Assembly (NCBI RefSeq): GCF_009696175.1
Contig: NZ_VUMM01000006.1
Coordinates: forward strand, 1-64,000
Direction: 5' to 3'
Length of the DNA stretch: 64,000 nucleotides
Source of the DNA: Floccifex porci
GTDB lineage: Bacteria; Bacillota_I; Bacilli_A; Erysipelotrichales; Erysipelotrichaceae
Shown here: positions 1 to 64,000 of the stretch, piece after piece
How the letters are laid out: each line of letters opens with the position of its first letter
How positions within the stretch are numbered: the first letter of the stretch is position 1
Program-made: the position numbers and the translations under genes
Notes under the pieces: model-generated
Database searches by the model: none
The model's input: only the letters and a program-made list of their open reading frames with translations
Told to the model about the DNA's origin: nothing

Positions 1-84
1 TACTATAACAATCAGAGAATCACTGAAAAATTAAAAGGATTAACTCCTGTAGAATACAGAAATCAATCCTTAATTACCGTTTAG
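1..84 (+). CDS. IS3-family transposase, C-terminal end (cut by window edge)
   Basis: The frame is open from base 1 and ends at TAG. It encodes the 27 C-terminal residues, including the stretch KLKGLTPVEYRNQS, the usual tail of OrfB-type DDE transposases of the IS3 family (IS150-like). The rest of the element lies left of the window. The IS-end-like sequence at 103-127 follows directly, which supports a real insertion-sequence end rather than a chance match. Whether the full element is intact cannot be seen. Confidence 0.75.
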   Translation, partial: YYNNQRITEKLKGLTPVEYRNQSLITV

Positions 85-102
85 ATAGTATACTTATTTT
101 AA

Positions 103-127
103 TGTCCAAGAAATTGGGTTCACTTCA
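103..127 (+). mobile_element. Right end of IS3-family element (putative terminal repeat)
   Basis: The sequence begins TGTCCAAGAAATTGGGTTC, resembling the terminal inverted repeats of IS150-group elements (GTCCAA, A/T-rich step, then TTGGG). It lies 18 nt after the transposase stop codon. The matching left end is outside the window, so the pairing cannot be verified. Confidence 0.5.
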
Positions 128-207
128 TCTTACATATAATATTTTAAATAAAAAAGTCATTTTTTTCTCAGTTATTATTTACGTACAAATATAGTAAATG
201 AACACTT

Positions 208-230
208 ACTTGTGAATTCGTTTCACAAGT
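208..230. promoter_or_regulatory. 9-bp inverted repeat upstream of the nagA operon
   Basis: ACTTGTGAA and TTCACAAGT are perfect inverted copies separated by five bases. They lie just upstream of the first gene of the nagA cluster. No T-run follows, so it is not an obvious terminator. An operator or a 5' UTR hairpin is the likelier reading, but the cognate regulator is unknown. Confidence 0.35.
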
Positions 231-251
231 ATTATGAGTTATACTATTTCT

Positions 252-569
252 ATGAAAAAATATATATGTATCTTATTATTACTACTCTGTTCCTGTTCTA
301 AAAATACTTCTTTTATTGGTAAACACTATATAAGATATACAGATTATGGAATTGAAAACATCTGTTTTTTAGAAAATGGACAATTCTCTTATTATGATGA
401 TGCAGGAGAACCTGTTGATGATTCTGATTTAATTAATTCTTATACCTATGATTCAGATACACAATGTATTACTTTATCAGATAAAACTGTTATTAAAGTA
501 ATTAAATCGAATCGAAATGAATTAATATTAGATTTTAATGGAGAAAAAAGATTATTTAAATTAAAATAA
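252..569 (+). CDS. Small putative lipoprotein
   Basis: 105 aa. It starts with MKKYIC, a leucine-rich hydrophobic stretch and LLCSCSK, which resembles a lipobox with Cys near residue 16. The mature part is short, acidic and tyrosine-rich (YYDDAGEPVDDSD) and looks like a small beta-rich domain, but no family was recognised. An in-frame ATG at 234 gives a six-residue longer product; 252 is preferred because it places the charged residues right before the hydrophobic core. nagA begins 4 nt after the stop, so the genes are probably co-transcribed. Neither start has a clear Shine-Dalgarno sequence. Confidence 0.6.
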   Translation: MKKYICILLLLLCSCSKNTSFIGKHYIRYTDYGIENICFLENGQFSYYDDAGEPVDDSDLINSYTYDSDTQCITLSDKTVIKVIKSNRNELILDFNGEKRLFKLK

Positions 570-573
570 AACT

Positions 574-1704
574 ATGATTACAGAAATAAAAAATGCATGG
601 ATTATTCCAAATGAAAAAGAAAAATTTTACGGTTCCCTATTTATTAAAGATGAAAAAATATTAGGATATCAATATTCTGGTAAAGTGGATAAAACAATTG
701 ACGGGAAAGGAAATATAGTTATACCTGGACTTATTGATATTCATTTTCATGGAAGTCATGGATATGATTTTATATCTAATCCAAAAGAATCAGTCTGTGA
801 AATTTCAAAACAATTGGTTTATGAAGGAACCACTTCCTTTATGGCTTCTTTAACAGTTATTTCTCATGAAGATATGATTTCTTTATTAGATGAATATAAA
901 GATGTAAAAGATCCTGGTTCTCATTTTCTTGGTATACATAGTGAAGGACCTTATTTATCAAAAGACTATAAAGCTGTAATGGACGATCGTTTTTTAAGAA
1001 ATCCATCTATAGATGAATTAAATGAAATGATGGAACATTCCAATCAGATTAAAGTTATGACAGTCGCCTGTGAATTAGAAGGAATGGATACATTTATTCC
1101 CTATGCTTCTAAATTTATTACTTGTATGATTGGACATACCAATTCTACAGCTCAACAAGCTTTACATGGATTAAAATTAGGAGCCAAAGGATTTACTCAT
1201 TTGTACAATGCGATGTCTCAACATTCTCATAGAAACCCAGGATGTGTTACCGCTGCTTTTTTAAGTGATGCTTACAGTGAATTGATCTGTGATGGATTCC
1301 ATGTTCATCCGGACATTATAAAAGCCACCTATAAAATATTAGGACCTCAACACATTGTATTAATTACCGATGCTTCTTTATGTAAAGGATTACCAGATGG
1401 AGAATATATATTTTCCAATCTTCCATGTATTAAAAAAGGAAATACAGTAAGAGTTAAAGAAACAGGTCGTATTGCCGGCAGTGCCATTTCTATGTTAGAT
1501 GCGATCCAGAATATGAAAAAGTTTTGTAATTGTTCCATCAATGAACTGGTACAGATGGCCTGTATCAATCCAGCAGATTGCTGTAATATTAAAAATAAAG
1601 GAAAACTGGAAAAAGGATACGATGCAGATCTTATATTTTTAGATGAGGCTTTAAATTGGAAAGGAACAATGATTTCTGGTAAACTTCTAGCGGAGGAACT
1701 ATGA
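574..1704 (+). CDS. nagA: N-acetylglucosamine-6-phosphate deacetylase
   Basis: 376 aa, normal length for NagA of the amidohydrolase superfamily. It converts GlcNAc-6-P to glucosamine-6-P and acetate in the cytoplasm. Visible motifs are the HxH metal motif in IDIHFHGSHG, the metal-binding Glu in SEGPYLS, His in IGHTNST, the HLYNAMS segment and the catalytic Asp in VLITDAS. It follows a lipoprotein gene by 4 nt and overlaps the next gene by ATGA, so translation is probably coupled. It would use the product of a NanE epimerase such as the one at 17566-18333, although that gene is in a separate operon. Confidence 0.93.
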   Translation: MITEIKNAWIIPNEKEKFYGSLFIKDEKILGYQYSGKVDKTIDGKGNIVIPGLIDIHFHGSHGYDFISNPKESVCEISKQLVYEGTTSFMASLTVISHEDMISLLDEYKDVKDPGSHFLGIHSEGPYLSKDYKAVMDDRFLRNPSIDELNEMMEHSNQIKVMTVACELEGMDTFIPYASKFITCMIGHTNSTAQQALHGLKLGAKGFTHLYNAMSQHSHRNPGCVTAAFLSDAYSELICDGFHVHPDIIKATYKILGPQHIVLITDASLCKGLPDGEYIFSNLPCIKKGNTVRVKETGRIAGSAISMLDAIQNMKKFCNCSINELVQMACINPADCCNIKNKGKLEKGYDADLIFLDEALNWKGTMISGKLLAEEL

Positions 1705-2378
1705 AATTTTTAAAACTGTTTTTAAGTTTATGTTTAACTTTCACTTGTTCTGGATGTATAAAGAAAGAAAGTGATGCGATGAAATTTAAAAAAGAATATG
1801 AAAGTTTAAATGGAACGATAAGAGAAAAAGACAAACAGACTATACGTACTTTATCAATTGATGAAGACAATCCAATGGTCTATTCTTCCTGTCAGGATAT
1901 TATAGATCGAATTGAAAATAAAGAAACTTTTATTATTTATTTTGGATTTTCTGATTGTCCATGGTGCCGATCTTCTATTGAAACCTTTATAGAAAGTACA
2001 AAAGAAAACAATATATCTACTGTATATTATGTAGATATTAAAGAAGATCGAGATGAAATTGAAATCATTGATTCTCAAATATCTAAATCAAAAGAAGGAT
2101 CTACAGCGTATTATAAATTATTAGATTTATTAGAACCTGTACTTGATGAATACATTGTAGATGAAATTAATACCAATGAAAAAAGAATATATGCACCAAA
2201 TTATATTTCTATCTTAAATGGAAAACCTCAATTAAAAGTTGATGGTATCAGTTCTTTACAAACCAATGGATACCAGGAAATCAATGAAGATATAAAACAG
2301 GATATGAAAGATCAGTTTCAGTCTTTATTTGATTCTATTCAAACAAAAGCTTGTTCAACGGTAGAGAAAAAATGTTAA
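1701..2378 (+). CDS. Lipoprotein with thioredoxin-like CPWC motif
   Basis: 225 aa. An N-terminal signal sequence ends in FTCSGC, a lipobox with the lipidated Cys near residue 19. After a charged linker comes a thioredoxin-type core: FIIYFGFSDCPWCRSS, with the redox pair C86 and C89. This suggests a membrane-anchored extracytoplasmic thiol-disulfide protein. Family assignment beyond the thioredoxin fold is not possible by eye. The start overlaps the nagA stop by 4 nt and a strong terminator follows, making it the last gene of this operon. Confidence 0.75.
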   Translation: MKFLKLFLSLCLTFTCSGCIKKESDAMKFKKEYESLNGTIREKDKQTIRTLSIDEDNPMVYSSCQDIIDRIENKETFIIYFGFSDCPWCRSSIETFIESTKENNISTVYYVDIKEDRDEIEIIDSQISKSKEGSTAYYKLLDLLEPVLDEYIVDEINTNEKRIYAPNYISILNGKPQLKVDGISSLQTNGYQEINEDIKQDMKDQFQSLFDSIQTKACSTVEKKC

Positions 2379-2409
2379 ATCCGGACTTAAAGTCTGGATT
2401 TCTTTTTTT
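2377..2409 (+). terminator. Rho-independent terminator of the nagA operon
   Basis: An 11-bp stem with one G-U pair (AAATCCGGACT / AGTCTGGATTT) is followed by a T-run, overlapping the lipoprotein stop codon. Confidence 0.85.
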
Positions 2410-2457
2410 ATGTGGTATATTAGATATATAGATATAACATATACAGAAAGGAGATCT

Positions 2458-4371
2458 ATGACTAACTTATTTACGGAACTTAAAATTGGTTCCATGACAT
2501 TAAAAAATCGTACTTTTATGGCCCCTATGTCTTTGGGATATGGAAACCCAAGTGGAATTCCAGATGCTTCTCAACAAGAATACTGGCTGGCTCGTGCTAA
2601 AGGTGGTGTAGGATGTATCATAACCGATGCGACAAGTGTCGATCCAAATACCCCTTATTTAGGTAACACTTTATGTTTTAGAAGCGATGAAAGCATTGTT
2701 GCCTATAAACAATTTACAGATAGAATTCATGAATATGGATGTAAGATCATTCCTCAAATCACTCATCCAGGACCTGAATCTATTTCTTCTTTCTTTGGAG
2801 TGACTCCAATATCCAGCAGTGGATATTTAAACTCTATGTGGCAACCTACCCGTGCTCTTACTTTAGAAGAAATACCAGGTATTATACAGATGTATGCGAA
2901 AGCATCCTATCAGGCAAAACAAGCTGGATTTGATGGAATTGAGCTTCATTGTGCACATGGGTATATGTTATTAGGATCTTTCTTAAGTCCATTAAAGAAT
3001 AAACGTACCGATGAATATGGTGGCTCATTAGAAAATAGAGCTCGTCTATTAATAGAAGTCATCGATGCAATCAAAGAAAAATGTGGTAAAGAATTCCCTA
3101 TTATTTTAAGAATGTCCGGTTCTGAAAAAATTGAAGGAGGAAATACCATTGAAGATACCAAACAATTAATTCCTATTCTTATTGAACACGGTATCGATGC
3201 CTTTGAAGTATCCGGTGGTTCTCAATACGATGCTCCAAATAAAATCATCCCATCTCATGGAGAACCATGTGCTGTTAATTTAAATGAAGCCTTAGAAATA
3301 CGTAAAATCAGTAGCGTTCCTGTCATTTTAGTTGGAAAAATCAATTCCAGTGAACTGGCAAAATCTTTAATCGATGAAAATAAAGTCGATGGTGTTGTAT
3401 TAGGAAGAGCATTACTGGCAGAACCAGAATTTGTGAATAAAATCAAACAGAATAAAGAAAACGAAATTGCTCCATGTGCAAGCTGTTTAGTTGGTTGTGT
3501 ACTGGAGCAAAATAAAAAACACAAAGGAGCTTGTGTCATTAATCCATTTGCAGGAAAAGAAGCCATTTTAAAATTAACACCAGCCACTACAAAGAAAAAA
3601 ATTATGATTGTAGGTGGAGGAATGGGTGGCTTAAACGCCAGCCGTTACGCTGCTTTAAGAGGATTTGAAGTCTCTTTATTTGAAAAAACAGATACATTAG
3701 GCGGACAGATCAATTTAGCAAATAAAATTGAAGGAAAAGAAGAAATGGGTAAATGGGTACCATTCTTAATCAGTGAATGTAAACGATTAAATGTAGACAT
3801 TCATTTAAATCATGAAGTAACCAAAGAAGAAATTGAAAACAGTGATTACGATACAATTTTAATTTCAACAGGTGCCTATCCAGTGACTCAAAACAATTAT
3901 CCAAATGCCCATGATATTTTATCTGGTAAAACCATTATTGATAAAGGAAACGTATGTATCATTGGTGGAGGAATGGTTGCGGTAGAATGTGCAGAATACA
4001 TTGATGCGCATAAGCAGGGGGATCTATCCATGACAATGATCGAAATGAAAAAACAGATCGATCAGGGAGAAGCTCCAGCAAACTATGCCAACACAATGCG
4101 ACACATTGCCACAATTCCATTAAAACCATTAACGGAAACAAAATTAATTTCAATTGATAACGGAAATGTCATTGTTGAAAAAGAAGGTCAGCAACAAACA
4201 TTATCTGGATTTGATCATATTGTATTTGCGGTAGGTTCTAGACCAGAAAATAAACTTTATGAACAAGTCAAAGACTGTGGTAAAGAAGTCTATATCTTTG
4301 GAGATGCAAAACAGGTCGGTACAGCCTTGGACGCTACTAGAGATGGAACCGCAATTGTCTTAGGTCTATAA
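2458..4371 (+). CDS. NADH:flavin oxidoreductase / enoate-reductase family protein (FMN, 4Fe-4S, FAD)
   Basis: 637 aa. The N-terminal ~330 residues form an old-yellow-enzyme TIM barrel (KNRTFMAPMS, the substrate-site HCAHGYMLLGSFLSP segment, VDGVVLGRALLAEPE). A 4Fe-4S cluster motif follows with Cys 340, 343, 347 and 359 (C-x2-C-x3-C-x11-C). The C-terminal half is an FAD/NAD(P) module starting at IMIVGGGMGGLNASR, with a second dinucleotide fold at IIGGGMVAVE. This is the architecture of 2,4-dienoyl-CoA reductase, BaiCD-type and enoate reductases. The substrate cannot be read from sequence. The ATG at 2458 was chosen over an upstream start because AAAGGAG precedes it. It is monocistronic, ending in a terminator. 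Confidence 0.88.
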   Translation: MTNLFTELKIGSMTLKNRTFMAPMSLGYGNPSGIPDASQQEYWLARAKGGVGCIITDATSVDPNTPYLGNTLCFRSDESIVAYKQFTDRIHEYGCKIIPQITHPGPESISSFFGVTPISSSGYLNSMWQPTRALTLEEIPGIIQMYAKASYQAKQAGFDGIELHCAHGYMLLGSFLSPLKNKRTDEYGGSLENRARLLIEVIDAIKEKCGKEFPIILRMSGSEKIEGGNTIEDTKQLIPILIEHGIDAFEVSGGSQYDAPNKIIPSHGEPCAVNLNEALEIRKISSVPVILVGKINSSELAKSLIDENKVDGVVLGRALLAEPEFVNKIKQNKENEIAPCASCLVGCVLEQNKKHKGACVINPFAGKEAILKLTPATTKKKIMIVGGGMGGLNASRYAALRGFEVSLFEKTDTLGGQINLANKIEGKEEMGKWVPFLISECKRLNVDIHLNHEVTKEEIENSDYDTILISTGAYPVTQNNYPNAHDILSGKTIIDKGNVCIIGGGMVAVECAEYIDAHKQGDLSMTMIEMKKQIDQGEAPANYANTMRHIATIPLKPLTETKLISIDNGNVIVEKEGQQQTLSGFDHIVFAVGSRPENKLYEQVKDCGKEVYIFGDAKQVGTALDATRDGTAIVLGL

Positions 4372-4397
4372 GGTGCAAAAAAGCACCTTTTTTATTT
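4371..4397 (+). terminator. Terminator of the flavin oxidoreductase gene
   Basis: GGTGC / GCACC stem with a six-A loop, followed by six T, directly after the stop codon. Confidence 0.85.
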
Positions 4398-4402
4398 ATT
4401 CA

Positions 4403-4476
4403 TTTACCTATAAGGTAAACTTTTTAATTTTGTTCTTATATAAAACATATTATAATAAATTTACCTTATAGGTAAA
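4403..4476 (+). promoter_or_regulatory. higBA promoter bracketed by two identical inverted operators
   Basis: Two 17-nt dyads of form TTTACC-N5-GGTAAA lie at 4403-4419 and 4460-4476. The first is the exact reverse complement of the second. Between them is a plausible promoter: TTGTTC at 4430-4435 and TATAAT at 4451-4456 (spacing 15, short). The second dyad overlaps the expected transcription start. This fits autorepression by the HTH antitoxin downstream. Confidence 0.7.
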
Positions 4477-4488
4477 TGAGGCGGTTCT

Positions 4489-4803
4489 TTGTTCGTTTGT
4501 TATAAATCAAAAAAGCTGGAAAGATTATGTACTATTTCATATGAAACACAAAAAAAATACGGTAAAGAAATGGCAGATAAGATTCATCAGAGAATCGACG
4601 AAATCAAAGCATCTGAAAATGTTGAAATATTAGTACAATATCGTATTGGGCATTGTCATCCATTATATAACGAAAACAACAATCAAAGAAAAAAAACCAA
4701 TCAGTATGCTATGGATTTAGTACATCCTTATAGACTTGTATTTGAAAAAATTGATAACCAGATACAAATCGCAAAGATTGTATCCATCGAAGACTATCAT
4801 TAA
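4489..4803 (+). CDS. higB: HigB/RelE-family toxin
   Basis: 104 aa from a TTG start, with GAGGCGG about 8 nt upstream. Size and C-terminal pattern (YAMDLVHPYRLVFEK... IQIAKIVSIEDYH) match HigB/RelE-superfamily mRNA interferases paired with HigA antitoxins. The toxin precedes the antitoxin, as is typical of HigBA. A start further in (ATG at the MADKI segment) would remove the first beta strand and helix, so TTG is preferred. It probably cleaves ribosome-bound mRNA in the cytoplasm. The gap to the antitoxin gene is about 20 nt. Confidence 0.78.
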   Translation: MFVCYKSKKLERLCTISYETQKKYGKEMADKIHQRIDEIKASENVEILVQYRIGHCHPLYNENNNQRKKTNQYAMDLVHPYRLVFEKIDNQIQIAKIVSIEDYH

Positions 4804-4824
4804 TACTATAAAGGAGGAATGGGT

Positions 4825-5871
4825 ATGGTTAGAAGTAAAACGTACATCGCAATTCCACCCGGAGCTACAATAAAAGAACAGTTAGTAGAACGTGGAATGA
4901 CCCAAAAAGAATTTTCTATAAGATTAAATATGAGCGAAAAACATATAAGTCAGTTAATAAACGGAGAAGTCCTTTTAACACCAGAAATGGCTTTTAAGCT
5001 GGAAATGGTTTTAGGAATCCCCGCAAATTTTTGGAATCAGCTGGAAGCTATTTACAGAGAAAAACAAATCCAAGCACAACAAGAAAATGAAATGGAACAA
5101 GATAAATCAATTGCCAGGAAATTCCCTTATTCTGAAATGGTTCATTTAGGCTGGATTGTCAAAACAGATAAAATAGAGGAACGTGTTATAAATCTAAGAA
5201 AATATTTTGAAGTCGTAAATTTAACTTTATTAAACAACTATCAAATTAATAAAATTGCCTGTAGAAGATTAAATTCCACTGAAAAAGCCGATTATGCTTT
5301 ATTGGCATGGGCACAAAAAGCAAAATTAGAAGCCCGAAATAAAAATGTCAAAAAAATCAATATTAACTTATTAAAAAAGAAATTATCTAAAATACGGCCT
5401 ATGACATTACAAAACCCTAATGAATTTTATGAACCCCTCAATCAACTTTTATCTGATTGCGGAATAGCCCTCATACTCATACCTCATTTAAATGGTTCTT
5501 ATCTTCATGGAGTGACCTTTTTAGATAGAAATAAAATTGTCATTGGATTAACATCAAGAGGAAAAGACGCTGATAAATTCTGGTTCAGCTTATATCATGA
5601 ACTGGCACATATTATTAAAGGACACATTAATCAAATAGAAGGTACAACTGAACAAGATGAATTGGAAGCCGATCAATTTGCTCGTGAAAGCTTAATATCT
5701 AAATTCGATTTTGACCAATTCATTTCAAATTATAAAATCAATTCAAAAAATATTACTACTTATTCCAGCCTGATAGGAATTGATCCTGGAATCCTGGTTG
5801 GACGACTCCAGAAAGAAAACTATATTCCTTATAATTCTTATAATCATCTAAAAAAGAAATATGAATTTTAA
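4825..5871 (+). CDS. higA: HigA-type antitoxin fused to ImmA/IrrE metallopeptidase domain
   Basis: 348 aa. Residues ~10-75 are an XRE helix-turn-helix of HigA type (TIKEQLVERGMTQKEFSIRL, then LTPEMAFKLEMVLGIPANFW). The C-terminal half is an ImmA/IrrE-like zinc peptidase with H258-E-L-A-H262 and a downstream Glu-rich helix EQDELEADQFARE. Start 4825 is chosen over ATG 4819 because AAAGGAGG then has a 7-8 nt spacing. The HTH should bind the mirrored TTTACC/GGTAAA operators. The peptidase could act on the antitoxin itself or another repressor, so the pair might be activated by a stress signal; that role is inference. The CRISPR array begins about 70 nt downstream. Confidence 0.82.
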   Translation: MVRSKTYIAIPPGATIKEQLVERGMTQKEFSIRLNMSEKHISQLINGEVLLTPEMAFKLEMVLGIPANFWNQLEAIYREKQIQAQQENEMEQDKSIARKFPYSEMVHLGWIVKTDKIEERVINLRKYFEVVNLTLLNNYQINKIACRRLNSTEKADYALLAWAQKAKLEARNKNVKKININLLKKKLSKIRPMTLQNPNEFYEPLNQLLSDCGIALILIPHLNGSYLHGVTFLDRNKIVIGLTSRGKDADKFWFSLYHELAHIIKGHINQIEGTTEQDELEADQFARESLISKFDFDQFISNYKINSKNITTYSSLIGIDPGILVGRLQKENYIPYNSYNHLKKKYEF

Positions 5872-5873
5872 AT

Positions 5874-5910
5874 TAGAGAAAATGTCTAATAAAACATTTT
5901 CTCTATTTCT
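5874..5910 (+). terminator. Terminator of higBA
   Basis: Perfect 11-bp stem AGAGAAAATGT / ACATTTTCTCT with an 8-nt loop, followed by a T/C-rich tract. It isolates higBA from the adjacent CRISPR region. Confidence 0.8.
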
Positions 5911-5937
5911 CTTTTTCAAATTCTAATTCTTTTTAAT

Positions 5938-5973
5938 ATTTTGTTCTAGTGAAAAAATTAATAGTAACAAAAC
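5938..5973 (-). repeat. Degenerate leader-distal CRISPR repeat
   Basis: 33 of 36 bases match the array repeat. Differences on the plus strand are the first G to A, AGCG to AGTG and ATGG to ATAG. A decayed last repeat at the end opposite the leader is typical of CRISPR arrays. The next canonical repeat begins 239 nt further on, so this copy is separated from the array by an ORF-bearing block rather than a normal spacer. Confidence 0.85.
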
Positions 5974-6005
5974 AGAAAATAATTTGATAAAATGAGATGA
6001 AATGT

Positions 6006-6182
6006 ATGGCAAAATATATAAAAATTAAAGGAAAAACGCCGAACGGTGGAGATTATTCAGAAATATATTTCTTTGATGATAAAGGGAATCCGATAGATCA
6101 AAAAAATGCTTCTCGTTGCGTTATTAGAGAATGCAAAGAAAACGGAGAATTATTAAAAGAAACATTCGCAACTTGCGAATAG
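6006..6182 (+). CDS. Small phage-like protein inside the CRISPR region
   Basis: 58 aa from MAKYIKIKG, or 61 aa from the upstream ATG at 5997. The sequence is a compact alpha/beta-type small protein (KTPNGGDYSEIYFFDDKGNP ... RCVIRECKENGELLKETF). It resembles small accessory ORFs of Firmicute phages, but no named family was recognised. It lies between a decayed repeat and the first canonical repeat, and reads toward the array, antisense to the crRNAs. The ribosome binding site is weak. It could be a captured phage gene, or less likely a resident gene left between array remnants. Confidence 0.5.
   Translation: MAKYIKIKGKTPNGGDYSEIYFFDDKGNPIDQKNASRCVIRECKENGELLKETFATCE
6164..6180. repeat. Perfect 17-nt palindrome at the end of the small ORF
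   Basis: ATTCGCAA and TTGCGAAT are inverted around a single C, covering the last codons of the ORF. No T-run follows, so it is not a standard terminator. Confidence 0.5.
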
Positions 6183-6212
6183 AAAGCACCGATTACGCAC
6201 AATATGCATATT

Positions 6213-7833
6213 GTTTTGTTCTAGCGAAAAAATTAATGGTAACAAAACCGTATCCGTTATCGAACTTGAAAATGTAATGTTTTGTTCTAGCGAAAAAATT
6301 AATGGTAACAAAACTTATTAAGCCTTTTATAATCGTAAGTATAAGTTTTGTTCTAGCGAAAAAATTAATGGTAACAAAACCACTTGGTGTAGTTCTTAGT
6401 TCTGGTTCTTGTTTTGTTCTAGCGAAAAAATTAATGGTAACAAAACATGTATTGTCAATCAATTCAGTTGGGAATAGTTTTGTTCTAGCGAAAAAATTAA
6501 TGGTAACAAAACTGAATAAAGTTGTATATGGAACAACAGTTTGTTTTGTTCTAGCGAAAAAATTAATGGTAACAAAACGGACAACAATTGTACTTGTCAC
6601 ACCAATAAGTTTTGTTCTAGCGAAAAAATTAATGGTAACAAAACCTATTCTAAGTGGTGTCATGGCTATTCTGCGTTTTGTTCTAGCGAAAAAATTAATG
6701 GTAACAAAACTCTTTCTGGATCTTCGTTATCAGGAACGAAGTTTTGTTCTAGCGAAAAAATTAATGGTAACAAAACTAGCAAATAATGATTTACCATTCT
6801 TCCTGGGTTTTGTTCTAGCGAAAAAATTAATGGTAACAAAACAGGGAATAGAAACTTCTGCGTGATTATTGAGTTTTGTTCTAGCGAAAAAATTAATGGT
6901 AACAAAACACGATTCTTCATCATAACTATAGTTATTACGTTTTGTTCTAGCGAAAAAATTAATGGTAACAAAACCTGTTTCATCGTCAAATGAGAATCCG
7001 TTTTGTTTTGTTCTAGCGAAAAAATTAATGGTAACAAAACCGTATCCGTTATCGAACTTGAAAATGTAATGTTTTGTTCTAGCGAAAAAATTAATGGTAA
7101 CAAAACAGATATTTAGACAGAACATTCATTGCATGAGTTTTGTTCTAGCGAAAAAATTAATGGTAACAAAACCATGGGAAGATATTCTATATACAACTTA
7201 TTGTTTTGTTCTAGCGAAAAAATTAATGGTAACAAAACGAGTGATGGTTGTATTTGTCCCTGGAAACCAGTTTTGTTCTAGCGAAAAAATTAATGGTAAC
7301 AAAACAAGCGTTTGCAGATGTATACTGTAATGGTAGTTTTGTTCTAGCGAAAAAATTAATGGTAACAAAACCATTCACATCCTGATAATATACTTGTTTG
7401 TGTTTTGTTCTAGCGAAAAAATTAATGGTAACAAAACTGACGAGTCTTGGAAGATTAAGACGAAACAGTTTTGTTCTAGCGAAAAAATTAATGGTAACAA
7501 AACGCTCAATGTTTTCATGGCCTGTTGTGGATTGTTTCGTTCTAGCGAAAAAATTAATGGTAACAAAACAGAATCGGTTATAACTTCCGTCACATACACG
7601 TTTTGTTCTAGCGAAAAAATTAATGGTAACAAAACGGCTGCCTTTTTTACAAGTCCTGATGAGAAGTTTTGTTCTAGCGAAAAAATTAATGGTAACAAAA
7701 CATACAAAAGCAGACTATTATCAAGATTCAAGTTTTGTTCTAGCGAAAAAATTAATGGTAACAAAACGATATATCACAGTCGGATACCAATTAATCGGTT
7801 TTGTTCTAGCGAAAAAATTAATGGTAACAAAAC
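6213..7833 (-). CRISPR. CRISPR array, leader-distal block: 25 repeats, 24 spacers
   Basis: The 36-nt repeat reads GTTTTGTTACC at its 5' end in crRNA sense (minus strand), with perfect 8-bp terminal inverted repeats (GTTTTGTT / AACAAAAC). Spacers are 30 nt except one of 31 nt (7239-7269). The repeat at 7534-7569 has one substitution, GTTTC for GTTTT. Direction is fixed by the tracrRNA anti-repeat and by the cas operon on the minus strand. The spacer at 6249-6278 is identical to that at 7041-7070. The spacer at 6579-6608 differs by two bases from one in the other block (8904-8933). The spacer at 7768-7797 shares 25 nt with the end of the adjacent 572-nt block. Confidence 0.98.
7773..7833 (-). 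repeat. 61-nt direct repeat, left copy
   Basis: It consists of the last 25 nt of spacer 7768-7797 plus the following CRISPR repeat. It recurs exactly at 8381-8441 on the other side of the 572-nt block. The five bases before the shared part differ at every position between copies (GATAT here, ATGCG there). Confidence 0.9.
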
Positions 7834-8043
7834 ACTGTCTGAAAGATTCGATTTGAAATGTATATGAACCGCTCCCGGTTGCATACCATACGATATAACG
7901 TCATTTGTCAATGCTTGGATTGACTGTATAAAATTCTGTACAAGAATCGAAACGCTGGAACATACAATGTCGTAACCTATCGGCGCATATCCTGCATGAC
8001 CATTGATTTCGATTTCTCGTTCTGTGATTGTGACTTGAATCAT
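7834..8043 (-). pseudogene. Truncated phage-type Prp-like cysteine protease gene
   Basis: 70 codons from ATG 8043 (GGAG 8 nt upstream) until the frame runs into the CRISPR repeat. It begins MIQVTITEREIEINGHAGYA and carries the Prp catalytic pair: H16 in NGHAGYA and C28 in DIVCSSVS, 12 residues apart as in the host Prp encoded at 36928-37242 (H21, C33). Prp proteins are about 105 aa, so roughly a third is missing. Phage copies are thought to process capsid or scaffold proteins. The reading frame continues into the repeat only by chance, so a functional product is unlikely. Confidence 0.78.
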
Positions 8044-8057
8044 GTATATCACTCCAT

Positions 8058-8092
8058 AAAAAAAAGCACCTAGCTAATTTGCGAAGTGCTTT
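8058..8092 (-). terminator. Terminator inside the 572-nt block, facing the pre-crRNA direction
   Basis: On the minus strand AAAGCACTT pairs with AGGTGCTTT (7 Watson-Crick pairs plus a wobble and an A-U), followed by further T to a run of eight. It starts right after the stop codon of the 85-aa ORF. Because the array is also transcribed on the minus strand, it should reduce readthrough from the leader into the 24 leader-distal spacers. Confidence 0.75.
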
Positions 8093-8350
8093 CTAATACC
8101 ACATAAGTACCTTTTCTTTTGGAAAATCATTATTTTCTACACATTCTTTTAAAGCTTTTATAGATTTTTTAAAGTATGACTTTAAATATGATTTCTCATC
8201 TAGTTCACAATATTTTTTTTCTATAACTTCTTTTTTTTCGATATTGTATACGATTTTTCCTATGTCTTTTTCATTTCCTTCCGGGAAATATTCGGCATAT
8301 ACTATATTATCTTTTTTTGTTACGTTTGTTAAGGTTACCATAGTACTCAT
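8093..8350 (-). CDS. Phage-like 85-aa protein inside the CRISPR array
   Basis: It starts MSTMVTLTNVTKKDN, with AAGGAGG 3-4 nt before ATG 8350 and a second in-frame ATG (MVTLTN) at a better distance. The product is lysine/glutamate-rich, mostly helical toward the C-terminus (KSYFKKSIKALKECVENN), and ends VLMWY. It has no signal peptide or membrane segment. The family was not recognised. It sits between the tail of another gene and a Prp-like gene, an arrangement suggesting a phage head or structural region. It is the only complete gene in the 572-nt block and has its own terminator. Whether it is expressed or contributes a function here is unknown. Confidence 0.62.
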   Translation of the reverse strand: MSTMVTLTNVTKKDNIVYAEYFPEGNEKDIGKIVYNIEKKEVIEKKYCELDEKSYLKSYFKKSIKALKECVENNDFPKEKVLMWY

Positions 8351-8373
8351 CTGCCTCCTTTTGATAATTGTGC

Positions 8374-8405
8374 TTATGCGATCACAGTCGGATACCAATT
8401 AATCG
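8374..8405 (-). pseudogene. C-terminal remnant of an unidentified phage gene
   Basis: Entering from the repeat, the frame reads INWYPTVIA then TAA, 23 nt before the start codon of the 85-aa ORF. Only the last ten codons are present. The adjacent ordinary spacer (7768-7797) encodes the same INWYPTVI and then diverges, so it derives from an allele of the same gene. Confidence 0.55.
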
Positions 8406-8441
8406 GTTTTGTTCTAGCGAAAAAATTAATGGTAACAAAAC
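8381..8441 (-). repeat. 61-nt direct repeat, right copy
   Basis: Identical to 7773-7833. It comprises the last 25 nt of the 572-nt block and the first repeat of the leader-proximal array block. Confidence 0.9.
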
Positions 8442-9365
8442 TGACAGCTTCATCTGCTGCTGACGCCATTTGTTTTGTTCTAGCGAAAAAATTAATGGTA
8501 ACAAAACATTTAATCATGTAAGTGTCTGTTGCGAACAGTTTTGTTCTAGCGAAAAAATTAATGGTAACAAAACTGGAAGAATGCAGTGAATTACAAAAGG
8601 CAAGTTTTGTTCTAGCGAAAAAATTAATGGTAACAAAACTAATATCAATGTGATAATTCTTAACACCATGTTTTGTTCTAGCGAAAAAATTAATGGTAAC
8701 AAAACTTGATGTTTCTATTACGTCAACATAAGTCGGTTTTGTTCTAGCGAAAAAATTAATGGTAACAAAACTCAGTTTAGACACGCTTGATGTATTCTTA
8801 TGTTTTGTTCTAGCGAAAAAATTAATGGTAACAAAACAATCATGGCAAAGGCTTATGCTTGGAAAAGGTTTTGTTCTAGCGAAAAAATTAATGGTAACAA
8901 AACGGACAACAATTATATTTGTCACACCAATAAGTTTTGTTCTAGCGAAAAAATTAATGGTAACAAAACGTAATGCTTATGGCAATTGTTACATTATTTG
9001 TTTTGTTCTAGCGAAAAAATTAATGGTAACAAAACACGCTTTAATCATGGTAATGTCCTCCTTTCGTTTTGTTCTAGCGAAAAAATTAATGGTAACAAAA
9101 CAGACTTCGATATCGACCTTCTATTGCACATGTTTTGTTCTAGCGAAAAAATTAATGGTAACAAAACCGTTATTTGGCAGCATTGCGATGTCCACTTGTT
9201 TTGTTCTAGCGAAAAAATTAATGGTAACAAAACTCATAATCGGATGCAGTGAACACACTGTAAGTTTTGTTCTAGCGAAAAAATTAATGGTAACAAAACA
9301 GCAGTTAAAAAATAAATATAAAACATCAGGTTTTGTTCTAGCGAAAAAATTAATGGTAACAAAAC
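8406..9365 (-). CRISPR. CRISPR array, leader-proximal block: 15 repeats, 14 spacers
   Basis: All 15 repeats are canonical and all 14 spacers are 30 nt, so the period is exactly 66. The right end abuts the leader next to csn2, making these the most recently acquired spacers. Spacer 8904-8933 is a two-base variant of 6579-6608. Spacer 9036-9065 read on the minus strand contains AAAGGAGG and an ATG, so it comes from a translation start region. No spacer matches the host genes in this window as far as can be judged by eye. Confidence 0.98.
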
Positions 9366-9413
9366 CTCAAATTCATATTACCATAAATTTAAGATTTTAT
9401 AAAATGTAGTTAT
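9366..9413 (-). promoter_or_regulatory. CRISPR leader (repeat-proximal part)
   Basis: The 48-nt A+T-rich gap between the csn2 stop and the first repeat ends, in crRNA sense, with ATTTGAG directly at the repeat. ATTTGAG is one of the conserved leader-anchoring motifs of type II-A leaders and directs Cas1-Cas2 integration. TATAAA-like elements lie upstream near the csn2 stop and could serve the pre-crRNA promoter, but no convincing -35 was found. Confidence 0.7.
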
Positions 9414-10286
9414 TTATAGAGAATGTTTATTTATGTCATTGATCAAATCTATTTTGTTTCCTTTATAAAAATGCTTTATGTATTTCATAATCTTATTATT
9501 TACCTCCTTTAAAGTAAGCAATTCACCATTGTTTTCACCAAAATATCCATACATCAAATCAAAATCAGCACAATCCAGAATTGTATCTTCCATCAGAACA
9601 ATATCTTTCAATTCATATTGTTCTTTCCAAATGGTATCGTTTATTAAAATAATAGAATTTTTTAAAGAATTTAATTCATTTATTATTTGTTTTGAAATTA
9701 TTTTTGAATCTACATATATAAAATATTTTTCAATTGAATGATCTTTTTCTTGAATGTATTCAATTATTTTTATTTGTTGAATAATTAATTCTTCTAATGA
9801 TAGATCGTATTCATCCATCTGTTCTTCTAATGCAAAGTATGGCTTTAATATTTTTAATAATATTTTTGATGAAAGAGAATCAAATTCCAATTTAAAAGAA
9901 TCTTCTTCGTTCAATTCTTCAATTAAAGATTGAAATAAAATATCAATTGTATTAATTGTGTCAAAATAAGAATAATCTTCTAATTTTCTTTCAAAATATT
10001 TAAGTAAAATAGATTTTGAACCTAATTTACATTCTTCATTTAAAGAAAACTTATCTGAAATTTCTATATAGAACGTAGACTTATTATTTAGTTCTTTTCC
10101 ATCTATTAATATTTTCGGTTTTAAATTATTTTCTATTCTATATTCACTTTTCACTGGATTAAAATACAATTTTATTAACTGTTTAATTTTGTGTTTTTCA
10201 ATACTATTATTTCCTAACAAGCATTTCCATTTATCAATCAAAAAATTATACATGACATTTCCATCCGTTATTGTAACCTTATTCAT
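9414..10286 (-). CDS. csn2: Csn2-type adaptation protein, long form
   Basis: 290 aa, encoded last in the cas operon and adjacent to the leader, the usual place of csn2 in type II-A loci. It is longer than the ~220-aa Csn2 of Streptococcus pyogenes and closer to the long Csn2 variants. The sequence is acidic and helical, with a central segment matching the Csn2 P-loop-like core only loosely (IYVDSKIISKQIINEL, IILINDTIW). Csn2 forms ring-shaped tetramers on DNA ends and works with Cas1, Cas2 and Cas9 in spacer acquisition. Its start overlaps the cas2 stop by ATGA. The assignment rests more on context than on motifs. Confidence 0.75.
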   Translation of the reverse strand: MNKVTITDGNVMYNFLIDKWKCLLGNNSIEKHKIKQLIKLYFNPVKSEYRIENNLKPKILIDGKELNNKSTFYIEISDKFSLNEECKLGSKSILLKYFERKLEDYSYFDTINTIDILFQSLIEELNEEDSFKLEFDSLSSKILLKILKPYFALEEQMDEYDLSLEELIIQQIKIIEYIQEKDHSIEKYFIYVDSKIISKQIINELNSLKNSIILINDTIWKEQYELKDIVLMEDTILDCADFDLMYGYFGENNGELLTLKEVNNKIMKYIKHFYKGNKIDLINDINKHSL

Positions 10287-10606
10287 ATTTTAATAAATGA
10301 CTCACTGCTCACAATTTCTTCCTGTTTTGATTTACCACCAAGAATTATTTCAATTTTTGAATATTGTTTTTCAGTAACAACCATTATACGAATTTGTCCT
10401 TTTGACGGAATATTCTTATGTAATATATTAATGTGCTTAATTGCAGCATCTCGATTCGCAAATATTTTACAATACACAGAATACTGCATCATTAAATATC
10501 CATTTTGAATCAGATATTTTCTGAATCTAGCATAATTTCTTCTATCTTCTTTTGTTTTAACGGGTAAATCAAAAAATAAAACTAAACGCATAAAATCATA
10601 TGTCAT
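10283..10606 (-). CDS. cas2: CRISPR-associated Cas2
   Basis: 107 aa. It begins MTYDFMRLVLFFDLP, aligning with the type II-A Cas2 N-terminus, with the conserved Asp at position 13. The ferredoxin-like fold is followed by GQIRIMVVTEKQYSKIEIILGG, typical of II-A Cas2. It bridges two Cas1 dimers in the integrase complex. The start overlaps the end of cas1 by 11 nt and the stop overlaps csn2, so cas1-cas2-csn2 is one translationally coupled unit. The full-length start was kept because MTYDF matches family members. Confidence 0.95.
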   Translation of the reverse strand: MTYDFMRLVLFFDLPVKTKEDRRNYARFRKYLIQNGYLMMQYSVYCKIFANRDAAIKHINILHKNIPSKGQIRIMVVTEKQYSKIEIILGGKSKQEEIVSSESFIKI

Positions 10607-11495
10607 TTGGAAATAATACAGGATCTGGAAATATCACAAATTCTTCCTCTTCATTTAAATATTTAAATATTGAATCTAAATAAATATTTATCGCATTCGC
10701 TATTGTCTGTTTTCGACCATCAATTTTAACTTTATAATTTGTAAGATTGATTAAATCTTCTCTATGTTGTTGTTTAAATAATATTTCATCCATTAGATGA
10801 TTATAAACATAATTATCTACAATCGGTCTGAATACTTCAATTATGTCATCACTTAAATTAAACATATTCGTCTTTCCTTTATGAAAAATTCCTAAATTAG
10901 CAAGATATCCTTTTGCCACTATAATGGAAGTAATTAAAGATCGAAATATACTATATCCATAATTTAATCCTGCATTTATTACGTCTTCTTCAAAACGAAT
11001 AAAATCATTGCCAAACAGTGCTCTAAAATACATCTTTGCAGCCAATCCTTCCCGATTGGTACAATCACCTAATTGAACTTCATCCACAAACTGATATAAT
11101 TTCTGACATACTTCAAAACTTCTATTATTTTCTTTTAATATTTCAATTTGGTTTAATATTTTATGCTTAACAATCAGTGCATGTAATTCTTCTTTTTTGT
11201 ATGGATTCCACTCTATTTGTTTTTCAATATTACCACTGGAAGAAAAATGTCCATTCATAGGTAATACATAACTTTTAGGAAGATGATCCACACCACATAA
11301 AATTGTACAAACATTATTTTCGGTTAGTTTATTAATTAAAGGAACACTTAAATGAGATTTATAATTATCAATGACTAAAATTTGAATATCTGCAATTGGA
11401 AATAATATTTCATTCTCTTTTATTTCAACTTTTAGATTATCTAAATACAATCGCAAATATTCACATCTCTCTACATAAATAACTCTATGACCCAT
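10596..11495 (-). CDS. cas1: CRISPR-associated Cas1 integrase
   Basis: 299 aa, type II family length. The metal-binding catalytic residues are visible as E149 (NREGLAAKMYF), H205 (LGIFHKGK) and E220 (SDDIIEVFRP). The N-terminal beta domain begins MGHRVIYVERCEYL. Together with Cas2 it integrates protospacers at the leader end. No Shine-Dalgarno sequence lies before ATG 11495, and the tracrRNA terminator ends only a few bases upstream. Expression may depend on readthrough, a weak promoter, or initiation near the start codon. Confidence 0.97.
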   Translation of the reverse strand: MGHRVIYVERCEYLRLYLDNLKVEIKENEILFPIADIQILVIDNYKSHLSVPLINKLTENNVCTILCGVDHLPKSYVLPMNGHFSSSGNIEKQIEWNPYKKEELHALIVKHKILNQIEILKENNRSFEVCQKLYQFVDEVQLGDCTNREGLAAKMYFRALFGNDFIRFEEDVINAGLNYGYSIFRSLITSIIVAKGYLANLGIFHKGKTNMFNLSDDIIEVFRPIVDNYVYNHLMDEILFKQQHREDLINLTNYKVKIDGRKQTIANAINIYLDSIFKYLNEEEEFVIFPDPVLFPNDI

Positions 11496-11502
11496 AAATG
11501 AT

Positions 11503-11526
11503 AAAAAGAAAAGACCCTTTCGGGCC
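11503..11526 (-). terminator. tracrRNA terminator
   Basis: The hairpin GGCCCGAAAGGGTC with a GAAA tetraloop is followed by a T-rich run on the minus strand. It forms the last stem-loop of the tracrRNA. Confidence 0.88.
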
Positions 11527-11585
11527 GAGTTCGGGATAAACCCTTGTTTTGTTAGGTCATATAATTTTTTCGCTAGAATATAACC
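11505..11585 (-). ncRNA. tracrRNA
   Basis: On the minus strand the RNA contains TTCTAGCGAAAAAATTA and AACAAAAC, complementary to the two ends of the crRNA-sense repeat, with a mismatched bulge between. Next comes AAGGGTTTATCCC, a short nexus-like hairpin, then a GAAA-loop terminator. The predicted length is about 80 nt, compact like other small Cas9 systems. Its position between cas9 and cas1 matches Streptococcus thermophilus CRISPR1. It fixes the direction of the array as minus strand. Confidence 0.9.
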
Positions 11586-11591
11586 ACTATT

Positions 11592-11620
11592 ATTATAGCC
11601 TATTCAAATTCTAATTTCAA
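11592..11620 (-). promoter_or_regulatory. tracrRNA promoter
   Basis: TTGAAA (11615-11620) and TATAAT (11592-11597) are separated by 17 nt on the minus strand. The -35 lies inside the 3' coding end of cas9. The predicted start near 11585 leaves the full anti-repeat in the transcript. Confidence 0.78.
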
Positions 11621-11948
11621 TTTATTTTCTTTAACCTCATATACATTTCCAAGTACATCTGTGGAATATTTTTTAAATCCTAATTCCGTTCGAACAGCTA
11701 TAGTACGACGTTTTTTATTTTTTTTATAGGTAGGACTAACTTCTATTGTAAATGACTTATCGTTATACATGCCAACAAACCTTAAAATTTCAAAATTAAT
11801 TCCATCATGATACAAAACTACTCCATTATCGTCTGTAGAAGAATCATAGAAATATGGTTGTCCTTTCTTTCTCTTGACTCCAATAAGTTCGTCACTATGT
11901 AATGAAAACAAAAATTTCGAATCTGTTGATATTAGTCTCTTTTTTTTT
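11600..11948 (-). pseudogene. cas9: cas9 3' part: out-of-frame PAM-interacting domain
   Basis: About 115 codons that continue the Cas9 homology in the +1 frame after the A9 run at 11940-11948. They begin RLISTDSKFLFSLHSDELIG, aligning to the SaCas9 region after its KKLKKI, and end KKYSTDVLGNVYEVK, almost identical to the SaCas9 C-terminus (KKYSTDILGNLYEVK). This is the PAM-interacting domain. No ribosome binding site would start it separately. With eight A instead of nine the two parts join into a ~1116-aa protein. Confidence 0.88.
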
Positions 11949-14900
11949 CTGATTATCATACCATTTTCTATCAATAACATATTTTTTTGAACATTTTTCA
12001 TAGTGAATATCGTTATATCTTATATTAATAAATCTATAAAATCCATCTGGACATAAATATAAATCTACTCTATAGCATTTTAACTGTTTTAAAGCGACTT
12101 TATGACATAAATCTGAGGCTGGGTACTTATGAGAAATATCAATATATTCATATACAGAATTACCATAGTATTTGAGTTCCTTTATTTCAGGGCCATTTCC
12201 TTTCTTTGAATATTTGTGGATCGTTCCAAATTCTTTTTTATAACGAGATAAGGGATTCTCCCCAACTAATTTGTATTTTGTAATACCTTTCTTTGTTTCT
12301 TTTTTATAATGCTCTTTGGAATCTTTAAACATTTCAAAATCATGCATGACAATGTCTTCTAAAATTTTATATGTTTGTGGATCGTTATCTTTCATTAATA
12401 ATGTACTTTCATTATTGATAATACCTTCAATCATTACAGAAACTTTATTCCCTGTTGTATCTTTAGGAGCATATATATCATATTTTCCAATTAATTTATC
12501 TTCATCTCCCTTTTTTCTTATACTATAAATAGTTTCATCCGCAATTTGTCTGTTTGGTTTTGTATCCACCTTATGAGAAATCTTAATTGGAGGATAATAT
12601 AGACTGTCTCTTGAAATCTGACCTTTATAGTATCGGTTGCTGTCTAAATAGATATTTTTTAATTGTGCAATAAATGCAATATAAAGAGGATCCATGTAGG
12701 CTTTATCATCTGGTATCGTTTTTATTTCTCCTGTTAATTCATCATAAAAATTATCAAATGTATATTTACTCAAATACCCATTTAATAAATTCATTTTCTT
12801 AACCGAAGCAACAATCAAGCCATCAATCGCATGATGTAAAAAATCCTCATCACGTTCTTTTTCTAGTTGAATCTGTGTTCTAAATTTATCTGTGATCTTT
12901 CCATTTAAAGTATGGACTTTAGTATCAATTTCATTGTCTTTAAAATAATCTGATAATGTATTTAATACCGTCCTACATGCATAGCTTGTATCAATCAGAT
13001 TTCGATTAATAAATTCCTGAATGTTATCAAATTTTGTAATGTCTTTATCATATAGCAAATTTACTTTTTTCTTATAATTTAATTTTTTATTGCTTCCTAC
13101 GATTATTCTATATTGGTTCCAGGAACATCCCATTCCATCAAATTTTCCTGATTGATAAGCCATAAATGGTGTCAGATTTCCCTTTAACTGATTTTCCATT
13201 CTTGTGATCAATACTTTGTTAGACTGTGAATCATCCAGTGAAATCGAAATAGGAATGATATGATCAATTTCAGTATAATCTCTATCTTTAATTAATAAGT
13301 CTAAATCAATTGTCTGGAAAGTGTATGCGCTTTTTCCATCTTGTTCCAAATACAATCGGATCTTCGCTTTTGTCTTTCCATTGATTTTATCTGGATCCAA
13401 GCCTCGATCTTTTAATAACTGATCCACTTCTTTATTTCGATTTTCAAAATATTTCTGACGATTATTGATTCTTTTTTTACGTTCTGCACTATTTTTATCT
13501 CTTGTCATTTCTACGACAATTGAATCAAATTCACCATATTTCTTTCTTAACGCATTTACTACCTTAAATGTTTCATTCTGTGCTCTTTTGACAACTGGAG
13601 AAAGAATCGCTGTATCATCCGCAACAATGTTTTTCTTTCCTTTATGAGATATTCTTGCTTTATCAAATAATTTTAACTGGTGAAGAACCTGAATCTGATT
13701 TAATGAAGTCTTATACAATTCCTCGTTTAATAAACGAATAGCTTTTAAAGATAAAGAATGATATCCAGTAAATTTTGTATTGGTTACTAAATGATCGACA
13801 ACTTTTTCATCCACTTCCAATGCCAGTAATTTATCTTTTCTTTCTTCCATTCCTTTATAGTTTGTTAAAACTTCAGATATAGAATCTAATAATTCATAGT
13901 CATTTAAAGAAATATCAATATTTTCTTTTTCAAATGCTTTTTTTAATTCTGTATATCCTTTAAATTCGGTTAATAGATGCTTCTTATTTTTATCAATGCG
14001 GAAACCAGAAATTTTATCTTCATCTGCTCCAACAATTTTTGATAATTGTTTAGGAGTAATTTTTTTATTTTTACTGACATAAGAAAAAATTTCCTGTTTT
14101 TGAGATACATCTAATTTTTCATCATCAATTGACAAATTATTTAAATCGTTCAATAAATTGAATATTTCCGCACTCACTGACATTTTAGGAGCTCTAAATT
14201 CATTTGGAAAAACACTGCATTTTCCTCTCATTCGTTCAATTAAATCTTCATAAACAATTTGTCCATTTTCATCATAAAACCATCTTCCATATGGTGTAGG
14301 AGACTTTTCACTTCCAGGCCCTTCATAATAAGCTCTTTTTCGTGAAATAATTTCAATGATTTTATCACAAACATCTTCATCCAATTCCTGATTTGATAAA
14401 ATCTGTCTGGCTTCTTTTATATAATCTTCTGTTCTAAAATTATTCGCATGTCCTCTTATTTTATTATTGTCATTTAAACGATCCAGTTGAATTTCACAGA
14501 TGTATTTTCCTTCTTTTAATAATTTTGCATTCTCACTTAATATTTCTTTTGTACTTAAACTATCAGGTGATGTATCTTCCATTTCATCCACCGTTTCAAT
14601 TGAGCTTCCTCTATGCTTTGTAAGATGCAGGATCACAGATACCAATTCATCATTCGTTAATGGATTTGTTAAACCTTTCACTCGTAATTCATAAACATCT
14701 GATTGTGGCTGGTAATTATCACTCATCAATCCATTTTCTTTTAATAATTTCTGCATATCGCCAATTCGATTTGCTTTACGACGAGTCAGTCTTCGTCTGC
14801 CTCTGGCATTTCTTCGTTTTTCATTATCTGCAGCTGTACCTTCTTTAAACAGACGAACTCCATAATCTACAAATTCATTGTTCTCTACATCAATGATTCC

Positions 14901-14951
14901 ATATCCTACTGATGTGATTCCAATATCTAATCCTAATACTAGCTTTGCCAT
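11895..14951 (-). CDS. cas9: Cas9 endonuclease (SaCas9-like), frameshifted near the C-terminus
   Basis: Type II effector nuclease, guided by crRNA:tracrRNA. Start MAKLVLGLDIG at 14951 has AGGA 8 nt upstream; ATG 14957 is an alternative. RuvC-I D9, Arg-rich bridge helix (~43-70), RuvC-II E481, HNH D563-H564 with N587, and RuvC-III H706/H707 and D710 are all present, so both nuclease sites look intact. Similarity to Staphylococcus aureus Cas9 is strong throughout. After residue 1001 a run of nine A shifts the frame; 17 unrelated residues follow and the PAM-interacting domain is lost. A sequencing error, a real mutation, phase variation or transcriptional slippage are all possible. Confidence 0.93.
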   Translation of the reverse strand: MAKLVLGLDIGITSVGYGIIDVENNEFVDYGVRLFKEGTAADNEKRRNARGRRRLTRRKANRIGDMQKLLKENGLMSDNYQPQSDVYELRVKGLTNPLTNDELVSVILHLTKHRGSSIETVDEMEDTSPDSLSTKEILSENAKLLKEGKYICEIQLDRLNDNNKIRGHANNFRTEDYIKEARQILSNQELDEDVCDKIIEIISRKRAYYEGPGSEKSPTPYGRWFYDENGQIVYEDLIERMRGKCSVFPNEFRAPKMSVSAEIFNLLNDLNNLSIDDEKLDVSQKQEIFSYVSKNKKITPKQLSKIVGADEDKISGFRIDKNKKHLLTEFKGYTELKKAFEKENIDISLNDYELLDSISEVLTNYKGMEERKDKLLALEVDEKVVDHLVTNTKFTGYHSLSLKAIRLLNEELYKTSLNQIQVLHQLKLFDKARISHKGKKNIVADDTAILSPVVKRAQNETFKVVNALRKKYGEFDSIVVEMTRDKNSAERKKRINNRQKYFENRNKEVDQLLKDRGLDPDKINGKTKAKIRLYLEQDGKSAYTFQTIDLDLLIKDRDYTEIDHIIPISISLDDSQSNKVLITRMENQLKGNLTPFMAYQSGKFDGMGCSWNQYRIIVGSNKKLNYKKKVNLLYDKDITKFDNIQEFINRNLIDTSYACRTVLNTLSDYFKDNEIDTKVHTLNGKITDKFRTQIQLEKERDEDFLHHAIDGLIVASVKKMNLLNGYLSKYTFDNFYDELTGEIKTIPDDKAYMDPLYIAFIAQLKNIYLDSNRYYKGQISRDSLYYPPIKISHKVDTKPNRQIADETIYSIRKKGDEDKLIGKYDIYAPKDTTGNKVSVMIEGIINNESTLLMKDNDPQTYKILEDIVMHDFEMFKDSKEHYKKETKKGITKYKLVGENPLSRYKKEFGTIHKYSKKGNGPEIKELKYYGNSVYEYIDISHKYPASDLCHKVALKQLKCYRVDLYLCPDGFYRFINIRYNDIHYEKCSKKYVIDRKWYDNQKKKETNINRFEIFVFIT

Positions 14952-15208
14952 TTTCATATTCCTTTCTTTAAAATTATTATTATCCTCTTTCATGACACTA
15001 TTTTTGTCAGAATTATATATTTAACATTATACATCATAAAAATTAAAAAATAATTATAGTGAAACAAATACCTTCTTTTATGTTAAAAAAAGAATGGCTT
15101 TACTCGATGTTTAAATTTCTTTTATGTTTTCCTTTGAAAATATTTGATTAACATTTTAAGAATTGAAGCAACTTAAATTTATCTTTAATAACTTTTTTCT
15201 AATACTAA

Positions 15209-15236
15209 AAAAACATCGATATTACTCGATGTTCAT
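15209..15236 (-). terminator. Terminator overlapping the end of the surface protein gene
   Basis: AACATCGA / TCGATGTT inverted repeat followed by seven T on the minus strand. The stem includes the stop codon. The intergenic stretch 14952-15208 toward cas9 shows nothing else beyond A+T-rich sequence and a possible cas9 -10 (TATAAT at about 15024). Confidence 0.85.
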
Positions 15237-16316
15237 ATTGGATTCTTCTTTTGATTTTTTAAATAGGAAAGCCATCATAGAGGCACTCATTGAACAGATC
15301 AAAGCCCATAATCCTGTATTGTTTTGAGTGGCTGTATTGACATATACAGTTGGTGATTCCATTACATAACCTGCTTTAATGGCCTGGGCTTCCTGTAATA
15401 GATTCTGATATGTTTTTCCAACTGAATTTCTTAAAATGGTATTTACCTGATTTCTTTCACTGGCCGATAATTTATTCCATGCCGATAAACCATTTAAAAT
15501 ATTGTTGTAGTTTACCGAATTGGCTTTGGTATAAATGGCTCCCATTGAACTAGTAAGATATGTATCCACAAAAGATTGTGCCCCGGAAGATTTTGTTTCC
15601 TGTTTTGCTTCTGTCTGAACCAGTTTCTGTTCCTGTAAAACGACAGGCTGAACTTCTGGTTGAACTTCTTTGTGAATCACTGGCTGAACAACAGGATCTA
15701 AAAGAGACTGTGAATCGTTTTTCAATGTAAAAGCAGCTACTGGAAGAACTTCTGTTTCTTCTTGAACAATCGGTTTTTCTTCCTGTTCTTCTTCTACTTC
15801 TTCCTGTTTATCTTCTGTTTCTTCTTCTGCTTCTTTTTTATCTTCTGTTTCTTTCTGTTCTTCTTTTTCTTCTGTTTCTTCTACTTTTTCAGATTCTTCC
15901 TGATCAATCTGTTCATTGATTTCAATGGCTTTTTGAACCATTCCTTCAAAATCAATAGGTTCTTCTTCATTTTTAAATAAAGCATCAATTTCTTCTTTTA
16001 AAGCTTTGGACTGATCTTTTGTTTCAATAGAAACATCTAAAGACAATTGTTCATAGAACAGTTTTCCCGCTAAAATCTGTTCATAATTGGTATCATCTAT
16101 TGTTTCAATCAACTGATAAGAAATTTCTTCTTTCCCATCTTTGATTTCAATTTTCTTTAAACAAAGAAATTGTTCTTTAAAGTCTTTTGCGGTTTTAATT
16201 TCTACAGGCTCTTGTTCCACTATATTCATTTCCTGAGCATACAATGGTAAAGTCTGCAATCCTAAAGAAGATACGGCTAAAACAGAAGCAATTGTATATT
16301 CTAATTTATGTTTCAT
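15222..16316 (-). CDS. Secreted glutamate-rich surface protein with C-terminal membrane anchor
   Basis: 364 aa from ATG 16316 (GGAG 7 nt upstream). A signal peptide (MKHKLEYTIASVLAVSSLGL...YAQE) is followed by an N-terminal domain of ~100 residues and an extreme Glu/Lys repeat tract around residues 140-185. A Pro/Val/Gln linker and a small helical domain (VDTYLTSSMGAIYTKANSV ... WNKLSASERNQVN) follow. The C-terminus is NTGLWALICSMSASMMAFLF followed by KKSKEES, a hydrophobic segment with a positive tail. No LPXTG motif is visible, so it is probably membrane-anchored or uses a variant sorting signal. The same GLW start occurs in the anchor of the leucine-rich protein at 43996. Function unknown. 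Confidence 0.72.
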   Translation of the reverse strand: MKHKLEYTIASVLAVSSLGLQTLPLYAQEMNIVEQEPVEIKTAKDFKEQFLCLKKIEIKDGKEEISYQLIETIDDTNYEQILAGKLFYEQLSLDVSIETKDQSKALKEEIDALFKNEEEPIDFEGMVQKAIEINEQIDQEESEKVEETEEKEEQKETEDKKEAEEETEDKQEEVEEEQEEKPIVQEETEVLPVAAFTLKNDSQSLLDPVVQPVIHKEVQPEVQPVVLQEQKLVQTEAKQETKSSGAQSFVDTYLTSSMGAIYTKANSVNYNNILNGLSAWNKLSASERNQVNTILRNSVGKTYQNLLQEAQAIKAGYVMESPTVYVNTATQNNTGLWALICSMSASMMAFLFKKSKEESNMNIE

Positions 16317-16379
16317 CTTATCACTCCAATCTTTAAAAAGAACTTGTCTATATATCATACTCCTAAATCAAGAAAGTTT

Positions 16380-17516
16380 CTAGTCCCAAAGTTGTTTCAC
16401 AAACTCTCTGGCCGCTAAATCCGATTGTTCCAGCTGTTCATAAGTTGGATTCTGTATATATTCTAAAGATTCAATGGCTTTTAGAATGGATTCTTCAATC
16501 TGTAAAAAAGAAATTTTATGATCTAAGAAATATTCAACAGCCTGTTCATCCGCTCCATTAAAAATAGCCCCCAGATTTCCTTCTTTTCTACCTACTTCAT
16601 AAGCACATTTCAACATTGGATATCTTTCAAAATCCATTTTCTTAAAATGAAGATCAAAAGTATCACTGGCATCCAGTGGATGTTCTTCTTTTAATGGAAT
16701 GCGATCTGGATAATGAATCGCATATTGAATTGGCAATCGCATATCCGCACTTCCCATTTGAGCTATAATGGCATGGTCTTCATATTCAACCATAGAATGA
16801 ATAATGCTTTCTTTATGAAGCACTGTATCTATTTTATCATAATCCAGGTCAAACAAGAAATGTGCTTCAATGACTTCAAATCCTTTATTGACCATAGTGG
16901 CACTATCCACTGTAATTCGTTTTCCCATCGACCAGTTTGGATGTTTTAAAGTCTGTTCTACCGTCACTTCTTTTAACTGTTCTCTTGTTTTATCTCGAAA
17001 GGAACCACCAGAAGCGGTTATGATCAGTCGTTTTACCTGTCGGATATCATTTCCCTGCAGACACTGGAAAATGGCAGAATGTTCCGAATCAATCGGATAG
17101 AGCTTTGTGTTGGTTTCTTTTAATGTTTGTCTAACCAGCATGCCACCTGCCACTAAACTTTCTTTATTGGCTAAGGCCACATCTTTTCCTTTTTTTAAGG
17201 ATTCCAGAGTGGGTTTGAGTCCTCTAAAACCAACCACTGCATTCACCAATAAGTCATATTCACAATTCTGAATGCATTGAACCATTGCTTCTTTTCCCGC
17301 ATAAACTTTATTATGATGAATTTCATCTTTCTTTTCTTCATTTCCAATTCCAACAACCTGAATGGATCTATGTTTTTCTAAAATCTGATTTAAAATTTCG
17401 GTCTGATTTCCAGCCGCAATCCCCACTAATTTAAATCGATCGGGATGCTGCTCAATGACATCTATAGTCTGAAGTCCAATGGAGCCAGTTGCTCCTAATA
17501 ATAATATTTTTTTCAT
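16380..17516 (-). CDS. dxr: 1-deoxy-D-xylulose 5-phosphate reductoisomerase
   Basis: 378 aa. It begins with the NADPH-binding motif LLGATGSIGLQTIDVI. The metal/active-site segments ALANKESLVAGG, PIDSEHSAIFQCL, ITASGGSFRD, LKHPNWSMGKRITVDSATM and NKGFEVIEA are all present. It converts DXP to MEP in the non-mevalonate isoprenoid pathway. It is monocistronic in this view; GGGAG precedes the start. Neighbouring MEP genes are not in the window. Confidence 0.96.
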   Translation of the reverse strand: MKKILLLGATGSIGLQTIDVIEQHPDRFKLVGIAAGNQTEILNQILEKHRSIQVVGIGNEEKKDEIHHNKVYAGKEAMVQCIQNCEYDLLVNAVVGFRGLKPTLESLKKGKDVALANKESLVAGGMLVRQTLKETNTKLYPIDSEHSAIFQCLQGNDIRQVKRLIITASGGSFRDKTREQLKEVTVEQTLKHPNWSMGKRITVDSATMVNKGFEVIEAHFLFDLDYDKIDTVLHKESIIHSMVEYEDHAIIAQMGSADMRLPIQYAIHYPDRIPLKEEHPLDASDTFDLHFKKMDFERYPMLKCAYEVGRKEGNLGAIFNGADEQAVEYFLDHKISFLQIEESILKAIESLEYIQNPTYEQLEQSDLAAREFVKQLWD

Positions 17517-17544
17517 AAAAAATCTCCCTTTTCCATTATAACAA

Positions 17545-17573
17545 AAAAAATAGAGAGTGAGGTCTCTATTTCA
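17545..17573 (-). terminator. Terminator of the glycyl radical enzyme/nanE operon
   Basis: AAATAGAGA / TCTCTATTT stem with a six-base loop and a long T-run on the minus strand, right after the nanE stop. Confidence 0.85.
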
Positions 17574-18333
17574 ATTCATTTGTATGATGGGCTTTTTCTA
17601 CTTTACGCCAGTCATCCTGGTATCCGCTTAACGCATCCACAAATCGTTTGGCTACATAATGAGGACGGGTAATAGCACTTCCCACCACAACACTGTGGCA
17701 TCCTAAAAACATACATTTAATGGCATCTTCTGGTGTATATAAATGCCCTTCCATAATCACCGCAGCTCTATTTCCTACTTCTCTACACAACTGTCCGATC
17801 ATACGATAATCGGCACCTTCGATATGCTGAGTGGCTTGTGTATATCCATATAATGTCGGTGCAACAATTTCCGCTCCATTTTCAATGGCTCTATTGGCTT
17901 CTTCGATTGTTGAACAATCCGCAAAAATTAAATGATCCGGATATTTTTTACGCACTTCTTTGATCAGATCCCAGGCCTGTGTTCCTTCATGTGTTCTTTC
18001 ACTGGTACAATCCAGGGCAATAATATCCGCTCCAGCTTCTACAATGGCATCCACTTCTTTCATTGTTGGAGTAATGAATACATAGGTATCATCGTGCCAT
18101 ACTTTATATAAACCGATAATTGGTAAACCTAAATTGGCTTCTTTTACCTGACGAATCTGTTCCGGTGAATTGATACGAAGTCCAACCGCTCCTGCCCATT
18201 TTGCACATTCTGCCATCTTCACTGTCATATCTGATGTATAGATAGGTTCATCTTTCTGTGTTTGACAGGATACAATTAATCCTCCCTTTAACTGATCTAA
18301 AATTGCCTGTTTTTTTGGATCGTTTACTTTCAT
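17566..18333 (-). CDS. nanE: Putative N-acylmannosamine-6-phosphate 2-epimerase
   Basis: 255 aa TIM-barrel protein of the NanE family (GGLIVSCQTQKDEPIYTSD, IIGLYKVWHDD with the likely catalytic Lys, VFITPTMKEVDAIVEAGADI, IALDCTSERT, GAEIVAPTLYGYT). NanE interconverts ManNAc-6-P and GlcNAc-6-P. It is the last gene of an operon led by a glycyl radical enzyme, with no NanA, NanK or sugar transporter beside it. It may therefore act on a related N-acyl sugar phosphate from a different pathway. Spacing to the upstream regulator gene is about 9 nt. Confidence 0.88.
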   Translation of the reverse strand: MKVNDPKKQAILDQLKGGLIVSCQTQKDEPIYTSDMTVKMAECAKWAGAVGLRINSPEQIRQVKEANLGLPIIGLYKVWHDDTYVFITPTMKEVDAIVEAGADIIALDCTSERTHEGTQAWDLIKEVRKKYPDHLIFADCSTIEEANRAIENGAEIVAPTLYGYTQATQHIEGADYRMIGQLCREVGNRAAVIMEGHLYTPEDAIKCMFLGCHSVVVGSAITRPHYVAKRFVDALSGYQDDWRKVEKAHHTNELK

Positions 18334-18342
18334 AATTCCCTC

Positions 18343-19104
18343 CTATTGACAAACGACTACATTTTTCGGTTTTCTTTTTAATGTACTGGTGCCATCAACC
18401 AGTATGGACTGAAACTGAATGGGATTGGCCCATACACACAATCCAGATTTTTCAAATTTTGACTGGTCCACCAGCAACATCGAACATTTTGATTGTTTTA
18501 ATGCTTCTTTTTTTAAAGCTGCATAGCCAAAATGATACGAATAGACTTCTCCATTTTCAAAACTGATTCCATTTGCGGTTAAAAACGCATAATCAAATTT
18601 AAAATTCTTCATCATTTCAACAGTTAATGAACCGGTACATATTTCCGATTTCTTTTTAAATTCTCCTCCCAGTACATATACTTTTCCTTTAAAATCATCT
18701 GGAATTCTAGATAGAATATATGTATTCGGACTGACAATATCCACTTCTTTATCCATAATATAATCAATGATATAAATCCCTGTTGTTCCTGAATCAATAT
18801 AGATACAATCTCCATTGTTTAAATAAGAAGCAGCTTTTTTACATATTTTTCGTTTCTGATTCTCATTGGTATGTTCTTTTTCAATAACTCCAGGTTCATT
18901 GTATCTGGATAAAAGAGAATCGGCAGAGATTAAAGAAGCTCCTCCTCTTTCTCGAAAGATCATTCCTTCTTTTTCCAGTTCATCCAGATCTCTCATAACC
19001 GAAGACCTTGATATATTTAATATAGACATCAATTGTTTAATCGAGACAAATCCATCTCTTTTCAACAATTCCATAATGTATACTTTTCTTTCTTTTGTTA
19101 ACAA
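18343..19104 (-). CDS. DeoR-family transcriptional regulator
   Basis: About 253 aa. N-terminal DeoR helix-turn-helix (LTKERKVYIMELLKRDGFVS, ISRSSVMRDLDELEKEG) and C-terminal DeoRC sensor fold (DSGTTGIYIIDYI, VYVLGGEFKKKS, DYAFLTANGI, LLVDQSKFEKSG). Such regulators bind phosphosugars. The start is likely TTG 19104 with AGGTGG 5 nt upstream; GTG 19113 would give three more residues. It is embedded in the operon between the activase and nanE and probably controls the promoter at 22281-22309, where tandem 10-bp repeats occur. Confidence 0.87.
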   Translation of the reverse strand: MLTKERKVYIMELLKRDGFVSIKQLMSILNISRSSVMRDLDELEKEGMIFRERGGASLISADSLLSRYNEPGVIEKEHTNENQKRKICKKAASYLNNGDCIYIDSGTTGIYIIDYIMDKEVDIVSPNTYILSRIPDDFKGKVYVLGGEFKKKSEICTGSLTVEMMKNFKFDYAFLTANGISFENGEVYSYHFGYAALKKEALKQSKCSMLLVDQSKFEKSGLCVWANPIQFQSILVDGTSTLKRKPKNVVVCQ

Positions 19105-19105
19105 G

Positions 19106-19996
19106 CTAACCACCTATCTTTACGCATATATTCAATTCTTTACCCAATTCAGTATACGAAGATAAATGGGATTTATCCATCATTTTTTCATTTTCATACA
19201 CATAATCTTTTTTCAGATTGTGCCATTTGTTTTTTCCTAAAGAATGATAAGGCAATAAATTTACTTCTTTAAATCCTTTTTCTTTTGCATACAGTATAAT
19301 GTCTTTTACTATCTCTTCATTAAATCCAGGAATGACAGGAGTACGAATAATGACTTTCTCTTTACATGTCTTTGATAAATAATCTAAATTATTAAAGATA
19401 ATTTCTTTACTGGCTCCTGTAATGGATTCTAGTTTTTCTTTATTCAGATGTTTGATATCATGTAAAAACAGATCTATATAAGGTTCTACTTTTTTTAAAA
19501 CGTTCAGATTATACATTCCAGTTATTTCAATAGCGATATGATATCCTTTTTCTTTTAAGATCTGAATCAGTTTAAATACTTCCTCAAACTGAAATAAAGG
19601 TTCTCCTCCTGATAAAGTGATACCTCCATTTGAATTTTTATAATAGGCATCGTCTTTTGATATTTCTTCCAGAATTTCATCAATTGTCATCTCTTTTCCT
19701 GAAAATGAAATGGCTTCTGGTATACATACATCCATACATTTCTGACACCCATCACAAAGATTTCGATTGATTTTAAAATCTGGATCAAAATCGATTGCCA
19801 TTTTTTCACATACTTTCTGGCAACAATGACATCTTACACATTTCTTTTCATCGTGCATCAGAATCGTATCCAGTGTCCATGTTTCTGGATTGGCACACCA
19901 TGGACAATGAAGCGGACAGCCCTTTAAGAATATGGTCGTTCGAATTCCCGGTCCATCGTGTGTCGCAAAGCGCTCAATGTTTGATACTTTAATCAT
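19106..19996 (-). CDS. Glycyl radical enzyme activase (radical SAM)
   Basis: 296 aa. Radical-SAM Cys motif in FLKGCPLHCPWCANPE (C-x3-C-x2-C) preceded by THDGPGIRTTI. Then come two ferredoxin-type Cys clusters (CVRCHCCQKVC and CDGCQKCMDVC), as in activases of non-PFL glycyl radical enzymes. GGITLSGGEP follows. It installs the glycyl radical on the partner enzyme encoded just upstream; the two genes overlap by 8 nt. The two extra 4Fe-4S clusters separate it from plain PflA. Confidence 0.94.
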   Translation of the reverse strand: MIKVSNIERFATHDGPGIRTTIFLKGCPLHCPWCANPETWTLDTILMHDEKKCVRCHCCQKVCEKMAIDFDPDFKINRNLCDGCQKCMDVCIPEAISFSGKEMTIDEILEEISKDDAYYKNSNGGITLSGGEPLFQFEEVFKLIQILKEKGYHIAIEITGMYNLNVLKKVEPYIDLFLHDIKHLNKEKLESITGASKEIIFNNLDYLSKTCKEKVIIRTPVIPGFNEEIVKDIILYAKEKGFKEVNLLPYHSLGKNKWHNLKKDYVYENEKMMDKSHLSSYTELGKELNICVKIGG

Positions 19997-22259
19997 ATAA
20001 AGCCCTGCTCAACAGTTCTGCCTGAATATCTGGCGATAAATTTACGAAAACAGCGCTGTATCCCGCTACACGAACGATCAGATCTGGATAGTTTTCTGGA
20101 TGTTTCTGCGCATCTTCCAATACCCCATGGTCTACAACCGTAACCATCAGCTGGCATCCTCCATTATCAAAATATGTCTGAAATAGCGCTTTGACTTTCT
20201 CTTTGTCTTCATGCATCATACGAGGGGTAAATTTCATATTCTGCACACTTCCCCCATGGTATTTCGCATCAAATTTACATAATGAATTCAATACCGCTGT
20301 TGGTCCACTTTTTGCCTGTCCACCCTGTGGATTATTGGCTGGATTCATATAAACTGTTCGATTTCTTCCATCTAAAGACGCATCAGTCTGTTTTCCCCAG
20401 TCGGTATTTGTCTGGTTGTTGGAAATAACGATCAGATAATATCCCATACCTTCTTTTATTCCACGATCACGGATTCCTTTGGCAACGTATTCATATAAAT
20501 CATTGGCCAGTTCATCACATTCTTTATGATCGTTTCCATATTTCGGTACATTTAAAATATCTTTCTGAATTTTTTCATATCCTTTATAATTCTTTAAACA
20601 AGCTTCGTTCAACTGTCTTAACGTATATTTTTTCTGATCGTATACCAATGTCTTGATCGCATATAACGCATCACTGGAGTTGATATTTCCATACGTTTCA
20701 TTGGTTCCACCAAGAATTTGTACCCCTCCATCCAGTAAAGCTTTTTCTCTGGAAATACAATCATCCATCAATATTGAACAGAATAAAAAGGATACTTCCT
20801 GATTCATAATTTTATAGCTGTAAGCCTGATCATGAACACTCAGGTCCATATAATAATCCAGTAATTCTTTATACTGATCATAGAACGATTCAAATGTATC
20901 AAAAGAATCAATGTTTTTAACTTGTACAGGACCGGCTTTATAGATTCCATCCATTGGATCGATTCCTTCATTTAAAGCCAGCTGCTGAATTTTCAGTAAG
21001 TTTAATAAAGTATTTGGTGTTCCTACACTTTTTCCCTGAATCACAAATTCTCCACAGCCAAATGGTAAATATTGCTGAGCTGTAATACGATCCAAATTCA
21101 TAGAATACATGGTTGCCGGTACATTAACATCATCATTATATAAAGTGGGATACGTAGCTCCAGAAGCAATGCATTCATAAGCCATATCCATAATTTCTGG
21201 ATCGGTCGTTGAATCAAAACGAAGCGTAAACTGTGGCTCTACATAACGTGTATCTTTACATACACGCAAACAGATTTTTGCGAACAGATCACAAGCCTCT
21301 ACATCTTCTCTTCCCTGTCCACCTACAATGATTCGACCATTTACTGTTGTACGACGATTTTCGATCATCCACCATAAAGATTTCAGATAACGATACGCTT
21401 CCTGTTCATCAATTCGACCATTATCTATATCTTTCTTTAAGAATGGTCCTAAGACAATATCCATTCTTCCATAATTGATACATCCGGCACACAAGGCATA
21501 CAGCCAGAACAATTGTAAAGCCTGATGGAAAGTCTCTGGTTTATTTTCACGAATGAAAATTAAATCTTCTTTCATCAATTCTAAATCGTTTCTTCTTTGT
21601 TCACTGATTTCTTTCTTTAATTGAACATTTACCAGTGTAACCTGATAATCAATAACTGTTTTAAATAAATGTAAAGCTTCAATGGAAGCTAAAATGAAAT
21701 CATTTGGATTCTGTTTTTTCAGTAAATCAATTAATCCGTTGACTCCATATTTCATTAATTTATTGTAGTCTAACATCATTCCTGAAAGACGGGCGGTTGC
21801 CATATATGGATATTTACAGTCAATAAAACGACCCGTTGTGGTATCATTTAAAACATCCTGACAATATATAGCTTTTACATCATGATCCTGCCAGTAATCA
21901 TAGAGCACATCCACTCTTTTTTTATCTTTTTCATCTTCCAGCTGATCTTTAAAAGCACGTAATTTATGAAATACACAATAATGTCCCACTCCACCAATGC
22001 TTGTAACCGAACCAAATCCAATTGGCAAAAAATCCAGACGACCGGCAATTAAATCGCTGTCATCAATGGTACGAAATAAAGTGGGAAATAATACTTTTAA
22101 ACAATTTACTTCACGAAAGGCTTTATTTAATTTTGAACTTTCTGAATGAACACGCGTGTATTCTTCCATGATCTCCAGTTGTTCCAGTAAAGGTTTTTCA
22201 CATGGTATTTTTTTAGACACTTCTGCATTCTGTACACCATCAATATTAATCTTTGCCAT
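19989..22259 (-). CDS. Glycyl radical enzyme of unknown substrate
   Basis: 756 aa, AAGGAGG before ATG 22259. The glycyl radical loop is RVAGYSAVFV with G733. The thiyl site is FGCGEFVIQG with C402 and the general-base position E404. The single Cys followed by X-Glu matches the eliminase/dehydratase branch (choline lyase, glycerol and propanediol dehydratases, hydroxyproline dehydratase), not PFL with its Cys-Cys. The residue between Cys and Glu is Gly here, whereas GCVE is common in those enzymes as I recall. Operon partners are its activase, a DeoR regulator and NanE, with an NSS-family symporter gene upstream. The substrate could be an amino sugar derivative or an amine/amino acid; unresolved. 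Confidence 0.9.
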   Translation of the reverse strand: MAKINIDGVQNAEVSKKIPCEKPLLEQLEIMEEYTRVHSESSKLNKAFREVNCLKVLFPTLFRTIDDSDLIAGRLDFLPIGFGSVTSIGGVGHYCVFHKLRAFKDQLEDEKDKKRVDVLYDYWQDHDVKAIYCQDVLNDTTTGRFIDCKYPYMATARLSGMMLDYNKLMKYGVNGLIDLLKKQNPNDFILASIEALHLFKTVIDYQVTLVNVQLKKEISEQRRNDLELMKEDLIFIRENKPETFHQALQLFWLYALCAGCINYGRMDIVLGPFLKKDIDNGRIDEQEAYRYLKSLWWMIENRRTTVNGRIIVGGQGREDVEACDLFAKICLRVCKDTRYVEPQFTLRFDSTTDPEIMDMAYECIASGATYPTLYNDDVNVPATMYSMNLDRITAQQYLPFGCGEFVIQGKSVGTPNTLLNLLKIQQLALNEGIDPMDGIYKAGPVQVKNIDSFDTFESFYDQYKELLDYYMDLSVHDQAYSYKIMNQEVSFLFCSILMDDCISREKALLDGGVQILGGTNETYGNINSSDALYAIKTLVYDQKKYTLRQLNEACLKNYKGYEKIQKDILNVPKYGNDHKECDELANDLYEYVAKGIRDRGIKEGMGYYLIVISNNQTNTDWGKQTDASLDGRNRTVYMNPANNPQGGQAKSGPTAVLNSLCKFDAKYHGGSVQNMKFTPRMMHEDKEKVKALFQTYFDNGGCQLMVTVVDHGVLEDAQKHPENYPDLIVRVAGYSAVFVNLSPDIQAELLSRALYD

Positions 22260-22280
22260 AATGTACCTCCTTGCATGAAT

Positions 22281-22309
22281 ATGTTAATTTAAATTAAATC
22301 ATAAGTCAA
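22281..22309 (-). promoter_or_regulatory. Promoter of the glycyl radical enzyme operon
   Basis: TTGACT (22304-22309) and TAACAT (22281-22286) are 17 nt apart on the minus strand, about 22 nt upstream of the start codon. Confidence 0.65.
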
Positions 22310-22319
22310 TTATTAATTA

Positions 22320-22359
22320 TTCATATTTGTTCATATTTGTTCAAATTTATTCAAAAGAA
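22320..22359 (-). promoter_or_regulatory. Four tandem 10-bp direct repeats, putative DeoR operator
   Basis: Plus strand: TTCATATTTG twice, then TTCAAATTTA, then TTCAAAAGAA, starting every 10 bases at 22320, 22330, 22340 and 22350. They lie just upstream of the -35. Helically phased direct repeats are a common DeoR-family operator form. The last unit touches the terminator of the symporter gene. Confidence 0.55.
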
Positions 22360-22380
22360 AAACCGATTTTTCAATCGGTC
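22356..22380 (-). terminator. Terminator of the sodium symporter gene
   Basis: ACCGATT / AATCGGT stem with a short loop and T-run on the minus strand, immediately after the stop codon. Confidence 0.85.
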
Positions 22381-23909
22381 TATTCATCTTCTTTCCATAC
22401 AATTTCGTTTTCTACGAATCCCTTTTTCTTTCTGATATTTACCGCTATCTTAATAAAGATTCCACTGATAAATACTAAAGCGGAAACGATCCATCCGGCT
22501 GCAATTTCAGCCCACAATGCATATCCATAATGACCACCTTTCACAAAGAATAAGTCATACATGTTCCAGATAAACAATAAAGTCAAGGAAACAGGCGCTA
22601 TAAATTTTACTGCCAGTCCAAACCACCAGTATGGTACTTTATAATTTTTTGTATTTCGATTCAATTGTTTTAAGACTTTCTTCAAATCAAAACACCATCC
22701 AATGGCAATGCACTCCATAACTCCAATCACAATCAGATTGATCTGGTTTGTCCATGCATCCACAATGTCCAGCCAGGCAAGTCCAGCTCTTGTTGTATAG
22801 AGTAAGGAAATAACCGCTGCAATCATGCAGATTCTTTGCGTTGTCTTTTTTGGATTCAGCTTAAATTTATCTGAAATAGAAGCCGATACCCCTTCTACAA
22901 TAGAGAAAGCCGAATCGATAGCCAAAGTGACAAGCATCAAATAGAAGATCGCTCCAAATATCGCATTGAAGATTCCACTGTTTGTCAGATTCACAATTGC
23001 CTGTGGATAAATAATAAAAGCCGTTGCCACTCCACTTGCGGAAATCGAATCCAGCATGCCAACTCCACCCATAGTAGAAAACATTACGATTCCGGATAAC
23101 AGACTGACGGCTGCATCGCATAAAGCGATCAAAGTCGCATCGGTTGCGATATTGGAATCTTCACTTAAATAAGATCCATACGCAAACATAATAGACATCA
23201 TAATAGATAAGCTATAGAACACCTGCCCAATGGCATCGACCCATAACGACGGATCTTGAAAAGCGCTCATATCCGGAATAAACAATTTCTGTATTCCTTC
23301 TATAGCCCCTGGCATCATACATCCTTTGATTGCCATGATCAGTAAAAGAATAACGGGCATCATTACCGTATACTTTACAACTTTTCCAACACTGCTGGCT
23401 CCATTACGAATGCAGTAATAAATTAAGATCCAGGCAAGCGCTGCACTAACCAGTACAGGAATGGGAATGGTATATCCAGTGACATCCCATGTTGTCTGGG
23501 TAATGTTGGCAAACAAATTGCTGGCCGCTAAAGAATCTCCTGTCATATTGATAAACTTATAGGAAAAGAAAAACATCATCAATACCCATGCGAATACAAT
23601 CGCATAATATGTCACAATGACAAAGGCATTGGCTGTTGCAGCCCATCCTACAAATTCACATTTCTTATTGATTCCTCTTAACGATTCTCCAGCTCCTTTA
23701 TGAAATTTTCTGGCAACCGATAACTCCATCATCAGTAAGGGAATTCCAATCGCAAACATCGCAACTAAATAAACAAGTAAAAAGGCACCTCCACCATGTT
23801 TTGCTACCAGACCTGGAAAGCGCCAGGCATTTCCTAATCCTACAGCTGAACCAACGGCTGCAAGAATAAAAGTAGCTCTAGAGGCCCACATCGAACGTGA
23901 TTTCTCCAT
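22380..23909 (-). CDS. Sodium-dependent transporter of the NSS (SNF) family
   Basis: 509 aa. The N-terminus WASRATFILAAVGSAVGLGN followed by AWRFPGLVAKHGGGAF is the diagnostic TM1 sodium/substrate site of neurotransmitter:sodium symporters (MhsT/LeuT type). About eleven to twelve hydrophobic segments follow. These import amino acids or amines with sodium. Start 23909 was chosen because AAAGGA lies 7 nt upstream; TTG 23930 would add seven charged residues. A terminator separates it from the glycyl radical operon, which follows on the same strand 120 nt later. A functional link is plausible but not proven. Confidence 0.9.
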   Translation of the reverse strand: MEKSRSMWASRATFILAAVGSAVGLGNAWRFPGLVAKHGGGAFLLVYLVAMFAIGIPLLMMELSVARKFHKGAGESLRGINKKCEFVGWAATANAFVIVTYYAIVFAWVLMMFFFSYKFINMTGDSLAASNLFANITQTTWDVTGYTIPIPVLVSAALAWILIYYCIRNGASSVGKVVKYTVMMPVILLLIMAIKGCMMPGAIEGIQKLFIPDMSAFQDPSLWVDAIGQVFYSLSIMMSIMFAYGSYLSEDSNIATDATLIALCDAAVSLLSGIVMFSTMGGVGMLDSISASGVATAFIIYPQAIVNLTNSGIFNAIFGAIFYLMLVTLAIDSAFSIVEGVSASISDKFKLNPKKTTQRICMIAAVISLLYTTRAGLAWLDIVDAWTNQINLIVIGVMECIAIGWCFDLKKVLKQLNRNTKNYKVPYWWFGLAVKFIAPVSLTLLFIWNMYDLFFVKGGHYGYALWAEIAAGWIVSALVFISGIFIKIAVNIRKKKGFVENEIVWKEDE

Positions 23910-23995
23910 ATCTTCATCCTTTCTTTTCAACTATTTGAGATTATATCATAAGAATAAAAAAATAGTACATAATTATGAAAAAATTTTCATATAAT

Positions 23996-24023
23996 GAAAA
24001 AAGCTCCTGATATTTCAGAAGCT
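23996..24023 (-). terminator. Terminator of rel
   Basis: AGCTTCTGA / TCAGGAGCT stem with a four-base loop and T-run on the minus strand, at the end of the gene. Confidence 0.85.
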
Positions 24024-26226
24024 ATTTTATATCTCGTATCACTTCATTGACACTTCTAACTTTTTTCAGATTGGCTATGATCATTTTTAAATGACTGGCA
24101 TCTTTAATGGACAACAGTAATTTTGTGGTTGCCGTTAAATTGTCATCATTGACATAGCTGTCTACATGTCTTAAATACGCTCCACATTGTTGAAGTGTTG
24201 TCATAATATCACTTAATAAATAATTACGATCTGTACTTAAAACGGTAAGTGGAACATCGTATATTTTTTCCTGAATGTTTTCATCCCATTCCACTGGAAT
24301 CAGTCGTTTTTTCTCATTGATGATATTTGGACAGTCACAACGATGCACTTTGACTCCCTGTCCCTTTGAAATATATCCTAGAATATCATCTCCTGGAATC
24401 GGTGAACAACAGTTTGCCAAAGAAACCGAAATGGAATCAATTCCTGGAACAATGACCCCACAACCAGATACCTTTCTGATTTTGGTGCTGTCTTTATTGA
24501 CCTGTTTAATGATTTCTTCATCTTCCAGTACCACCTGTCGATTCTTTACCAGTCGATTGACGATGGCTTCCAGCGATACACGCTTATTGGCCAGACCAAC
24601 AAACAGATCGTCAACGGTTTTAAACGATAAACTGTTCAGTATACTTTCCAATCGTTTTTCCGTAATAATAGAAGGATCCAGTTTCTGTTTTTTGAATTCT
24701 TCTTCCAGCATCTGCTGTCCCATTTTAATGGATTCTTTTCGATCCATTTCTTCCTGTTTCTGCAGGAAAGAACGAATTTTATTTCGAGCATGTCCGCTCT
24801 TGACAATCTTGATCCAGTCTTCACTTGGTCCTTTTGAATTCTTATTGGTCAGAATGTCAACAACATCCCCTGTTTTTAATATCGTATTCAAAGGCACAAT
24901 GGCCCCATTCACCTTGGCTCCAACGGTTTTATGCCCAACTTCTGTATGTATGCGATACGCAAAATCGATTGGACACGATCCCTGTGGTAAAGCAATTACT
25001 TTTCCTCTAGGTGACAGACAATAGACATTGGCTTCAAAAATGTCTTTCTGAAGTACATTCATATATTCCAATGGATCAGAACTGTCTTCATCGGTCATCA
25101 TAGAGAAATCTCTAAACCAGGAAAGTTTATCTTCAATCTGTTTCTGTTCCTGAGCATGAGAGAAATTCGGATGCTCCTTATACAGCCAGTGTGCCGCAAC
25201 CCCTCGTTCGGCTACCGCATCCATCTGTTCGGTACGGATCTGAATCTCAAAAATATTTCCATGCTGTGGTTCGACCACAGTTGTATGCAAAGACTGGTAC
25301 ATATTTGCCTTTGGCATCGCAATATAATCTTTAAAGCGCCCAGGAATCGGTCTATAGGTCGCATGAATGTATCCTAAAATCTCATAACACCGGGTTTCGG
25401 TATCGGTCACGATTCGAATTGCCAGCAGATCCAGTATTTCTTCAAATCGTTTATTTTTAGTTACCATCTTTTTATAAATGGAATAGAAATGTTTAGATCT
25501 TCCAAAAATACGATATGGAATATGATATGTATCCATGATGATCTTGATATCGGTAATCATCATATCCACCTGCTGGTTTCTTTCACTTTCTCTTTGTGCC
25601 ACCAGATTCTTTATTTCATTGTATTTTTCATTATATAAATATTTAAAAGACAGATCTTCCAGTTCATTTTTAATTTCACTGATCCCTAAACGATGCGCAA
25701 TCGGCGCATATACCGATAAAGTCTCATTGGCAATTTTTTTCTGCTTTTCCGGCTTCATATATTCCAGCGTACGCATGTTGTGAAGACGGTCTGCCAGTTT
25801 AACCAGAATGACACGAATGTCTTTGGCCATGGCAATAAATAATTTACGATGATTGCTGGCCAGATATTCTCTTTCATCCTGAAATTTGATATTTCCAATT
25901 TTTGTAACCGCATCTACGATCTGGCTGATTTCTTCGCCAAACATTTCCTGAATCGTTTCATTGGTTACTCCCTGACAGTCTTCCACTGTATCGTGCAAAA
26001 AACCAGCCGCTATGGTTTTGGGAGATGTATGAAGCAAAGCCAGTGTATTGGCCACTTCAATCACATGAACCACATAAGGTTCTCCACTTTTGCGAAACTG
26101 TCCTTCATGACATTTATTTGCGAACTGGTATGCTTTTTCAATCATTTCCAGATTTTCAGGGCGCTTAATATAAGTTTGAATATTGCCCATACATTCCTGA
26201 TACGTAACCGATTTTCGACTGCTCAT
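24022..26226 (-). CDS. rel: Bifunctional (p)ppGpp synthetase/hydrolase RelA/SpoT
   Basis: 734 aa, the usual long RSH length. The HD hydrolase domain is present with HDTVEDC. The synthetase domain includes the conserved segment FKDYIAMPKANMYQSLHTTV. TGS follows (VIALPQGSCPIDFAYRIHTE), then a Cys-containing CC/ZFD region (LANCCSPIPGDDILGY) and a C-terminal ACT domain. It sets ppGpp levels under starvation. Start 26226 (MSSRKS) has AGGGG 8 nt upstream; GTG 26235 is an alternative. apt lies just upstream on the same strand, an arrangement common in Firmicutes (recJ-apt-rel). Confidence 0.96.
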   Translation of the reverse strand: MSSRKSVTYQECMGNIQTYIKRPENLEMIEKAYQFANKCHEGQFRKSGEPYVVHVIEVANTLALLHTSPKTIAAGFLHDTVEDCQGVTNETIQEMFGEEISQIVDAVTKIGNIKFQDEREYLASNHRKLFIAMAKDIRVILVKLADRLHNMRTLEYMKPEKQKKIANETLSVYAPIAHRLGISEIKNELEDLSFKYLYNEKYNEIKNLVAQRESERNQQVDMMITDIKIIMDTYHIPYRIFGRSKHFYSIYKKMVTKNKRFEEILDLLAIRIVTDTETRCYEILGYIHATYRPIPGRFKDYIAMPKANMYQSLHTTVVEPQHGNIFEIQIRTEQMDAVAERGVAAHWLYKEHPNFSHAQEQKQIEDKLSWFRDFSMMTDEDSSDPLEYMNVLQKDIFEANVYCLSPRGKVIALPQGSCPIDFAYRIHTEVGHKTVGAKVNGAIVPLNTILKTGDVVDILTNKNSKGPSEDWIKIVKSGHARNKIRSFLQKQEEMDRKESIKMGQQMLEEEFKKQKLDPSIITEKRLESILNSLSFKTVDDLFVGLANKRVSLEAIVNRLVKNRQVVLEDEEIIKQVNKDSTKIRKVSGCGVIVPGIDSISVSLANCCSPIPGDDILGYISKGQGVKVHRCDCPNIINEKKRLIPVEWDENIQEKIYDVPLTVLSTDRNYLLSDIMTTLQQCGAYLRHVDSYVNDDNLTATTKLLLSIKDASHLKMIIANLKKVRSVNEVIRDIK

Positions 26227-26247
26227 ATTAACCACCCCTTTCTACTT

Positions 26248-26769
26248 TTATTCTCCTTCAAAATGAACTAAAGAACAGACTGGAATTCCTTCAAATTTTG
26301 ATTTTCCTTTTAAATCATCCAATTCAATCACAAAACCAATTCCAGCCACCTTTGCCTGCTGTTTTTCAACTAATTTCACGATGGCTTCTACCGTTCCACC
26401 TGTTGCCAGTAAATCATCAATGATTACGACACGATTTTCTGGTTTCAAAGAATCGGCATGCATACATAAAGTATCGGTACCATATTCCAGTTCATAAGTT
26501 TCCGAAATTGTTTTACGTGGCAATTTTCCTGGTTTACGAACAGGAACAAATGGAAGTTTTAATTCATTAGCAACCGGAATTCCAAAAAAGAAACCTCTTG
26601 CCTCTGGACCAATGATCACATCTGCCTGAACGTCTCTGGCAAACTGTGATAACTGTTTTGTCACTTCTTCAAATGCCTCAGGGCATTCTAAAATAGGTGT
26701 AACATCTCTAAATATAATTCCTTCTTTTGGGAATCCTGGAATGCTTCCAATATGATCTTTAATATTCAT
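26248..26769 (-). CDS. apt: Adenine phosphoribosyltransferase
   Basis: 173 aa, full length. The PRPP-binding motif is VVIIDDLLATGGTVEA and the N-terminal FPKEGIIFRDVTP segment is typical of Apt. It salvages adenine to AMP using PRPP. It sits between recJ-like and rel genes on the same strand, a conserved Firmicutes cluster. Confidence 0.97.
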   Translation of the reverse strand: MNIKDHIGSIPGFPKEGIIFRDVTPILECPEAFEEVTKQLSQFARDVQADVIIGPEARGFFFGIPVANELKLPFVPVRKPGKLPRKTISETYELEYGTDTLCMHADSLKPENRVVIIDDLLATGGTVEAIVKLVEKQQAKVAGIGFVIELDDLKGKSKFEGIPVCSLVHFEGE

Positions 26770-26814
26770 AATATGTCCTCTCTTTATTCTCTTATAATAG
26801 CACAGTTTTTCTTT

Positions 26815-28404
26815 TTATTTATATTTTATTGAATCGATTGTAAAATTTACGGATTCTTTATGATTGTAGTTTGAAATCGAAATGGATCCAATCAGACTGT
26901 CAATGGCTTTATTTTTATTTCTTAGATGTTCAATGGACTGATTAAAATCCATACATTGCAAACCTTGTTCCAATATATATTTTCGATGTTTTCCATTCTG
27001 AAAATCAAATATATTTTTTATTAATGGATTTTCAATTTCAAAAGAAGGAAGTTCAAATCCATTTCCAAATGGTCTTAATACATCTAAACTTTTTACCTGT
27101 GATAAAGTTAATTCTTCAGGTGAAATATATAATGTTTTTTTCAATTCTTTTTTCCATTGATATACCTGAATTTTTGTATCAATATACTGTCGAAATTCTT
27201 TTAAATTCTCATCTAAAAAAGTAAAACCTGCAGCCTGTTTATGTCCACCGGCTGTTTCAAATAAAGGAAAATCCTTTAAAAATTCCATACAGTTAAATCC
27301 TTCTGGTGCTCTCATAGAACACCGGACAAGTCCATCACTTAAAGTGGATACAATGACGGGTTTTTCAAACTGGGCATTCAGCTGCCCAGAAACCAGGCCT
27401 ACAATTCCTTCATGATAATTTTCATTATATATAAATAAAATGTCTTTTTCTTCATCACATCGACTCAAAGCATCCATTGCCATTTTACTGGACAGATCTT
27501 TTCGTTTTTCATTAATGGCCTCTACCTGGTGAACAAAAGAAAGATCCACTTTATCATTTAAGAAATACCGAACCACATTATTCACATTGGCCAGATTAGA
27601 TAAACGTCCGATCGCATTTAATTTTGGAACAATCTGAAAGGCAATGTCTTTTTCATTTAAATGGTTATCTTTTGTAAAAGAAAAGAAATGAGGTTCATGG
27701 CTTTGATTCAGATATCGAATTCCATTCTGGATGATCCAGCGAGTCTGTCTGGTCACTGGCATCATATCCCCGATGCTGGCTACACAGGCACACATTAAAT
27801 GATAAGGTGTATCCACATGTAGAGCTCGTATACATTCATAGCTGACTCCTGCTCCACATAAAGTGGAAAAATCTTCTTCCAGTTCATCTGGATGAATCAA
27901 AAGATCACAAGGGACATAATCTTCCAGTGTATGATGATCGGTCACTATGGTGGATATTCCCAGTTCCATCGCTCTTTCTAATGCCTCAATGGCTTTGATG
28001 CCATTATCTACAGTGATAATGATCTGGTATCCTTTTTTATAAGCCAGATTGACGATATGAGGATGAAGCCCATATCCTTCTTTCATTCGATTCGGAATAT
28101 AAAATCCACATTCCAATCCAAATTTTCTCAATCCATCGACCATAATGGTAGTGGCCATAATGCCATCGCAATCATAATCCCCAGCTACCATGACTTTTAA
28201 ATGATTTTCTTTTGCGTACTCCATCATTTCCACAAATTCATTCATACAGGATCGACTAGAAACCGGTACTAAAGGTTTATGTATCATCCACTGATTCCAA
28301 TTCTGATGATCGGGTTCAATAAATTCCAGTACTTTCTGGCTCAACAATGATAAATTTTCCATGAACCTATTATAACCTAAAAAAAATGAATGACAAATAG
28401 TCAT
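26815..28404 (-). CDS. recJ: RecJ-like DHH-family single-strand exonuclease
   Basis: 529 aa from ATG 28404, which overlaps the ruvB stop; ATG 28362 (MENLSL) would give 515 aa and has TATAAT six bases upstream. The DHH phosphoesterase motifs are [20 protein letters not shown] and [11 protein letters not shown]. The DHHA1 part carries GGHKQAAGF. It degrades single-stranded DNA 5' to 3' in repair. It is somewhat shorter than typical Firmicute RecJ (above 700 aa), lacking the C-terminal extension. Context next to ruvAB and apt supports RecJ. Confidence 0.86.
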
Positions 28405-29408
28405 TCAAATAAGTCAACCTGATGCAGTATTTTTAAATGATCGTAGGCTTTCTGTGTCACAATTCGACCTCTTGGTGTTCGATTGATAAATCCAATCTGC
28501 AATAAATAAGGTTCATATACATCTTCTAAAGTGGTCGCTTCTTCTCCAATAGAAGCCGCAATGGCCTCTAAGCCAACTGGACCTCCTTTAAATCGTTCAA
28601 TGATTCCCATTAAATATTTATGGTCCACCAGATCCAGCCCTAAGCTATCCACATGTAAACAATCCAGCGCATTCTGTGTCACTTTTAAATCAATGATGCC
28701 GTTGTTTAACACCTGCGCAAAATCCCGTACTCTTCGAAACAGACGATTGGCCACTCTTGGTGTCCCTCTGGAACGAAGGGCAATTTCACTGGCCGCCTGT
28801 GCATCAATATTGGTATTCATTACACGTGCTGTTCTTTGTATGATACATTTTAATTCTTCAATATCATAATATTGAAGCTGGGAAACGATTCCAAAACGAT
28901 CTCGTAAAGGAGCACTCAGATCTCCAGCACGAGTGGTTGCTCCCACTAAGGTAAAAGGTGGCAAAGCCAGACGAAGAGAATGGGCATTCCCTGATTCTTT
29001 ACCCACCATGATATCAATGCAGAAATCTTCCATTGCCGAATACAGGATTTCTTCGACCTGCTTGGATAGACGATGAATTTCATCAATGAACAAAACATCT
29101 CCTGGCTCTAAAGTTGTTAAGATGGCAGCTAAATCTCCTCCTTTTTCAATGGAAGGACCCGATGTCGTTTTCAGATTTCCTTTCATTTCATTGGATAAGA
29201 TATAAGCCAGCGTTGTCTTCCCTAACCCAGGAGGACCATAAAACAAAGCGTGATCCAGCGTTTCCTCTCTTTGTCTGGCCGCTTCTATAAATATTTTTAA
29301 ATTGGATTTCAATTCTTTCTGTCCAATGTATTCATCCAGACTTGCTGGACGAAGTGTCTTTTCAAAGGAATCATTTTCCTGAAGATTTCCATCTACTTCT
29401 CTTTCCAT
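28401..29408 (-). CDS. ruvB: Holliday junction helicase RuvB
   Basis: 335 aa. Walker [12 protein letters not shown], Walker [10 protein letters not shown], sensor 1 LVGATTRAG, arginine finger region [10 protein letters not shown] and the C-terminal winged helix ([13 protein letters not shown]). It is the motor ATPase of the RuvAB branch migration complex. Start MEREVDG at 29408 follows GGAG by 6 nt and is nearly coupled to the ruvA stop; an ATG at 29432 inside ruvA is less likely. Confidence 0.97.
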
Positions 29409-29409
29409 T

Positions 29410-29991
29410 TTATACTCCATTTCTTTTGGCAATCATGCTCAAAGCCAGACGAAGCATTTCATCGGCTTTCAGATCTTTACGGGCAGATAATTCTTTTTTG
29501 ATTGCATTCAATGCGACTGGTTTATAGCCTAAGGCAATCAGTGCTTCCTGGCATTCTTGCCATACTGGATTGGAAATGGCATCTTCTTTCGATGGCGTCG
29601 ATACAAATTTTCCTTTCAGATCCAGTACGATCTGTGAAGCCGTTTTAGCTCCAATTCCAGGCAATGCTTTTAAACGTTTTATATCGTCATTTTCAATGGC
29701 TTCCACCATTTCTTTTGCCGGACAGGCAACCAGTAAATTCAATGCGGTTTTTGGACCAATGCCTTTAACATTGATTAGTCGCATAAAAACATCATAATCC
29801 TGTTCTTCTATAAAACCGAACAATAGAATGGCATCTTCCCGCACATGCTGATAAGTATATAAAAAGACTTCCTGATTCAATGAAAACTGAAATGTATTTC
29901 CTGTATAAACTTCATATCCAATTCCCTGAACATCAATCACAATGGTTTCTTTTCGAATCAATTTTACTTTTCCTGATACAAAGGCAATCAT
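29410..29991 (-). CDS. ruvA: Holliday junction DNA-binding protein RuvA
   Basis: 193 aa: N-terminal OB fold ([20 protein letters not shown]), two helix-hairpin-helix motifs ([32 protein letters not shown]) and a short C-terminal RuvB-binding domain. It forms tetramers on four-way junctions. It is coupled to ruvB downstream. Confidence 0.97.
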
Positions 29992-30033
29992 AAAACTCTC
30001 CTTTAGAGTTTCATTATATCAAAGATTTCTGAT

Positions 30034-31827
30034 TTATACACATTCTTCAAATTGAGAATTGTATAAATTCGCATAGAATCCATTTTTCTTTAATAACGAT
30101 TCATGATTTCCCTGTTCAACAATATCGCCATCTTTCATAACCAGGATACAGTCCGCATTTTTGATAGTCGATAAACGATGCGCTATGATAAAGCTGGTTT
30201 TTCCTTCCATCAGTACATCCATTGCTTCCTGAATCTGACTTTCGGTACGAGTATCCACCGAACTGGTTGCTTCATCCAGGATCAGCACCTTATTATTGGC
30301 AAGTATGGCTCTGGCAATGGTCAGCAGCTGTTTCTGTCCCTGGCTTATATTGGATGCATCTTCATTGATTTCCATACTGTATCCTTTTGGTAAAGTACGA
30401 ATAAAATGATCCGCTTTGGCCTTTTTACTGGCTTCTATAACTTCTAAGTCACTGGCATCCAGATTTCCATATCGAATATTTTCCAAGATGCTTCCTTCAA
30501 ACAGCCACGTATCCTGCAGTACCATCCCAAAATTTTCACGCAGATCACTTCGCTTAAAGTCTTTTATATTGACTCCATCCAGTAAGATAGCTCCCTGATT
30601 GACATCATAGAATCGCATCAGCAATTTCACAATGGTTGTTTTTCCAGCACCGGTTGGTCCTACAATGGCAATCTTTTGCCCAGGGGCAATATGACAGGAA
30701 AAATCTTTAATAACCGTTTTATCCTCATTGTACCCAAATCGAACATGGTCAAAGGTAACTTCTCCTTTAATTTCTCTAGAAACCCTCTTTTGAGTTTCTA
30801 CTTCTTCTGGCTCATTCAGAAATTCAAAAACTCTTTCTCCTGCAGCAGCCATACTTTGAAACTGATTGAAAACCTGAGCCAGCTGCTGAATTGGTGAAGT
30901 AAAATTTTTTACATACTGAATAAAAGCCTGAATATCACCAATGGTGATCTTTCCCTGACAGGCATAGATTCCACCCATAATGGCAACCACTACATATCCG
31001 GCATTGGATACAAAATTCATCATTGGCATCATCAGTCCAGACAGAAATTGAGATTTCCATGCCGACTGATAGAGCTGTTCATTGGATTCTTTAAATTCTT
31101 TTAAAATCGTTTCCTGACGATTGTAGGCACAGATCACATTATGTCCAGAATACGTTTCTTCCACCTGACCATTGACCACACCTAACATTTTCTGCTGGGC
31201 TTTAAAATATTTCTGTGAATGTTTGACCACAGACATAACCAGAAAAATGGTAACCGGTAAAATTAATACGGCCACAAAGGTCATCATAGGACTGATGGAC
31301 AGCATCATCACAAAGACTCCAATCAGCATCGTTACACTTGTCACCAGCTGAGAAATACTTTGATTCAGACTGTTGGATAAAGTATCTACGTCATTGGTAA
31401 TACGAGATAAAATTTCTCCAATGGTTCTTTTTTCAAAATAAGATAAAGGAAGTCGATTGATCTTTTCACTGATGTCTTTTCGATAGGAATAACACATTTT
31501 CTGTGAAATGCCACTCATAAGCCAGTGCTGCACAAAAGAAAACAATCCCGATACAATATACAATCCCAAAAGAAAAAGTAAAACGTTTCCAATATAAACA
31601 AAATCTATACTTCCTGTATGTGTAATCTTAGCCATCCACCCTGTGGCAAGAGCCGTAGTTGCCTTTGCCAGGATCTTCGGTCCTAAAATATTGAATACAG
31701 TGGATAATATCGCAAAAACCAGAATAAGGATCAAAGAAAAACGATAAGGTTTTAAAGAAATCAGAATCGTTTTCATCGTTCCTTTAAAGTCTTTTGCCTT
31801 TTCTGTCGAACGCTTAGGATGTGGCAT
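30034..31827 (-). CDS. ABC exporter subunit, canonical ATPase site partner
   Basis: 597 aa, one six-helix transmembrane domain fused to a nucleotide-binding domain (Walker A GPTGAGKTT, signature variant ISQGQKQ, Walker B LILDEATSSVD with catalytic Glu, H-loop AHRLSTI). The start overlaps the stop of the upstream ABC gene at 31827. Together they should form a heterodimeric multidrug or peptide exporter of the TM287/288 and LmrCD type in the cytoplasmic membrane. A MarR regulator gene heads the operon. Confidence 0.93.
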   Translation of the reverse strand: MPHPKRSTEKAKDFKGTMKTILISLKPYRFSLILILVFAILSTVFNILGPKILAKATTALATGWMAKITHTGSIDFVYIGNVLLFLLGLYIVSGLFSFVQHWLMSGISQKMCYSYRKDISEKINRLPLSYFEKRTIGEILSRITNDVDTLSNSLNQSISQLVTSVTMLIGVFVMMLSISPMMTFVAVLILPVTIFLVMSVVKHSQKYFKAQQKMLGVVNGQVEETYSGHNVICAYNRQETILKEFKESNEQLYQSAWKSQFLSGLMMPMMNFVSNAGYVVVAIMGGIYACQGKITIGDIQAFIQYVKNFTSPIQQLAQVFNQFQSMAAAGERVFEFLNEPEEVETQKRVSREIKGEVTFDHVRFGYNEDKTVIKDFSCHIAPGQKIAIVGPTGAGKTTIVKLLMRFYDVNQGAILLDGVNIKDFKRSDLRENFGMVLQDTWLFEGSILENIRYGNLDASDLEVIEASKKAKADHFIRTLPKGYSMEINEDASNISQGQKQLLTIARAILANNKVLILDEATSSVDTRTESQIQEAMDVLMEGKTSFIIAHRLSTIKNADCILVMKDGDIVEQGNHESLLKKNGFYANLYNSQFEECV

Positions 31828-33992
31828 TATTCGATCCCTCCTAACTCACTCATCGATAATTGAGACCTTGCGATTTCCTGATACTCTTTGCAGGATTTCA
31901 TCAGTTCCCTGTGATTTCCCATTCCCACAATTCTTCCTTCATCCAAAACAAGAATCTGATCGGCATGAAGAATGGTAGAAATTCTCTGCGCTACAATTAA
32001 AACCGTTTTGTCTTTCGTCTTTTTTGACAATTCTTTTCGTAAAGTCGCATCTGTTTTAAAATCCAAAGCCGAAAAACTGTCATCAAATAAATAAATCAGA
32101 GGATCTTTGGCAATCGCTCGAGCAATGGAAATTCTCTGTTTCTGACCACCTGATACATTGGTTCCGGACTGGGCAATGTGACTGTTATACTGTTCTGATT
32201 TTGACAGAATAAATTCTTCTGCCTGGGCAATCTGGCCAGCTTCTTTCATTTTTTCATCACTGATATCACTTCCAAATTTAATATTGGAGGCTATGCTTCC
32301 ACTGAATAAAATCCCTTTCTGGCCAACATAGCCAATACAATCCCGCAGCTGATCTAAAGGAATGGATCGTATATCAACACCATCCAGTAAAATGCTTCCT
32401 TTGCTGACATCATAGAAACGACATATCAGATTCAGAATGGTGGATTTTCCACATCCAGTACTTCCAACAATTGCTGTAGTCTGGCCTGGTTTCATTGTGA
32501 AATTCAGATGGGTCAAAGCCTCATCCTGTCCATCTGGATAAGTAAAAGAAACATCTGAAAACTGTATTTCTCCTTTAAATTCTTTTTCAACAGGTTTATC
32601 TGCACTTTGAATGCTGAGTGGCTTGTTTAACACTTCTTCAATACGAGAAAAGGCAACACTGGCTCTAGGCAGCATAATGGAAACCATCGCAATCATCATA
32701 AAGGACATCACAATCTGCATTGTATACGTAATATAAGCAATTAAATCTCCTACCTGCATATTTCCCATATCCATAGACTTTGCACCAAACCATACAATCA
32801 GCAAGCTGCAGCCATTCATGATAATGGTCATAAATGGCATCATAAAGGCCATGGTACGAGTGGTAAACAGCTGGTTTTTCATTAATTCTGTATTGGCCTT
32901 GTCAAAGCGTTTTTCTTCATATTCTTCTCTTGAAAAAGCACGAATGGGCATCACACCGGTTAAAATCTCTCGAGAAACCTGATTGACATGGTCCACTAGA
33001 GTCTGTACTTTTTTAAATTTTGGCATAGCAATAACCATCAGTAAAGCAATGAGACCAAGTAACATTCCCACCGTTAATACAATGATCCAGGATAGATCAC
33101 TTCCGGTATTCCATACTTTTACTATTCCTCCTATTCCCAGAATTGGAGCGTATAACACCATTCTCAACAACATGACATAAACCATTTGTACCTGCTGAAT
33201 GTCATTGGTTGTACGAGTAATCAAAGAAGCCGTTGAAAACGATTCAATTTCTTCATTTGAAAAAGATAATACTTTTTCAAATACTTTCTCACGCAAATCT
33301 TTTCCAATAAAAGCCGAAACCCTGGAAGCCAGCAATCCTACCAGGATTGCACAAGCAACCAGTAGTAAAGTATATCCTAACATCTTGGATCCCACTTTAA
33401 ATAAATAAGACAGCTGAACTTTCTGTTCGATTCCCTGCGCCCGATATTCCAGCTTCACAAAGGCTTTAGCCTGACTTTCCATTAAATCCAGAGTGCTTTC
33501 ATCCATTTTTGATAATTGTGAATTCATTGTACTTTGTAAAACTTCTCTAATTTGTGAATCCTTCATTCCTGCAGGAAATGACTGTATAGACAACAATAAA
33601 TTCTTACAGGCTTCATCTAAATCTTTTACCTGAACTTCTTCCTTATTGTTGGAAGCCATAGAAACCAGAACCATTTCCGGAATGGTAAAAGCCTGTTCCA
33701 GAGTCTTATTCTTTTCACAGACCAATGTATATATATCTTCTTTTAAAGAATAAGCATCCATCACCTTCTGTGCATCATCTTCTTCCATCAGCCACAGTAA
33801 AGCATCCAGAGAATCTTTTCGAATCGTATCGGGTACATTGCTGGTGATTCCAGACATCTGAATTCCTGTATCCACAATATCACTGGTCATGGAAGGAATG
33901 CTTAAATCACAATTGGCCTGAATCACCAGTAAAATAAAAATCACAATACAGGTAATCCAGTGTTTTGATAACTGTTTTAGAATTGAAATCAT
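31827..33992 (-). CDS. ABC exporter subunit with degenerate Walker B and large N-terminal ectodomain
   Basis: 721 aa, about 120 longer than its partner. After TM1 (WITCIVIFILLVIQAN) come some 150 hydrophilic residues before TM2 (LGYTLLLVACAILVGLLA), giving a likely extracellular domain. The NBD has Walker A GSTGCGKST, signature VSGGQKQR, but Walker B LIYLFDDSFSALD with Asp where the catalytic Glu should be. That is the degenerate subunit of heterodimeric exporters. It probably pairs with 30034-31827. Controlled by the MarR gene 6 nt upstream. Confidence 0.92.
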   Translation of the reverse strand: MISILKQLSKHWITCIVIFILLVIQANCDLSIPSMTSDIVDTGIQMSGITSNVPDTIRKDSLDALLWLMEEDDAQKVMDAYSLKEDIYTLVCEKNKTLEQAFTIPEMVLVSMASNNKEEVQVKDLDEACKNLLLSIQSFPAGMKDSQIREVLQSTMNSQLSKMDESTLDLMESQAKAFVKLEYRAQGIEQKVQLSYLFKVGSKMLGYTLLLVACAILVGLLASRVSAFIGKDLREKVFEKVLSFSNEEIESFSTASLITRTTNDIQQVQMVYVMLLRMVLYAPILGIGGIVKVWNTGSDLSWIIVLTVGMLLGLIALLMVIAMPKFKKVQTLVDHVNQVSREILTGVMPIRAFSREEYEEKRFDKANTELMKNQLFTTRTMAFMMPFMTIIMNGCSLLIVWFGAKSMDMGNMQVGDLIAYITYTMQIVMSFMMIAMVSIMLPRASVAFSRIEEVLNKPLSIQSADKPVEKEFKGEIQFSDVSFTYPDGQDEALTHLNFTMKPGQTTAIVGSTGCGKSTILNLICRFYDVSKGSILLDGVDIRSIPLDQLRDCIGYVGQKGILFSGSIASNIKFGSDISDEKMKEAGQIAQAEEFILSKSEQYNSHIAQSGTNVSGGQKQRISIARAIAKDPLIYLFDDSFSALDFKTDATLRKELSKKTKDKTVLIVAQRISTILHADQILVLDEGRIVGMGNHRELMKSCKEYQEIARSQLSMSELGGIE

Positions 33993-33998
33993 ATTTAT

Positions 33999-34454
33999 CT
34001 ACCTTCCCGTTGACTGATTGACTGAAGCAATAGACTCATCTAATTTTTTTAGATCTTTTAACAATTGCTCCAGAGAATCAGTTCCATATACATTTTCAAT
34101 CTTTACGACGTATTCTTTAAGAACCTGTTCACATTGTCTATGACATTCTTTTCCATATTCAGTTAACTGTACATAGACTTTGCGATGATCGTCTTTATCA
34201 TTGGTTCTTACAATACAATTCTTTTTTTCCAGCTGCTTTAACATTCGAGATACCGATTGAGGAGGATGATTGATCTCTTTTAACAGATCCGATATATAAA
34301 TCCCATCACAATTTCCATATTCCTGAATCATAATATATAATTTATGCAGCGACCAGAAATGACAATCCGGCAAATCTTTTAATACCGCATTTACTCCAGT
34401 ACTTAAATGATTTTTCATAGAATGAAATAAAATCATAAAATCACAATGTTCCAT
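33999..34454 (-). CDS. MarR-family transcriptional regulator
   Basis: 151 aa winged-helix protein (YISDLLKEINHPPQSVSRML, KKNCIVRTNDKDDHRKVYVQLTE). Ligand unknown. First gene of the operon with the two exporter genes, so it probably represses them and responds to exported compounds. AGAGGTGAG precedes the start. Confidence 0.9.
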   Translation of the reverse strand: MEHCDFMILFHSMKNHLSTGVNAVLKDLPDCHFWSLHKLYIMIQEYGNCDGIYISDLLKEINHPPQSVSRMLKQLEKKNCIVRTNDKDDHRKVYVQLTEYGKECHRQCEQVLKEYVVKIENVYGTDSLEQLLKDLKKLDESIASVNQSTGR

Positions 34455-34506
34455 CTTCTCACCTCTTTAACTTACGTTAATTATTCACATGGGTTTAATT
34501 ATTGTC

Positions 34507-34538
34507 AAATAAAAAGTCCTGAATATTTTATTCAAGAC
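34507..34538 (-). terminator. Terminator of xth
   Basis: AGTCTTGAATA / TATTCAGGACT stem and T-run on the minus strand, after the stop codon. Confidence 0.82.
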
Positions 34539-35287
34539 TAAATTTCTATATCCAATTCAACTGGGCAATGATCTGAACCATAAATATCAGTCAATATTTT
34601 AGAATCCTTTACTTTATCCATCAGTTCATCGGAAACCAGCCAGTAATCAATTCTCCACCCGGCATTTTTTTCTCTGGCTTTAAAACGATAGCTCCACCAG
34701 GAATATTCCACTTTATCTGGATATAAAGTACGATAGGAATCTTTTAAATGAATTAAGATATTTTTCTTAAAGCTGTCTCTTTCTTCATCCGTAAAACCTG
34801 CATTTCTTCGATTGGTTTTTGGATTTTTAATATCTATTTCTTCATTGGCAACATTTAGATCCCCACAAAGAAGAATGGGTTTATCAAACGAATCCAGATA
34901 CTGACTGAAAGCCTGATCCCATTCCATACGGTAATCCAGTCGTTTTAATCCATCCCCACTATTAGGAGTATAAACCGTAATGACATAAAAGGACTCAAAT
35001 TCCAGAGCAATAACTCTTCCTTCAGTATCATGAACTTCATTGTGAATTCCATATTTTATAGACAATGGTTTTTCTTTACAAAGAATCATAGTACCAGAAT
35101 ATCCTTTTCTTTGTGCACTGTATTTATACTGATAAGGATACAATTCACAATCGATTTCAATCTGATCTTCCTGTGCTTTTGTCTCCTGGATACAGAAAAT
35201 ATCCGCATCCAGGGCATATAAAATTTCAATAAAATCTTTTTTTAATACTGCTCGAATTCCATTCACATTCCAAGAAATACACTTCAT
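34538..35287 (-). CDS. xth: Exodeoxyribonuclease III / AP endonuclease
   Basis: 249 aa of the exonuclease-endonuclease-phosphatase fold. Motifs: SWNVNGIRA, FCIQETKAQ (metal Glu), LCGDLNVANEEIDI, YSWWSYRF, GWRIDYWLVS and YGSDHCPV. It repairs abasic sites in DNA. It lies downstream of obg by 8 nt on the same strand, so co-transcription is possible. Confidence 0.95.
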   Translation of the reverse strand: MKCISWNVNGIRAVLKKDFIEILYALDADIFCIQETKAQEDQIEIDCELYPYQYKYSAQRKGYSGTMILCKEKPLSIKYGIHNEVHDTEGRVIALEFESFYVITVYTPNSGDGLKRLDYRMEWDQAFSQYLDSFDKPILLCGDLNVANEEIDIKNPKTNRRNAGFTDEERDSFKKNILIHLKDSYRTLYPDKVEYSWWSYRFKAREKNAGWRIDYWLVSDELMDKVKDSKILTDIYGSDHCPVELDIEI

Positions 35288-35295
35288 AAAAACCT

Positions 35296-36579
35296 CTAAT
35301 TCTCAATAAATTCAAATTCAAATCCACACAGCTGTACCGTATCTCCATCCTGACAACCCGCTTCTCTTAGCGCGTTATCGATTCCCAGATAGCGTAAACG
35401 GTTCGCAAACAAATAGAAATCTTCTTCGGTATTTAATTTCTTAATATCAAAAATTCTTTCCAGTCTAGGACCATCCACTTTCCATAGACCTTCCTGTAAA
35501 TGTTCAATTGTGAAATCTTTTTTCTTTTCTTCAAACGTATACGTAACCCCAGTATCCATTGTTTCTTCTTCCATAATTGGAAATGGTGGCGTCTTTTCTA
35601 AAAGGTTAGCCGCCTTTGTCAGAATCGGATCCAGTCCTTCATGAATAATGGTTGTCGTTTCAAATACTTCTAAATCTGGATAGGCTTCTTTAAACGCTTT
35701 TAAATTGTTTTCTGCTTCATCCAGATCCATTTTGTTGGCCACAACAATTTGTGGACGATCCAATAAACGCAAATTATATGACTTTAATTCTTCATTGATA
35801 ATGCGATAGTCTTCAATTGGATTTCTTCCTTCTTCTCCACCCATATCCACAAGATGAACAATGACTCTACATCTCTCAATGTGTTTTAAGAACTGATGTC
35901 CCAATCCTTTTCCATCGCTGGCTCCTTCAATCAGTCCAGGAAGATCGGCCATCACAAAGCTTCTTCCATCTTTAACCTGCACCACTCCAACATTAGGAGC
36001 AATGGTTGTGAATGGATAATCTCCAATTTCCGGTTTTGCTCGACTGACTGCATCCAGGAATGTGGATTTTCCTACACTAGGAAATCCTACCAGTCCCACA
36101 TCAGCCAGCGTTCTTAATTCAACGATAACATCGTATTCCTGCCCAGGGAATCCGTCTTCTGCATATTTGGGAGCGGTATTACGTGCCGATTTAAAGTGGC
36201 AGTTTCCTCTTCCTCCTCTCCCTCCTTTGGCAACGATCTGCTGCTGAAAAGGCTGTGTCAGATCGGCAAGGATCTGTCCTGTTTCAATGTTCTTTACAAC
36301 CGTTCCCAATGGGACTTTTACAATTTTATCGTCACCATTGGCTCCATGCATTCGTTTATTTTTTCCATTTTCCCCTGGAGTCGCCTGAATTTTACGATGA
36401 TAACGTAAATCCAGCAAGGTTGTCATTCCCGGGTCGGCTTCAAAGATTACATCTCCACCTTTCCCACCATCTCCTCCAAAAGGACCTCCATAGGCAACGT
36501 ATTTCTCATGACGGAAACTGACAATTCCATTTCCGCCTTTTCCAGCTTTTACATGGACTTTTACCTGATCAACAAACAT
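35296..36579 (-). CDS. obg: GTPase Obg/CgtA
   Basis: 427 aa. The Gly-rich Obg fold occupies residues 1-158 (KAGKGGNGIVSFRHEKYV, GGDGGKGGDV). The G domain follows (GFPSVGKSTFLD, ADLPGLIEG, VANKMDL), and a C-terminal OCT domain completes the Firmicutes form. It acts in late 50S ribosome assembly and stress response. It is located after rplU-prp-rpmA as in most bacteria. Confidence 0.97.
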   Translation of the reverse strand: MFVDQVKVHVKAGKGGNGIVSFRHEKYVAYGGPFGGDGGKGGDVIFEADPGMTTLLDLRYHRKIQATPGENGKNKRMHGANGDDKIVKVPLGTVVKNIETGQILADLTQPFQQQIVAKGGRGGRGNCHFKSARNTAPKYAEDGFPGQEYDVIVELRTLADVGLVGFPSVGKSTFLDAVSRAKPEIGDYPFTTIAPNVGVVQVKDGRSFVMADLPGLIEGASDGKGLGHQFLKHIERCRVIVHLVDMGGEEGRNPIEDYRIINEELKSYNLRLLDRPQIVVANKMDLDEAENNLKAFKEAYPDLEVFETTTIIHEGLDPILTKAANLLEKTPPFPIMEEETMDTGVTYTFEEKKKDFTIEHLQEGLWKVDGPRLERIFDIKKLNTEEDFYLFANRLRYLGIDNALREAGCQDGDTVQLCGFEFEFIEN

Positions 36580-36599
36580 ATTCAGGCTCCTTTCTATCT

Positions 36600-36627
36600 A
36601 AAAAAATAGACCCCGTTACGGGATCTT
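36600..36627 (-). terminator. Terminator after rpmA
   Basis: AGATCCCGT / ACGGGGTCT stem and T-run on the minus strand. It separates the ribosomal protein operon from obg. Confidence 0.85.
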
Positions 36628-36639
36628 TAAAATTCTGTA

Positions 36640-36924
36640 CTAAGCCTGTGGATAAACAGAAACTTTCTTTTTATCCTTTCCAAGACGTTCAAACTTAACT
36701 ACACCATCGACTAAAGCGAATAATGTATCATCGCCTCCGCGACCAACGTTTGTTCCTGGATGAATCTTAGTTCCACGTTGACGGTAAATGATACTACCAG
36801 CATGACAGAATTGTCCATCTGATAATTTTGCACCTAAACGTTTTGAATGAGAATCACGACCGTTCTTTGTGGAACCAACTCCCTTTTTAGATGCGAAAAA
36901 TTGAATATCTAATGTGAAACGCAT
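36640..36924 (-). CDS. rpmA: 50S ribosomal protein L27 with cleavable N-terminal extension
   Basis: 94 aa. The N-terminus [11 protein letters not shown] precedes [14 protein letters not shown], the mature start of L27. The QFFA site matches the Firmicute Prp cleavage motif, so the extension should be removed by the protease encoded directly upstream. The mature N-terminus reaches the peptidyl transferase centre. Confidence 0.97.
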
Positions 36925-36927
36925 GAT

Positions 36928-37242
36928 TTACACCTCTTTCCTTATTATCGTAATATTTTGCGGATAACTCTCTACCATTGTTTCATATTGTTTAACTAAA
37001 AACAAGAGAACCAGCTGTAAAGAATCTGAATTTTTTAATACTTTTATACGAATTCGATTTTCCCGAACTTCTAAATCTACATCCTGTTCGAAAAGTTCAT
37101 CCAATGCGTTTAACGCACCGAATCCTATGGATGAAGCCCCTGCGCAAACCAGATCCTTTCCCCATTCATCAAAATGGGCATGTCCAGCCATACGAATGGA
37201 CATGATCTGATCTTTATCACACAGTATTTCCACCTTAACCAT
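36928..37242 (-). CDS. prp: Ribosomal-processing cysteine protease Prp
   Basis: 104 aa, encoded between rplU and rpmA. Catalytic pair H21 (MAGHAHFDEWG) and C33 (KDLVCAGAS), twelve residues apart. It cleaves the N-terminal extension of L27, which is essential in Firmicutes with extended L27. A truncated phage homologue with the same spacing lies in the CRISPR array at 7834-8043. Confidence 0.93.
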   Translation of the reverse strand: MVKVEILCDKDQIMSIRMAGHAHFDEWGKDLVCAGASSIGFGALNALDELFEQDVDLEVRENRIRIKVLKNSDSLQLVLLFLVKQYETMVESYPQNITIIRKEV

Positions 37243-37244
37243 AA

Positions 37245-37547
37245 TTAAGCCTCAATAGCTGTAATTTTTACACGAGTATATGGTTGACGGTGTCCTTGTT
37301 TACGACGAGTAGAGCTTTTCTTAGGTTTGTATTTGATAATTGTAATTTTCTTACCTTTACCTTGTTTTTCAACAACACCAGTAACACTAGCTCCTTCAAC
37401 ATAAGGTTTTCCAATTTTACCGTTAGCGAATAACACTTTGTCGAATGTAATTGTTTCACCTTCGTTAACATCTAATTTTTCAACGTAGATGACAGCATCT
37501 TGTTCAACTTTAATTTGTTTTCCACCTGTTTCAATAATTGCGTACAT
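37245..37547 (-). CDS. rplU: 50S ribosomal protein L21
   Basis: 100 aa from [16 protein letters not shown] (ATG 37547, AAAGGAG upstream), ending in the [20 protein letters not shown] motif. An upstream in-frame ATG would add 11 residues that include the ribosome binding site and is rejected. First gene of rplU-prp-rpmA. Confidence 0.97.
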
Positions 37548-37554
37548 TTTTTTA

Positions 37555-37640
37555 TCTCCTTTCCTTTGATGACTCGCCATTAAGGTGTGCCATGCAACTT
37601 TAACCTTTTCTGTGCGGTTGCAAGAGCGGAGTCTGCAACA
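37555..37640 (-). ncRNA. Putative L21 leader (rplU 5' UTR autoregulatory element)
   Basis: The ~90-nt 5' UTR between the promoter and rplU contains an inverted motif (GTTGCAGAC...GGTTGCAAGAGCGG on the plus strand) and, in transcript sense, TTGCATGGCACACC. This arrangement resembles the L21 leader known upstream of Firmicute rplU. Identification is by recall of the motif and position; folding was not computed. Confidence 0.5.
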
Positions 37641-37645
37641 GTAGT

Positions 37646-37674
37646 ATTATAAAGGAAGGAAAAATGAAATTCAA
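37646..37674 (-). promoter_or_regulatory. Promoter of rplU-prp-rpmA
   Basis: TTGAAT and TATAAT separated by exactly 17 nt on the minus strand, about 100 nt upstream of rplU. Confidence 0.8.
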
Positions 37675-37681
37675 GTCTATT

Positions 37682-38158
37682 TTATATAAAATAAATCAGT
37701 CCAAACAAAATTCCCAGAATGTATCCTACAAGGACATCACTTACATAATGCAGTCCAGCAATAACTCGAATACAGGCTTCTAAAAAGCTCACAATCAAAA
37801 AGAAGATTCCCAGAGGTTTGTTCAAATACAGGATCGTCATTGAAATGATCACCGAAGAAAATACATGTCTGGAAGGCATCGATTGTCCTTTTGTATCTTT
37901 TTGAATCAATGGGCGTATGCTCCAGGCTTCATAAGGTCTTAATCGATTGATCTTGCTTCGTATGATAGTTACAATCACAAAAGAAACAGAAGGAACCAGA
38001 ACCGCTTTCCATAAGAAAGCATTATCCCATAGAATCATTAATAAAAGTGGATATACAATATACATGAGCAGAGTAAAAATTTTGTTTAATAATCTTACAA
38101 CATGTTTATATCTATGAAATCGTTTATATAAAAAAGAATAAAATCTGCCATAATTCAT
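37682..38158 (-). CDS. PAP2-family membrane phosphatase
   Basis: 158 aa with several membrane segments. The three PAP2 motifs are present: KINRLRPYE, MPSRHVFSS (Arg replaces the usual Gly before His) and RVIAGLHYVSDVL. It may act on undecaprenyl pyrophosphate or phosphatidic/phosphoglycerol phosphates. ATG 38158 is used; TACAAT lies six bases before it and no Shine-Dalgarno sequence is present, so the mRNA may be leaderless. An upstream ATG at 38194 falls in the glnS terminator. Confidence 0.82.
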   Translation of the reverse strand: MNYGRFYSFLYKRFHRYKHVVRLLNKIFTLLMYIVYPLLLMILWDNAFLWKAVLVPSVSFVIVTIIRSKINRLRPYEAWSIRPLIQKDTKGQSMPSRHVFSSVIISMTILYLNKPLGIFFLIVSFLEACIRVIAGLHYVSDVLVGYILGILFGLIYFI

Positions 38159-38185
38159 ATTTTTATTGTACAAGAAGCCAAAAAG

Positions 38186-38210
38186 AAAAACCATCTTAAG
38201 ATGGTTTTAT
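38186..38210 (-). terminator. Terminator of glnS
   Basis: Self-complementary AACCATCTTAAGATGGTT flanked by A and T runs. It works in minus orientation after glnS. Confidence 0.8.
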
Positions 38211-39880
38211 TTTGGCAATTTAAAGGAACTCTTTAATGGTGTAATGCGATTGAAATACAATTCTGTATCCGTTGTATCTTTTGTATCAATGCAGAAATAT
38301 CCATTACGTACAAACTGGAATGAATCTCCTGGTTTGAATTCCTTCACAAATGGTTCAACATAACCTTTTGTAACCGTTAATGAATTTGGATTTAAATTTA
38401 CAGTTCCATCTTCATTATAAACACCTTTGGATTCATCCACTAAATTTTCATACAGACGAGCCGTTACTTCTACGGCACTGTTCTGTTCTACCCAATGGAT
38501 CGTTCCTTTGACTTTACGACCTGTAAATCCAGATCCACTTCTGGTTTCTGGATCGTAAGTACAATGCACTTTTGTGATGTTTCCATTTTCATCTTTTTCA
38601 AATCCTGTACATTTCACAAAATAAGCATTCATCAGACGAACTTCATTACCCGGGAACAGTCTGAAATATTTTTTAACTGGTTCTTCCATGAAGTCCTCTC
38701 TTTCAATCCACAACTTTTTACCAAATGGAACCATATGTTTTCCCAGTTCTGGATTTTCTACATTTGTGGTAACTTCCATATATTCAATTTTATCTTCATC
38801 ATAATTATCAATGATCAGTTCAACTGGATCCAGTACCCCCATAATACGAGGTGCTTTTGGTTTCAGATCTTCTCGAATACAATATTCCAGCATCGCATAG
38901 TCTACCGAAGAATTGGATTTGGAAACCGAACACAATTCCATAAACATCTTAATGGATTCTGGTGTAAATCCACGTCTTCTTAATGCAGCAATGGTTACCA
39001 GACGAGGATCGTCCCATCCATCAACCACTTTCTGTTCCACAAGACGTTTAATATAACGTTTTCCAGTCACTACATTAGTAACATACATTTTCGCAAATTC
39101 AATCTGTTTTGGGAATTCTTCTGGTTTATTTTTAAATCCACATTCAATCACAACCCAGTCATATAAAGGACGATGATCTTCAAATTCCAGTGTACAGATA
39201 GAATGTGTAATTCCTTCCAGTGCATCTTCAATTGGATGCGCAAAGTCATACATTGGATAAATGCACCAATCATCTTTTGTATTGTGATGATGAATACGAG
39301 CTACACGATATAAAATTGGATCTCTCATATTGATATTTGGACTAGCCATATCGATTTTAGCGCGCAATACTTTAGAACCATCTTCAAATTCTCCATTTTT
39401 CATTCCTTCAAACAAACGTAAATTTTCTTCTACTGAACGATTTCGATAAGGAGATTCTTTTCCTGGTTCTGTTAAAGTCCCATGATATTCACGAATCTGT
39501 TCTGGACTTAAATCACAAACATAAGCTTTTCCTTTTTTAATCAGTTTGACCGCATTTTCATACATATCCTGAAAATAATTGGATGCGAATTTAACATCTC
39601 CATCATATCTGGCATTTAACCATTTAACATCTTCTACAATTGAATTCACATATTCAATGTCTTCTTTTGTTGGATTGGTATCATCAAAACGCAAATTAAA
39701 AGCTCCATTGTATTTTTCAGCCAAACCATAATTCAATAATATAGATTTCGCATGTCCTATATGTAAATATCCATTTGGTTCAGGAGGAAAACGAGTAATT
39801 ACCTTTGTACATCTTCCTTCTTCTATATCCTGATCAATAATTCTTTCAATAAAATTCTTGCTGACAACTTCTTTTTCCAT
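38207..39880 (-). CDS. glnS: Glutaminyl-tRNA synthetase
   Basis: 557 aa. Class I signature in [19 protein letters not shown] site [16 protein letters not shown] occupies the KMSKS position before [19 protein letters not shown]. The C-terminal beta barrels hold the anticodon-binding region. Most Firmicutes make Gln-tRNA by transamidation, so a GlnRS is informative about lineage. GGAGG precedes the start. Confidence 0.96.
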
Positions 39881-39931
39881 AGGTCCCTCCTACATTGATA
39901 TTATTCTATCATAGATAGTCAAGTAGTCCAC

Positions 39932-42900
39932 TTATTTTTCCAAAATCCATTTAAAGCTTTTCGCAAGAATCGAATTGGGACGATCTTTTTTTCCATTCAC
40001 ATACACAAATCGATTCTTCTGGATATTCTCTTTTTCCAGTTTATATAAATCTGGCATAACCACAACATCCAGTCTTCCTTTTTCATCTTCAATAGTCATA
40101 AAACACATCCACTGTCCATTTTTCGTCTTATGAGTTCGAAATCCATTCACTTTTCCCAATACATTCACATATCCATTAATGGATAATACCTGCTGTATAG
40201 GAGTGCTTTTTGGAAATTGTTTTCGTAATTCTTTAATTGGATGCATCGTTAAATAAAAACCAAATACATCAAATTCTTTCTGAGCATCTGCCATTGGATT
40301 ATCGCTATATCGCACAATGGAAGGTGGAGATACAATATCATAACATAATAAAGTTCCTTCACTGGTCTGGGTACACACTAAATGGGCATAATCCAGTACT
40401 TTCTGAAGATTGGCTCTCATTGTTTCCCGATTGTATTCAAAACAATCCAGAGCTCCTCCATCAATGAATATTTTTAATACAGAATCTTCAATTGAAATGG
40501 ATTTGGTTCTTACCACAAATTCGATAAAATTCTGATATTCCTGTTTTTCTCTTTGTTCAATAATAAGTGGATAAACACTTTTCCCAATTCCTTTTAATAC
40601 CTGTAATGGCATACGTAAACCTTTTTCTTCTATGGAATACGTTTCATAAGAATATAGAACACTTGGCTTTAAAATCTGAATATTTCTCTTCTGGCATTCA
40701 TAAATATATTCCATTGTCTTCTTTTCTGAACCAATAACGCTATCCAGTAAACATTTATAGAAATAGAAAGGATAATTCGCTTTTAAATATGCCATCTGGT
40801 ATACAATCAATCCATAAGCATAACTATGAGACTTGTTAAATCCATATTGTGCAAATCGTTCCATTGTCACAAATATTTCCAGAGCCACTTTCTGTGAAAT
40901 GCCTTTCTGATACGCTCCCTGTAAAAATTGAACTTTAAACGATTCCATCATTTCCATATTCTTTTTGGACATCGCTTTACGTAAATTATCTGCCTGAGAT
41001 AAACTGAATCCACCAATAACCTGTGCCGTTTTCATAATCTGTTCCTGGTAGATCATGATTCCATACGTATCTTTTAATACCGGTTCTAATAAAGGATGTA
41101 AATATGTTACCTTTGAAGGATCTTTTTTTCTTTCTATATATTCATCAATATTATGCATAGGACCTGGACGATACAAAGCCAGTATTGCACAAATATCTTC
41201 AAACTGATTGGGTTTCATCTTATATAAAAGCTGTTTAATTCCTTCCGATTCCAGCTGAAAAACACCCACTGTATCCGCATTTGACAAAAGCTGATACGTT
41301 TTGGCATCGTTTAATGGAATTTTTAATATATCCAGGGAAACATGTAAATACGATTCAATGGTTTTTAGAATCTGATCAATGGTTGAAAGATTCTTCAATC
41401 CTAAAAAATCCATTTTGATCAGACCTAATTCTTCTAAATATTCCATTGTGAACTGAGAAGCATAAGTATTTTCATCCACTTTCATCAAAGGACACACTTC
41501 AACAATGTCCTGCTGGCTTAAAATAATACCGGCTGCATGAATGGAAGCATGTCGGGGAAGACCTTCTAAAGGCAAAGCTCTTTTAAAGAGTTCCTGGTAT
41601 TTGACATCCTGTTCGATCTTTTTTCTAAAATTTGTATTTTTATGATACGCTTCCAGTAATGTTTCCTTTTCTTCCAGTACACGAATCAGTTCATCCACTT
41701 TTCTTACCGGCATAGACATACATCGACTGACATCTCTTAATACCTGTTTGGTCTTCATTGTATTAAAGGTAACAATATGACTGGCTTTCTGATTTCCATA
41801 TCGATTTATGACATACTGAATTACTTCTTCACGACGATTGTCTGGAAAATCCGTATCTATATCTGGCATTGAAATACGATCGGGATTTAAAAAACGTTCA
41901 AACAATAAATCATTTTCAATGGGATCAATGTGCGTAATTCCCAGACAGTAAGCCACTAAAGAACCAGCAACCGAACCTCTTCCAGGCCCAACCATAATCT
42001 CTTTACTTCTGGCATATCGGATAAAATCCCATACAATTAAAAAATAATCAGTAAAGCCCATCGATTGAATGACATGCAGTTCATATTGAAGACGTTTCAC
42101 ATAGTTCTCTTTCACATGTCCATTTAATCTTTTCTTTAACCCTGCTTTACATAAACTATTTAAAAATGTATTTGAATCGGCATTGTACTGATTTTTAAAA
42201 ACAGGCAGTGTATTTCTCTTAAAAGCCATCTGTACATTACACATTTCACAGATTTCATCCGTAGCTTTCAGATCCTGTTCATCATACAATTCTTCCATTT
42301 CACCAATGGTACGAAAATAACGATTGTAGCTGACATCTAAGGTCGCATCGTTTAAAGTTGTCTGCCTGGCAATTGCTCTTAAAACTTTTAAATTTTCGAC
42401 ATCTTCTTTTTCTCCATAATAAATACGAGATAAAGCCACTGTTTTCACAAGATTCGAAATTAAATCTTTTAAATAACGATTTCTTTGACGATGAAAACTG
42501 GAATCATTCATCGCAATGGAAACATAAAAATCTTTCCAGGCTTCTTTACATAGATTCACAAAAGACAGTATTTCTTCATCTTTTTCTTTAATAATATAAG
42601 AAGCCAGTTCATCTTCATAATCCGATGCCGTTAAAACCACACAATTCTGAGTAGATAAAGACAGCTGCTCAAAAGATAAAGTCTCACTGGACATTTTTAA
42701 AGTGGAAATCTTATATAATTCTTTTAAACCTGTATCATTTTTAGCCAGTAAAATAAAATGAAATTCTTTTTCTTTTAATATAGCTTCCGTTTCTAAACCA
42801 ATAATAGGATGCACACCTTTTTCTTTACAAAGATGCCAGAATTTCATCACGGAAAATAAACTATTATGTTCCGTTAAACAGGCATGATAAAACCCTTTTT

Positions 42901-42982
42901 GAAGACAGTGATCAATAATATCTTCCAGTTTAAAACCTGATTCTAATAATGAGTAACAGCTTCTAACATGTAAATGATTCAT
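39932..42982 (-). CDS. dnaE: DNA polymerase III alpha subunit DnaE
   Basis: 1016 aa from MNHLHVRSCYSLLES. N-terminal PHP domain, the catalytic motif SMPDIDTDFPDNRR, VGPGRGSVAGSLVAY, YGIMIYQEQIM, helix-hairpin-helix and an OB domain (YVNVLGKVNGFRTHKTKNGQ). In Firmicutes DnaE extends primers before PolC takes over. ATG 42982 has TATAAT seven bases upstream and no ribosome binding site, consistent with a leaderless transcript. The earlier in-frame ATG at 43069 lies inside cdd and is unlikely. Confidence 0.95.
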   Translation of the reverse strand: MNHLHVRSCYSLLESGFKLEDIIDHCLQKGFYHACLTEHNSLFSVMKFWHLCKEKGVHPIIGLETEAILKEKEFHFILLAKNDTGLKELYKISTLKMSSETLSFEQLSLSTQNCVVLTASDYEDELASYIIKEKDEEILSFVNLCKEAWKDFYVSIAMNDSSFHRQRNRYLKDLISNLVKTVALSRIYYGEKEDVENLKVLRAIARQTTLNDATLDVSYNRYFRTIGEMEELYDEQDLKATDEICEMCNVQMAFKRNTLPVFKNQYNADSNTFLNSLCKAGLKKRLNGHVKENYVKRLQYELHVIQSMGFTDYFLIVWDFIRYARSKEIMVGPGRGSVAGSLVAYCLGITHIDPIENDLLFERFLNPDRISMPDIDTDFPDNRREEVIQYVINRYGNQKASHIVTFNTMKTKQVLRDVSRCMSMPVRKVDELIRVLEEKETLLEAYHKNTNFRKKIEQDVKYQELFKRALPLEGLPRHASIHAAGIILSQQDIVEVCPLMKVDENTYASQFTMEYLEELGLIKMDFLGLKNLSTIDQILKTIESYLHVSLDILKIPLNDAKTYQLLSNADTVGVFQLESEGIKQLLYKMKPNQFEDICAILALYRPGPMHNIDEYIERKKDPSKVTYLHPLLEPVLKDTYGIMIYQEQIMKTAQVIGGFSLSQADNLRKAMSKKNMEMMESFKVQFLQGAYQKGISQKVALEIFVTMERFAQYGFNKSHSYAYGLIVYQMAYLKANYPFYFYKCLLDSVIGSEKKTMEYIYECQKRNIQILKPSVLYSYETYSIEEKGLRMPLQVLKGIGKSVYPLIIEQREKQEYQNFIEFVVRTKSISIEDSVLKIFIDGGALDCFEYNRETMRANLQKVLDYAHLVCTQTSEGTLLCYDIVSPPSIVRYSDNPMADAQKEFDVFGFYLTMHPIKELRKQFPKSTPIQQVLSINGYVNVLGKVNGFRTHKTKNGQWMCFMTIEDEKGRLDVVVMPDLYKLEKENIQKNRFVYVNGKKDRPNSILAKSFKWILEK

Positions 42983-43009
42983 ATTACATATTATATAATT
43001 TGAAACCAT

Positions 43010-43031
43010 AAAAAAAAAGCAGTATCCACTG
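43010..43031 (-). terminator. Terminator of cdd
   Basis: AAGCAGT / ACTGCTT stem followed by eight T on the minus strand, between cdd and dnaE. Confidence 0.8.
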
Positions 43032-43032
43032 C

Positions 43033-43419
43033 TTATTCTAAACACTGTGAGCCAAAAGGATAGGGACACAGATCACAAATGCGATAAGTCACTGATTCTC
43101 CTGTATTTGAAAACCAAACAACTTCTTTATCCTTTTCAAACATTTCACTCATTACCTGACGACATACAAAACAGGAAGGCTGAATCTGTTGTGAATCACA
43201 CAATACATATATTTTTTCAAAATCATAGGGTTTATATCCAGAAGCAATGGCAGAAAAGATTGCCACTCTTTCAGCACAGATAGTTGCCCCATAGGAAGCA
43301 TTTTCAATATTAACTCCACTAAACTCTTTTCCATCTTTCATCACAACAATACTGGATACACGGAAATGAGAATATGGACTGTATGAATTTTCAAGCAATG
43401 CCATTAATTTTTCAAACAT
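43033..43419 (-). CDS. cdd: Cytidine deaminase
   Basis: 128 aa. Substrate loop NIENASYGATICAERVAI (zinc Cys and catalytic Glu) and the second zinc motif PSCFVCRQVMSE. It deaminates cytidine and deoxycytidine in pyrimidine salvage. GAGGAA precedes the start. Confidence 0.95.
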   Translation of the reverse strand: MFEKLMALLENSYSPYSHFRVSSIVVMKDGKEFSGVNIENASYGATICAERVAIFSAIASGYKPYDFEKIYVLCDSQQIQPSCFVCRQVMSEMFEKDKEVVWFSNTGESVTYRICDLCPYPFGSQCLE

Positions 43420-43428
43420 ATTTCCTCA

Positions 43429-43926
43429 CTAAAGTGGATTTCTTTGAACCACTTCTAAACAATTATGTGCAATCATCTCATCAATAATCTGATCTGGCAA
43501 ATATAAAGAAGGATCTTTTTTTAAATCAAATCCCATTTCCTGTAAAGATTCCGCTACAAAACGGGAACAGAAATAAGAATTTTCAAAATGATGAGAAATA
43601 TGAAACAGACATAAAAAGACACCAAAAGAAGAATATTTAAGATTTTTACCTTTTTTTTCACAACTTTCAATTTTATGTTTTAAAATATCATATTTTTCCT
43701 GAGATACCGTAAACTGAATTGAAAAACTTTTATTTTTTCTTCTCTGTTTATGACGTTTTGGATATTCTTTTCGAAATCCCTTTTTATTAAAACTATAATA
43801 ATAATCTGTACCAGATTCTAAAGATACGGATACATGAGAATAGTTGTGACCAAATAAATACAATAACAAATAAGAAATTAAATTGTGATAAGTAGTAAAT
43901 AACAAAGTAACTTTATTCGTATTCAT
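43429..43926 (-). CDS. Putative permuted papain-like (NlpC/P60-type) protein
   Basis: 165 aa. His in FGHNYSHVSVSL precedes Cys in YFCSRFVAESLQEMG, the order expected of circularly permuted NlpC/P60 (YiiX/LRAT-like) cysteine hydrolases. No signal peptide is visible, so it is probably cytoplasmic or membrane-associated through its hydrophobic N-terminal stretch (ISYLLLYLFG). Substrate unknown. Located 10 nt upstream of cdd on the same strand. Confidence 0.6.
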   Translation of the reverse strand: MNTNKVTLLFTTYHNLISYLLLYLFGHNYSHVSVSLESGTDYYYSFNKKGFRKEYPKRHKQRRKNKSFSIQFTVSQEKYDILKHKIESCEKKGKNLKYSSFGVFLCLFHISHHFENSYFCSRFVAESLQEMGFDLKKDPSLYLPDQIIDEMIAHNCLEVVQRNPL

Positions 43927-43959
43927 TTTTTAATCTCTCTAAATATTATATTAACATAG

Positions 43960-43985
43960 AAAAAGCAGAAATACATCTGCTTTTT
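43960..43985. terminator. Bidirectional terminator
   Basis: AAAAAGCAGA / TCTGCTTTTT perfect 10-bp stem with a six-base loop, at the end of the leucine-rich surface protein gene. Confidence 0.85.
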
Positions 43986-43995
43986 ATTTTAAGGA

Positions 43996-45585
43996 TTATT
44001 TTTTATATTTTTTTCTACAGATCAATCCAATTCCCATGGCTTCCAGACTTGTGAACATTAAAGAGATCCATAAACCAATATTAGAAATCAATCCCGTATT
44101 GGTTGTATTCTTATCCGATGAAGGTTTAATTACAGATGTTTTCTTATTCACTGTAAATTCAGTGGAAGCTTCTCCAGTTTCTGAAACAATACCAATTGTA
44201 TGTTTTCCAGCCTTCAATGTAGATACAAAATCTTTATTCAGTGTAACAATCGTACTTCCTTCTTTGACTGTATAATTCTTTTCATCAAGGGTTTTTCCAT
44301 CAAGCTCAACTCGAATAAAATCGCTGAACGCCGCATTGGATTTGAAAATAAGCTCTTTCTTTTCTCCTGCGGTTATGCTTTGTCCTTTACCCTCGATAAT
44401 TTCAGGTGCTTTTCTGGATACAACAGTATCTTTTAATTCGATTTCATTTTCTCCATCTTTATCTGAAAAATATGTATCACAGACTGTACAATGCCAGTAT
44501 TCAATATTTCCTTCTTTTGATGCCGTTGCATCCTTAGCTGAAATATGCTCAAGAATATGATTATCTAGAATTTCTACTGTTTTTGTGACTGTAAATTCAA
44601 ATCCATCTGAAGTTTTCGCATATACAACAAATTTTAAACCATTTTCTTCTCCTGGATAACTTTCATGAGATACTTTTCCATTTAATCCATCCGAAGCATC
44701 TAGATCAATTTCACTGCCACTATGACTGAATTCATGATACAGTGTTGCATTTGTAAGACCTTCCGGTAAAGTTACAGATACTACCGTATCCTGCGTTCTA
44801 CATACCTGATCCGGTGCATTGATTACAATAGTTGGAACCGTTTGTTCTTGTGTTTTTTCTTTACAAATACCACATTCACCCTGATATTTTCCATCCTTTT
44901 CGCTCCAGTTATAATAATGCGTATGGTTATTAATATTGGATAACAAATTTTCATCAGAGATGCCAACAACAGGATAACCACAGATTGCTGCAGGAAGATC
45001 AACAGAACTCTTTCCATATCCTAAATCGATGCTGGTAATGGTTACTTTACCACTATCTAGACTGTATCTAACTTTTGTTGCCCTGGAAATAATATGTACA
45101 CTATCATAAACAACATTTAATCCTATAGGCAAGAATATACTTTGTAGTTTAGAACATTCCCTAAAAGCCGCATTTCCAATAGATGTAACATTATTTGGAA
45201 TCGTTATACTTGTAAGATTCCAGCAACGAGAAAAAGCATCGCTACCAATCGATGTAACATTATTTGGTATTGTAATACTTGTAAATCCACAATGATCAAA
45301 AGCATGAGAACCGATAGATGTAACACCATTTGGAATCGTTATATTTTCAAGGTTATCGCGACCAGCGAAAGCATCTGTTCCAATAGATGTAACCGGGTTT
45401 CCATTAATTGTATCTGGAATACTAACTACAGTATCCGTTCCAGTATACTTTGTGATTGTGACTTCATTCGTTTCTTCCGATATACTATATTCAAAATCTT
45501 CATATGTATCGGCATATATTGCTGTAGGCAACAACATGAATATGGTACATATTGCACAGATCATGCTTAATAATTTCTTCTTCAT
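43996..45585 (-). CDS. BspA-like leucine-rich repeat surface protein
   Basis: 529 aa. Signal peptide (MKKKLLSMICAICTIFMLLPTAIYA). Then come LRR_5-type repeats (VTSIGTDAFAGRDNLENITI, VTSIGSHAFDHCGFTSITIP and similar, at least four copies). Two Cys-containing modules follow (CGICKEK; HCTVCDTYFSDKDGENEI) and an Ig-like region. The C-terminus NTGLISNIGLWISLMFTSLE ends in RKKYKK. BspA-like proteins bind host matrix or other microbes. There is no LPXTG; the GLW-type anchor resembles that of the protein at 15222-16316. Confidence 0.85.
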   Translation of the reverse strand: MKKKLLSMICAICTIFMLLPTAIYADTYEDFEYSISEETNEVTITKYTGTDTVVSIPDTINGNPVTSIGTDAFAGRDNLENITIPNGVTSIGSHAFDHCGFTSITIPNNVTSIGSDAFSRCWNLTSITIPNNVTSIGNAAFRECSKLQSIFLPIGLNVVYDSVHIISRATKVRYSLDSGKVTITSIDLGYGKSSVDLPAAICGYPVVGISDENLLSNINNHTHYYNWSEKDGKYQGECGICKEKTQEQTVPTIVINAPDQVCRTQDTVVSVTLPEGLTNATLYHEFSHSGSEIDLDASDGLNGKVSHESYPGEENGLKFVVYAKTSDGFEFTVTKTVEILDNHILEHISAKDATASKEGNIEYWHCTVCDTYFSDKDGENEIELKDTVVSRKAPEIIEGKGQSITAGEKKELIFKSNAAFSDFIRVELDGKTLDEKNYTVKEGSTIVTLNKDFVSTLKAGKHTIGIVSETGEASTEFTVNKKTSVIKPSSDKNTTNTGLISNIGLWISLMFTSLEAMGIGLICRKKYKK

Positions 45586-45727
45586 TTATCTTCTCCATTT
45601 CCAAAATACTAATTATGTATTTTTAATAATTGAATATACATTTATATTTTACGAAATGTAATGGATTGCTTCAAGTATTTATTTAATGTTCTGTAATATA
45701 TATCAATATTTATGCATCGTATCTATA

Positions 45728-45760
45728 AAAAAAGACCAATCTTATATAGATTGATCCATT
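45728..45760 (-). terminator. Terminator of the gene at 45764
   Basis: ATCAATCT / AGATTGGT stem (one G-U) with a five-base loop followed by seven T on the minus strand. Confidence 0.8.
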
Positions 45761-45763
45761 TTC

Positions 45764-46369
45764 TTAATATCTTTTAATCTGATTAACAAGATCCTGATTC
45801 TTTGCGCTGTTCATATTGTCTACAACTTTGTTTCCAGCTCCTGTTTTTGTCAATTGTACATAAACCTGACCTTCCACTGGATGCGCATCATCGACAAGAT
45901 ATGTATAGGCTGCAATTTCAAGATCATACATTTTACCTTCTTCAGTATTGGTAAAATAAGTCGAAACGGGACAAATGGAATCCACAATGGAATAGGCTTT
46001 ATCACAGATAGAAGCTGCTGTATCACTGGAAGCATCATCACTGATATCTAAAGAAATACGTAATGTAGCACTCTTTAAATTGGTTTCTACCGCTTCCACT
46101 CCTTCAATGTTCATCATTTCTCCATCGATCTGTTTTACCATTTCACTTGTGATTTCTGGATCCAGATCCCCTTTTCCAAATCGATTTCCGGCAACAGGTT
46201 TATTCTGTCCTCCTAAGCTTGTGATCAGAACATAACCGACTATAATACATGGAATCGCAATGACTATTATCGTAAACCAGACAAGCTTATGACCTTGTTT
46301 TGGCTTTTTTTCTTTGATTGTTGTTTGAATCTTTTGTGGTTTTTTAACCTTTTTCATCTGTTTTGCCAT
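45764..46369 (-). CDS. Membrane-anchored protein of unknown function
   Basis: 201 aa. A lysine-rich cytoplasmic N-terminus (~27 residues) is followed by one membrane segment (VWFTIIVIAIPCIIVGYVLI) and an extracellular domain with a regular alternating pattern (EGVEAVETNLKSATLRISLD). No family was recognised. CGGAGGAAA precedes the start. It follows camS on the same strand within 40 nt and may be its operon partner. Confidence 0.6.
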   Translation of the reverse strand: MAKQMKKVKKPQKIQTTIKEKKPKQGHKLVWFTIIVIAIPCIIVGYVLITSLGGQNKPVAGNRFGKGDLDPEITSEMVKQIDGEMMNIEGVEAVETNLKSATLRISLDISDDASSDTAASICDKAYSIVDSICPVSTYFTNTEEGKMYDLEIAAYTYLVDDAHPVEGQVYVQLTKTGAGNKVVDNMNSAKNQDLVNQIKRY

Positions 46370-46405
46370 TCTATTTCCTCCGCTGTTATTATAACATAAG
46401 TCTAT

Positions 46406-47470
46406 TTATAAAGTCGAAATAACCGTACAATCCGTTTCATTCTCTTTTCTTTGAATAATAATATATGTCTCATTATTATTCTTGATCGTAACCGTATATC
46501 GACAACCCATCCGGGAAAACATTGACATATTTTCTTTGGCAACCTGACCAATGGCTAAAATTTCACCAGTTGATTTGGCATGCGCTTCAATGGTAATCAA
46601 TATTTTTTTCGGTTCCTTGTCTTCATATTTCGCTTTTGCGCTCACAAAAGTATAATCGGTCAAAATATTTGTAAGTGAATTTTTATAAGAATCAAATTCA
46701 CTGGCCATTGTCGTATCCAGATTATTCATTTGTGAACTGGGTATCATTACCCATTCTTCACTTACAGAATCAAACGAACCCTGTCCTCGATTAAAGAATC
46801 CCAGTCTGGTATATCCACCATAGGATTGAGAATCATCATCCAGTACAAATCCACAAACCAGAATAGGTACATTGGCCGTAATTTCATTGAATCTTTCTCT
46901 CATATAGGAAACCAGTTTATTGGAAGTCACATCAAAATAATTATTTAACTGTTCCTTTTCAATTTCAACTTCACTTCCAGAATCCAGATATAAACTTCCA
47001 TTCAATACAAATGAGATGGAAATTCCTTTTAAATTCTCATTGGAATACCAGTCCAGTTCATATATATCCACCAGCACTACAGGACCTGTTGAAATCCCAT
47101 TTCCTGTATCAAATTCTTCATCTTTACTTGGATTCAATCCTATAGGATTATCATCTCTTAATGTCCCTAACAATCCTCTGGAACCATCTGTGGCATCCAG
47201 TTCATCATAATCCAGAAATGTATGTGTCTTAAAAGTAACATTGGCAGGGTCAAAATAAGACTTTGACAGGTCCATCAATCCACTTTCAATCTGCACACGA
47301 CAGTCCAGATCTGAAATCAGACTGGCATGTTTAACTCTTGTATCACTATCCTTAAAAGGTAAAGAAGCTGCATAATCTCCACTGTATAAAGCCGATGATG
47401 TTTTTGAAAACATCGAACATCCACTTAATACAATAACCATGAAAATACTTAAAATCCAATTCTTTTTCAT
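46406..47470 (-). CDS. camS: CamS-family lipoprotein
   Basis: 354 aa. Signal peptide with lipobox VLSGCSMF. The body matches the CamS (cAM373 pheromone precursor) family in length and motifs (SLPFKDSDTRVKHASLISDL, YDELDATDGSRGLLG). In staphylococci camS follows pcrA and ligA; here it directly follows pcrA and ligA is absent from the window. Signal-peptide fragments of this family can act as conjugation pheromones; no such role is shown here. Confidence 0.87.
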   Translation of the reverse strand: MKKNWILSIFMVIVLSGCSMFSKTSSALYSGDYAASLPFKDSDTRVKHASLISDLDCRVQIESGLMDLSKSYFDPANVTFKTHTFLDYDELDATDGSRGLLGTLRDDNPIGLNPSKDEEFDTGNGISTGPVVLVDIYELDWYSNENLKGISISFVLNGSLYLDSGSEVEIEKEQLNNYFDVTSNKLVSYMRERFNEITANVPILVCGFVLDDDSQSYGGYTRLGFFNRGQGSFDSVSEEWVMIPSSQMNNLDTTMASEFDSYKNSLTNILTDYTFVSAKAKYEDKEPKKILITIEAHAKSTGEILAIGQVAKENMSMFSRMGCRYTVTIKNNNETYIIIQRKENETDCTVISTL

Positions 47471-47487
47471 AAATACTCCTGTTTGTA

Positions 47488-49605
47488 TTATAACTTTTTT
47501 AAGGAAGGATGCAATGCATTTAACTTCTTGACGCCAAAGTTTTGCTGGAAAGCAATGGTTGCGATATTTCCTTCAATCGATATCACCACTCCTTTTCCAT
47601 ACACTTTATGATCCACCAGATCTCCTTTTCGATATTTTGTTTTGGATTTAGAACTCATCTGTGGTTTACTTTCCACTTTCTTTTCTTCTTTTTCTTCAAT
47701 AAATCTTTCCGGAATTTCTGCCACAAATCGACTTGGTGTCTTATAAGTTTCCAGTAAATAACTGTAACCGGAATTCCATGAAATGCACAAACGATTTTTC
47801 GCACGTGTCATAGCCACATAACACAGTCTTCTTTCTTCTTCTAAAGACTTGTTTCCTCCTTCATCAATAGCTCTTGAAGAAGGAAAAACACCTTCATTAA
47901 AATTGACAATAAATACATTTTCAAATTCCAGTCCCTTTGCGGCATGAACGGTCATCAAAGTTACCGAATTTAATTTTTCTTCCTGTGATTTATCTGTAAA
48001 CAAGGCAACATCCTGTAAATATTCTTCCAGACTCAGATCTGGATTTTCATTCACACTGGAGGCAATATCCTGTTTCAGTTCTTTTAAGTTTTCAATACGA
48101 TCTTCTTCGTTATTTTCTTCCAGCATCTTTAAATACCCTGTTGTTTCCAGAACATACTGAAAGAAATCTTCTAAAGAATAATCCTGACGATGACTTCTTA
48201 AATCTTCGATCACATCCACAAAAGCTTTACATTTTAAAGCGGAAGCTTTTGATAATTCTTTTGTGTTTTTCATCACTTCATATATATTTTCATCCACTGC
48301 CAGCTGTTGTAAATTTTCTATGGTTTTAGCTCCAATTCCTCTTCGAGGCTGATTGATAATACGCAACAAAGCCAAATCCATAGACATCTGTTTAGGATCG
48401 TTTTCATCTGGTAAAGTACACATTTTCAGATAACTTAACAGATCTTTAATTTCCTGACGTTCATAGAAACGAATGCCTCCATAAATTGTATAAGGAATCC
48501 CTACTTTACGTAATACTCTTTCAAATGAACGAGATGAAAAGTTGGATCGATATAAGATCGCAATGTCTTTAAATTCCACTCCTTTTTTTCTCAGTTCAAT
48601 AATCTGCCGGGATACAAATAAAGGCTCATCGTTGTCATCGATACAATTCTGCATCTTAATTTTCTGATTGCCCGCTATTGTAGAAAACAGATCTTTCTGA
48701 ATTCGATTCTGATTGTTTCGAATCAGTGCATTGCTGGCATCCAGAATGGGTTGAATGGAACGATAATTCTGATCCAGAATAACCGTTTTACAGTCTGGAA
48801 AATCCAAATCAAAACGCATAATGATATCCACACTGGCTCCTCGCCATGTATAAATGGTCTGATCGGGATCTCCTACTACACATAGACGACATGTTTTAGA
48901 TGTCAACAGTCGAATGATGTCATACTGAATGGGATCGACATCCTGAAATTCATCCACATGAATATAATCTAAGCGATTCTGCCACTTTGTACGAACTCTT
49001 TCACATCTTTTAAGCAGTTTATGTGCTTCCAGCAGCAGATCATCAAAATCCAGAGCTTTCATCTCTTTTCGTTTTGTTTCATACTGTTTATAAATCTGAC
49101 TGATGGTTTCCATTTCGTCATTGCAAGCCATATCAAATGCCTGATTGGGATTGATATTTTCCGTCTTATAACCCGATATATAATTTAATACTTTTCCAAA
49201 AGGTAAAGCTTTTACCTGAATGTCCATCTTTTTATAAATTGGTCTTAAAATAGCTTTCTGATCGTCACTGTCCAAAATGGTAAAAGAAGATGGATATCCA
49301 ATTTCTAAAGCATCTTCTCTTAAGATACGAACGCATAGAGCATGTATTGTTGAAATACGAACCTGCTGGGCCTGTGTATCCAATTGAGCAAACAGTCTTT
49401 CTTTCATTTCATTGGTTGCTTTATTAGTAAAAGTAATGGCTAATATACGATTGGGCCATACGCCACATTCTTTGATCAGATAAACAATACGAGCCATTAA
49501 AACTCTAGTTTTTCCACTTCCGGCTCCTGCAATGATACGAACATGCGAATCAATTGTCATGGCTGCCTGTTTCTGATTTTGATTTAAAGTACTTAAAATT
49601 TCCAT
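47488..49605 (-). CDS. pcrA: DNA helicase PcrA/UvrD
   Basis: 705 aa superfamily 1A helicase. Q-motif LNQNQKQAAM, Walker A IAGAGSGKTRVLMAR, HVDEFQDVDPIQY, GDPDQTIYTWRGA, LDQNYRS, TVHAAKGLEF and YVAMTRAKN. It translocates 3' to 5' and acts in repair and replication conflict resolution. The C-terminal SH3-like domain (GDLVDHKVYGKGVV) binds RNA polymerase in homologues. The start is 1-2 nt after the stop of the upstream gene. Confidence 0.97.
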   Translation of the reverse strand: MEILSTLNQNQKQAAMTIDSHVRIIAGAGSGKTRVLMARIVYLIKECGVWPNRILAITFTNKATNEMKERLFAQLDTQAQQVRISTIHALCVRILREDALEIGYPSSFTILDSDDQKAILRPIYKKMDIQVKALPFGKVLNYISGYKTENINPNQAFDMACNDEMETISQIYKQYETKRKEMKALDFDDLLLEAHKLLKRCERVRTKWQNRLDYIHVDEFQDVDPIQYDIIRLLTSKTCRLCVVGDPDQTIYTWRGASVDIIMRFDLDFPDCKTVILDQNYRSIQPILDASNALIRNNQNRIQKDLFSTIAGNQKIKMQNCIDDNDEPLFVSRQIIELRKKGVEFKDIAILYRSNFSSRSFERVLRKVGIPYTIYGGIRFYERQEIKDLLSYLKMCTLPDENDPKQMSMDLALLRIINQPRRGIGAKTIENLQQLAVDENIYEVMKNTKELSKASALKCKAFVDVIEDLRSHRQDYSLEDFFQYVLETTGYLKMLEENNEEDRIENLKELKQDIASSVNENPDLSLEEYLQDVALFTDKSQEEKLNSVTLMTVHAAKGLEFENVFIVNFNEGVFPSSRAIDEGGNKSLEEERRLCYVAMTRAKNRLCISWNSGYSYLLETYKTPSRFVAEIPERFIEEKEEKKVESKPQMSSKSKTKYRKGDLVDHKVYGKGVVISIEGNIATIAFQQNFGVKKLNALHPSLKKL

Positions 49606-49606
49606 A

Positions 49607-50779
49607 TTACTGATCCATTTCTAATTGAAATTCACTTTCCTTAATGCATTGTGTAAGATAAGGAATATATTTTTCTTCCTGACACACACAATGAAAATAT
49701 AAAGTGGATTTTTCTTTTATAATTGCTTCTATTTCATAATGATTTTCTTCTTTTAAGGTCTGTATCTGTATCTGTTTATTCCGATATAAGATAGATTGCC
49801 CCTGTTCAAGCTGTGATTGTTTTGTACAGATATAAGGATATAAACTAGCCTGAATCATATAATGCCACTCTGTATCTTTCTGATAAGGAGCCATTAAAAC
49901 CAGAGCTTTACTGACTGGATCATAGCTTCTTTCAGCCCATCCATGACATACCACTTTAACATTCGAAAATAAGTGATACACTTCTTTTAATCGATACTGA
50001 TAGATTTCCTGTTCCATCTGAACTCCATTTTCACATTTATTCAAACGCTCCAGCTGCTGGCACAGATATTTATATTCTTTTAAAGGCAATGAAATGGAAG
50101 CATCCATCTGATAAGCACATTCAATATAATCGCAGATCTGATTGGCATGTTTAAGAGTCGATTCATTCATCAATGTATATTTTCCAGCTCCATAATTACA
50201 TAATTCATATAAAGCTGCATTTTTATAGAATTGTGCATCTTTATCCCATTCATTCCATATATAAAAATAAGGAAGCAAAGATTTTTCATCCATCTGTTTA
50301 AACTCTTCTTTATCGATTTTTCCAATGGGAGTCAATATGGAATGACTATCATTTAATGGTAAGAAATAAGTCTGTTCATACATATAATTTTGTGTCTGCA
50401 TGTCGGAATTTTTTAATAATAGATCCTTTAAATAGACAATTTCATCTTCATAAATGGAACACAGTGCATCAAAATCTCCATCATAGTTTAAATCATCTTT
50501 AAATTCATAGTTTCCTTCAATTTCTTCCTGCAAATCGAAAAAGAATTCCACCACAAAGGCATGAAACCCTGGTCCCGCAAAACGTGTGGTTGCACTTAAA
50601 AAGACATCTTTTCCTTTTTCTGTTACCTGAATTTTTCCTTGAGGACAAACCAGAATCTCTACACAATCCAAACGTTCTTCAATTTGAATCTGTTCTCTTT
50701 TACAAAGCAACCCCAAAACCTGATAGATTTCATTTTTTTCCTGTTCGTTTCGATTCGGACAAATTAATTGTACAAACAT
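49607..50779 (-). CDS. Conserved protein of unknown function upstream of pcrA
   Basis: 390 aa from ATG 50779 (GGAGG 7-8 nt upstream; ATG 50797 and 50785 are too close or precede it). The protein is soluble and acidic, with segments such as FLSATTRFAGPGFHAFVVEF, VVCHGWAERSYDPVSKALV and YDGDFDALCSIYEDEIVYLK. No catalytic motif or membrane segment was recognised. It ends two bases before the pcrA start, so the two are likely co-transcribed. Confidence 0.6.
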   Translation of the reverse strand: MFVQLICPNRNEQEKNEIYQVLGLLCKREQIQIEERLDCVEILVCPQGKIQVTEKGKDVFLSATTRFAGPGFHAFVVEFFFDLQEEIEGNYEFKDDLNYDGDFDALCSIYEDEIVYLKDLLLKNSDMQTQNYMYEQTYFLPLNDSHSILTPIGKIDKEEFKQMDEKSLLPYFYIWNEWDKDAQFYKNAALYELCNYGAGKYTLMNESTLKHANQICDYIECAYQMDASISLPLKEYKYLCQQLERLNKCENGVQMEQEIYQYRLKEVYHLFSNVKVVCHGWAERSYDPVSKALVLMAPYQKDTEWHYMIQASLYPYICTKQSQLEQGQSILYRNKQIQIQTLKEENHYEIEAIIKEKSTLYFHCVCQEEKYIPYLTQCIKESEFQLEMDQ

Positions 50780-50852
50780 AGTCATTCCTCCAATCAAGTT
50801 TTATTATTATATCATACTCGCTAATTTTCCTACAATGAGATATAATCTTATT

Positions 50853-51725
50853 ATGAATCAAATAAGCAATCAATGGAAAGACTATGAAGTCATAGACACA
50901 GGAAATAAAGAAAAATTAGAAAGATGGAATCATACAATTTTAAGAAGACCCGATCCTGTCTGTATCTGGCCAATTGAAGATGAAAGGGAATGGAATAAGG
51001 CCGATGCGATCTATCATCGTTCAAAATCAGGTGGAGGTCAATGGGAATACAAAAAGCCACTGAAAGAATTCTGGACTATTGGATATAAAGATCTTCGTTT
51101 TAAGATCAGTCCAACTGGTTTTAAACACACTGGATTATTTCCAGAGCAGGCAGCCAACTGGGATTTCATGTCTGAAAAAATCAGACAGTCTTCCTTAGAA
51201 GAAATTCGTATTCTGAATTTATTTGCCTATACAGGAGGTGCCACTATGGCCTGTTCAAAAGCAGGAGCCAGCGAAGTGGTTCATGTGGATGCTTCAAAAG
51301 GAATGGTGCAATGGGCAAAAGAAAATATGGTCCTTTCTTCTTTACAGGATCATAAGATCCGCTTTATTGTAGAAGACTGCCTTAAATTCGTGAAAAGAGA
51401 ACAAAGAAGAGGAAGAAAATATCATGGTATTGTGATGGATCCTCCTAGTTATGGAAGAGGCCCCAATGGAGAATTATGGAAACTGGAAGATCAGCTTTTT
51501 GACCTGATTCAGAATTGTATGCAGATTTTAGATCCAGATGCTTTATTCTTTATCGTAAACTGTTACACAACCGGATTTTCCTGTTCCACTTTAGAACAGA
51601 CTTTAAAACATTCCATTCAGAAAGAATTTAATGGAAAAATTGAAGTAGGAGAAAATTTACTCCCTGTTTCTTCTTCTAATGATGTACTTCCTTGTGGAAT
51701 TTTTGGCCGATGGACAAAGGAGTAA
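50853..51725 (+). CDS. Class I SAM-dependent methyltransferase (RlmI/RlmK-like)
   Basis: 290 aa. Rossmann motif I ILNLFAYTGGATMACSKAGA, acidic loop VVHVDASKG and catalytic motif IV MDPPSYGRGPNG resemble 23S rRNA methyltransferases of the COG1092 type. It lacks an obvious PUA domain. ATG 50853 has TATAAT six bases upstream and no ribosome binding site (possible leaderless mRNA); an in-frame ATG at 50835 overlaps that -10. The next gene starts 3 nt after its stop. Confidence 0.85.
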   Translation: MNQISNQWKDYEVIDTGNKEKLERWNHTILRRPDPVCIWPIEDEREWNKADAIYHRSKSGGGQWEYKKPLKEFWTIGYKDLRFKISPTGFKHTGLFPEQAANWDFMSEKIRQSSLEEIRILNLFAYTGGATMACSKAGASEVVHVDASKGMVQWAKENMVLSSLQDHKIRFIVEDCLKFVKREQRRGRKYHGIVMDPPSYGRGPNGELWKLEDQLFDLIQNCMQILDPDALFFIVNCYTTGFSCSTLEQTLKHSIQKEFNGKIEVGENLLPVSSSNDVLPCGIFGRWTKE

Positions 51726-51727
51726 AT

Positions 51728-52390
51728 ATGTTTTTAAAGAAACCCATTATTTATACCGTTCATGGTTTTGGAAAAAAATTGTCCCATGAATTTGATCCTT
51801 TATGTTCTTATTTAAAGAAAAAACGCTATGAGGTCATACAATTAGATCTGTATGATTTAAACAACGAAGAAGACATTCATTATGCAGACTGGATAAAAAA
51901 AGCTGAAACAGGTCTACAGGAAGTCTTAAAAAGAAAAAGACCAGTTATTATACTAGGATTCAGTATGGGAGGAGTCATTGCTTCTTATCTGGCTTCTATC
52001 TATCCCGTTCAGTCTTTAATTTTATGTGCCCCTGCTTTTCAATATTTAGATCTTCCAAAAATAGGTGCACAGGGTGTTAAATTTATTAAAAATCTTTCTA
52101 AAGGAAATGAATCTCATTCAATAAGCTCAAAGCGTACAAAAGCTTTTACAGAAGTTGTTTCCAATTATAAAAATTCAATTGAACATGTAAACTGTCCTGT
52201 ATTATTCTTACATGGAAGTGATGATGAAGTGATTCCTGTGGATAGTTCAAGAAATGCCTATCAGCTGGTTTCTTCAAAAAAAAGAATGATTTTACTGGAA
52301 GGAGCTCATCATCGTTTTCTATATGATGGTCAAATGGAAAAAACAGCTTTTGTGATCATTGAACAGATGATCAAAGGAAATCTGATATAA
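51728..52390 (+). CDS. Alpha/beta hydrolase
   Basis: 220 aa. Nucleophile elbow GFSMGG, acid in HGSDDEVIP and base in GAHHRF form a complete catalytic triad. N-terminal IIYTVHGFG carries the oxyanion HG. Likely a cytoplasmic esterase or lipase. AAAGGAG precedes ATG 51728; an upstream ATG at 51692 inside the methyltransferase gene is unlikely. Co-transcribed with that gene. Confidence 0.87.
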   Translation: MFLKKPIIYTVHGFGKKLSHEFDPLCSYLKKKRYEVIQLDLYDLNNEEDIHYADWIKKAETGLQEVLKRKRPVIILGFSMGGVIASYLASIYPVQSLILCAPAFQYLDLPKIGAQGVKFIKNLSKGNESHSISSKRTKAFTEVVSNYKNSIEHVNCPVLFLHGSDDEVIPVDSSRNAYQLVSSKKRMILLEGAHHRFLYDGQMEKTAFVIIEQMIKGNLI

Positions 52391-52427
52391 AAAAAGCTTC
52401 AGGTTATTTATATTCCTGAAGCATTTT
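52390..52427. terminator. Bidirectional terminator between converging genes
   Basis: GCTTCAGG / CCTGAAGC stem with an 11-base loop, flanked by A and T runs on opposite sides. Confidence 0.85.
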
Positions 52428-53849
52428 TAATTTAAGATCAATTAATTTTTCACTCAGATCCACATAATATTCTTGTGGATAAGTAAAACGCTTGATTTCT
52501 TCCCATAAAGTATCCATTTCTCTTTGAGAATAATCACGAATTCCTTTTAAAGTTGGTAAATCGTATACCAGTTGCCCATTTCTAAAGATAGGAACCAGTA
52601 AATTACGGATTTCATATGTACCACCTGGAATGGTTTTGTTTTTCCATTTTGACATCGCATGATAAATTGTCAGATCCTGTTCTGGATCAATTACTTCTTC
52701 TTCCAAAGTCATTAAATCGGCTAAAGATTTTCCTGTTTCTTTATCCATAATACGATACAGATTTTTAATTCCCGGATTCGTAACTTTTTCTACATTGTCA
52801 CTGATTTTAATTTTTGGAACCATTTCGCCATTTTCTTGAGCCGCTACCATTTTATAAACTCCCCCAAATACCGGAGAATTCTTTGAACAGATCAAATTTT
52901 CACCGACTCCAAAAGAATCAATTTTAGCTCCCTGTTCATGAATTAAAGAAGTAATGACATATTCATCCAGTGAATTGGAAATCACAATTCCACAATCCTG
53001 CATACCATTGGCATCCAGTTCTTTACGACATTTTTTAGATAAATAGGCAATGTCTCCACTATCGATACGTACACCTTTTAATCGATATCCATTAGGCTCT
53101 AGGTATTCTTTTGCGACTTTGATTGCATTTTTGATTCCGGATTTTAAAGTACTGTATGTATCAATCAGTAAAGTACAATTGTTTGGATAGGTTTTCGCAT
53201 AATATAAGAACGCATCGTATTCATTGGCAAAACTCTGTACAAAAGAATGAGCCATCGTACCTAAAGCTGGCATTCCATATTCTTTTCCTGCATAAGTGGT
53301 TGCCGTTCCTGCACAACCGGCGATATATGCTGCTCTGGCTCCATAAATGGCTGCATCAAAATTGTGCGCTCTACGTGCACCAAATTCCATGACCGCTCTA
53401 CCTTCACTGGCCTGTACAATTCGTCTGGCTTTTGTAGCAATCAGAGTCTGATGATTCAATGTCAGCAACAATGCCGTTTCTACCAGCTGAGCTTCAATAA
53501 TAGGCGCTTTTACACGAACCAGTGGTTCATATGGAAATACAGGTGTTCCTTCTGGAATCGCATCAATATCTCCTGTAAAACGAACCGTTGATAAATATTG
53601 TAGAAAATCTTCTGAAAAAGATTTCGTTGAACGAAGATATTCAATATCTCCCTGACTGAAATGAAGATTTTTTACATAATCAATAGCCTGTTCCAATCCT
53701 GCAAATACACAGAATCCACCATCATCCGGATTCTTTCTATAAAATAAGTCAAATGCGACCATCTTATCTTTACCCTGATTAAAGTAACATTGACTCATTG
53801 TTAGTTCATAAAAATCCATTACAAGGGTTAAATTTCTTTTCTCACTCAT
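52404..53849 (-). CDS. pncB: Nicotinate phosphoribosyltransferase
   Basis: 481 aa. N-terminal LVMDFYELTMSQCYF, phosphoribosyl-binding region (GVRIDSGDIAYLSKKCRKEL, GVGENLICSK) and FGARRAHNFDAAIYGARAAY. It converts nicotinate and PRPP to NaMN in NAD salvage. GAGGAGAAAG precedes the start. Confidence 0.95.
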   Translation of the reverse strand: MSEKRNLTLVMDFYELTMSQCYFNQGKDKMVAFDLFYRKNPDDGGFCVFAGLEQAIDYVKNLHFSQGDIEYLRSTKSFSEDFLQYLSTVRFTGDIDAIPEGTPVFPYEPLVRVKAPIIEAQLVETALLLTLNHQTLIATKARRIVQASEGRAVMEFGARRAHNFDAAIYGARAAYIAGCAGTATTYAGKEYGMPALGTMAHSFVQSFANEYDAFLYYAKTYPNNCTLLIDTYSTLKSGIKNAIKVAKEYLEPNGYRLKGVRIDSGDIAYLSKKCRKELDANGMQDCGIVISNSLDEYVITSLIHEQGAKIDSFGVGENLICSKNSPVFGGVYKMVAAQENGEMVPKIKISDNVEKVTNPGIKNLYRIMDKETGKSLADLMTLEEEVIDPEQDLTIYHAMSKWKNKTIPGGTYEIRNLLVPIFRNGQLVYDLPTLKGIRDYSQREMDTLWEEIKRFTYPQEYYVDLSEKLIDLKLKMLQEYK

Positions 53850-53944
53850 AATTCTTTCTCCTCATTAGTTTCATTATACTCTTTATTTAATTAAAAAAAA
53901 GAATTTTTACATAAAACATGTCACCTGTCTTGTCATACAAGATA

Positions 53945-53976
53945 AAAAATAAGAATCCTTATGGATTCCTATTCTT
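53945..53976 (-). terminator. Terminator of recA
   Basis: GGAATCC / GGATTC stem with a short loop and a T-rich run on the minus strand, overlapping the gene end. Confidence 0.8.
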
Positions 53977-54979
53977 CTATATTGATTTCCCCGTTATTAT
54001 TTACATATTCACGATATTTTGATTCCAGTTCCGATTGAAAATCTGGATTGGATTTAATATACAGTTTAGCTGCTTCTCTACCTTGTCCAATTTTATCTCC
54101 ATTGTAACTGAACCAGGCTCCTGCTTTTTTAACGATTCCGGCATTGACACAAAGTTCTAATAATTCAGAAATATAAGAAATTCCTTCTCCATACATAATT
54201 TCCAGTGTAGCCTGTTTAAATGGAGGAGCCACCTTATTCTTCACAATTTTAACTTTAACTTTATTTCCTACAATATCGGAACCATTTTTAATGACATCAG
54301 CCTTACGAATATCCACACGAACTGAAGCATAGAATTTTAAGGCACGTCCTCCTGGAGTGGTTTCTGGATTTCCATAAAATACCCCTACTTTTTCACGCAG
54401 CTGGTTAATGAAAATGGCTGTACATTCCTGATGATTCATAGCCCCTGCCAGTTTTCGCATGGCCTTTGACATCATACGAGCCTGTGCACCTACCTGCAGA
54501 TCTCCCATTTCTCCATCCAGTTCCACCTGTGGAACCAGAGCCGCTACAGAATCCACTACGATCAGATCAATGGCTCCTGAACGAATCAGCATTTCACAGA
54601 TATTTAAAGCCTGTTCCCCACTATCTGGCTGAGAAAGGATCAGTTCATCAATGTCTACACCCAGTTTTTTTGCATATACAGGATCGATCGCGTTTTCTGC
54701 ATCAATAAAAGCAGCACGTCCCCCTTTTTTCTGAATTTCGGCAATGGCATGCAAAGCCAGTGTTGTTTTTCCACTGGATTCTGGACCATAGATTTCAATA
54801 ATTCTTCCTTTTGGATATCCTCCAACACCTAAGGCCTGATCCAGCAATAAACTTCCAGAAGGAATGGGTTCAACATCTACATTGGGACGATCCCCTAATT
54901 TCATAATGGAACCTTTTCCATATTCTTTTTCAATATCTTTTAATACATCCGCTAATAATTTATCTTTATTCTCTTCCAT
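53969..54979 (-). CDS. recA: Recombinase RecA
   Basis: 336 aa. Walker [18 protein letters not shown]-binding loops ([35 protein letters not shown]) and IFINQLREK. It catalyses strand exchange and LexA cleavage. Operon order pgsA-pncC/cinA-recA is common in Firmicutes. Confidence 0.98.
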
Positions 54980-54981
54980 CT

Positions 54982-55446
54982 TTACTCCATTTCTAATAAA
55001 GCAATCACTCGTTCGATCATAAGATCTACAATCGTTTCCCTTAACTGGTTTCTTTCCATCTTTAACTGAAATTCAAATACATCCACGCGATCTTTATAAG
55101 CCAGAGCACAATATACAAGCCCTGCTGGTTTATTTTCCATAGCAGAAGGACCAGCATTTCCTGTAAAAGACAGGGCAATATCAGATTGCGTTAATTCTTT
55201 AGTATGAAGGGCCATATCATGTGCACATTCTTTTGAAACCACTCCATACTGTTCAATAATCTTTTTATCAACATGAACCAGATCTTCTTTCATCTGGGTC
55301 TGATAAGTCACAAATCCACCTTTTAAAACCTGACTGGCTCCTGGTACCGATGCAAGAGTGGCCATACATAGTCCAGCACTCAAAGATTCACAGCAGGAAA
55401 TTGTAAGTTTTCTTTCAATTAAAGTTTTAACGAGTTTTTCTTTCAT
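54982..55446 (-). CDS. pncC: CinA C-terminal domain / nicotinamide-nucleotide amidase PncC
   Basis: 154 aa, the stand-alone C-terminal CinA domain. Motifs: [43 protein letters not shown]. PncC deamidates NMN to NaMN. The N-terminal COG1058 domain of full CinA is absent. It lies between pgsA and recA with 1-2 nt gaps. Its NAD role fits with pncB nearby. Confidence 0.92.
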
Positions 55447-55447
55447 T

Positions 55448-56026
55448 TTACATACTTTCTAATACATATTTTCTTAATTTATAAAAATAGATCCAACCAC
55501 TATATAAAGATACAATGGTTGCACACCATAATAATATAGATCCCAATGGAAGATTCCAGAACACAAATGGCCAGTTTTTCAATAATAAAACCGCTATGGC
55601 AAACATCTGCAATACTGTCTTTACTTTTCCTGGCATTCCCGCACTTACCACTTTTCCATTTTGAGAAGCAATCATTCGTAATCCATCTACGATCAGGTCA
55701 CGACAGATCATTAAAACGACTGCAATTACATTTGCCTGGTGTGTATAGACCATTAAAATCAATAAAGTATTCACAAGCATTTTATCCGCAATGGGATCTG
55801 CAAATTTTCCAAAAGAAGTAATTAAGTTCTGCCGTCGTGCAATCTGTCCATCTAACAAATCAGTAATGGATGCTGCCACAAAAACAAGAAATGCCAGTAC
55901 ATCCCGCAAAGCCAGATTTGCACTTTCAGACAAAATACAAAAATCAGGACTTATGCATAAATAAATGATCACAACAAGTGGAACCAGAGCAATTCTTAAA
56001 CATGTTAATTTATTTGGCAAATTCAT
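55448..56026 (-). CDS. pgsA: CDP-diacylglycerol-glycerol-3-phosphate 3-phosphatidyltransferase
   Basis: 192 aa, start MNLPNKLTCLRI at 56026 after GTAGGAGG. The CDP-alcohol phosphotransferase motif DG-x2-AR-x8-G-x3-D-x3-D is present in TDLLDGQIARRQ...FGKFADPIADKM. Several membrane helices. It makes phosphatidylglycerol phosphate. A second family member lies at 62932-63441. Confidence 0.95.
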   Translation of the reverse strand: MNLPNKLTCLRIALVPLVVIIYLCISPDFCILSESANLALRDVLAFLVFVAASITDLLDGQIARRQNLITSFGKFADPIADKMLVNTLLILMVYTHQANVIAVVLMICRDLIVDGLRMIASQNGKVVSAGMPGKVKTVLQMFAIAVLLLKNWPFVFWNLPLGSILLWCATIVSLYSGWIYFYKLRKYVLESM

Positions 56027-56036
56027 AATGTTCCTC

Positions 56037-56999
56037 CTACTCTTCTTCAACTTCAGCTTCCTGGGAATTATCTTCTTCCTGGTCTGTCTGTTTACTTTGA
56101 TTATATTCTACATTAAATGTATAATCCGCTGGTGTATCAAGATACCAGTTATCTTCATTAAATTCAATTTCATTTCCTTCAACCGTTACTTTATTTTCAC
56201 TGTATGTTCCAATTTCAAGAACAATGACACAATCCGAAGTCACAGTTATCGTATCAGAATATTTATCTTTATACACTTCCGTTTCAGATCCCGAAACAAG
56301 CTGATCGTCCATATAAATAGCAACTGTACTTTCTTCTGGTAAAGTAATGGTAAATGTAATATCTTTTGTTTCACTTAAATTATAAATACGCCATATATTT
56401 TCTGAAGCATCTTCCACTTCCAGCTTCATTGCTTTTTTCTCTTTTTCCTGCTGGAACTGTTTGGCAAGCTGTGTAGTTTCCTTTTCTTTTTCCGCCAGTT
56501 CTTTTTCTGTCTGTGCCTGATATGCTGCCTGCTGACGGGAAGCCATCATATCCGAAACTCCATTAAATACCACTAAAATCACTAATGCGAAAACACCAAT
56601 GGCAATAATCCGACTAAACCGGTATGATCCTGAAATTTTATACGACAACCACTTAAAAATCGATTTGTTTTTTGTTCTCTTTTTTTTACTGGAACTGGCT
56701 GGATGCATAGAAGAAGCAATTTTCTTCTGTGCCTGCGTTAAAGCCTGATTTTTTGATCGGGCAAAATTATGAATATCCTGGTCAACTTCTGGCTGAATCA
56801 CCACCCAGTTAACTCCAATGGCATCACAATAAGCATGTATGAAATATCGAACAAATGAATAATCATTTGAAAAAACATCTAAATTATGTTCTTCGATGGC
56901 TCGAATGAAATTTGGATCTAAGCGAGTTTGAGAGGAAACATCTTCGATTGTAAGATTTAGACTTATACGTCTTTGACGTAACAACTGATAATAAGTCAC
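56037..56999 (-). CDS. RodZ-like HTH membrane protein
   Basis: 320 aa from GTG 56999 (GGGGG 8 nt upstream). N-terminal HTH_25 domain (YYQLLRQRRISLNLTIEDVS), a single membrane segment around residues 122-145 (SRIIAIGVFALVILVVF) after a basic patch, a charged coiled-coil (QAQTEKELAEKEKETTQL), and a C-terminal beta domain followed by an acidic tail. RodZ links MreB to the elongasome. The location upstream of pgsA is conserved in Firmicutes. Confidence 0.85.
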   Translation of the reverse strand: MTYYQLLRQRRISLNLTIEDVSSQTRLDPNFIRAIEEHNLDVFSNDYSFVRYFIHAYCDAIGVNWVVIQPEVDQDIHNFARSKNQALTQAQKKIASSMHPASSSKKKRTKNKSIFKWLSYKISGSYRFSRIIAIGVFALVILVVFNGVSDMMASRQQAAYQAQTEKELAEKEKETTQLAKQFQQEKEKKAMKLEVEDASENIWRIYNLSETKDITFTITLPEESTVAIYMDDQLVSGSETEVYKDKYSDTITVTSDCVIVLEIGTYSENKVTVEGNEIEFNEDNWYLDTPADYTFNVEYNQSKQTDQEEDNSQEAEVEEE

Positions 57000-57041
57000 C
57001 TGAATACCCCCTTAGCGTGTTTATTATAACAAGAATCCATA

Positions 57042-57066
57042 AAAAAAAATAGAACAATGTTCTATT
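57042..57066 (-). terminator. Terminator of the gene at 57062
   Basis: AATAGAACA / TGTTCTATT stem followed by nine T on the minus strand. Confidence 0.85.
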
Positions 57067-57439
57067 CTTTTTGTTTCGAAAATCCTAAAATACAATATCC
57101 TGCCGGATATAAAAAGATAAGCAATAAATATACAAAAATATTCATTTTAAACCATTTACATAGATAAAAATGCAGTGCCATCCATTCAAAAAATAGAGTA
57201 CATAAACAGACTATAAACAGAATAGCTCCATATAAATCATAATGTAAAAAGAAATACTGAATGAAAATCAAACCTGCACAAAAGGCATAAATCCAGAAAG
57301 AATATGAATTCCATACCTTTTTAAAAACAAAGTAAGAACCATAAAATGGAATCAGACTTTTCCAGGCAGGTATATTTAATTTCTGAAATACTTTCATTCG
57401 AAAAATATATAATATCAAAACCAATCCTATAAATATCAT
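57062..57439 (-). CDS. Small integral membrane protein
   Basis: 125 aa with about four hydrophobic segments. The region IPAWKSLIPFYGSYFVFKKV resembles small DUF5684-type membrane proteins (Trp then PFY). Function unknown. AGAGG precedes the start. Confidence 0.65.
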   Translation of the reverse strand: MIFIGLVLILYIFRMKVFQKLNIPAWKSLIPFYGSYFVFKKVWNSYSFWIYAFCAGLIFIQYFFLHYDLYGAILFIVCLCTLFFEWMALHFYLCKWFKMNIFVYLLLIFLYPAGYCILGFSKQKE

Positions 57440-57471
57440 AATAAACCTCTATAAGATTATATCACAAAATA

Positions 57472-57831
57472 TTATTCCATTATATGATTTAATCCCTGTC
57501 CTATAATATTATATACATGATCATCAGCTAAAGAATAATAAACGGTTTTTCCATCTCTTCTTGATTTTACCAGTTTACTTTGTTTCAATATTTTTAACTG
57601 ATGAGAAATTGCTGATTGGGTCATATTTAACGTATTCGCAATGTCACATACACACACTTCCGCTTCAAATAGAACCAGTAAAATACGTATACGTGTTGAA
57701 TCAGAAAAGACTTTAAACAATTCGGCTAAATCATATAATATTTCTTCATCCGGTAAATGTTCATTCACAAAATCAATTACATTTTTATGAATGTGTTTTT
57801 CCTGACAACATTCAATCTCATTTTTTTCCAT
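57472..57831 (-). CDS. ArsR/SmtB-family metal-responsive repressor
   Basis: 119 aa from ATG 57831 (GGAGGT upstream). Winged helix (LFKVFSDSTRIRILLVLFEA, MTQSAISHQLKILKQSKLVK). Metal ligands are suggested by ECCQEKHIH at the N-terminus and CVCD in helix 3, plus Asp/His residues in the last helix (DDHVYNIIGQGLNH); this mix is seen in Cd/Pb/Zn sensors such as CadC. The start overlaps the ATPase gene end by 14 nt. It probably binds the dyads at 59713-59732 and 60002-60020. Confidence 0.9.
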   Translation of the reverse strand: MEKNEIECCQEKHIHKNVIDFVNEHLPDEEILYDLAELFKVFSDSTRIRILLVLFEAEVCVCDIANTLNMTQSAISHQLKILKQSKLVKSRRDGKTVYYSLADDHVYNIIGQGLNHIME

Positions 57832-59695
57832 GATAACCTCCTGTATATAGTACACGGATCGCATTCAATACCGCTATAACCATAACGCCAACATCCGCAA
57901 AGATAGCCATCCACATATTCGCAAAGCCTAAAGCTCCTAAAATTAAACAGATTCCTTTTATTCCAATGGCAAAAACAATATTTTCATAAACAATACGTAT
58001 ACATTTTCTGGAAATACGCATAGCCTGTACAATTTTTAAAGGATCATCATCCATCAGAACCACATCAGCTGCTTCAATGGCAGCATCGCTTCCTAAAGCA
58101 CCCATTGCGATTCCAATATCCGCTCTGGATAATACAGGCGCATCATTGATTCCATCCCCTACAAAAGCCAGCTTTCCATCTTTAGACTGTTCTTTTAATA
58201 AAGCTTCTACTTTTTCAACTTTCTGATCGGGTAACAGCTGTGAATAGGTACAATCTATATTTAACTCTCTGGCTACATCAATGGCAACTTTTTTCTGATC
58301 GCCTGTCAGCATGACTGTCTTTTTAATGCCATTTTTCTTTAACTGCTGGATTGCCTGACTGGAAGTTGGTTTGATGACATCACTGATCAGAATGGCTCCT
58401 AAATACTGCTGATTGCAGGAAACATATACAATGGTTGAATCCACTTCTTCTTTTTTATATGGAATCTGATATTTTTCCATCAGCAACTGATTTCCGGCTA
58501 AAATTCGGTTTCCATCAACAATGGCTTTGATTCCATGTCCACTTATTTCTTCAATTTGCGATATACGATTTTTATCCATTTCTTTTCCATAAGCTTTCAT
58601 TAAAGAAAGACTTATAGGATGAGAAGAATAAGACTCTGCCAAAGCTGCATATTCAATCAGCTGTTCTCTGGTACCCTGATTTACTTTGATTTCACTGACT
58701 TCAAAGACACCTTTTGTCAATGTTCCCGTTTTATCAAATACCATTGTATCGCATTTTGATAAAGCTTCCAGATAATTGGATCCTTTTACCAATATACCTT
58801 CATGAGAACAGGCTCCAATGCCCGCAAAAAAACTAAGAGGAATGCTGATGACTAAAGCACATGGACAGCTGATAACTAAAAATGTCAAAGCTCTGAATAT
58901 CCACTGTGACCATTGTGGATCCACTTTTAATATAAGCGAAACAACAGGTGGAACAAAAGCCAGAAACAAAGCACTGTAACAGACCGCTGGTGTATAATAA
59001 CGAGCAAATTTTGATATAAAGTCTTCCGATTTTGATTTTCTGGAGCTGGCATTCTCTACTAAATCCAGAATTTTAGAAACAGTACTTTCGGTAAATTCTT
59101 TTGTGGTTTGAATGTATAGTAACCCATCTAAATTGATACATCCCGATAACACTTCATCGCCTTCTTTTACCTGAGCTGGTTTGCTCTCTCCTGTTAAAGC
59201 CGATGTATTTAAAGAAGCCGTACCAGATACAACTTTTCCATCGATTGGAATCTTCTCTCCTGGCTTCACTTCAATAAGTGTACCAATTTCCACTTCATCT
59301 GGATCCACTTTTTCCCATTCTCCATCAATTTTCACATTGGCATAATCTGGACGAATATCCATTAATTCACTGATATTCTTTCTGGATTTACCCACTGCAT
59401 AACTTTGAAAGAGTTCACCAATCTGATAAAATAGCATAACGGCAACTCCTTCACGATAATCTTTCAGTAAAATGGCTCCAATTGTCGCAATCGCCATCAG
59501 AAAATTTTCATCAAAAACCTGTTTCTTTAAAATTCCTTTAAATGCTTTTTTTAATATATCGTATCCAATAATATAATATGGAATCATAAACAGGATAAAC
59601 TTTAAAATTCCTTCCACTTTCAGAAAAGAAAAGAAAAGCCATAATATACTGGATATAATAATACGATACAACATTTTCTTCTGTTTTTTATTCAT
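57818..59695 (-). CDS. P1B-type heavy-metal efflux ATPase (Zn/Cd/Pb group)
   Basis: 625 aa from MNKKQKK (GGAGGT upstream). Motifs: SCPCALVIS transport site, DKTGTLTKG phosphorylation site, SSHPISLSLM, and GDGINDAPVLSRADIGIAMG. It pumps divalent soft metals out of the cell. It starts directly with membrane helices and has no N-terminal HMA domain; a separate HMA protein is encoded just upstream. Followed by the ArsR repressor gene in the same operon. Confidence 0.94.
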   Translation of the reverse strand: MNKKQKKMLYRIIISSILWLFFSFLKVEGILKFILFMIPYYIIGYDILKKAFKGILKKQVFDENFLMAIATIGAILLKDYREGVAVMLFYQIGELFQSYAVGKSRKNISELMDIRPDYANVKIDGEWEKVDPDEVEIGTLIEVKPGEKIPIDGKVVSGTASLNTSALTGESKPAQVKEGDEVLSGCINLDGLLYIQTTKEFTESTVSKILDLVENASSRKSKSEDFISKFARYYTPAVCYSALFLAFVPPVVSLILKVDPQWSQWIFRALTFLVISCPCALVISIPLSFFAGIGACSHEGILVKGSNYLEALSKCDTMVFDKTGTLTKGVFEVSEIKVNQGTREQLIEYAALAESYSSHPISLSLMKAYGKEMDKNRISQIEEISGHGIKAIVDGNRILAGNQLLMEKYQIPYKKEEVDSTIVYVSCNQQYLGAILISDVIKPTSSQAIQQLKKNGIKKTVMLTGDQKKVAIDVARELNIDCTYSQLLPDQKVEKVEALLKEQSKDGKLAFVGDGINDAPVLSRADIGIAMGALGSDAAIEAADVVLMDDDPLKIVQAMRISRKCIRIVYENIVFAIGIKGICLILGALGFANMWMAIFADVGVMVIAVLNAIRVLYTGGYHGKK

Positions 59696-59712
59696 AACAA
59701 CCTCCATTGATT

Positions 59713-59732
59713 ATATGAACATATCTTCATAT
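59713..59732. promoter_or_regulatory. ArsR/SmtB-type operator upstream of the ATPase gene
   Basis: ATATGAA-N6-TTCATAT, a perfect dyad of the form bound by CadC/CzrA repressors, located 18 nt before the ATPase start in the gap after the HMA gene. Confidence 0.7.
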
Positions 59733-59763
59733 ATAATGTAAATTAAAAAGTACATAAGTACTT

Positions 59764-59988
59764 TTATTTTTTCCAGAAAATTTCACAATCATCTTCTACA
59801 ATTTTACAATTTTTTTCCACTTCTGGCATAACTGTATCTGGAGTATATCCCTCTTCAAATTCAACAATCATCTTTAATGTCATAAAATTCACTACGGCAT
59901 TCTTTACCCCTTTTGTCTGTTTAGCTGCCATTTCCATTTTATTGGCACAGTTTGCACAATCTACATCAATTTTATATGTCTTTTTCAT
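59764..59988 (-). CDS. Stand-alone heavy-metal-associated (HMA) protein
   Basis: 74 aa from MKKTYKIDVDC (ATG 59988, TAGGAGG upstream). The metal motif is DCANCANKM, a variant of the usual GMTCxxC, in a ferredoxin-like fold. The C-terminus VEDDCEIFWKK adds a further Cys. It likely delivers metal to the ATPase, as a detached version of its N-terminal domain. Confidence 0.88.
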   Translation of the reverse strand: MKKTYKIDVDCANCANKMEMAAKQTKGVKNAVVNFMTLKMIVEFEEGYTPDTVMPEVEKNCKIVEDDCEIFWKK

Positions 59989-60001
59989 AAATCCTCCTAT
60001 A

Positions 60002-60020
60002 ATTGAATAATTGTTCATAT
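60002..60020. promoter_or_regulatory. ArsR/SmtB-type operator upstream of the HMA gene
   Basis: On the minus strand ATATGAACAATTATTCAAT matches the 12-2-12 operator form of SmtB/CzrA repressors. Located just upstream of the ribosome binding site. Confidence 0.65.
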
Positions 60021-60053
60021 GTTTGTTTATTCAATTATAGAATACCCTTTTCT

Positions 60054-60578
60054 TTATGTCAATTGATTTTCTCCCTTATATTTTCTATAAAGAATAAGGC
60101 TCAACCATCCATTTAAAGTTCCTAATAAGATTCCTGCAAGTACATCGGTAGGAAAATGTACATATAAATACAATCTTGAAAAAGAAATCAGTAAAGCCAG
60201 AATCAAAAGCAGTGGAAATTCTTTTCGTTTTAGAAAATAAAAAATACTGCAGCACACAAAAGATGCCGATGTATGTCCAGAAGGAAAAGAATAATCCTTT
60301 GGTTCAGATACGATAAGAGATACATCGGAATAGGTAAAAGGTCTTAATCGCTGTATGCATGGTTTTAATATCACATTACAAATCAAGGCATTTAATATTA
60401 GACCTGTAATCATTAAGATTCCTATTTTTCTTGTTTTTTTAAAGAAACACAACAATGAAGCTAAACTTATCCAGATCAGTCCTTTATCCCCTAAAAATGT
60501 GATTCCTTTCATAATCTGATCCAGAATGGGAAACCGCAAAGTCTGAATGAAATCCAGGATCCATAATTCAAAGTTCAT
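60054..60578 (-). CDS. PAP2-family phosphatase (undecaprenyl-diphosphatase type)
   Basis: 174 aa with several membrane segments. Motifs KPCIQRLRPF, FPSGHTSASF and FSRLYLYVHFPTDVLAG are complete, unlike the variant second motif of the homologue at 37682. A BcrC-like role in recycling undecaprenyl pyrophosphate is plausible. The start overlaps the upstream gene by 11 nt. Confidence 0.88.
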   Translation of the reverse strand: MNFELWILDFIQTLRFPILDQIMKGITFLGDKGLIWISLASLLCFFKKTRKIGILMITGLILNALICNVILKPCIQRLRPFTYSDVSLIVSEPKDYSFPSGHTSASFVCCSIFYFLKRKEFPLLLILALLISFSRLYLYVHFPTDVLAGILLGTLNGWLSLILYRKYKGENQLT

Positions 60579-61122
60579 TTTTTATTCCTTTTCCAACCTG
60601 AAACGCCTGGGCTACAGGTTTTCCTAGTGAATAATACATATGATGGATTGGATCAAAACTGACTGGTTTTAATTTATTCAGATCAATCTGTCCATCGGTT
60701 AAAACCTCTTCATCTGCACATACATTTACAATTTCACCAATTAAAATTTCATCTTTATAAGATTTTACTTTACATTCTAAAGCTACTTTCAGTTCTTCAA
60801 TAACAGGAGCATTCACAAATTCACTTTTTTTCTGATGAAACCCTGCTTTATCAAATTTATCCGGTACCTGGCTGGCACTTACGATTCCTGCATAATCACA
60901 GGCCTGAATCATCGATTCTGTGGCAAAACCAACGGTGAATGCATTTGTATATAATAAATTCTGTGTTGTTTTATGATTGGATAAAGAAATAGTGATTTCA
61001 TGTACATCACTGATCATGCCCCAGGCTGCATTCATCACATTGGGATTTCCATTTTCATCATAGGTTCCAATCATCAGTACTGGCATAGGAAAAATCCAGG
61101 ATTGTGCCTTAAAATTTTTCAT
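60568..61122 (-). CDS. Flavin reductase-like (FMN-binding) protein
   Basis: 184 aa. The FMN-binding split barrel is recognisable from PMPVLMIGTYDENGNPNVMN, TISLSNHKTTQNL and FTVGFATESMIQACDYAG. Similar to flavoredoxin-type proteins of anaerobes. AAGGAGG precedes the start, which overlaps the upstream gene by 4 nt. Confidence 0.88.
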   Translation of the reverse strand: MKNFKAQSWIFPMPVLMIGTYDENGNPNVMNAAWGMISDVHEITISLSNHKTTQNLLYTNAFTVGFATESMIQACDYAGIVSASQVPDKFDKAGFHQKKSEFVNAPVIEELKVALECKVKSYKDEILIGEIVNVCADEEVLTDGQIDLNKLKPVSFDPIHHMYYSLGKPVAQAFQVGKGIKNEL

Positions 61123-61790
61123 TTTTTCCTCCTTAATTTTCTTAATTCTTCTTTCTGTTCTTTTGAAATGCGATAGCTTTCAATGGCTTTCTGTATTGTT
61201 TTATTATGAGTCCATACATCCAGTCTTTCTTCTTTTAAAACCCGAATAGCACTGTTCCACTGTTTGATCAGACTTTCTGAAAAATACCAGGCAATCATCA
61301 TTTTTATATAATAATCTTCCTTTTTAATCGAGATAACCATTTCAAACTGTTCTTGATCAAAAGAAGAATCCAGAAAGAATTTCATCAACATCAATATCCC
61401 AAAACGAACGGTAAATTCTTGATCGGATTGGATCCATTCTTTGATTTTGATCATCAGTTCCTCTTTATGTTTTGAAAAGACTACTGGTTTGATCGTATCA
61501 CATACCGCCCAGTTATCGATATAAGGTAAAAAAGAATCCAAATAAGAAATGCATTGATCTATATCTTTTATTTGATTTAAAAGAATACTGTGAAGCATAT
61601 ATTCATCATAATACGTATGAGGCAATTCATTCAGAAACAATTCCTGATCTTTCGAATCCACTGTTTTAGAAAATTTTCTTAATGCGGGTAAACGAACTCC
61701 CAGAATGGGACATTGTGTCTTTGTGATCTTCTTCTGAAACGAAACATATTCATCATCTTTTAATTGTATTAATTCTTTTTCTATATTCAT
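61119..61790 (-). CDS. DNA alkylation repair protein (AlkD-like)
   Basis: 223 aa, entirely helical HEAT-like repeats (TYYDEYMLHSILLNQIKD, YIDNWAVCDTIKPVVFSKHK, VRFGILMLMKFFLDSSFD). The NWAVCD segment is characteristic of the AlkD family of alkylbase glycosylases. No strong ribosome binding site was seen. Confidence 0.87.
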   Translation of the reverse strand: MNIEKELIQLKDDEYVSFQKKITKTQCPILGVRLPALRKFSKTVDSKDQELFLNELPHTYYDEYMLHSILLNQIKDIDQCISYLDSFLPYIDNWAVCDTIKPVVFSKHKEELMIKIKEWIQSDQEFTVRFGILMLMKFFLDSSFDQEQFEMVISIKKEDYYIKMMIAWYFSESLIKQWNSAIRVLKEERLDVWTHNKTIQKAIESYRISKEQKEELRKLRRKK

Positions 61791-61830
61791 ACTATCAATG
61801 TATCATCCTATTCAAATCAATTCAATTCCT

Positions 61831-62787
61831 TTACTCTTTTATAAACATTAATACAATGGAACGAACAGCAGCATATAAAACACCGGATACAGGCCAGATG
61901 ATCCAGCTGATGCTCCAGCGATTTGTGATAAAGCTGAATCCTAAATAAAGAGCTGTAGTAATGGTCCAGTATGCCGTTTCAAACAATTCCAGTTTTTTAT
62001 TTCTTCTTTTTTCCTGTAAAGAATAATCCCCTTCCTGTAATAAAACTTTATAACTGGAAAGGATCATATTTACTTTTACAATTTCATAAACTGAAAAAGA
62101 ATTGATCATTAATAATAAAGAAACCGATGTCGTTTGAATGAAATCCGATGTTTCTAAAACACCCGCAAAGATAACTGGAATAACCGATAGAATACATAAA
62201 GCCACTGAATATCCCATTGTTTTTGAATAAGTGGGCATAAACGCATTCTTTTTTTCTTTGACCAGTCCATTGACTCCATATGCAGTTTCAATATTTTCCG
62301 TTTCCATATAATTATAATTTTCTTTCATCATTCCATAGTGAATAAAAATATATACCGCTATGGCAACAAAAATCAATAGACATGCCATTCCCATCAACAC
62401 TGAAAACGATTCATATTTTTCAAAACCTGATAAAAAGATCAGTAACACAGGACTCAAGATGCATAAACTGACTCCTCTGGAAACCATTCTGGCTCCTTTT
62501 TCTTTGATATGGAGAAACTCATTGGCCTGTTCCATTGTGACTTTATAGACAGAATATTCCATTTCTTCATTTTGTATCGGAGCTCTTTCCATCTCATCTT
62601 TTAATAAATAATCAGTACTCACTCCAAATAGGTTTGCCATTTCAATAATTCTTTTTAAATCCGGAATGGATTGAGCGCTTTCCCATTTTGATACTGCCTG
62701 TCTTGAAACATTTAACTGACTGGCAAATTCTTCCTGAGACCACCCATTCTTTTTTCTTTCTTCAATGATTTTATCTGCTAATATCAT
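61831..62787 (-). CDS. XRE-family regulator with C-terminal membrane domain
   Basis: 318 aa. N-terminal HTH (ERKKNGWSQEEFASQLNVSR, QAVSKWESAQSIPD) followed by a linker and about six hydrophobic segments. Membrane-bound HTH proteins of this kind are common in Firmicutes and may sense envelope conditions. GGGAGG precedes the start. The 144 nt upstream to 62931 hold no further gene. Confidence 0.85.
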   Translation of the reverse strand: MILADKIIEERKKNGWSQEEFASQLNVSRQAVSKWESAQSIPDLKRIIEMANLFGVSTDYLLKDEMERAPIQNEEMEYSVYKVTMEQANEFLHIKEKGARMVSRGVSLCILSPVLLIFLSGFEKYESFSVLMGMACLLIFVAIAVYIFIHYGMMKENYNYMETENIETAYGVNGLVKEKKNAFMPTYSKTMGYSVALCILSVIPVIFAGVLETSDFIQTTSVSLLLMINSFSVYEIVKVNMILSSYKVLLQEGDYSLQEKRRNKKLELFETAYWTITTALYLGFSFITNRWSISWIIWPVSGVLYAAVRSIVLMFIKE

Positions 62788-62931
62788 ACAAAAACCTCCC
62801 TGTCTGTCTTTATCCTATAAAACAACCCTGTATTTATCTACCATCTTTGGCTTACATTGTGTCAAAAGAGAGTTGCCTTTTTCTTTTTTGACAATACATT
62901 CTTAAAATCAATACATCTATCCAAATAGAAC

Positions 62932-63441
62932 CTACTGTCTTTTTATTTCCCTATAGATTAAATATCCTTCTTCTATCGAAGAAATAAAAGCAATGGTACA
63001 TACGATTATCACATATAAAGAATAAGAATATAAAAAAGGAAGAAGATAAAGAAACAATCCCGTGATTTTATTTAACATTGTATGTTTTACGATCCATGTT
63101 TTACCATATATTTTTGAGAATATACCATTCCCTATTCGAATTAAAAATATGAATCCGATAAAACAGACTATCCATTTATCAAAATGAAAATATGGAATGC
63201 ATTTGTATAAAGTAACCATAATAAATATAAAATCGGAAAAGGTATCAAATTTAGATCCCCATTCACTTTCAGTTTTTGTTTTTCTTGCGATATATCCATC
63301 AAAAATATCACTGAATCCTGCAAGTAAATAAAAGAAATAAAAAGAAAAGGAAAAAGGATTAAAGAAGAATAAGCAGAAACTGGATACCAGTCTTATACTA
63401 GTGATCCAATTAGCTGGATGTTTTAATTTTATAGATCGCAT
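62932..63441 (-). CDS. CDP-alcohol phosphatidyltransferase family protein
   Basis: 169 aa from MRSIKLKHPANW (ATG 63441, AGGAG upstream). Full motif DG-x2-AR-x8-G-x3-D-x3-D in SDIFDGYIARKT...GSKFDTFSDF, with several membrane helices. It makes a phospholipid or related diester; the alcohol is unknown. The start overlaps the end of the nitroreductase-like gene by 32 nt. Confidence 0.87.
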   Translation of the reverse strand: MRSIKLKHPANWITSIRLVSSFCLFFFNPFSFSFYFFYLLAGFSDIFDGYIARKTKTESEWGSKFDTFSDFIFIMVTLYKCIPYFHFDKWIVCFIGFIFLIRIGNGIFSKIYGKTWIVKHTMLNKITGLFLYLLPFLYSYSLYVIIVCTIAFISSIEEGYLIYREIKRQ

Positions 63442-64000
63442 AAAGATTCTTCTCCTGTTCTTCTGTATCCGATTGAAATTCCATTTCATATGGAATCTTT
63501 TCATGAACCAGGCATAGATTCAGAAAACATAAAAAGATTCCTATATCAATTTTGTTGTAGAAGATTACTTTATTTTTAGGCATGATTCCTCTTCGATTAC
63601 AGTCAAATATACGATAAACGTATAATCTGTCTTCTTTTCTGTGTACAAACCAGGGTTGAAGATTACAGGCACTGCAGGCATAACGGATAATACCGGATAC
63701 CCCTTCTATTTGTTTACCCTTCCATATCTCATTTAATGGTTTTCTTTTACTTTTAAACATATCTTTACGAAAATGTACTGAATCTTTTATTTTCGAAAAA
63801 ATCATCATAATCACAAAATGAAGCGAATCAATCTGTTCAATATCCGGTTTTCCTATTCCATACCATAAAGTTCCTATATTGTGGCTTGTTAAATAAAAAT
63901 CCATCTGTTGTCCTAAATATCCAATATTCTGCAGGTAGTTTTCTTTTATTTCACTATAAAATAAAATACAATACTGTCCATCTCTTGATTTTTCAATCTG
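63410..64000 (-). CDS. Nitroreductase-family protein (partial, cut by window edge)
   Basis: The frame stays open to base 64000, so the N-terminus lies outside. The visible 196 residues contain YLGQQMDFYLTSHNIGTLWY and YACSACNLQPWFVHRKEDRL, typical of the C-terminal half of nitroreductase-like flavoproteins of the TM1586 type. Internal ATG 63904 is therefore not the start. Substrate unknown. Confidence 0.75.
   Translation of the reverse strand, partial: QIEKSRDGQYCILFYSEIKENYLQNIGYLGQQMDFYLTSHNIGTLWYGIGKPDIEQIDSLHFVIMMIFSKIKDSVHFRKDMFKSKRKPLNEIWKGKQIEGVSGIIRYACSACNLQPWFVHRKEDRLYVYRIFDCNRRGIMPKNKVIFYNKIDIGIFLCFLNLCLVHEKIPYEMEFQSDTEEQEKNLYAIYKIKTSS

Follow-up and report, generated by a model that had tools for sequence, protein, structure and literature searches.

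CRISPR arrays normally store virus-derived snippets of about 30 nt, and during their acquisition the second strand transfer normally falls at the repeat-spacer junction, 36 bp from the first. Several errors of this reaction have been described. In repeat mutants of the Streptococcus thermophilus type II-A system, improper second-site attack inside a spacer leads in vivo to partial spacer duplication (Kim et al. 2019, PMC6895254). Over-long prespacer mimics presented to Streptococcus pyogenes Cas1-Cas2 are joined at the leader-repeat junction and are inhibited at the repeat-spacer junction, in a ruler-like manner (PMC8390005). The supercomplex containing HNH-dead Cas9 integrates unprocessed spacers and gives rise to more ectopic events (PMC8034620).

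The window analysed here, i.e., the whole stretch of 64,000 nt of Floccifex porci DNA, contains a CRISPR array with a 572-nt block between two of its repeats. In our opinion, the block is best explained as a natural variant of the known Cas1-Cas2 reaction that left a clean footprint, and it appears to combine the published types of error: an untrimmed fragment, an exact first site, and a wrong second site. The locus is like the full-site type II-A integration systems of S. thermophilus and S. pyogenes in its cas9-cas1-cas2-csn2 genes, 36-bp repeat, 30-bp spacers, TTTGAG leader end, and an exact join at the leader-facing edge of the repeat, but the insert is 547 bp instead of 30 bp and the duplication is 61 bp instead of 36 bp. 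In the partial spacer duplication of Kim et al., the second transfer likewise occurred inside the first spacer, part of which was duplicated. That case, however, concerned repeat mutants, a site 8 bp past the repeat, and normal prespacers, whereas the present one is natural, involves a perfect repeat and a site 25 bp past it, and carries a giant fragment. The HNH-dead Cas9 supercomplex also joined an untrimmed prespacer into an array, albeit in vitro and at oligonucleotide length (PMC8034620).

Mobile-element insertions into CRISPR arrays share with this locus the foreign DNA and the flanking direct duplication; unlike them, the block lacks a transposase and terminal inverted repeats, as the original prediction had correctly noted, and consists of phage DNA in which the outermost gene on either side is truncated. 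A transposon, IS, or other mobile-element reading was rejected because no transposase, recombinase, or inverted repeats were seen. It should be noted that no natural precedent for unusually long spacers was found in the literature searched, although such an absence is weak evidence.

The type II-A locus and the direction of its array

The features of the locus are collected in Table 1. The locus is assigned to type II-A because cas9, cas1, cas2, and csn2 are present, all on the minus strand; the operon order cas9-cas1-cas2-csn2, a tracrRNA anti-repeat, and a leader ending in GAG at the first repeat were all found. On the minus strand, the right-hand repeat border lies between ...GAATTTGAG and GTTTTG. 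The TTTGAG-type end corresponds to the leader-anchoring sequence as described previously (PMC7999890), and on the side facing csn2, each of the 18 related arrays from the same order is bordered by TTTGAG as well. This places the leader on the right-hand side and makes the minus strand the reading direction of the array, in agreement with the tracrRNA and the cas gene order; the degenerate left-hand repeat marks the trailer. Followed from the leader, the array comprises 14 newer spacers, a repeat, the block, another repeat, spacer S, 23 older spacers, a 239-nt interval, and the degenerate repeat.

Table 1 Features of the CRISPR-Cas locus and of the captured DNA (positions in the window)
Feature	Position	Strand	Remarks
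Degenerate trailer-end repeat	5938..5973	-	3 mismatches
P2, 239 nt, phage gene (ORF 5997-6182 +)	5974..6212	+	55% to phage MT835521, E 4e-15
CRISPR array	6213..9365	-	40 perfect or near-perfect 36-nt repeats; 38 spacers of 30-31 nt plus the 572-nt block
Spacer S, complete, 30 nt	7768..7797	-	leader-proximal spacer when P1 arrived
61-bp duplication, copy 1	7773..7833		25 nt of S (7773-7797) plus repeat (7798-7833); identical to 8381-8441
P1, captured phage DNA (block core), 547 nt	7834..8380	-	between the two 61-bp direct repeat copies; head-gene content
Truncated Prp cysteine protease gene	7834..8043	-	70 of ~95-100 codons; PF04327 E 1.4e-14; phrog_4478
Intrinsic terminator	8057..8094	-	hairpin, then U run; same direction as pre-crRNA transcription
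ORF85, complete 85-aa phage protein	8093..8350	-	no function assigned; homologues directly after minor-head gene
Minor-head gene end (Phage_Mu_F / SPP1 gp7-like)	8307..8378	-	last 23 codons plus stop, HKHNYQKEADEYYGNLNKRNKKR*; overlaps ORF85
61-bp duplication, copy 2	8381..8441		25-nt partial copy of S (8381-8405) plus repeat (8406-8441)
Leader	9366..9413	-	ends ...ATTTGAG at first repeat
csn2	9414..10286	-	PADLOC Csn2 E 1e-98
cas2	10283..10606	-	PF09827, TIGR01573
cas1 (type II)	10596..11495	-	TIGR03639 E 8e-82
tracrRNA candidate	11500..11597	-	anti-repeat, stem, terminator; pairs along most of repeat
cas9	11600..14993	-	frameshifted near 11931-11939

The cas9 gene is broken in the assembly at an A9 run (11931-11939), with the PAM-interacting C-terminal residues, which match SaCas9 974-1045, found in another frame; the RuvC and HNH motifs look intact by eye. 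The frameshift may reflect an error of sequencing, or else PAM recognition may really have been lost, perhaps by phase variation; an uninterrupted cas9 frame matters for function, but the assignment to type II-A does not depend on it. Because 14 normal spacers were added after P1, the frameshift is not invoked as the cause of its capture.

Several other spacers of the array merit a remark. Those at 6579-6608 and 8904-8933 represent one protospacer from two phage variants, the two changes being synonymous in one open frame (YWCDKYNCC), while those at 6249-6278 and 7041-7070 are identical and lie 12 units apart. The spacer at 7438-7467 is 90-96% identical to sequences that lie between genes in several gut phages unrelated to one another, among them crAss-like phages, where it probably matches a tRNA gene, and the spacer at 7504 matches a conserved tape-measure motif; no PAM could be derived from either of these two matches.

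A 61-bp duplication around phage head-gene DNA

The interval of 572 nt (7834-8405) given in the original prediction is indeed present and is bounded on either side by a perfect 36-nt repeat, but it is not one giant spacer, as had been proposed there. The block consists of 25 nt copied from the older neighbour spacer S and of 547 nt of phage DNA: in the array direction, it opens with the 25 nt CGATTAATTGGTATCCGACTGTGAT, with which S begins as well. With the adjoining repeat, these 25 nt form an exact 61-bp direct repeat, the identity of which ends at both borders; just past the shared 25 nt, five of five bases differ. Duplication of a whole repeat-spacer unit would be expected to span 66 bp, not 61 bp, and a canonical spacer would measure 30-31 nt, not 572 nt, and be accompanied by a repeat-only duplication of 36 bp. 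When the insert and one 61-bp copy are removed in silico, a normal array of repeat, S, repeat, and next spacer results. The insert is joined precisely to the leader-facing edge of the repeat and the duplication begins at the leader-repeat junction, as would be expected of an aberrant Cas1-Cas2 product. The array orientation, the partial duplication of S, and the second oversized interval considered below were absent from the original prediction, whose description of the block itself stands.

The minor-head frame, when read across the 25 nt, gives RLIGIRL followed by an in-frame stop (TGA), and the minor-head frame starts right after the junction, the 25 nt being located upstream of HKHNYQKEAD. 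Because of this in-frame stop within the minor-head gene, the 25 nt are not phage sequence. Moreover, no frame of the 25 nt resembles the conserved upstream residues of the homologues (EAHRxAxxKY); the junction is therefore at 8380/8381 or within about three bases of it. A frameshift introduced into the 25 nt by sequencing error would not account for this, as homology is restored in no frame. No exact match to the 25-mer was found in IMG/VR.

On one strand, the 547 nt carry the last codons of a minor-head gene, ORF85, the terminator, and the start of a Prp gene, arranged as in phage head cassettes. The minor-head end is comparable to the C-terminus of the protein encoded in IMG/VR contig L082, RKYDYQREAADYYGNIEKYNKNKS*, the gene of which is Phage_Mu_F, and a profile of phage C-termini matches only the frame of HKHNYQKEADEYYGNLNKRNKKR* among the six (E 2.6e-5). 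The overlap of this sequence with the start of ORF85 mirrors the minor-head C-terminus in several ORF85-bearing phages. Homologues of ORF85 are found directly 3′ of the minor-head gene in 7 of 80 IMG/VR contigs (L104, L105, L120, L122, L092, L071, and L082), and one also follows the minor-head gene in Staphylococcus phage vB_SpsX-DS5. The Prp homologues recovered from IMG/VR by a search with a Prp alignment are up to 59% identical and sit between the minor-head gene (Phage_Mu_F) and the genes for scaffold and major capsid. In contig L074, the place immediately between minor head and Prp is taken by an ORF with a weaker resemblance to ORF85. The order in independent phage contigs is thus minor head, ORF85, Prp, scaffold, and major capsid. 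The captured Prp sequence ends at CAGACAGT, flush with the repeat.

Most of the gene content predicted for the block was confirmed. The 85-aa ORF is complete and preceded by a ribosome binding site (AGGAGG), the terminator is more stable than all of 200 shuffled sequences (dG -16.7 kcal/mol; z -4.0), and the Prp-like gene, of which a 70-aa N-terminus with a Pfam Peptidase_Prp match is left, is cut exactly at the repeat. The predicted gene tail is real as far as the minor-head C-terminus is concerned, its remainder being the 25-nt copy of S. A phage origin is upheld by protein homology and gene order, not by nucleotide identity: the nucleotide match in phages that the original prediction had proposed to look for was not found. 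Single-protein peptide searches of IMG/VR with Prp and ORF85 returned no matches, and neither did degenerate codon patterns derived from the peptides INWYPTVIA (the presumed gene tail) and YITVGYQLI (spacer S).

A spacer acquired later than P1 (8838-8867) encodes, on the plus strand, SWQRLMLGK, which matches the phage minor-head protein (SWQRLMIGK in L082). The gene matched by this spacer is the minor-head gene, the tail of which sits in the block.

Proposed integration event and its alternatives

We consider it likely that the block arose in one aberrant type II-A adaptation event, in which an untrimmed phage fragment was integrated with its second strand transfer misplaced. A 547-bp fragment from the head-gene region of an infecting phage would have been used as a prespacer without trimming to 30 bp. 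The first strand transfer by Cas1-Cas2 would have hit the leader-repeat junction exactly, and the second would have landed 25 bp past its normal place, within the then-first spacer S. Gap filling would then have left a 61-bp copy (the repeat and 25 nt of S) on either side of the fragment, and 14 spacers of normal size would later have been added on the leader side. Since the orientation is set by the TTTGAG leader end, the flush end of P1 corresponds to the leader-side, first transfer; that Cas1-Cas2 performed both transfers, and that the fragment entered as linear untrimmed DNA, is what we infer. Integration of an untrimmed prespacer by Cas1-Cas2, as put forward in the original prediction, is therefore the best-supported option, with the correction that the fragment measures 547 nt and not 572 nt, the other 25 nt being duplicated spacer.

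The simplest course would be integration at the leader, after which the 14 further spacers were added, but the fragment could also have been integrated ectopically within the array. A GAG end favours ectopic integration events (PMC7999890); the newer neighbour spacer ends in GCTGTCA in the array direction, unlike a GAG end. The 14 normal-length spacers that followed P1 indicate that the machinery was not permanently defective.

That the array harbours another oversized insert of phage DNA counts in favour of the aberrant adaptation event. Against it count the single genome assembly that provides the sole instance, the array's other spacers, which (the P2 interval aside) are only 30-31 nt, and a fragment length of ~550 bp, far beyond those tested in the cited studies. 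In addition, the misplaced site in the mutants of Kim et al. (PMC6895254) was 8 bp past the repeat and at a guanine, whereas here it is 25 bp past and the attacked base is most likely not a guanine, the junction being ambiguous over S22-S25.

The same 61-bp duplication would be expected if Cas1-Cas2 had made only a half-site join, at the leader-repeat junction, and replication, template switching, or end joining had linked the remaining end to an array copy nicked or broken 25 nt into S. Consistent with such a course, the leader-side junction alone lies at the canonical Cas1 site, and long prespacers favour leader-side half-sites in vitro (PMC8390005). It requires, however, that the array was additionally broken or the template switched, no Ku gene was found in the genome, and full-site misplacement is sufficient alone and has an in vivo precedent (PMC6895254); we regard half-site joining with repair as unlikely. 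An assembly or amplification chimera of phage and array sequence appears more doubtful still. The genome is a draft of 44 contigs, and the homopolymer frameshift in cas9 indicates that its sequence may contain errors, but neither junction has any sequence common to both sides, as a misassembly would need. The phage frame, moreover, indicates a phage without the 25 nt beside its minor-head end, the repeat is not expected in phage DNA, both junctions fall on meaningful borders, and a second, different phage insert is present in the same array. The block is real and probably a genuine part of the genome.

It is also conceivable that the 572 nt are one contiguous phage fragment, integrated canonically, and that S owes its identity with the 25 nt to an origin at the corresponding site of a related phage. 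Such double sampling does occur in this array, as the spacers at 6579 and 8904 represent a single protospacer of two phage variants, with two changes between them. Nevertheless, this account is extremely improbable, given the stop in the minor-head frame within the 25 nt, the abrupt break of identity at which five of five bases differ, and a shared end that is PAM-distal and fixed by no PAM; an exact 25-nt search of IMG/VR for the contiguous CGATTAATTGGTATCCGACTGTGATCGCATAAGC, which it expects in a phage, gave no match. Hardly credible, finally, is homologous recombination of phage DNA with two spacers from the same phage, with replacement of the repeats between them, as the original prediction had also suggested. 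Repeats do recombine readily, but recombination by itself does not produce a 61-bp duplication and would need homologies of 25-30 bp on both sides, and the 25 nt, with their in-frame stop, lie outside the phage locus. A repeated 30-nt spacer would be predicted beside the block, and yet no spacer equal to 7834-7863 was found elsewhere in the array.

A second oversized interval and the consequences of capture

The ORF of the second oversized interval, P2, is intact, with 58-61 aa, and is 55-64% identical to its counterparts in six IMG/VR contigs. In the two contigs checked (L138 and L140), the P2 homologue lies directly 3′ of the Phage_Mu_F gene, i.e., in the same slot as ORF85. No spacer duplication was seen at P2, where the trailer repeat has decayed. 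Because there is no DNA similarity between P1 and P2, they were not copied from each other. Two captures from one gene slot of different phages may reflect chance (~1-2%, a rough estimate) or a hot spot. It is very unlikely, in our estimation, that the adaptation module or a spot in the phage genome repeatedly gives gene-sized captures, so that the array would be an occasional gene-capture device and captured head genes or the terminator would be useful to the host, e.g., by hampering the assembly of phages or by silencing old spacers.

A search of the same order with the PADLOC Csn2 model yielded 22 relatives, and in the 18 related arrays compared, none of 275 intervals is oversized, all being 28-31 nt, as against 2 of 40 here; a separate Csn2 scan of genome contigs gave no matches. 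No sister array was found, since the repeat of the present array is absent from 272 related genomes.

As for consequences, the captured terminator faces the pre-crRNA and would likely lower both transcription of, and crRNA production from, the 24 spacers older than the block. The Prp sequence at the 3′ end of the insert could still serve as a guide if transcribed. ORF85 is in the sense direction of the pre-crRNA and has its AGGAGG, so that it could be translatable.

If the proposed event is true, the block is a natural record of two integration safeguards, the trimming to 30 bp and the ruler for the second transfer, failing together. Its footprint, a 61-bp duplication that is exact on the leader side and wrong on the spacer side, is what the two-step model derived in vitro would predict for an over-long prespacer. 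This suggests that Cas1-Cas2 can act in cells as a transposase-like integrase of gene-sized DNA. Duplication of a repeat and a partial spacer around an oversized interval would also provide a searchable signature, by which the frequency of such events could be assessed across genomes.
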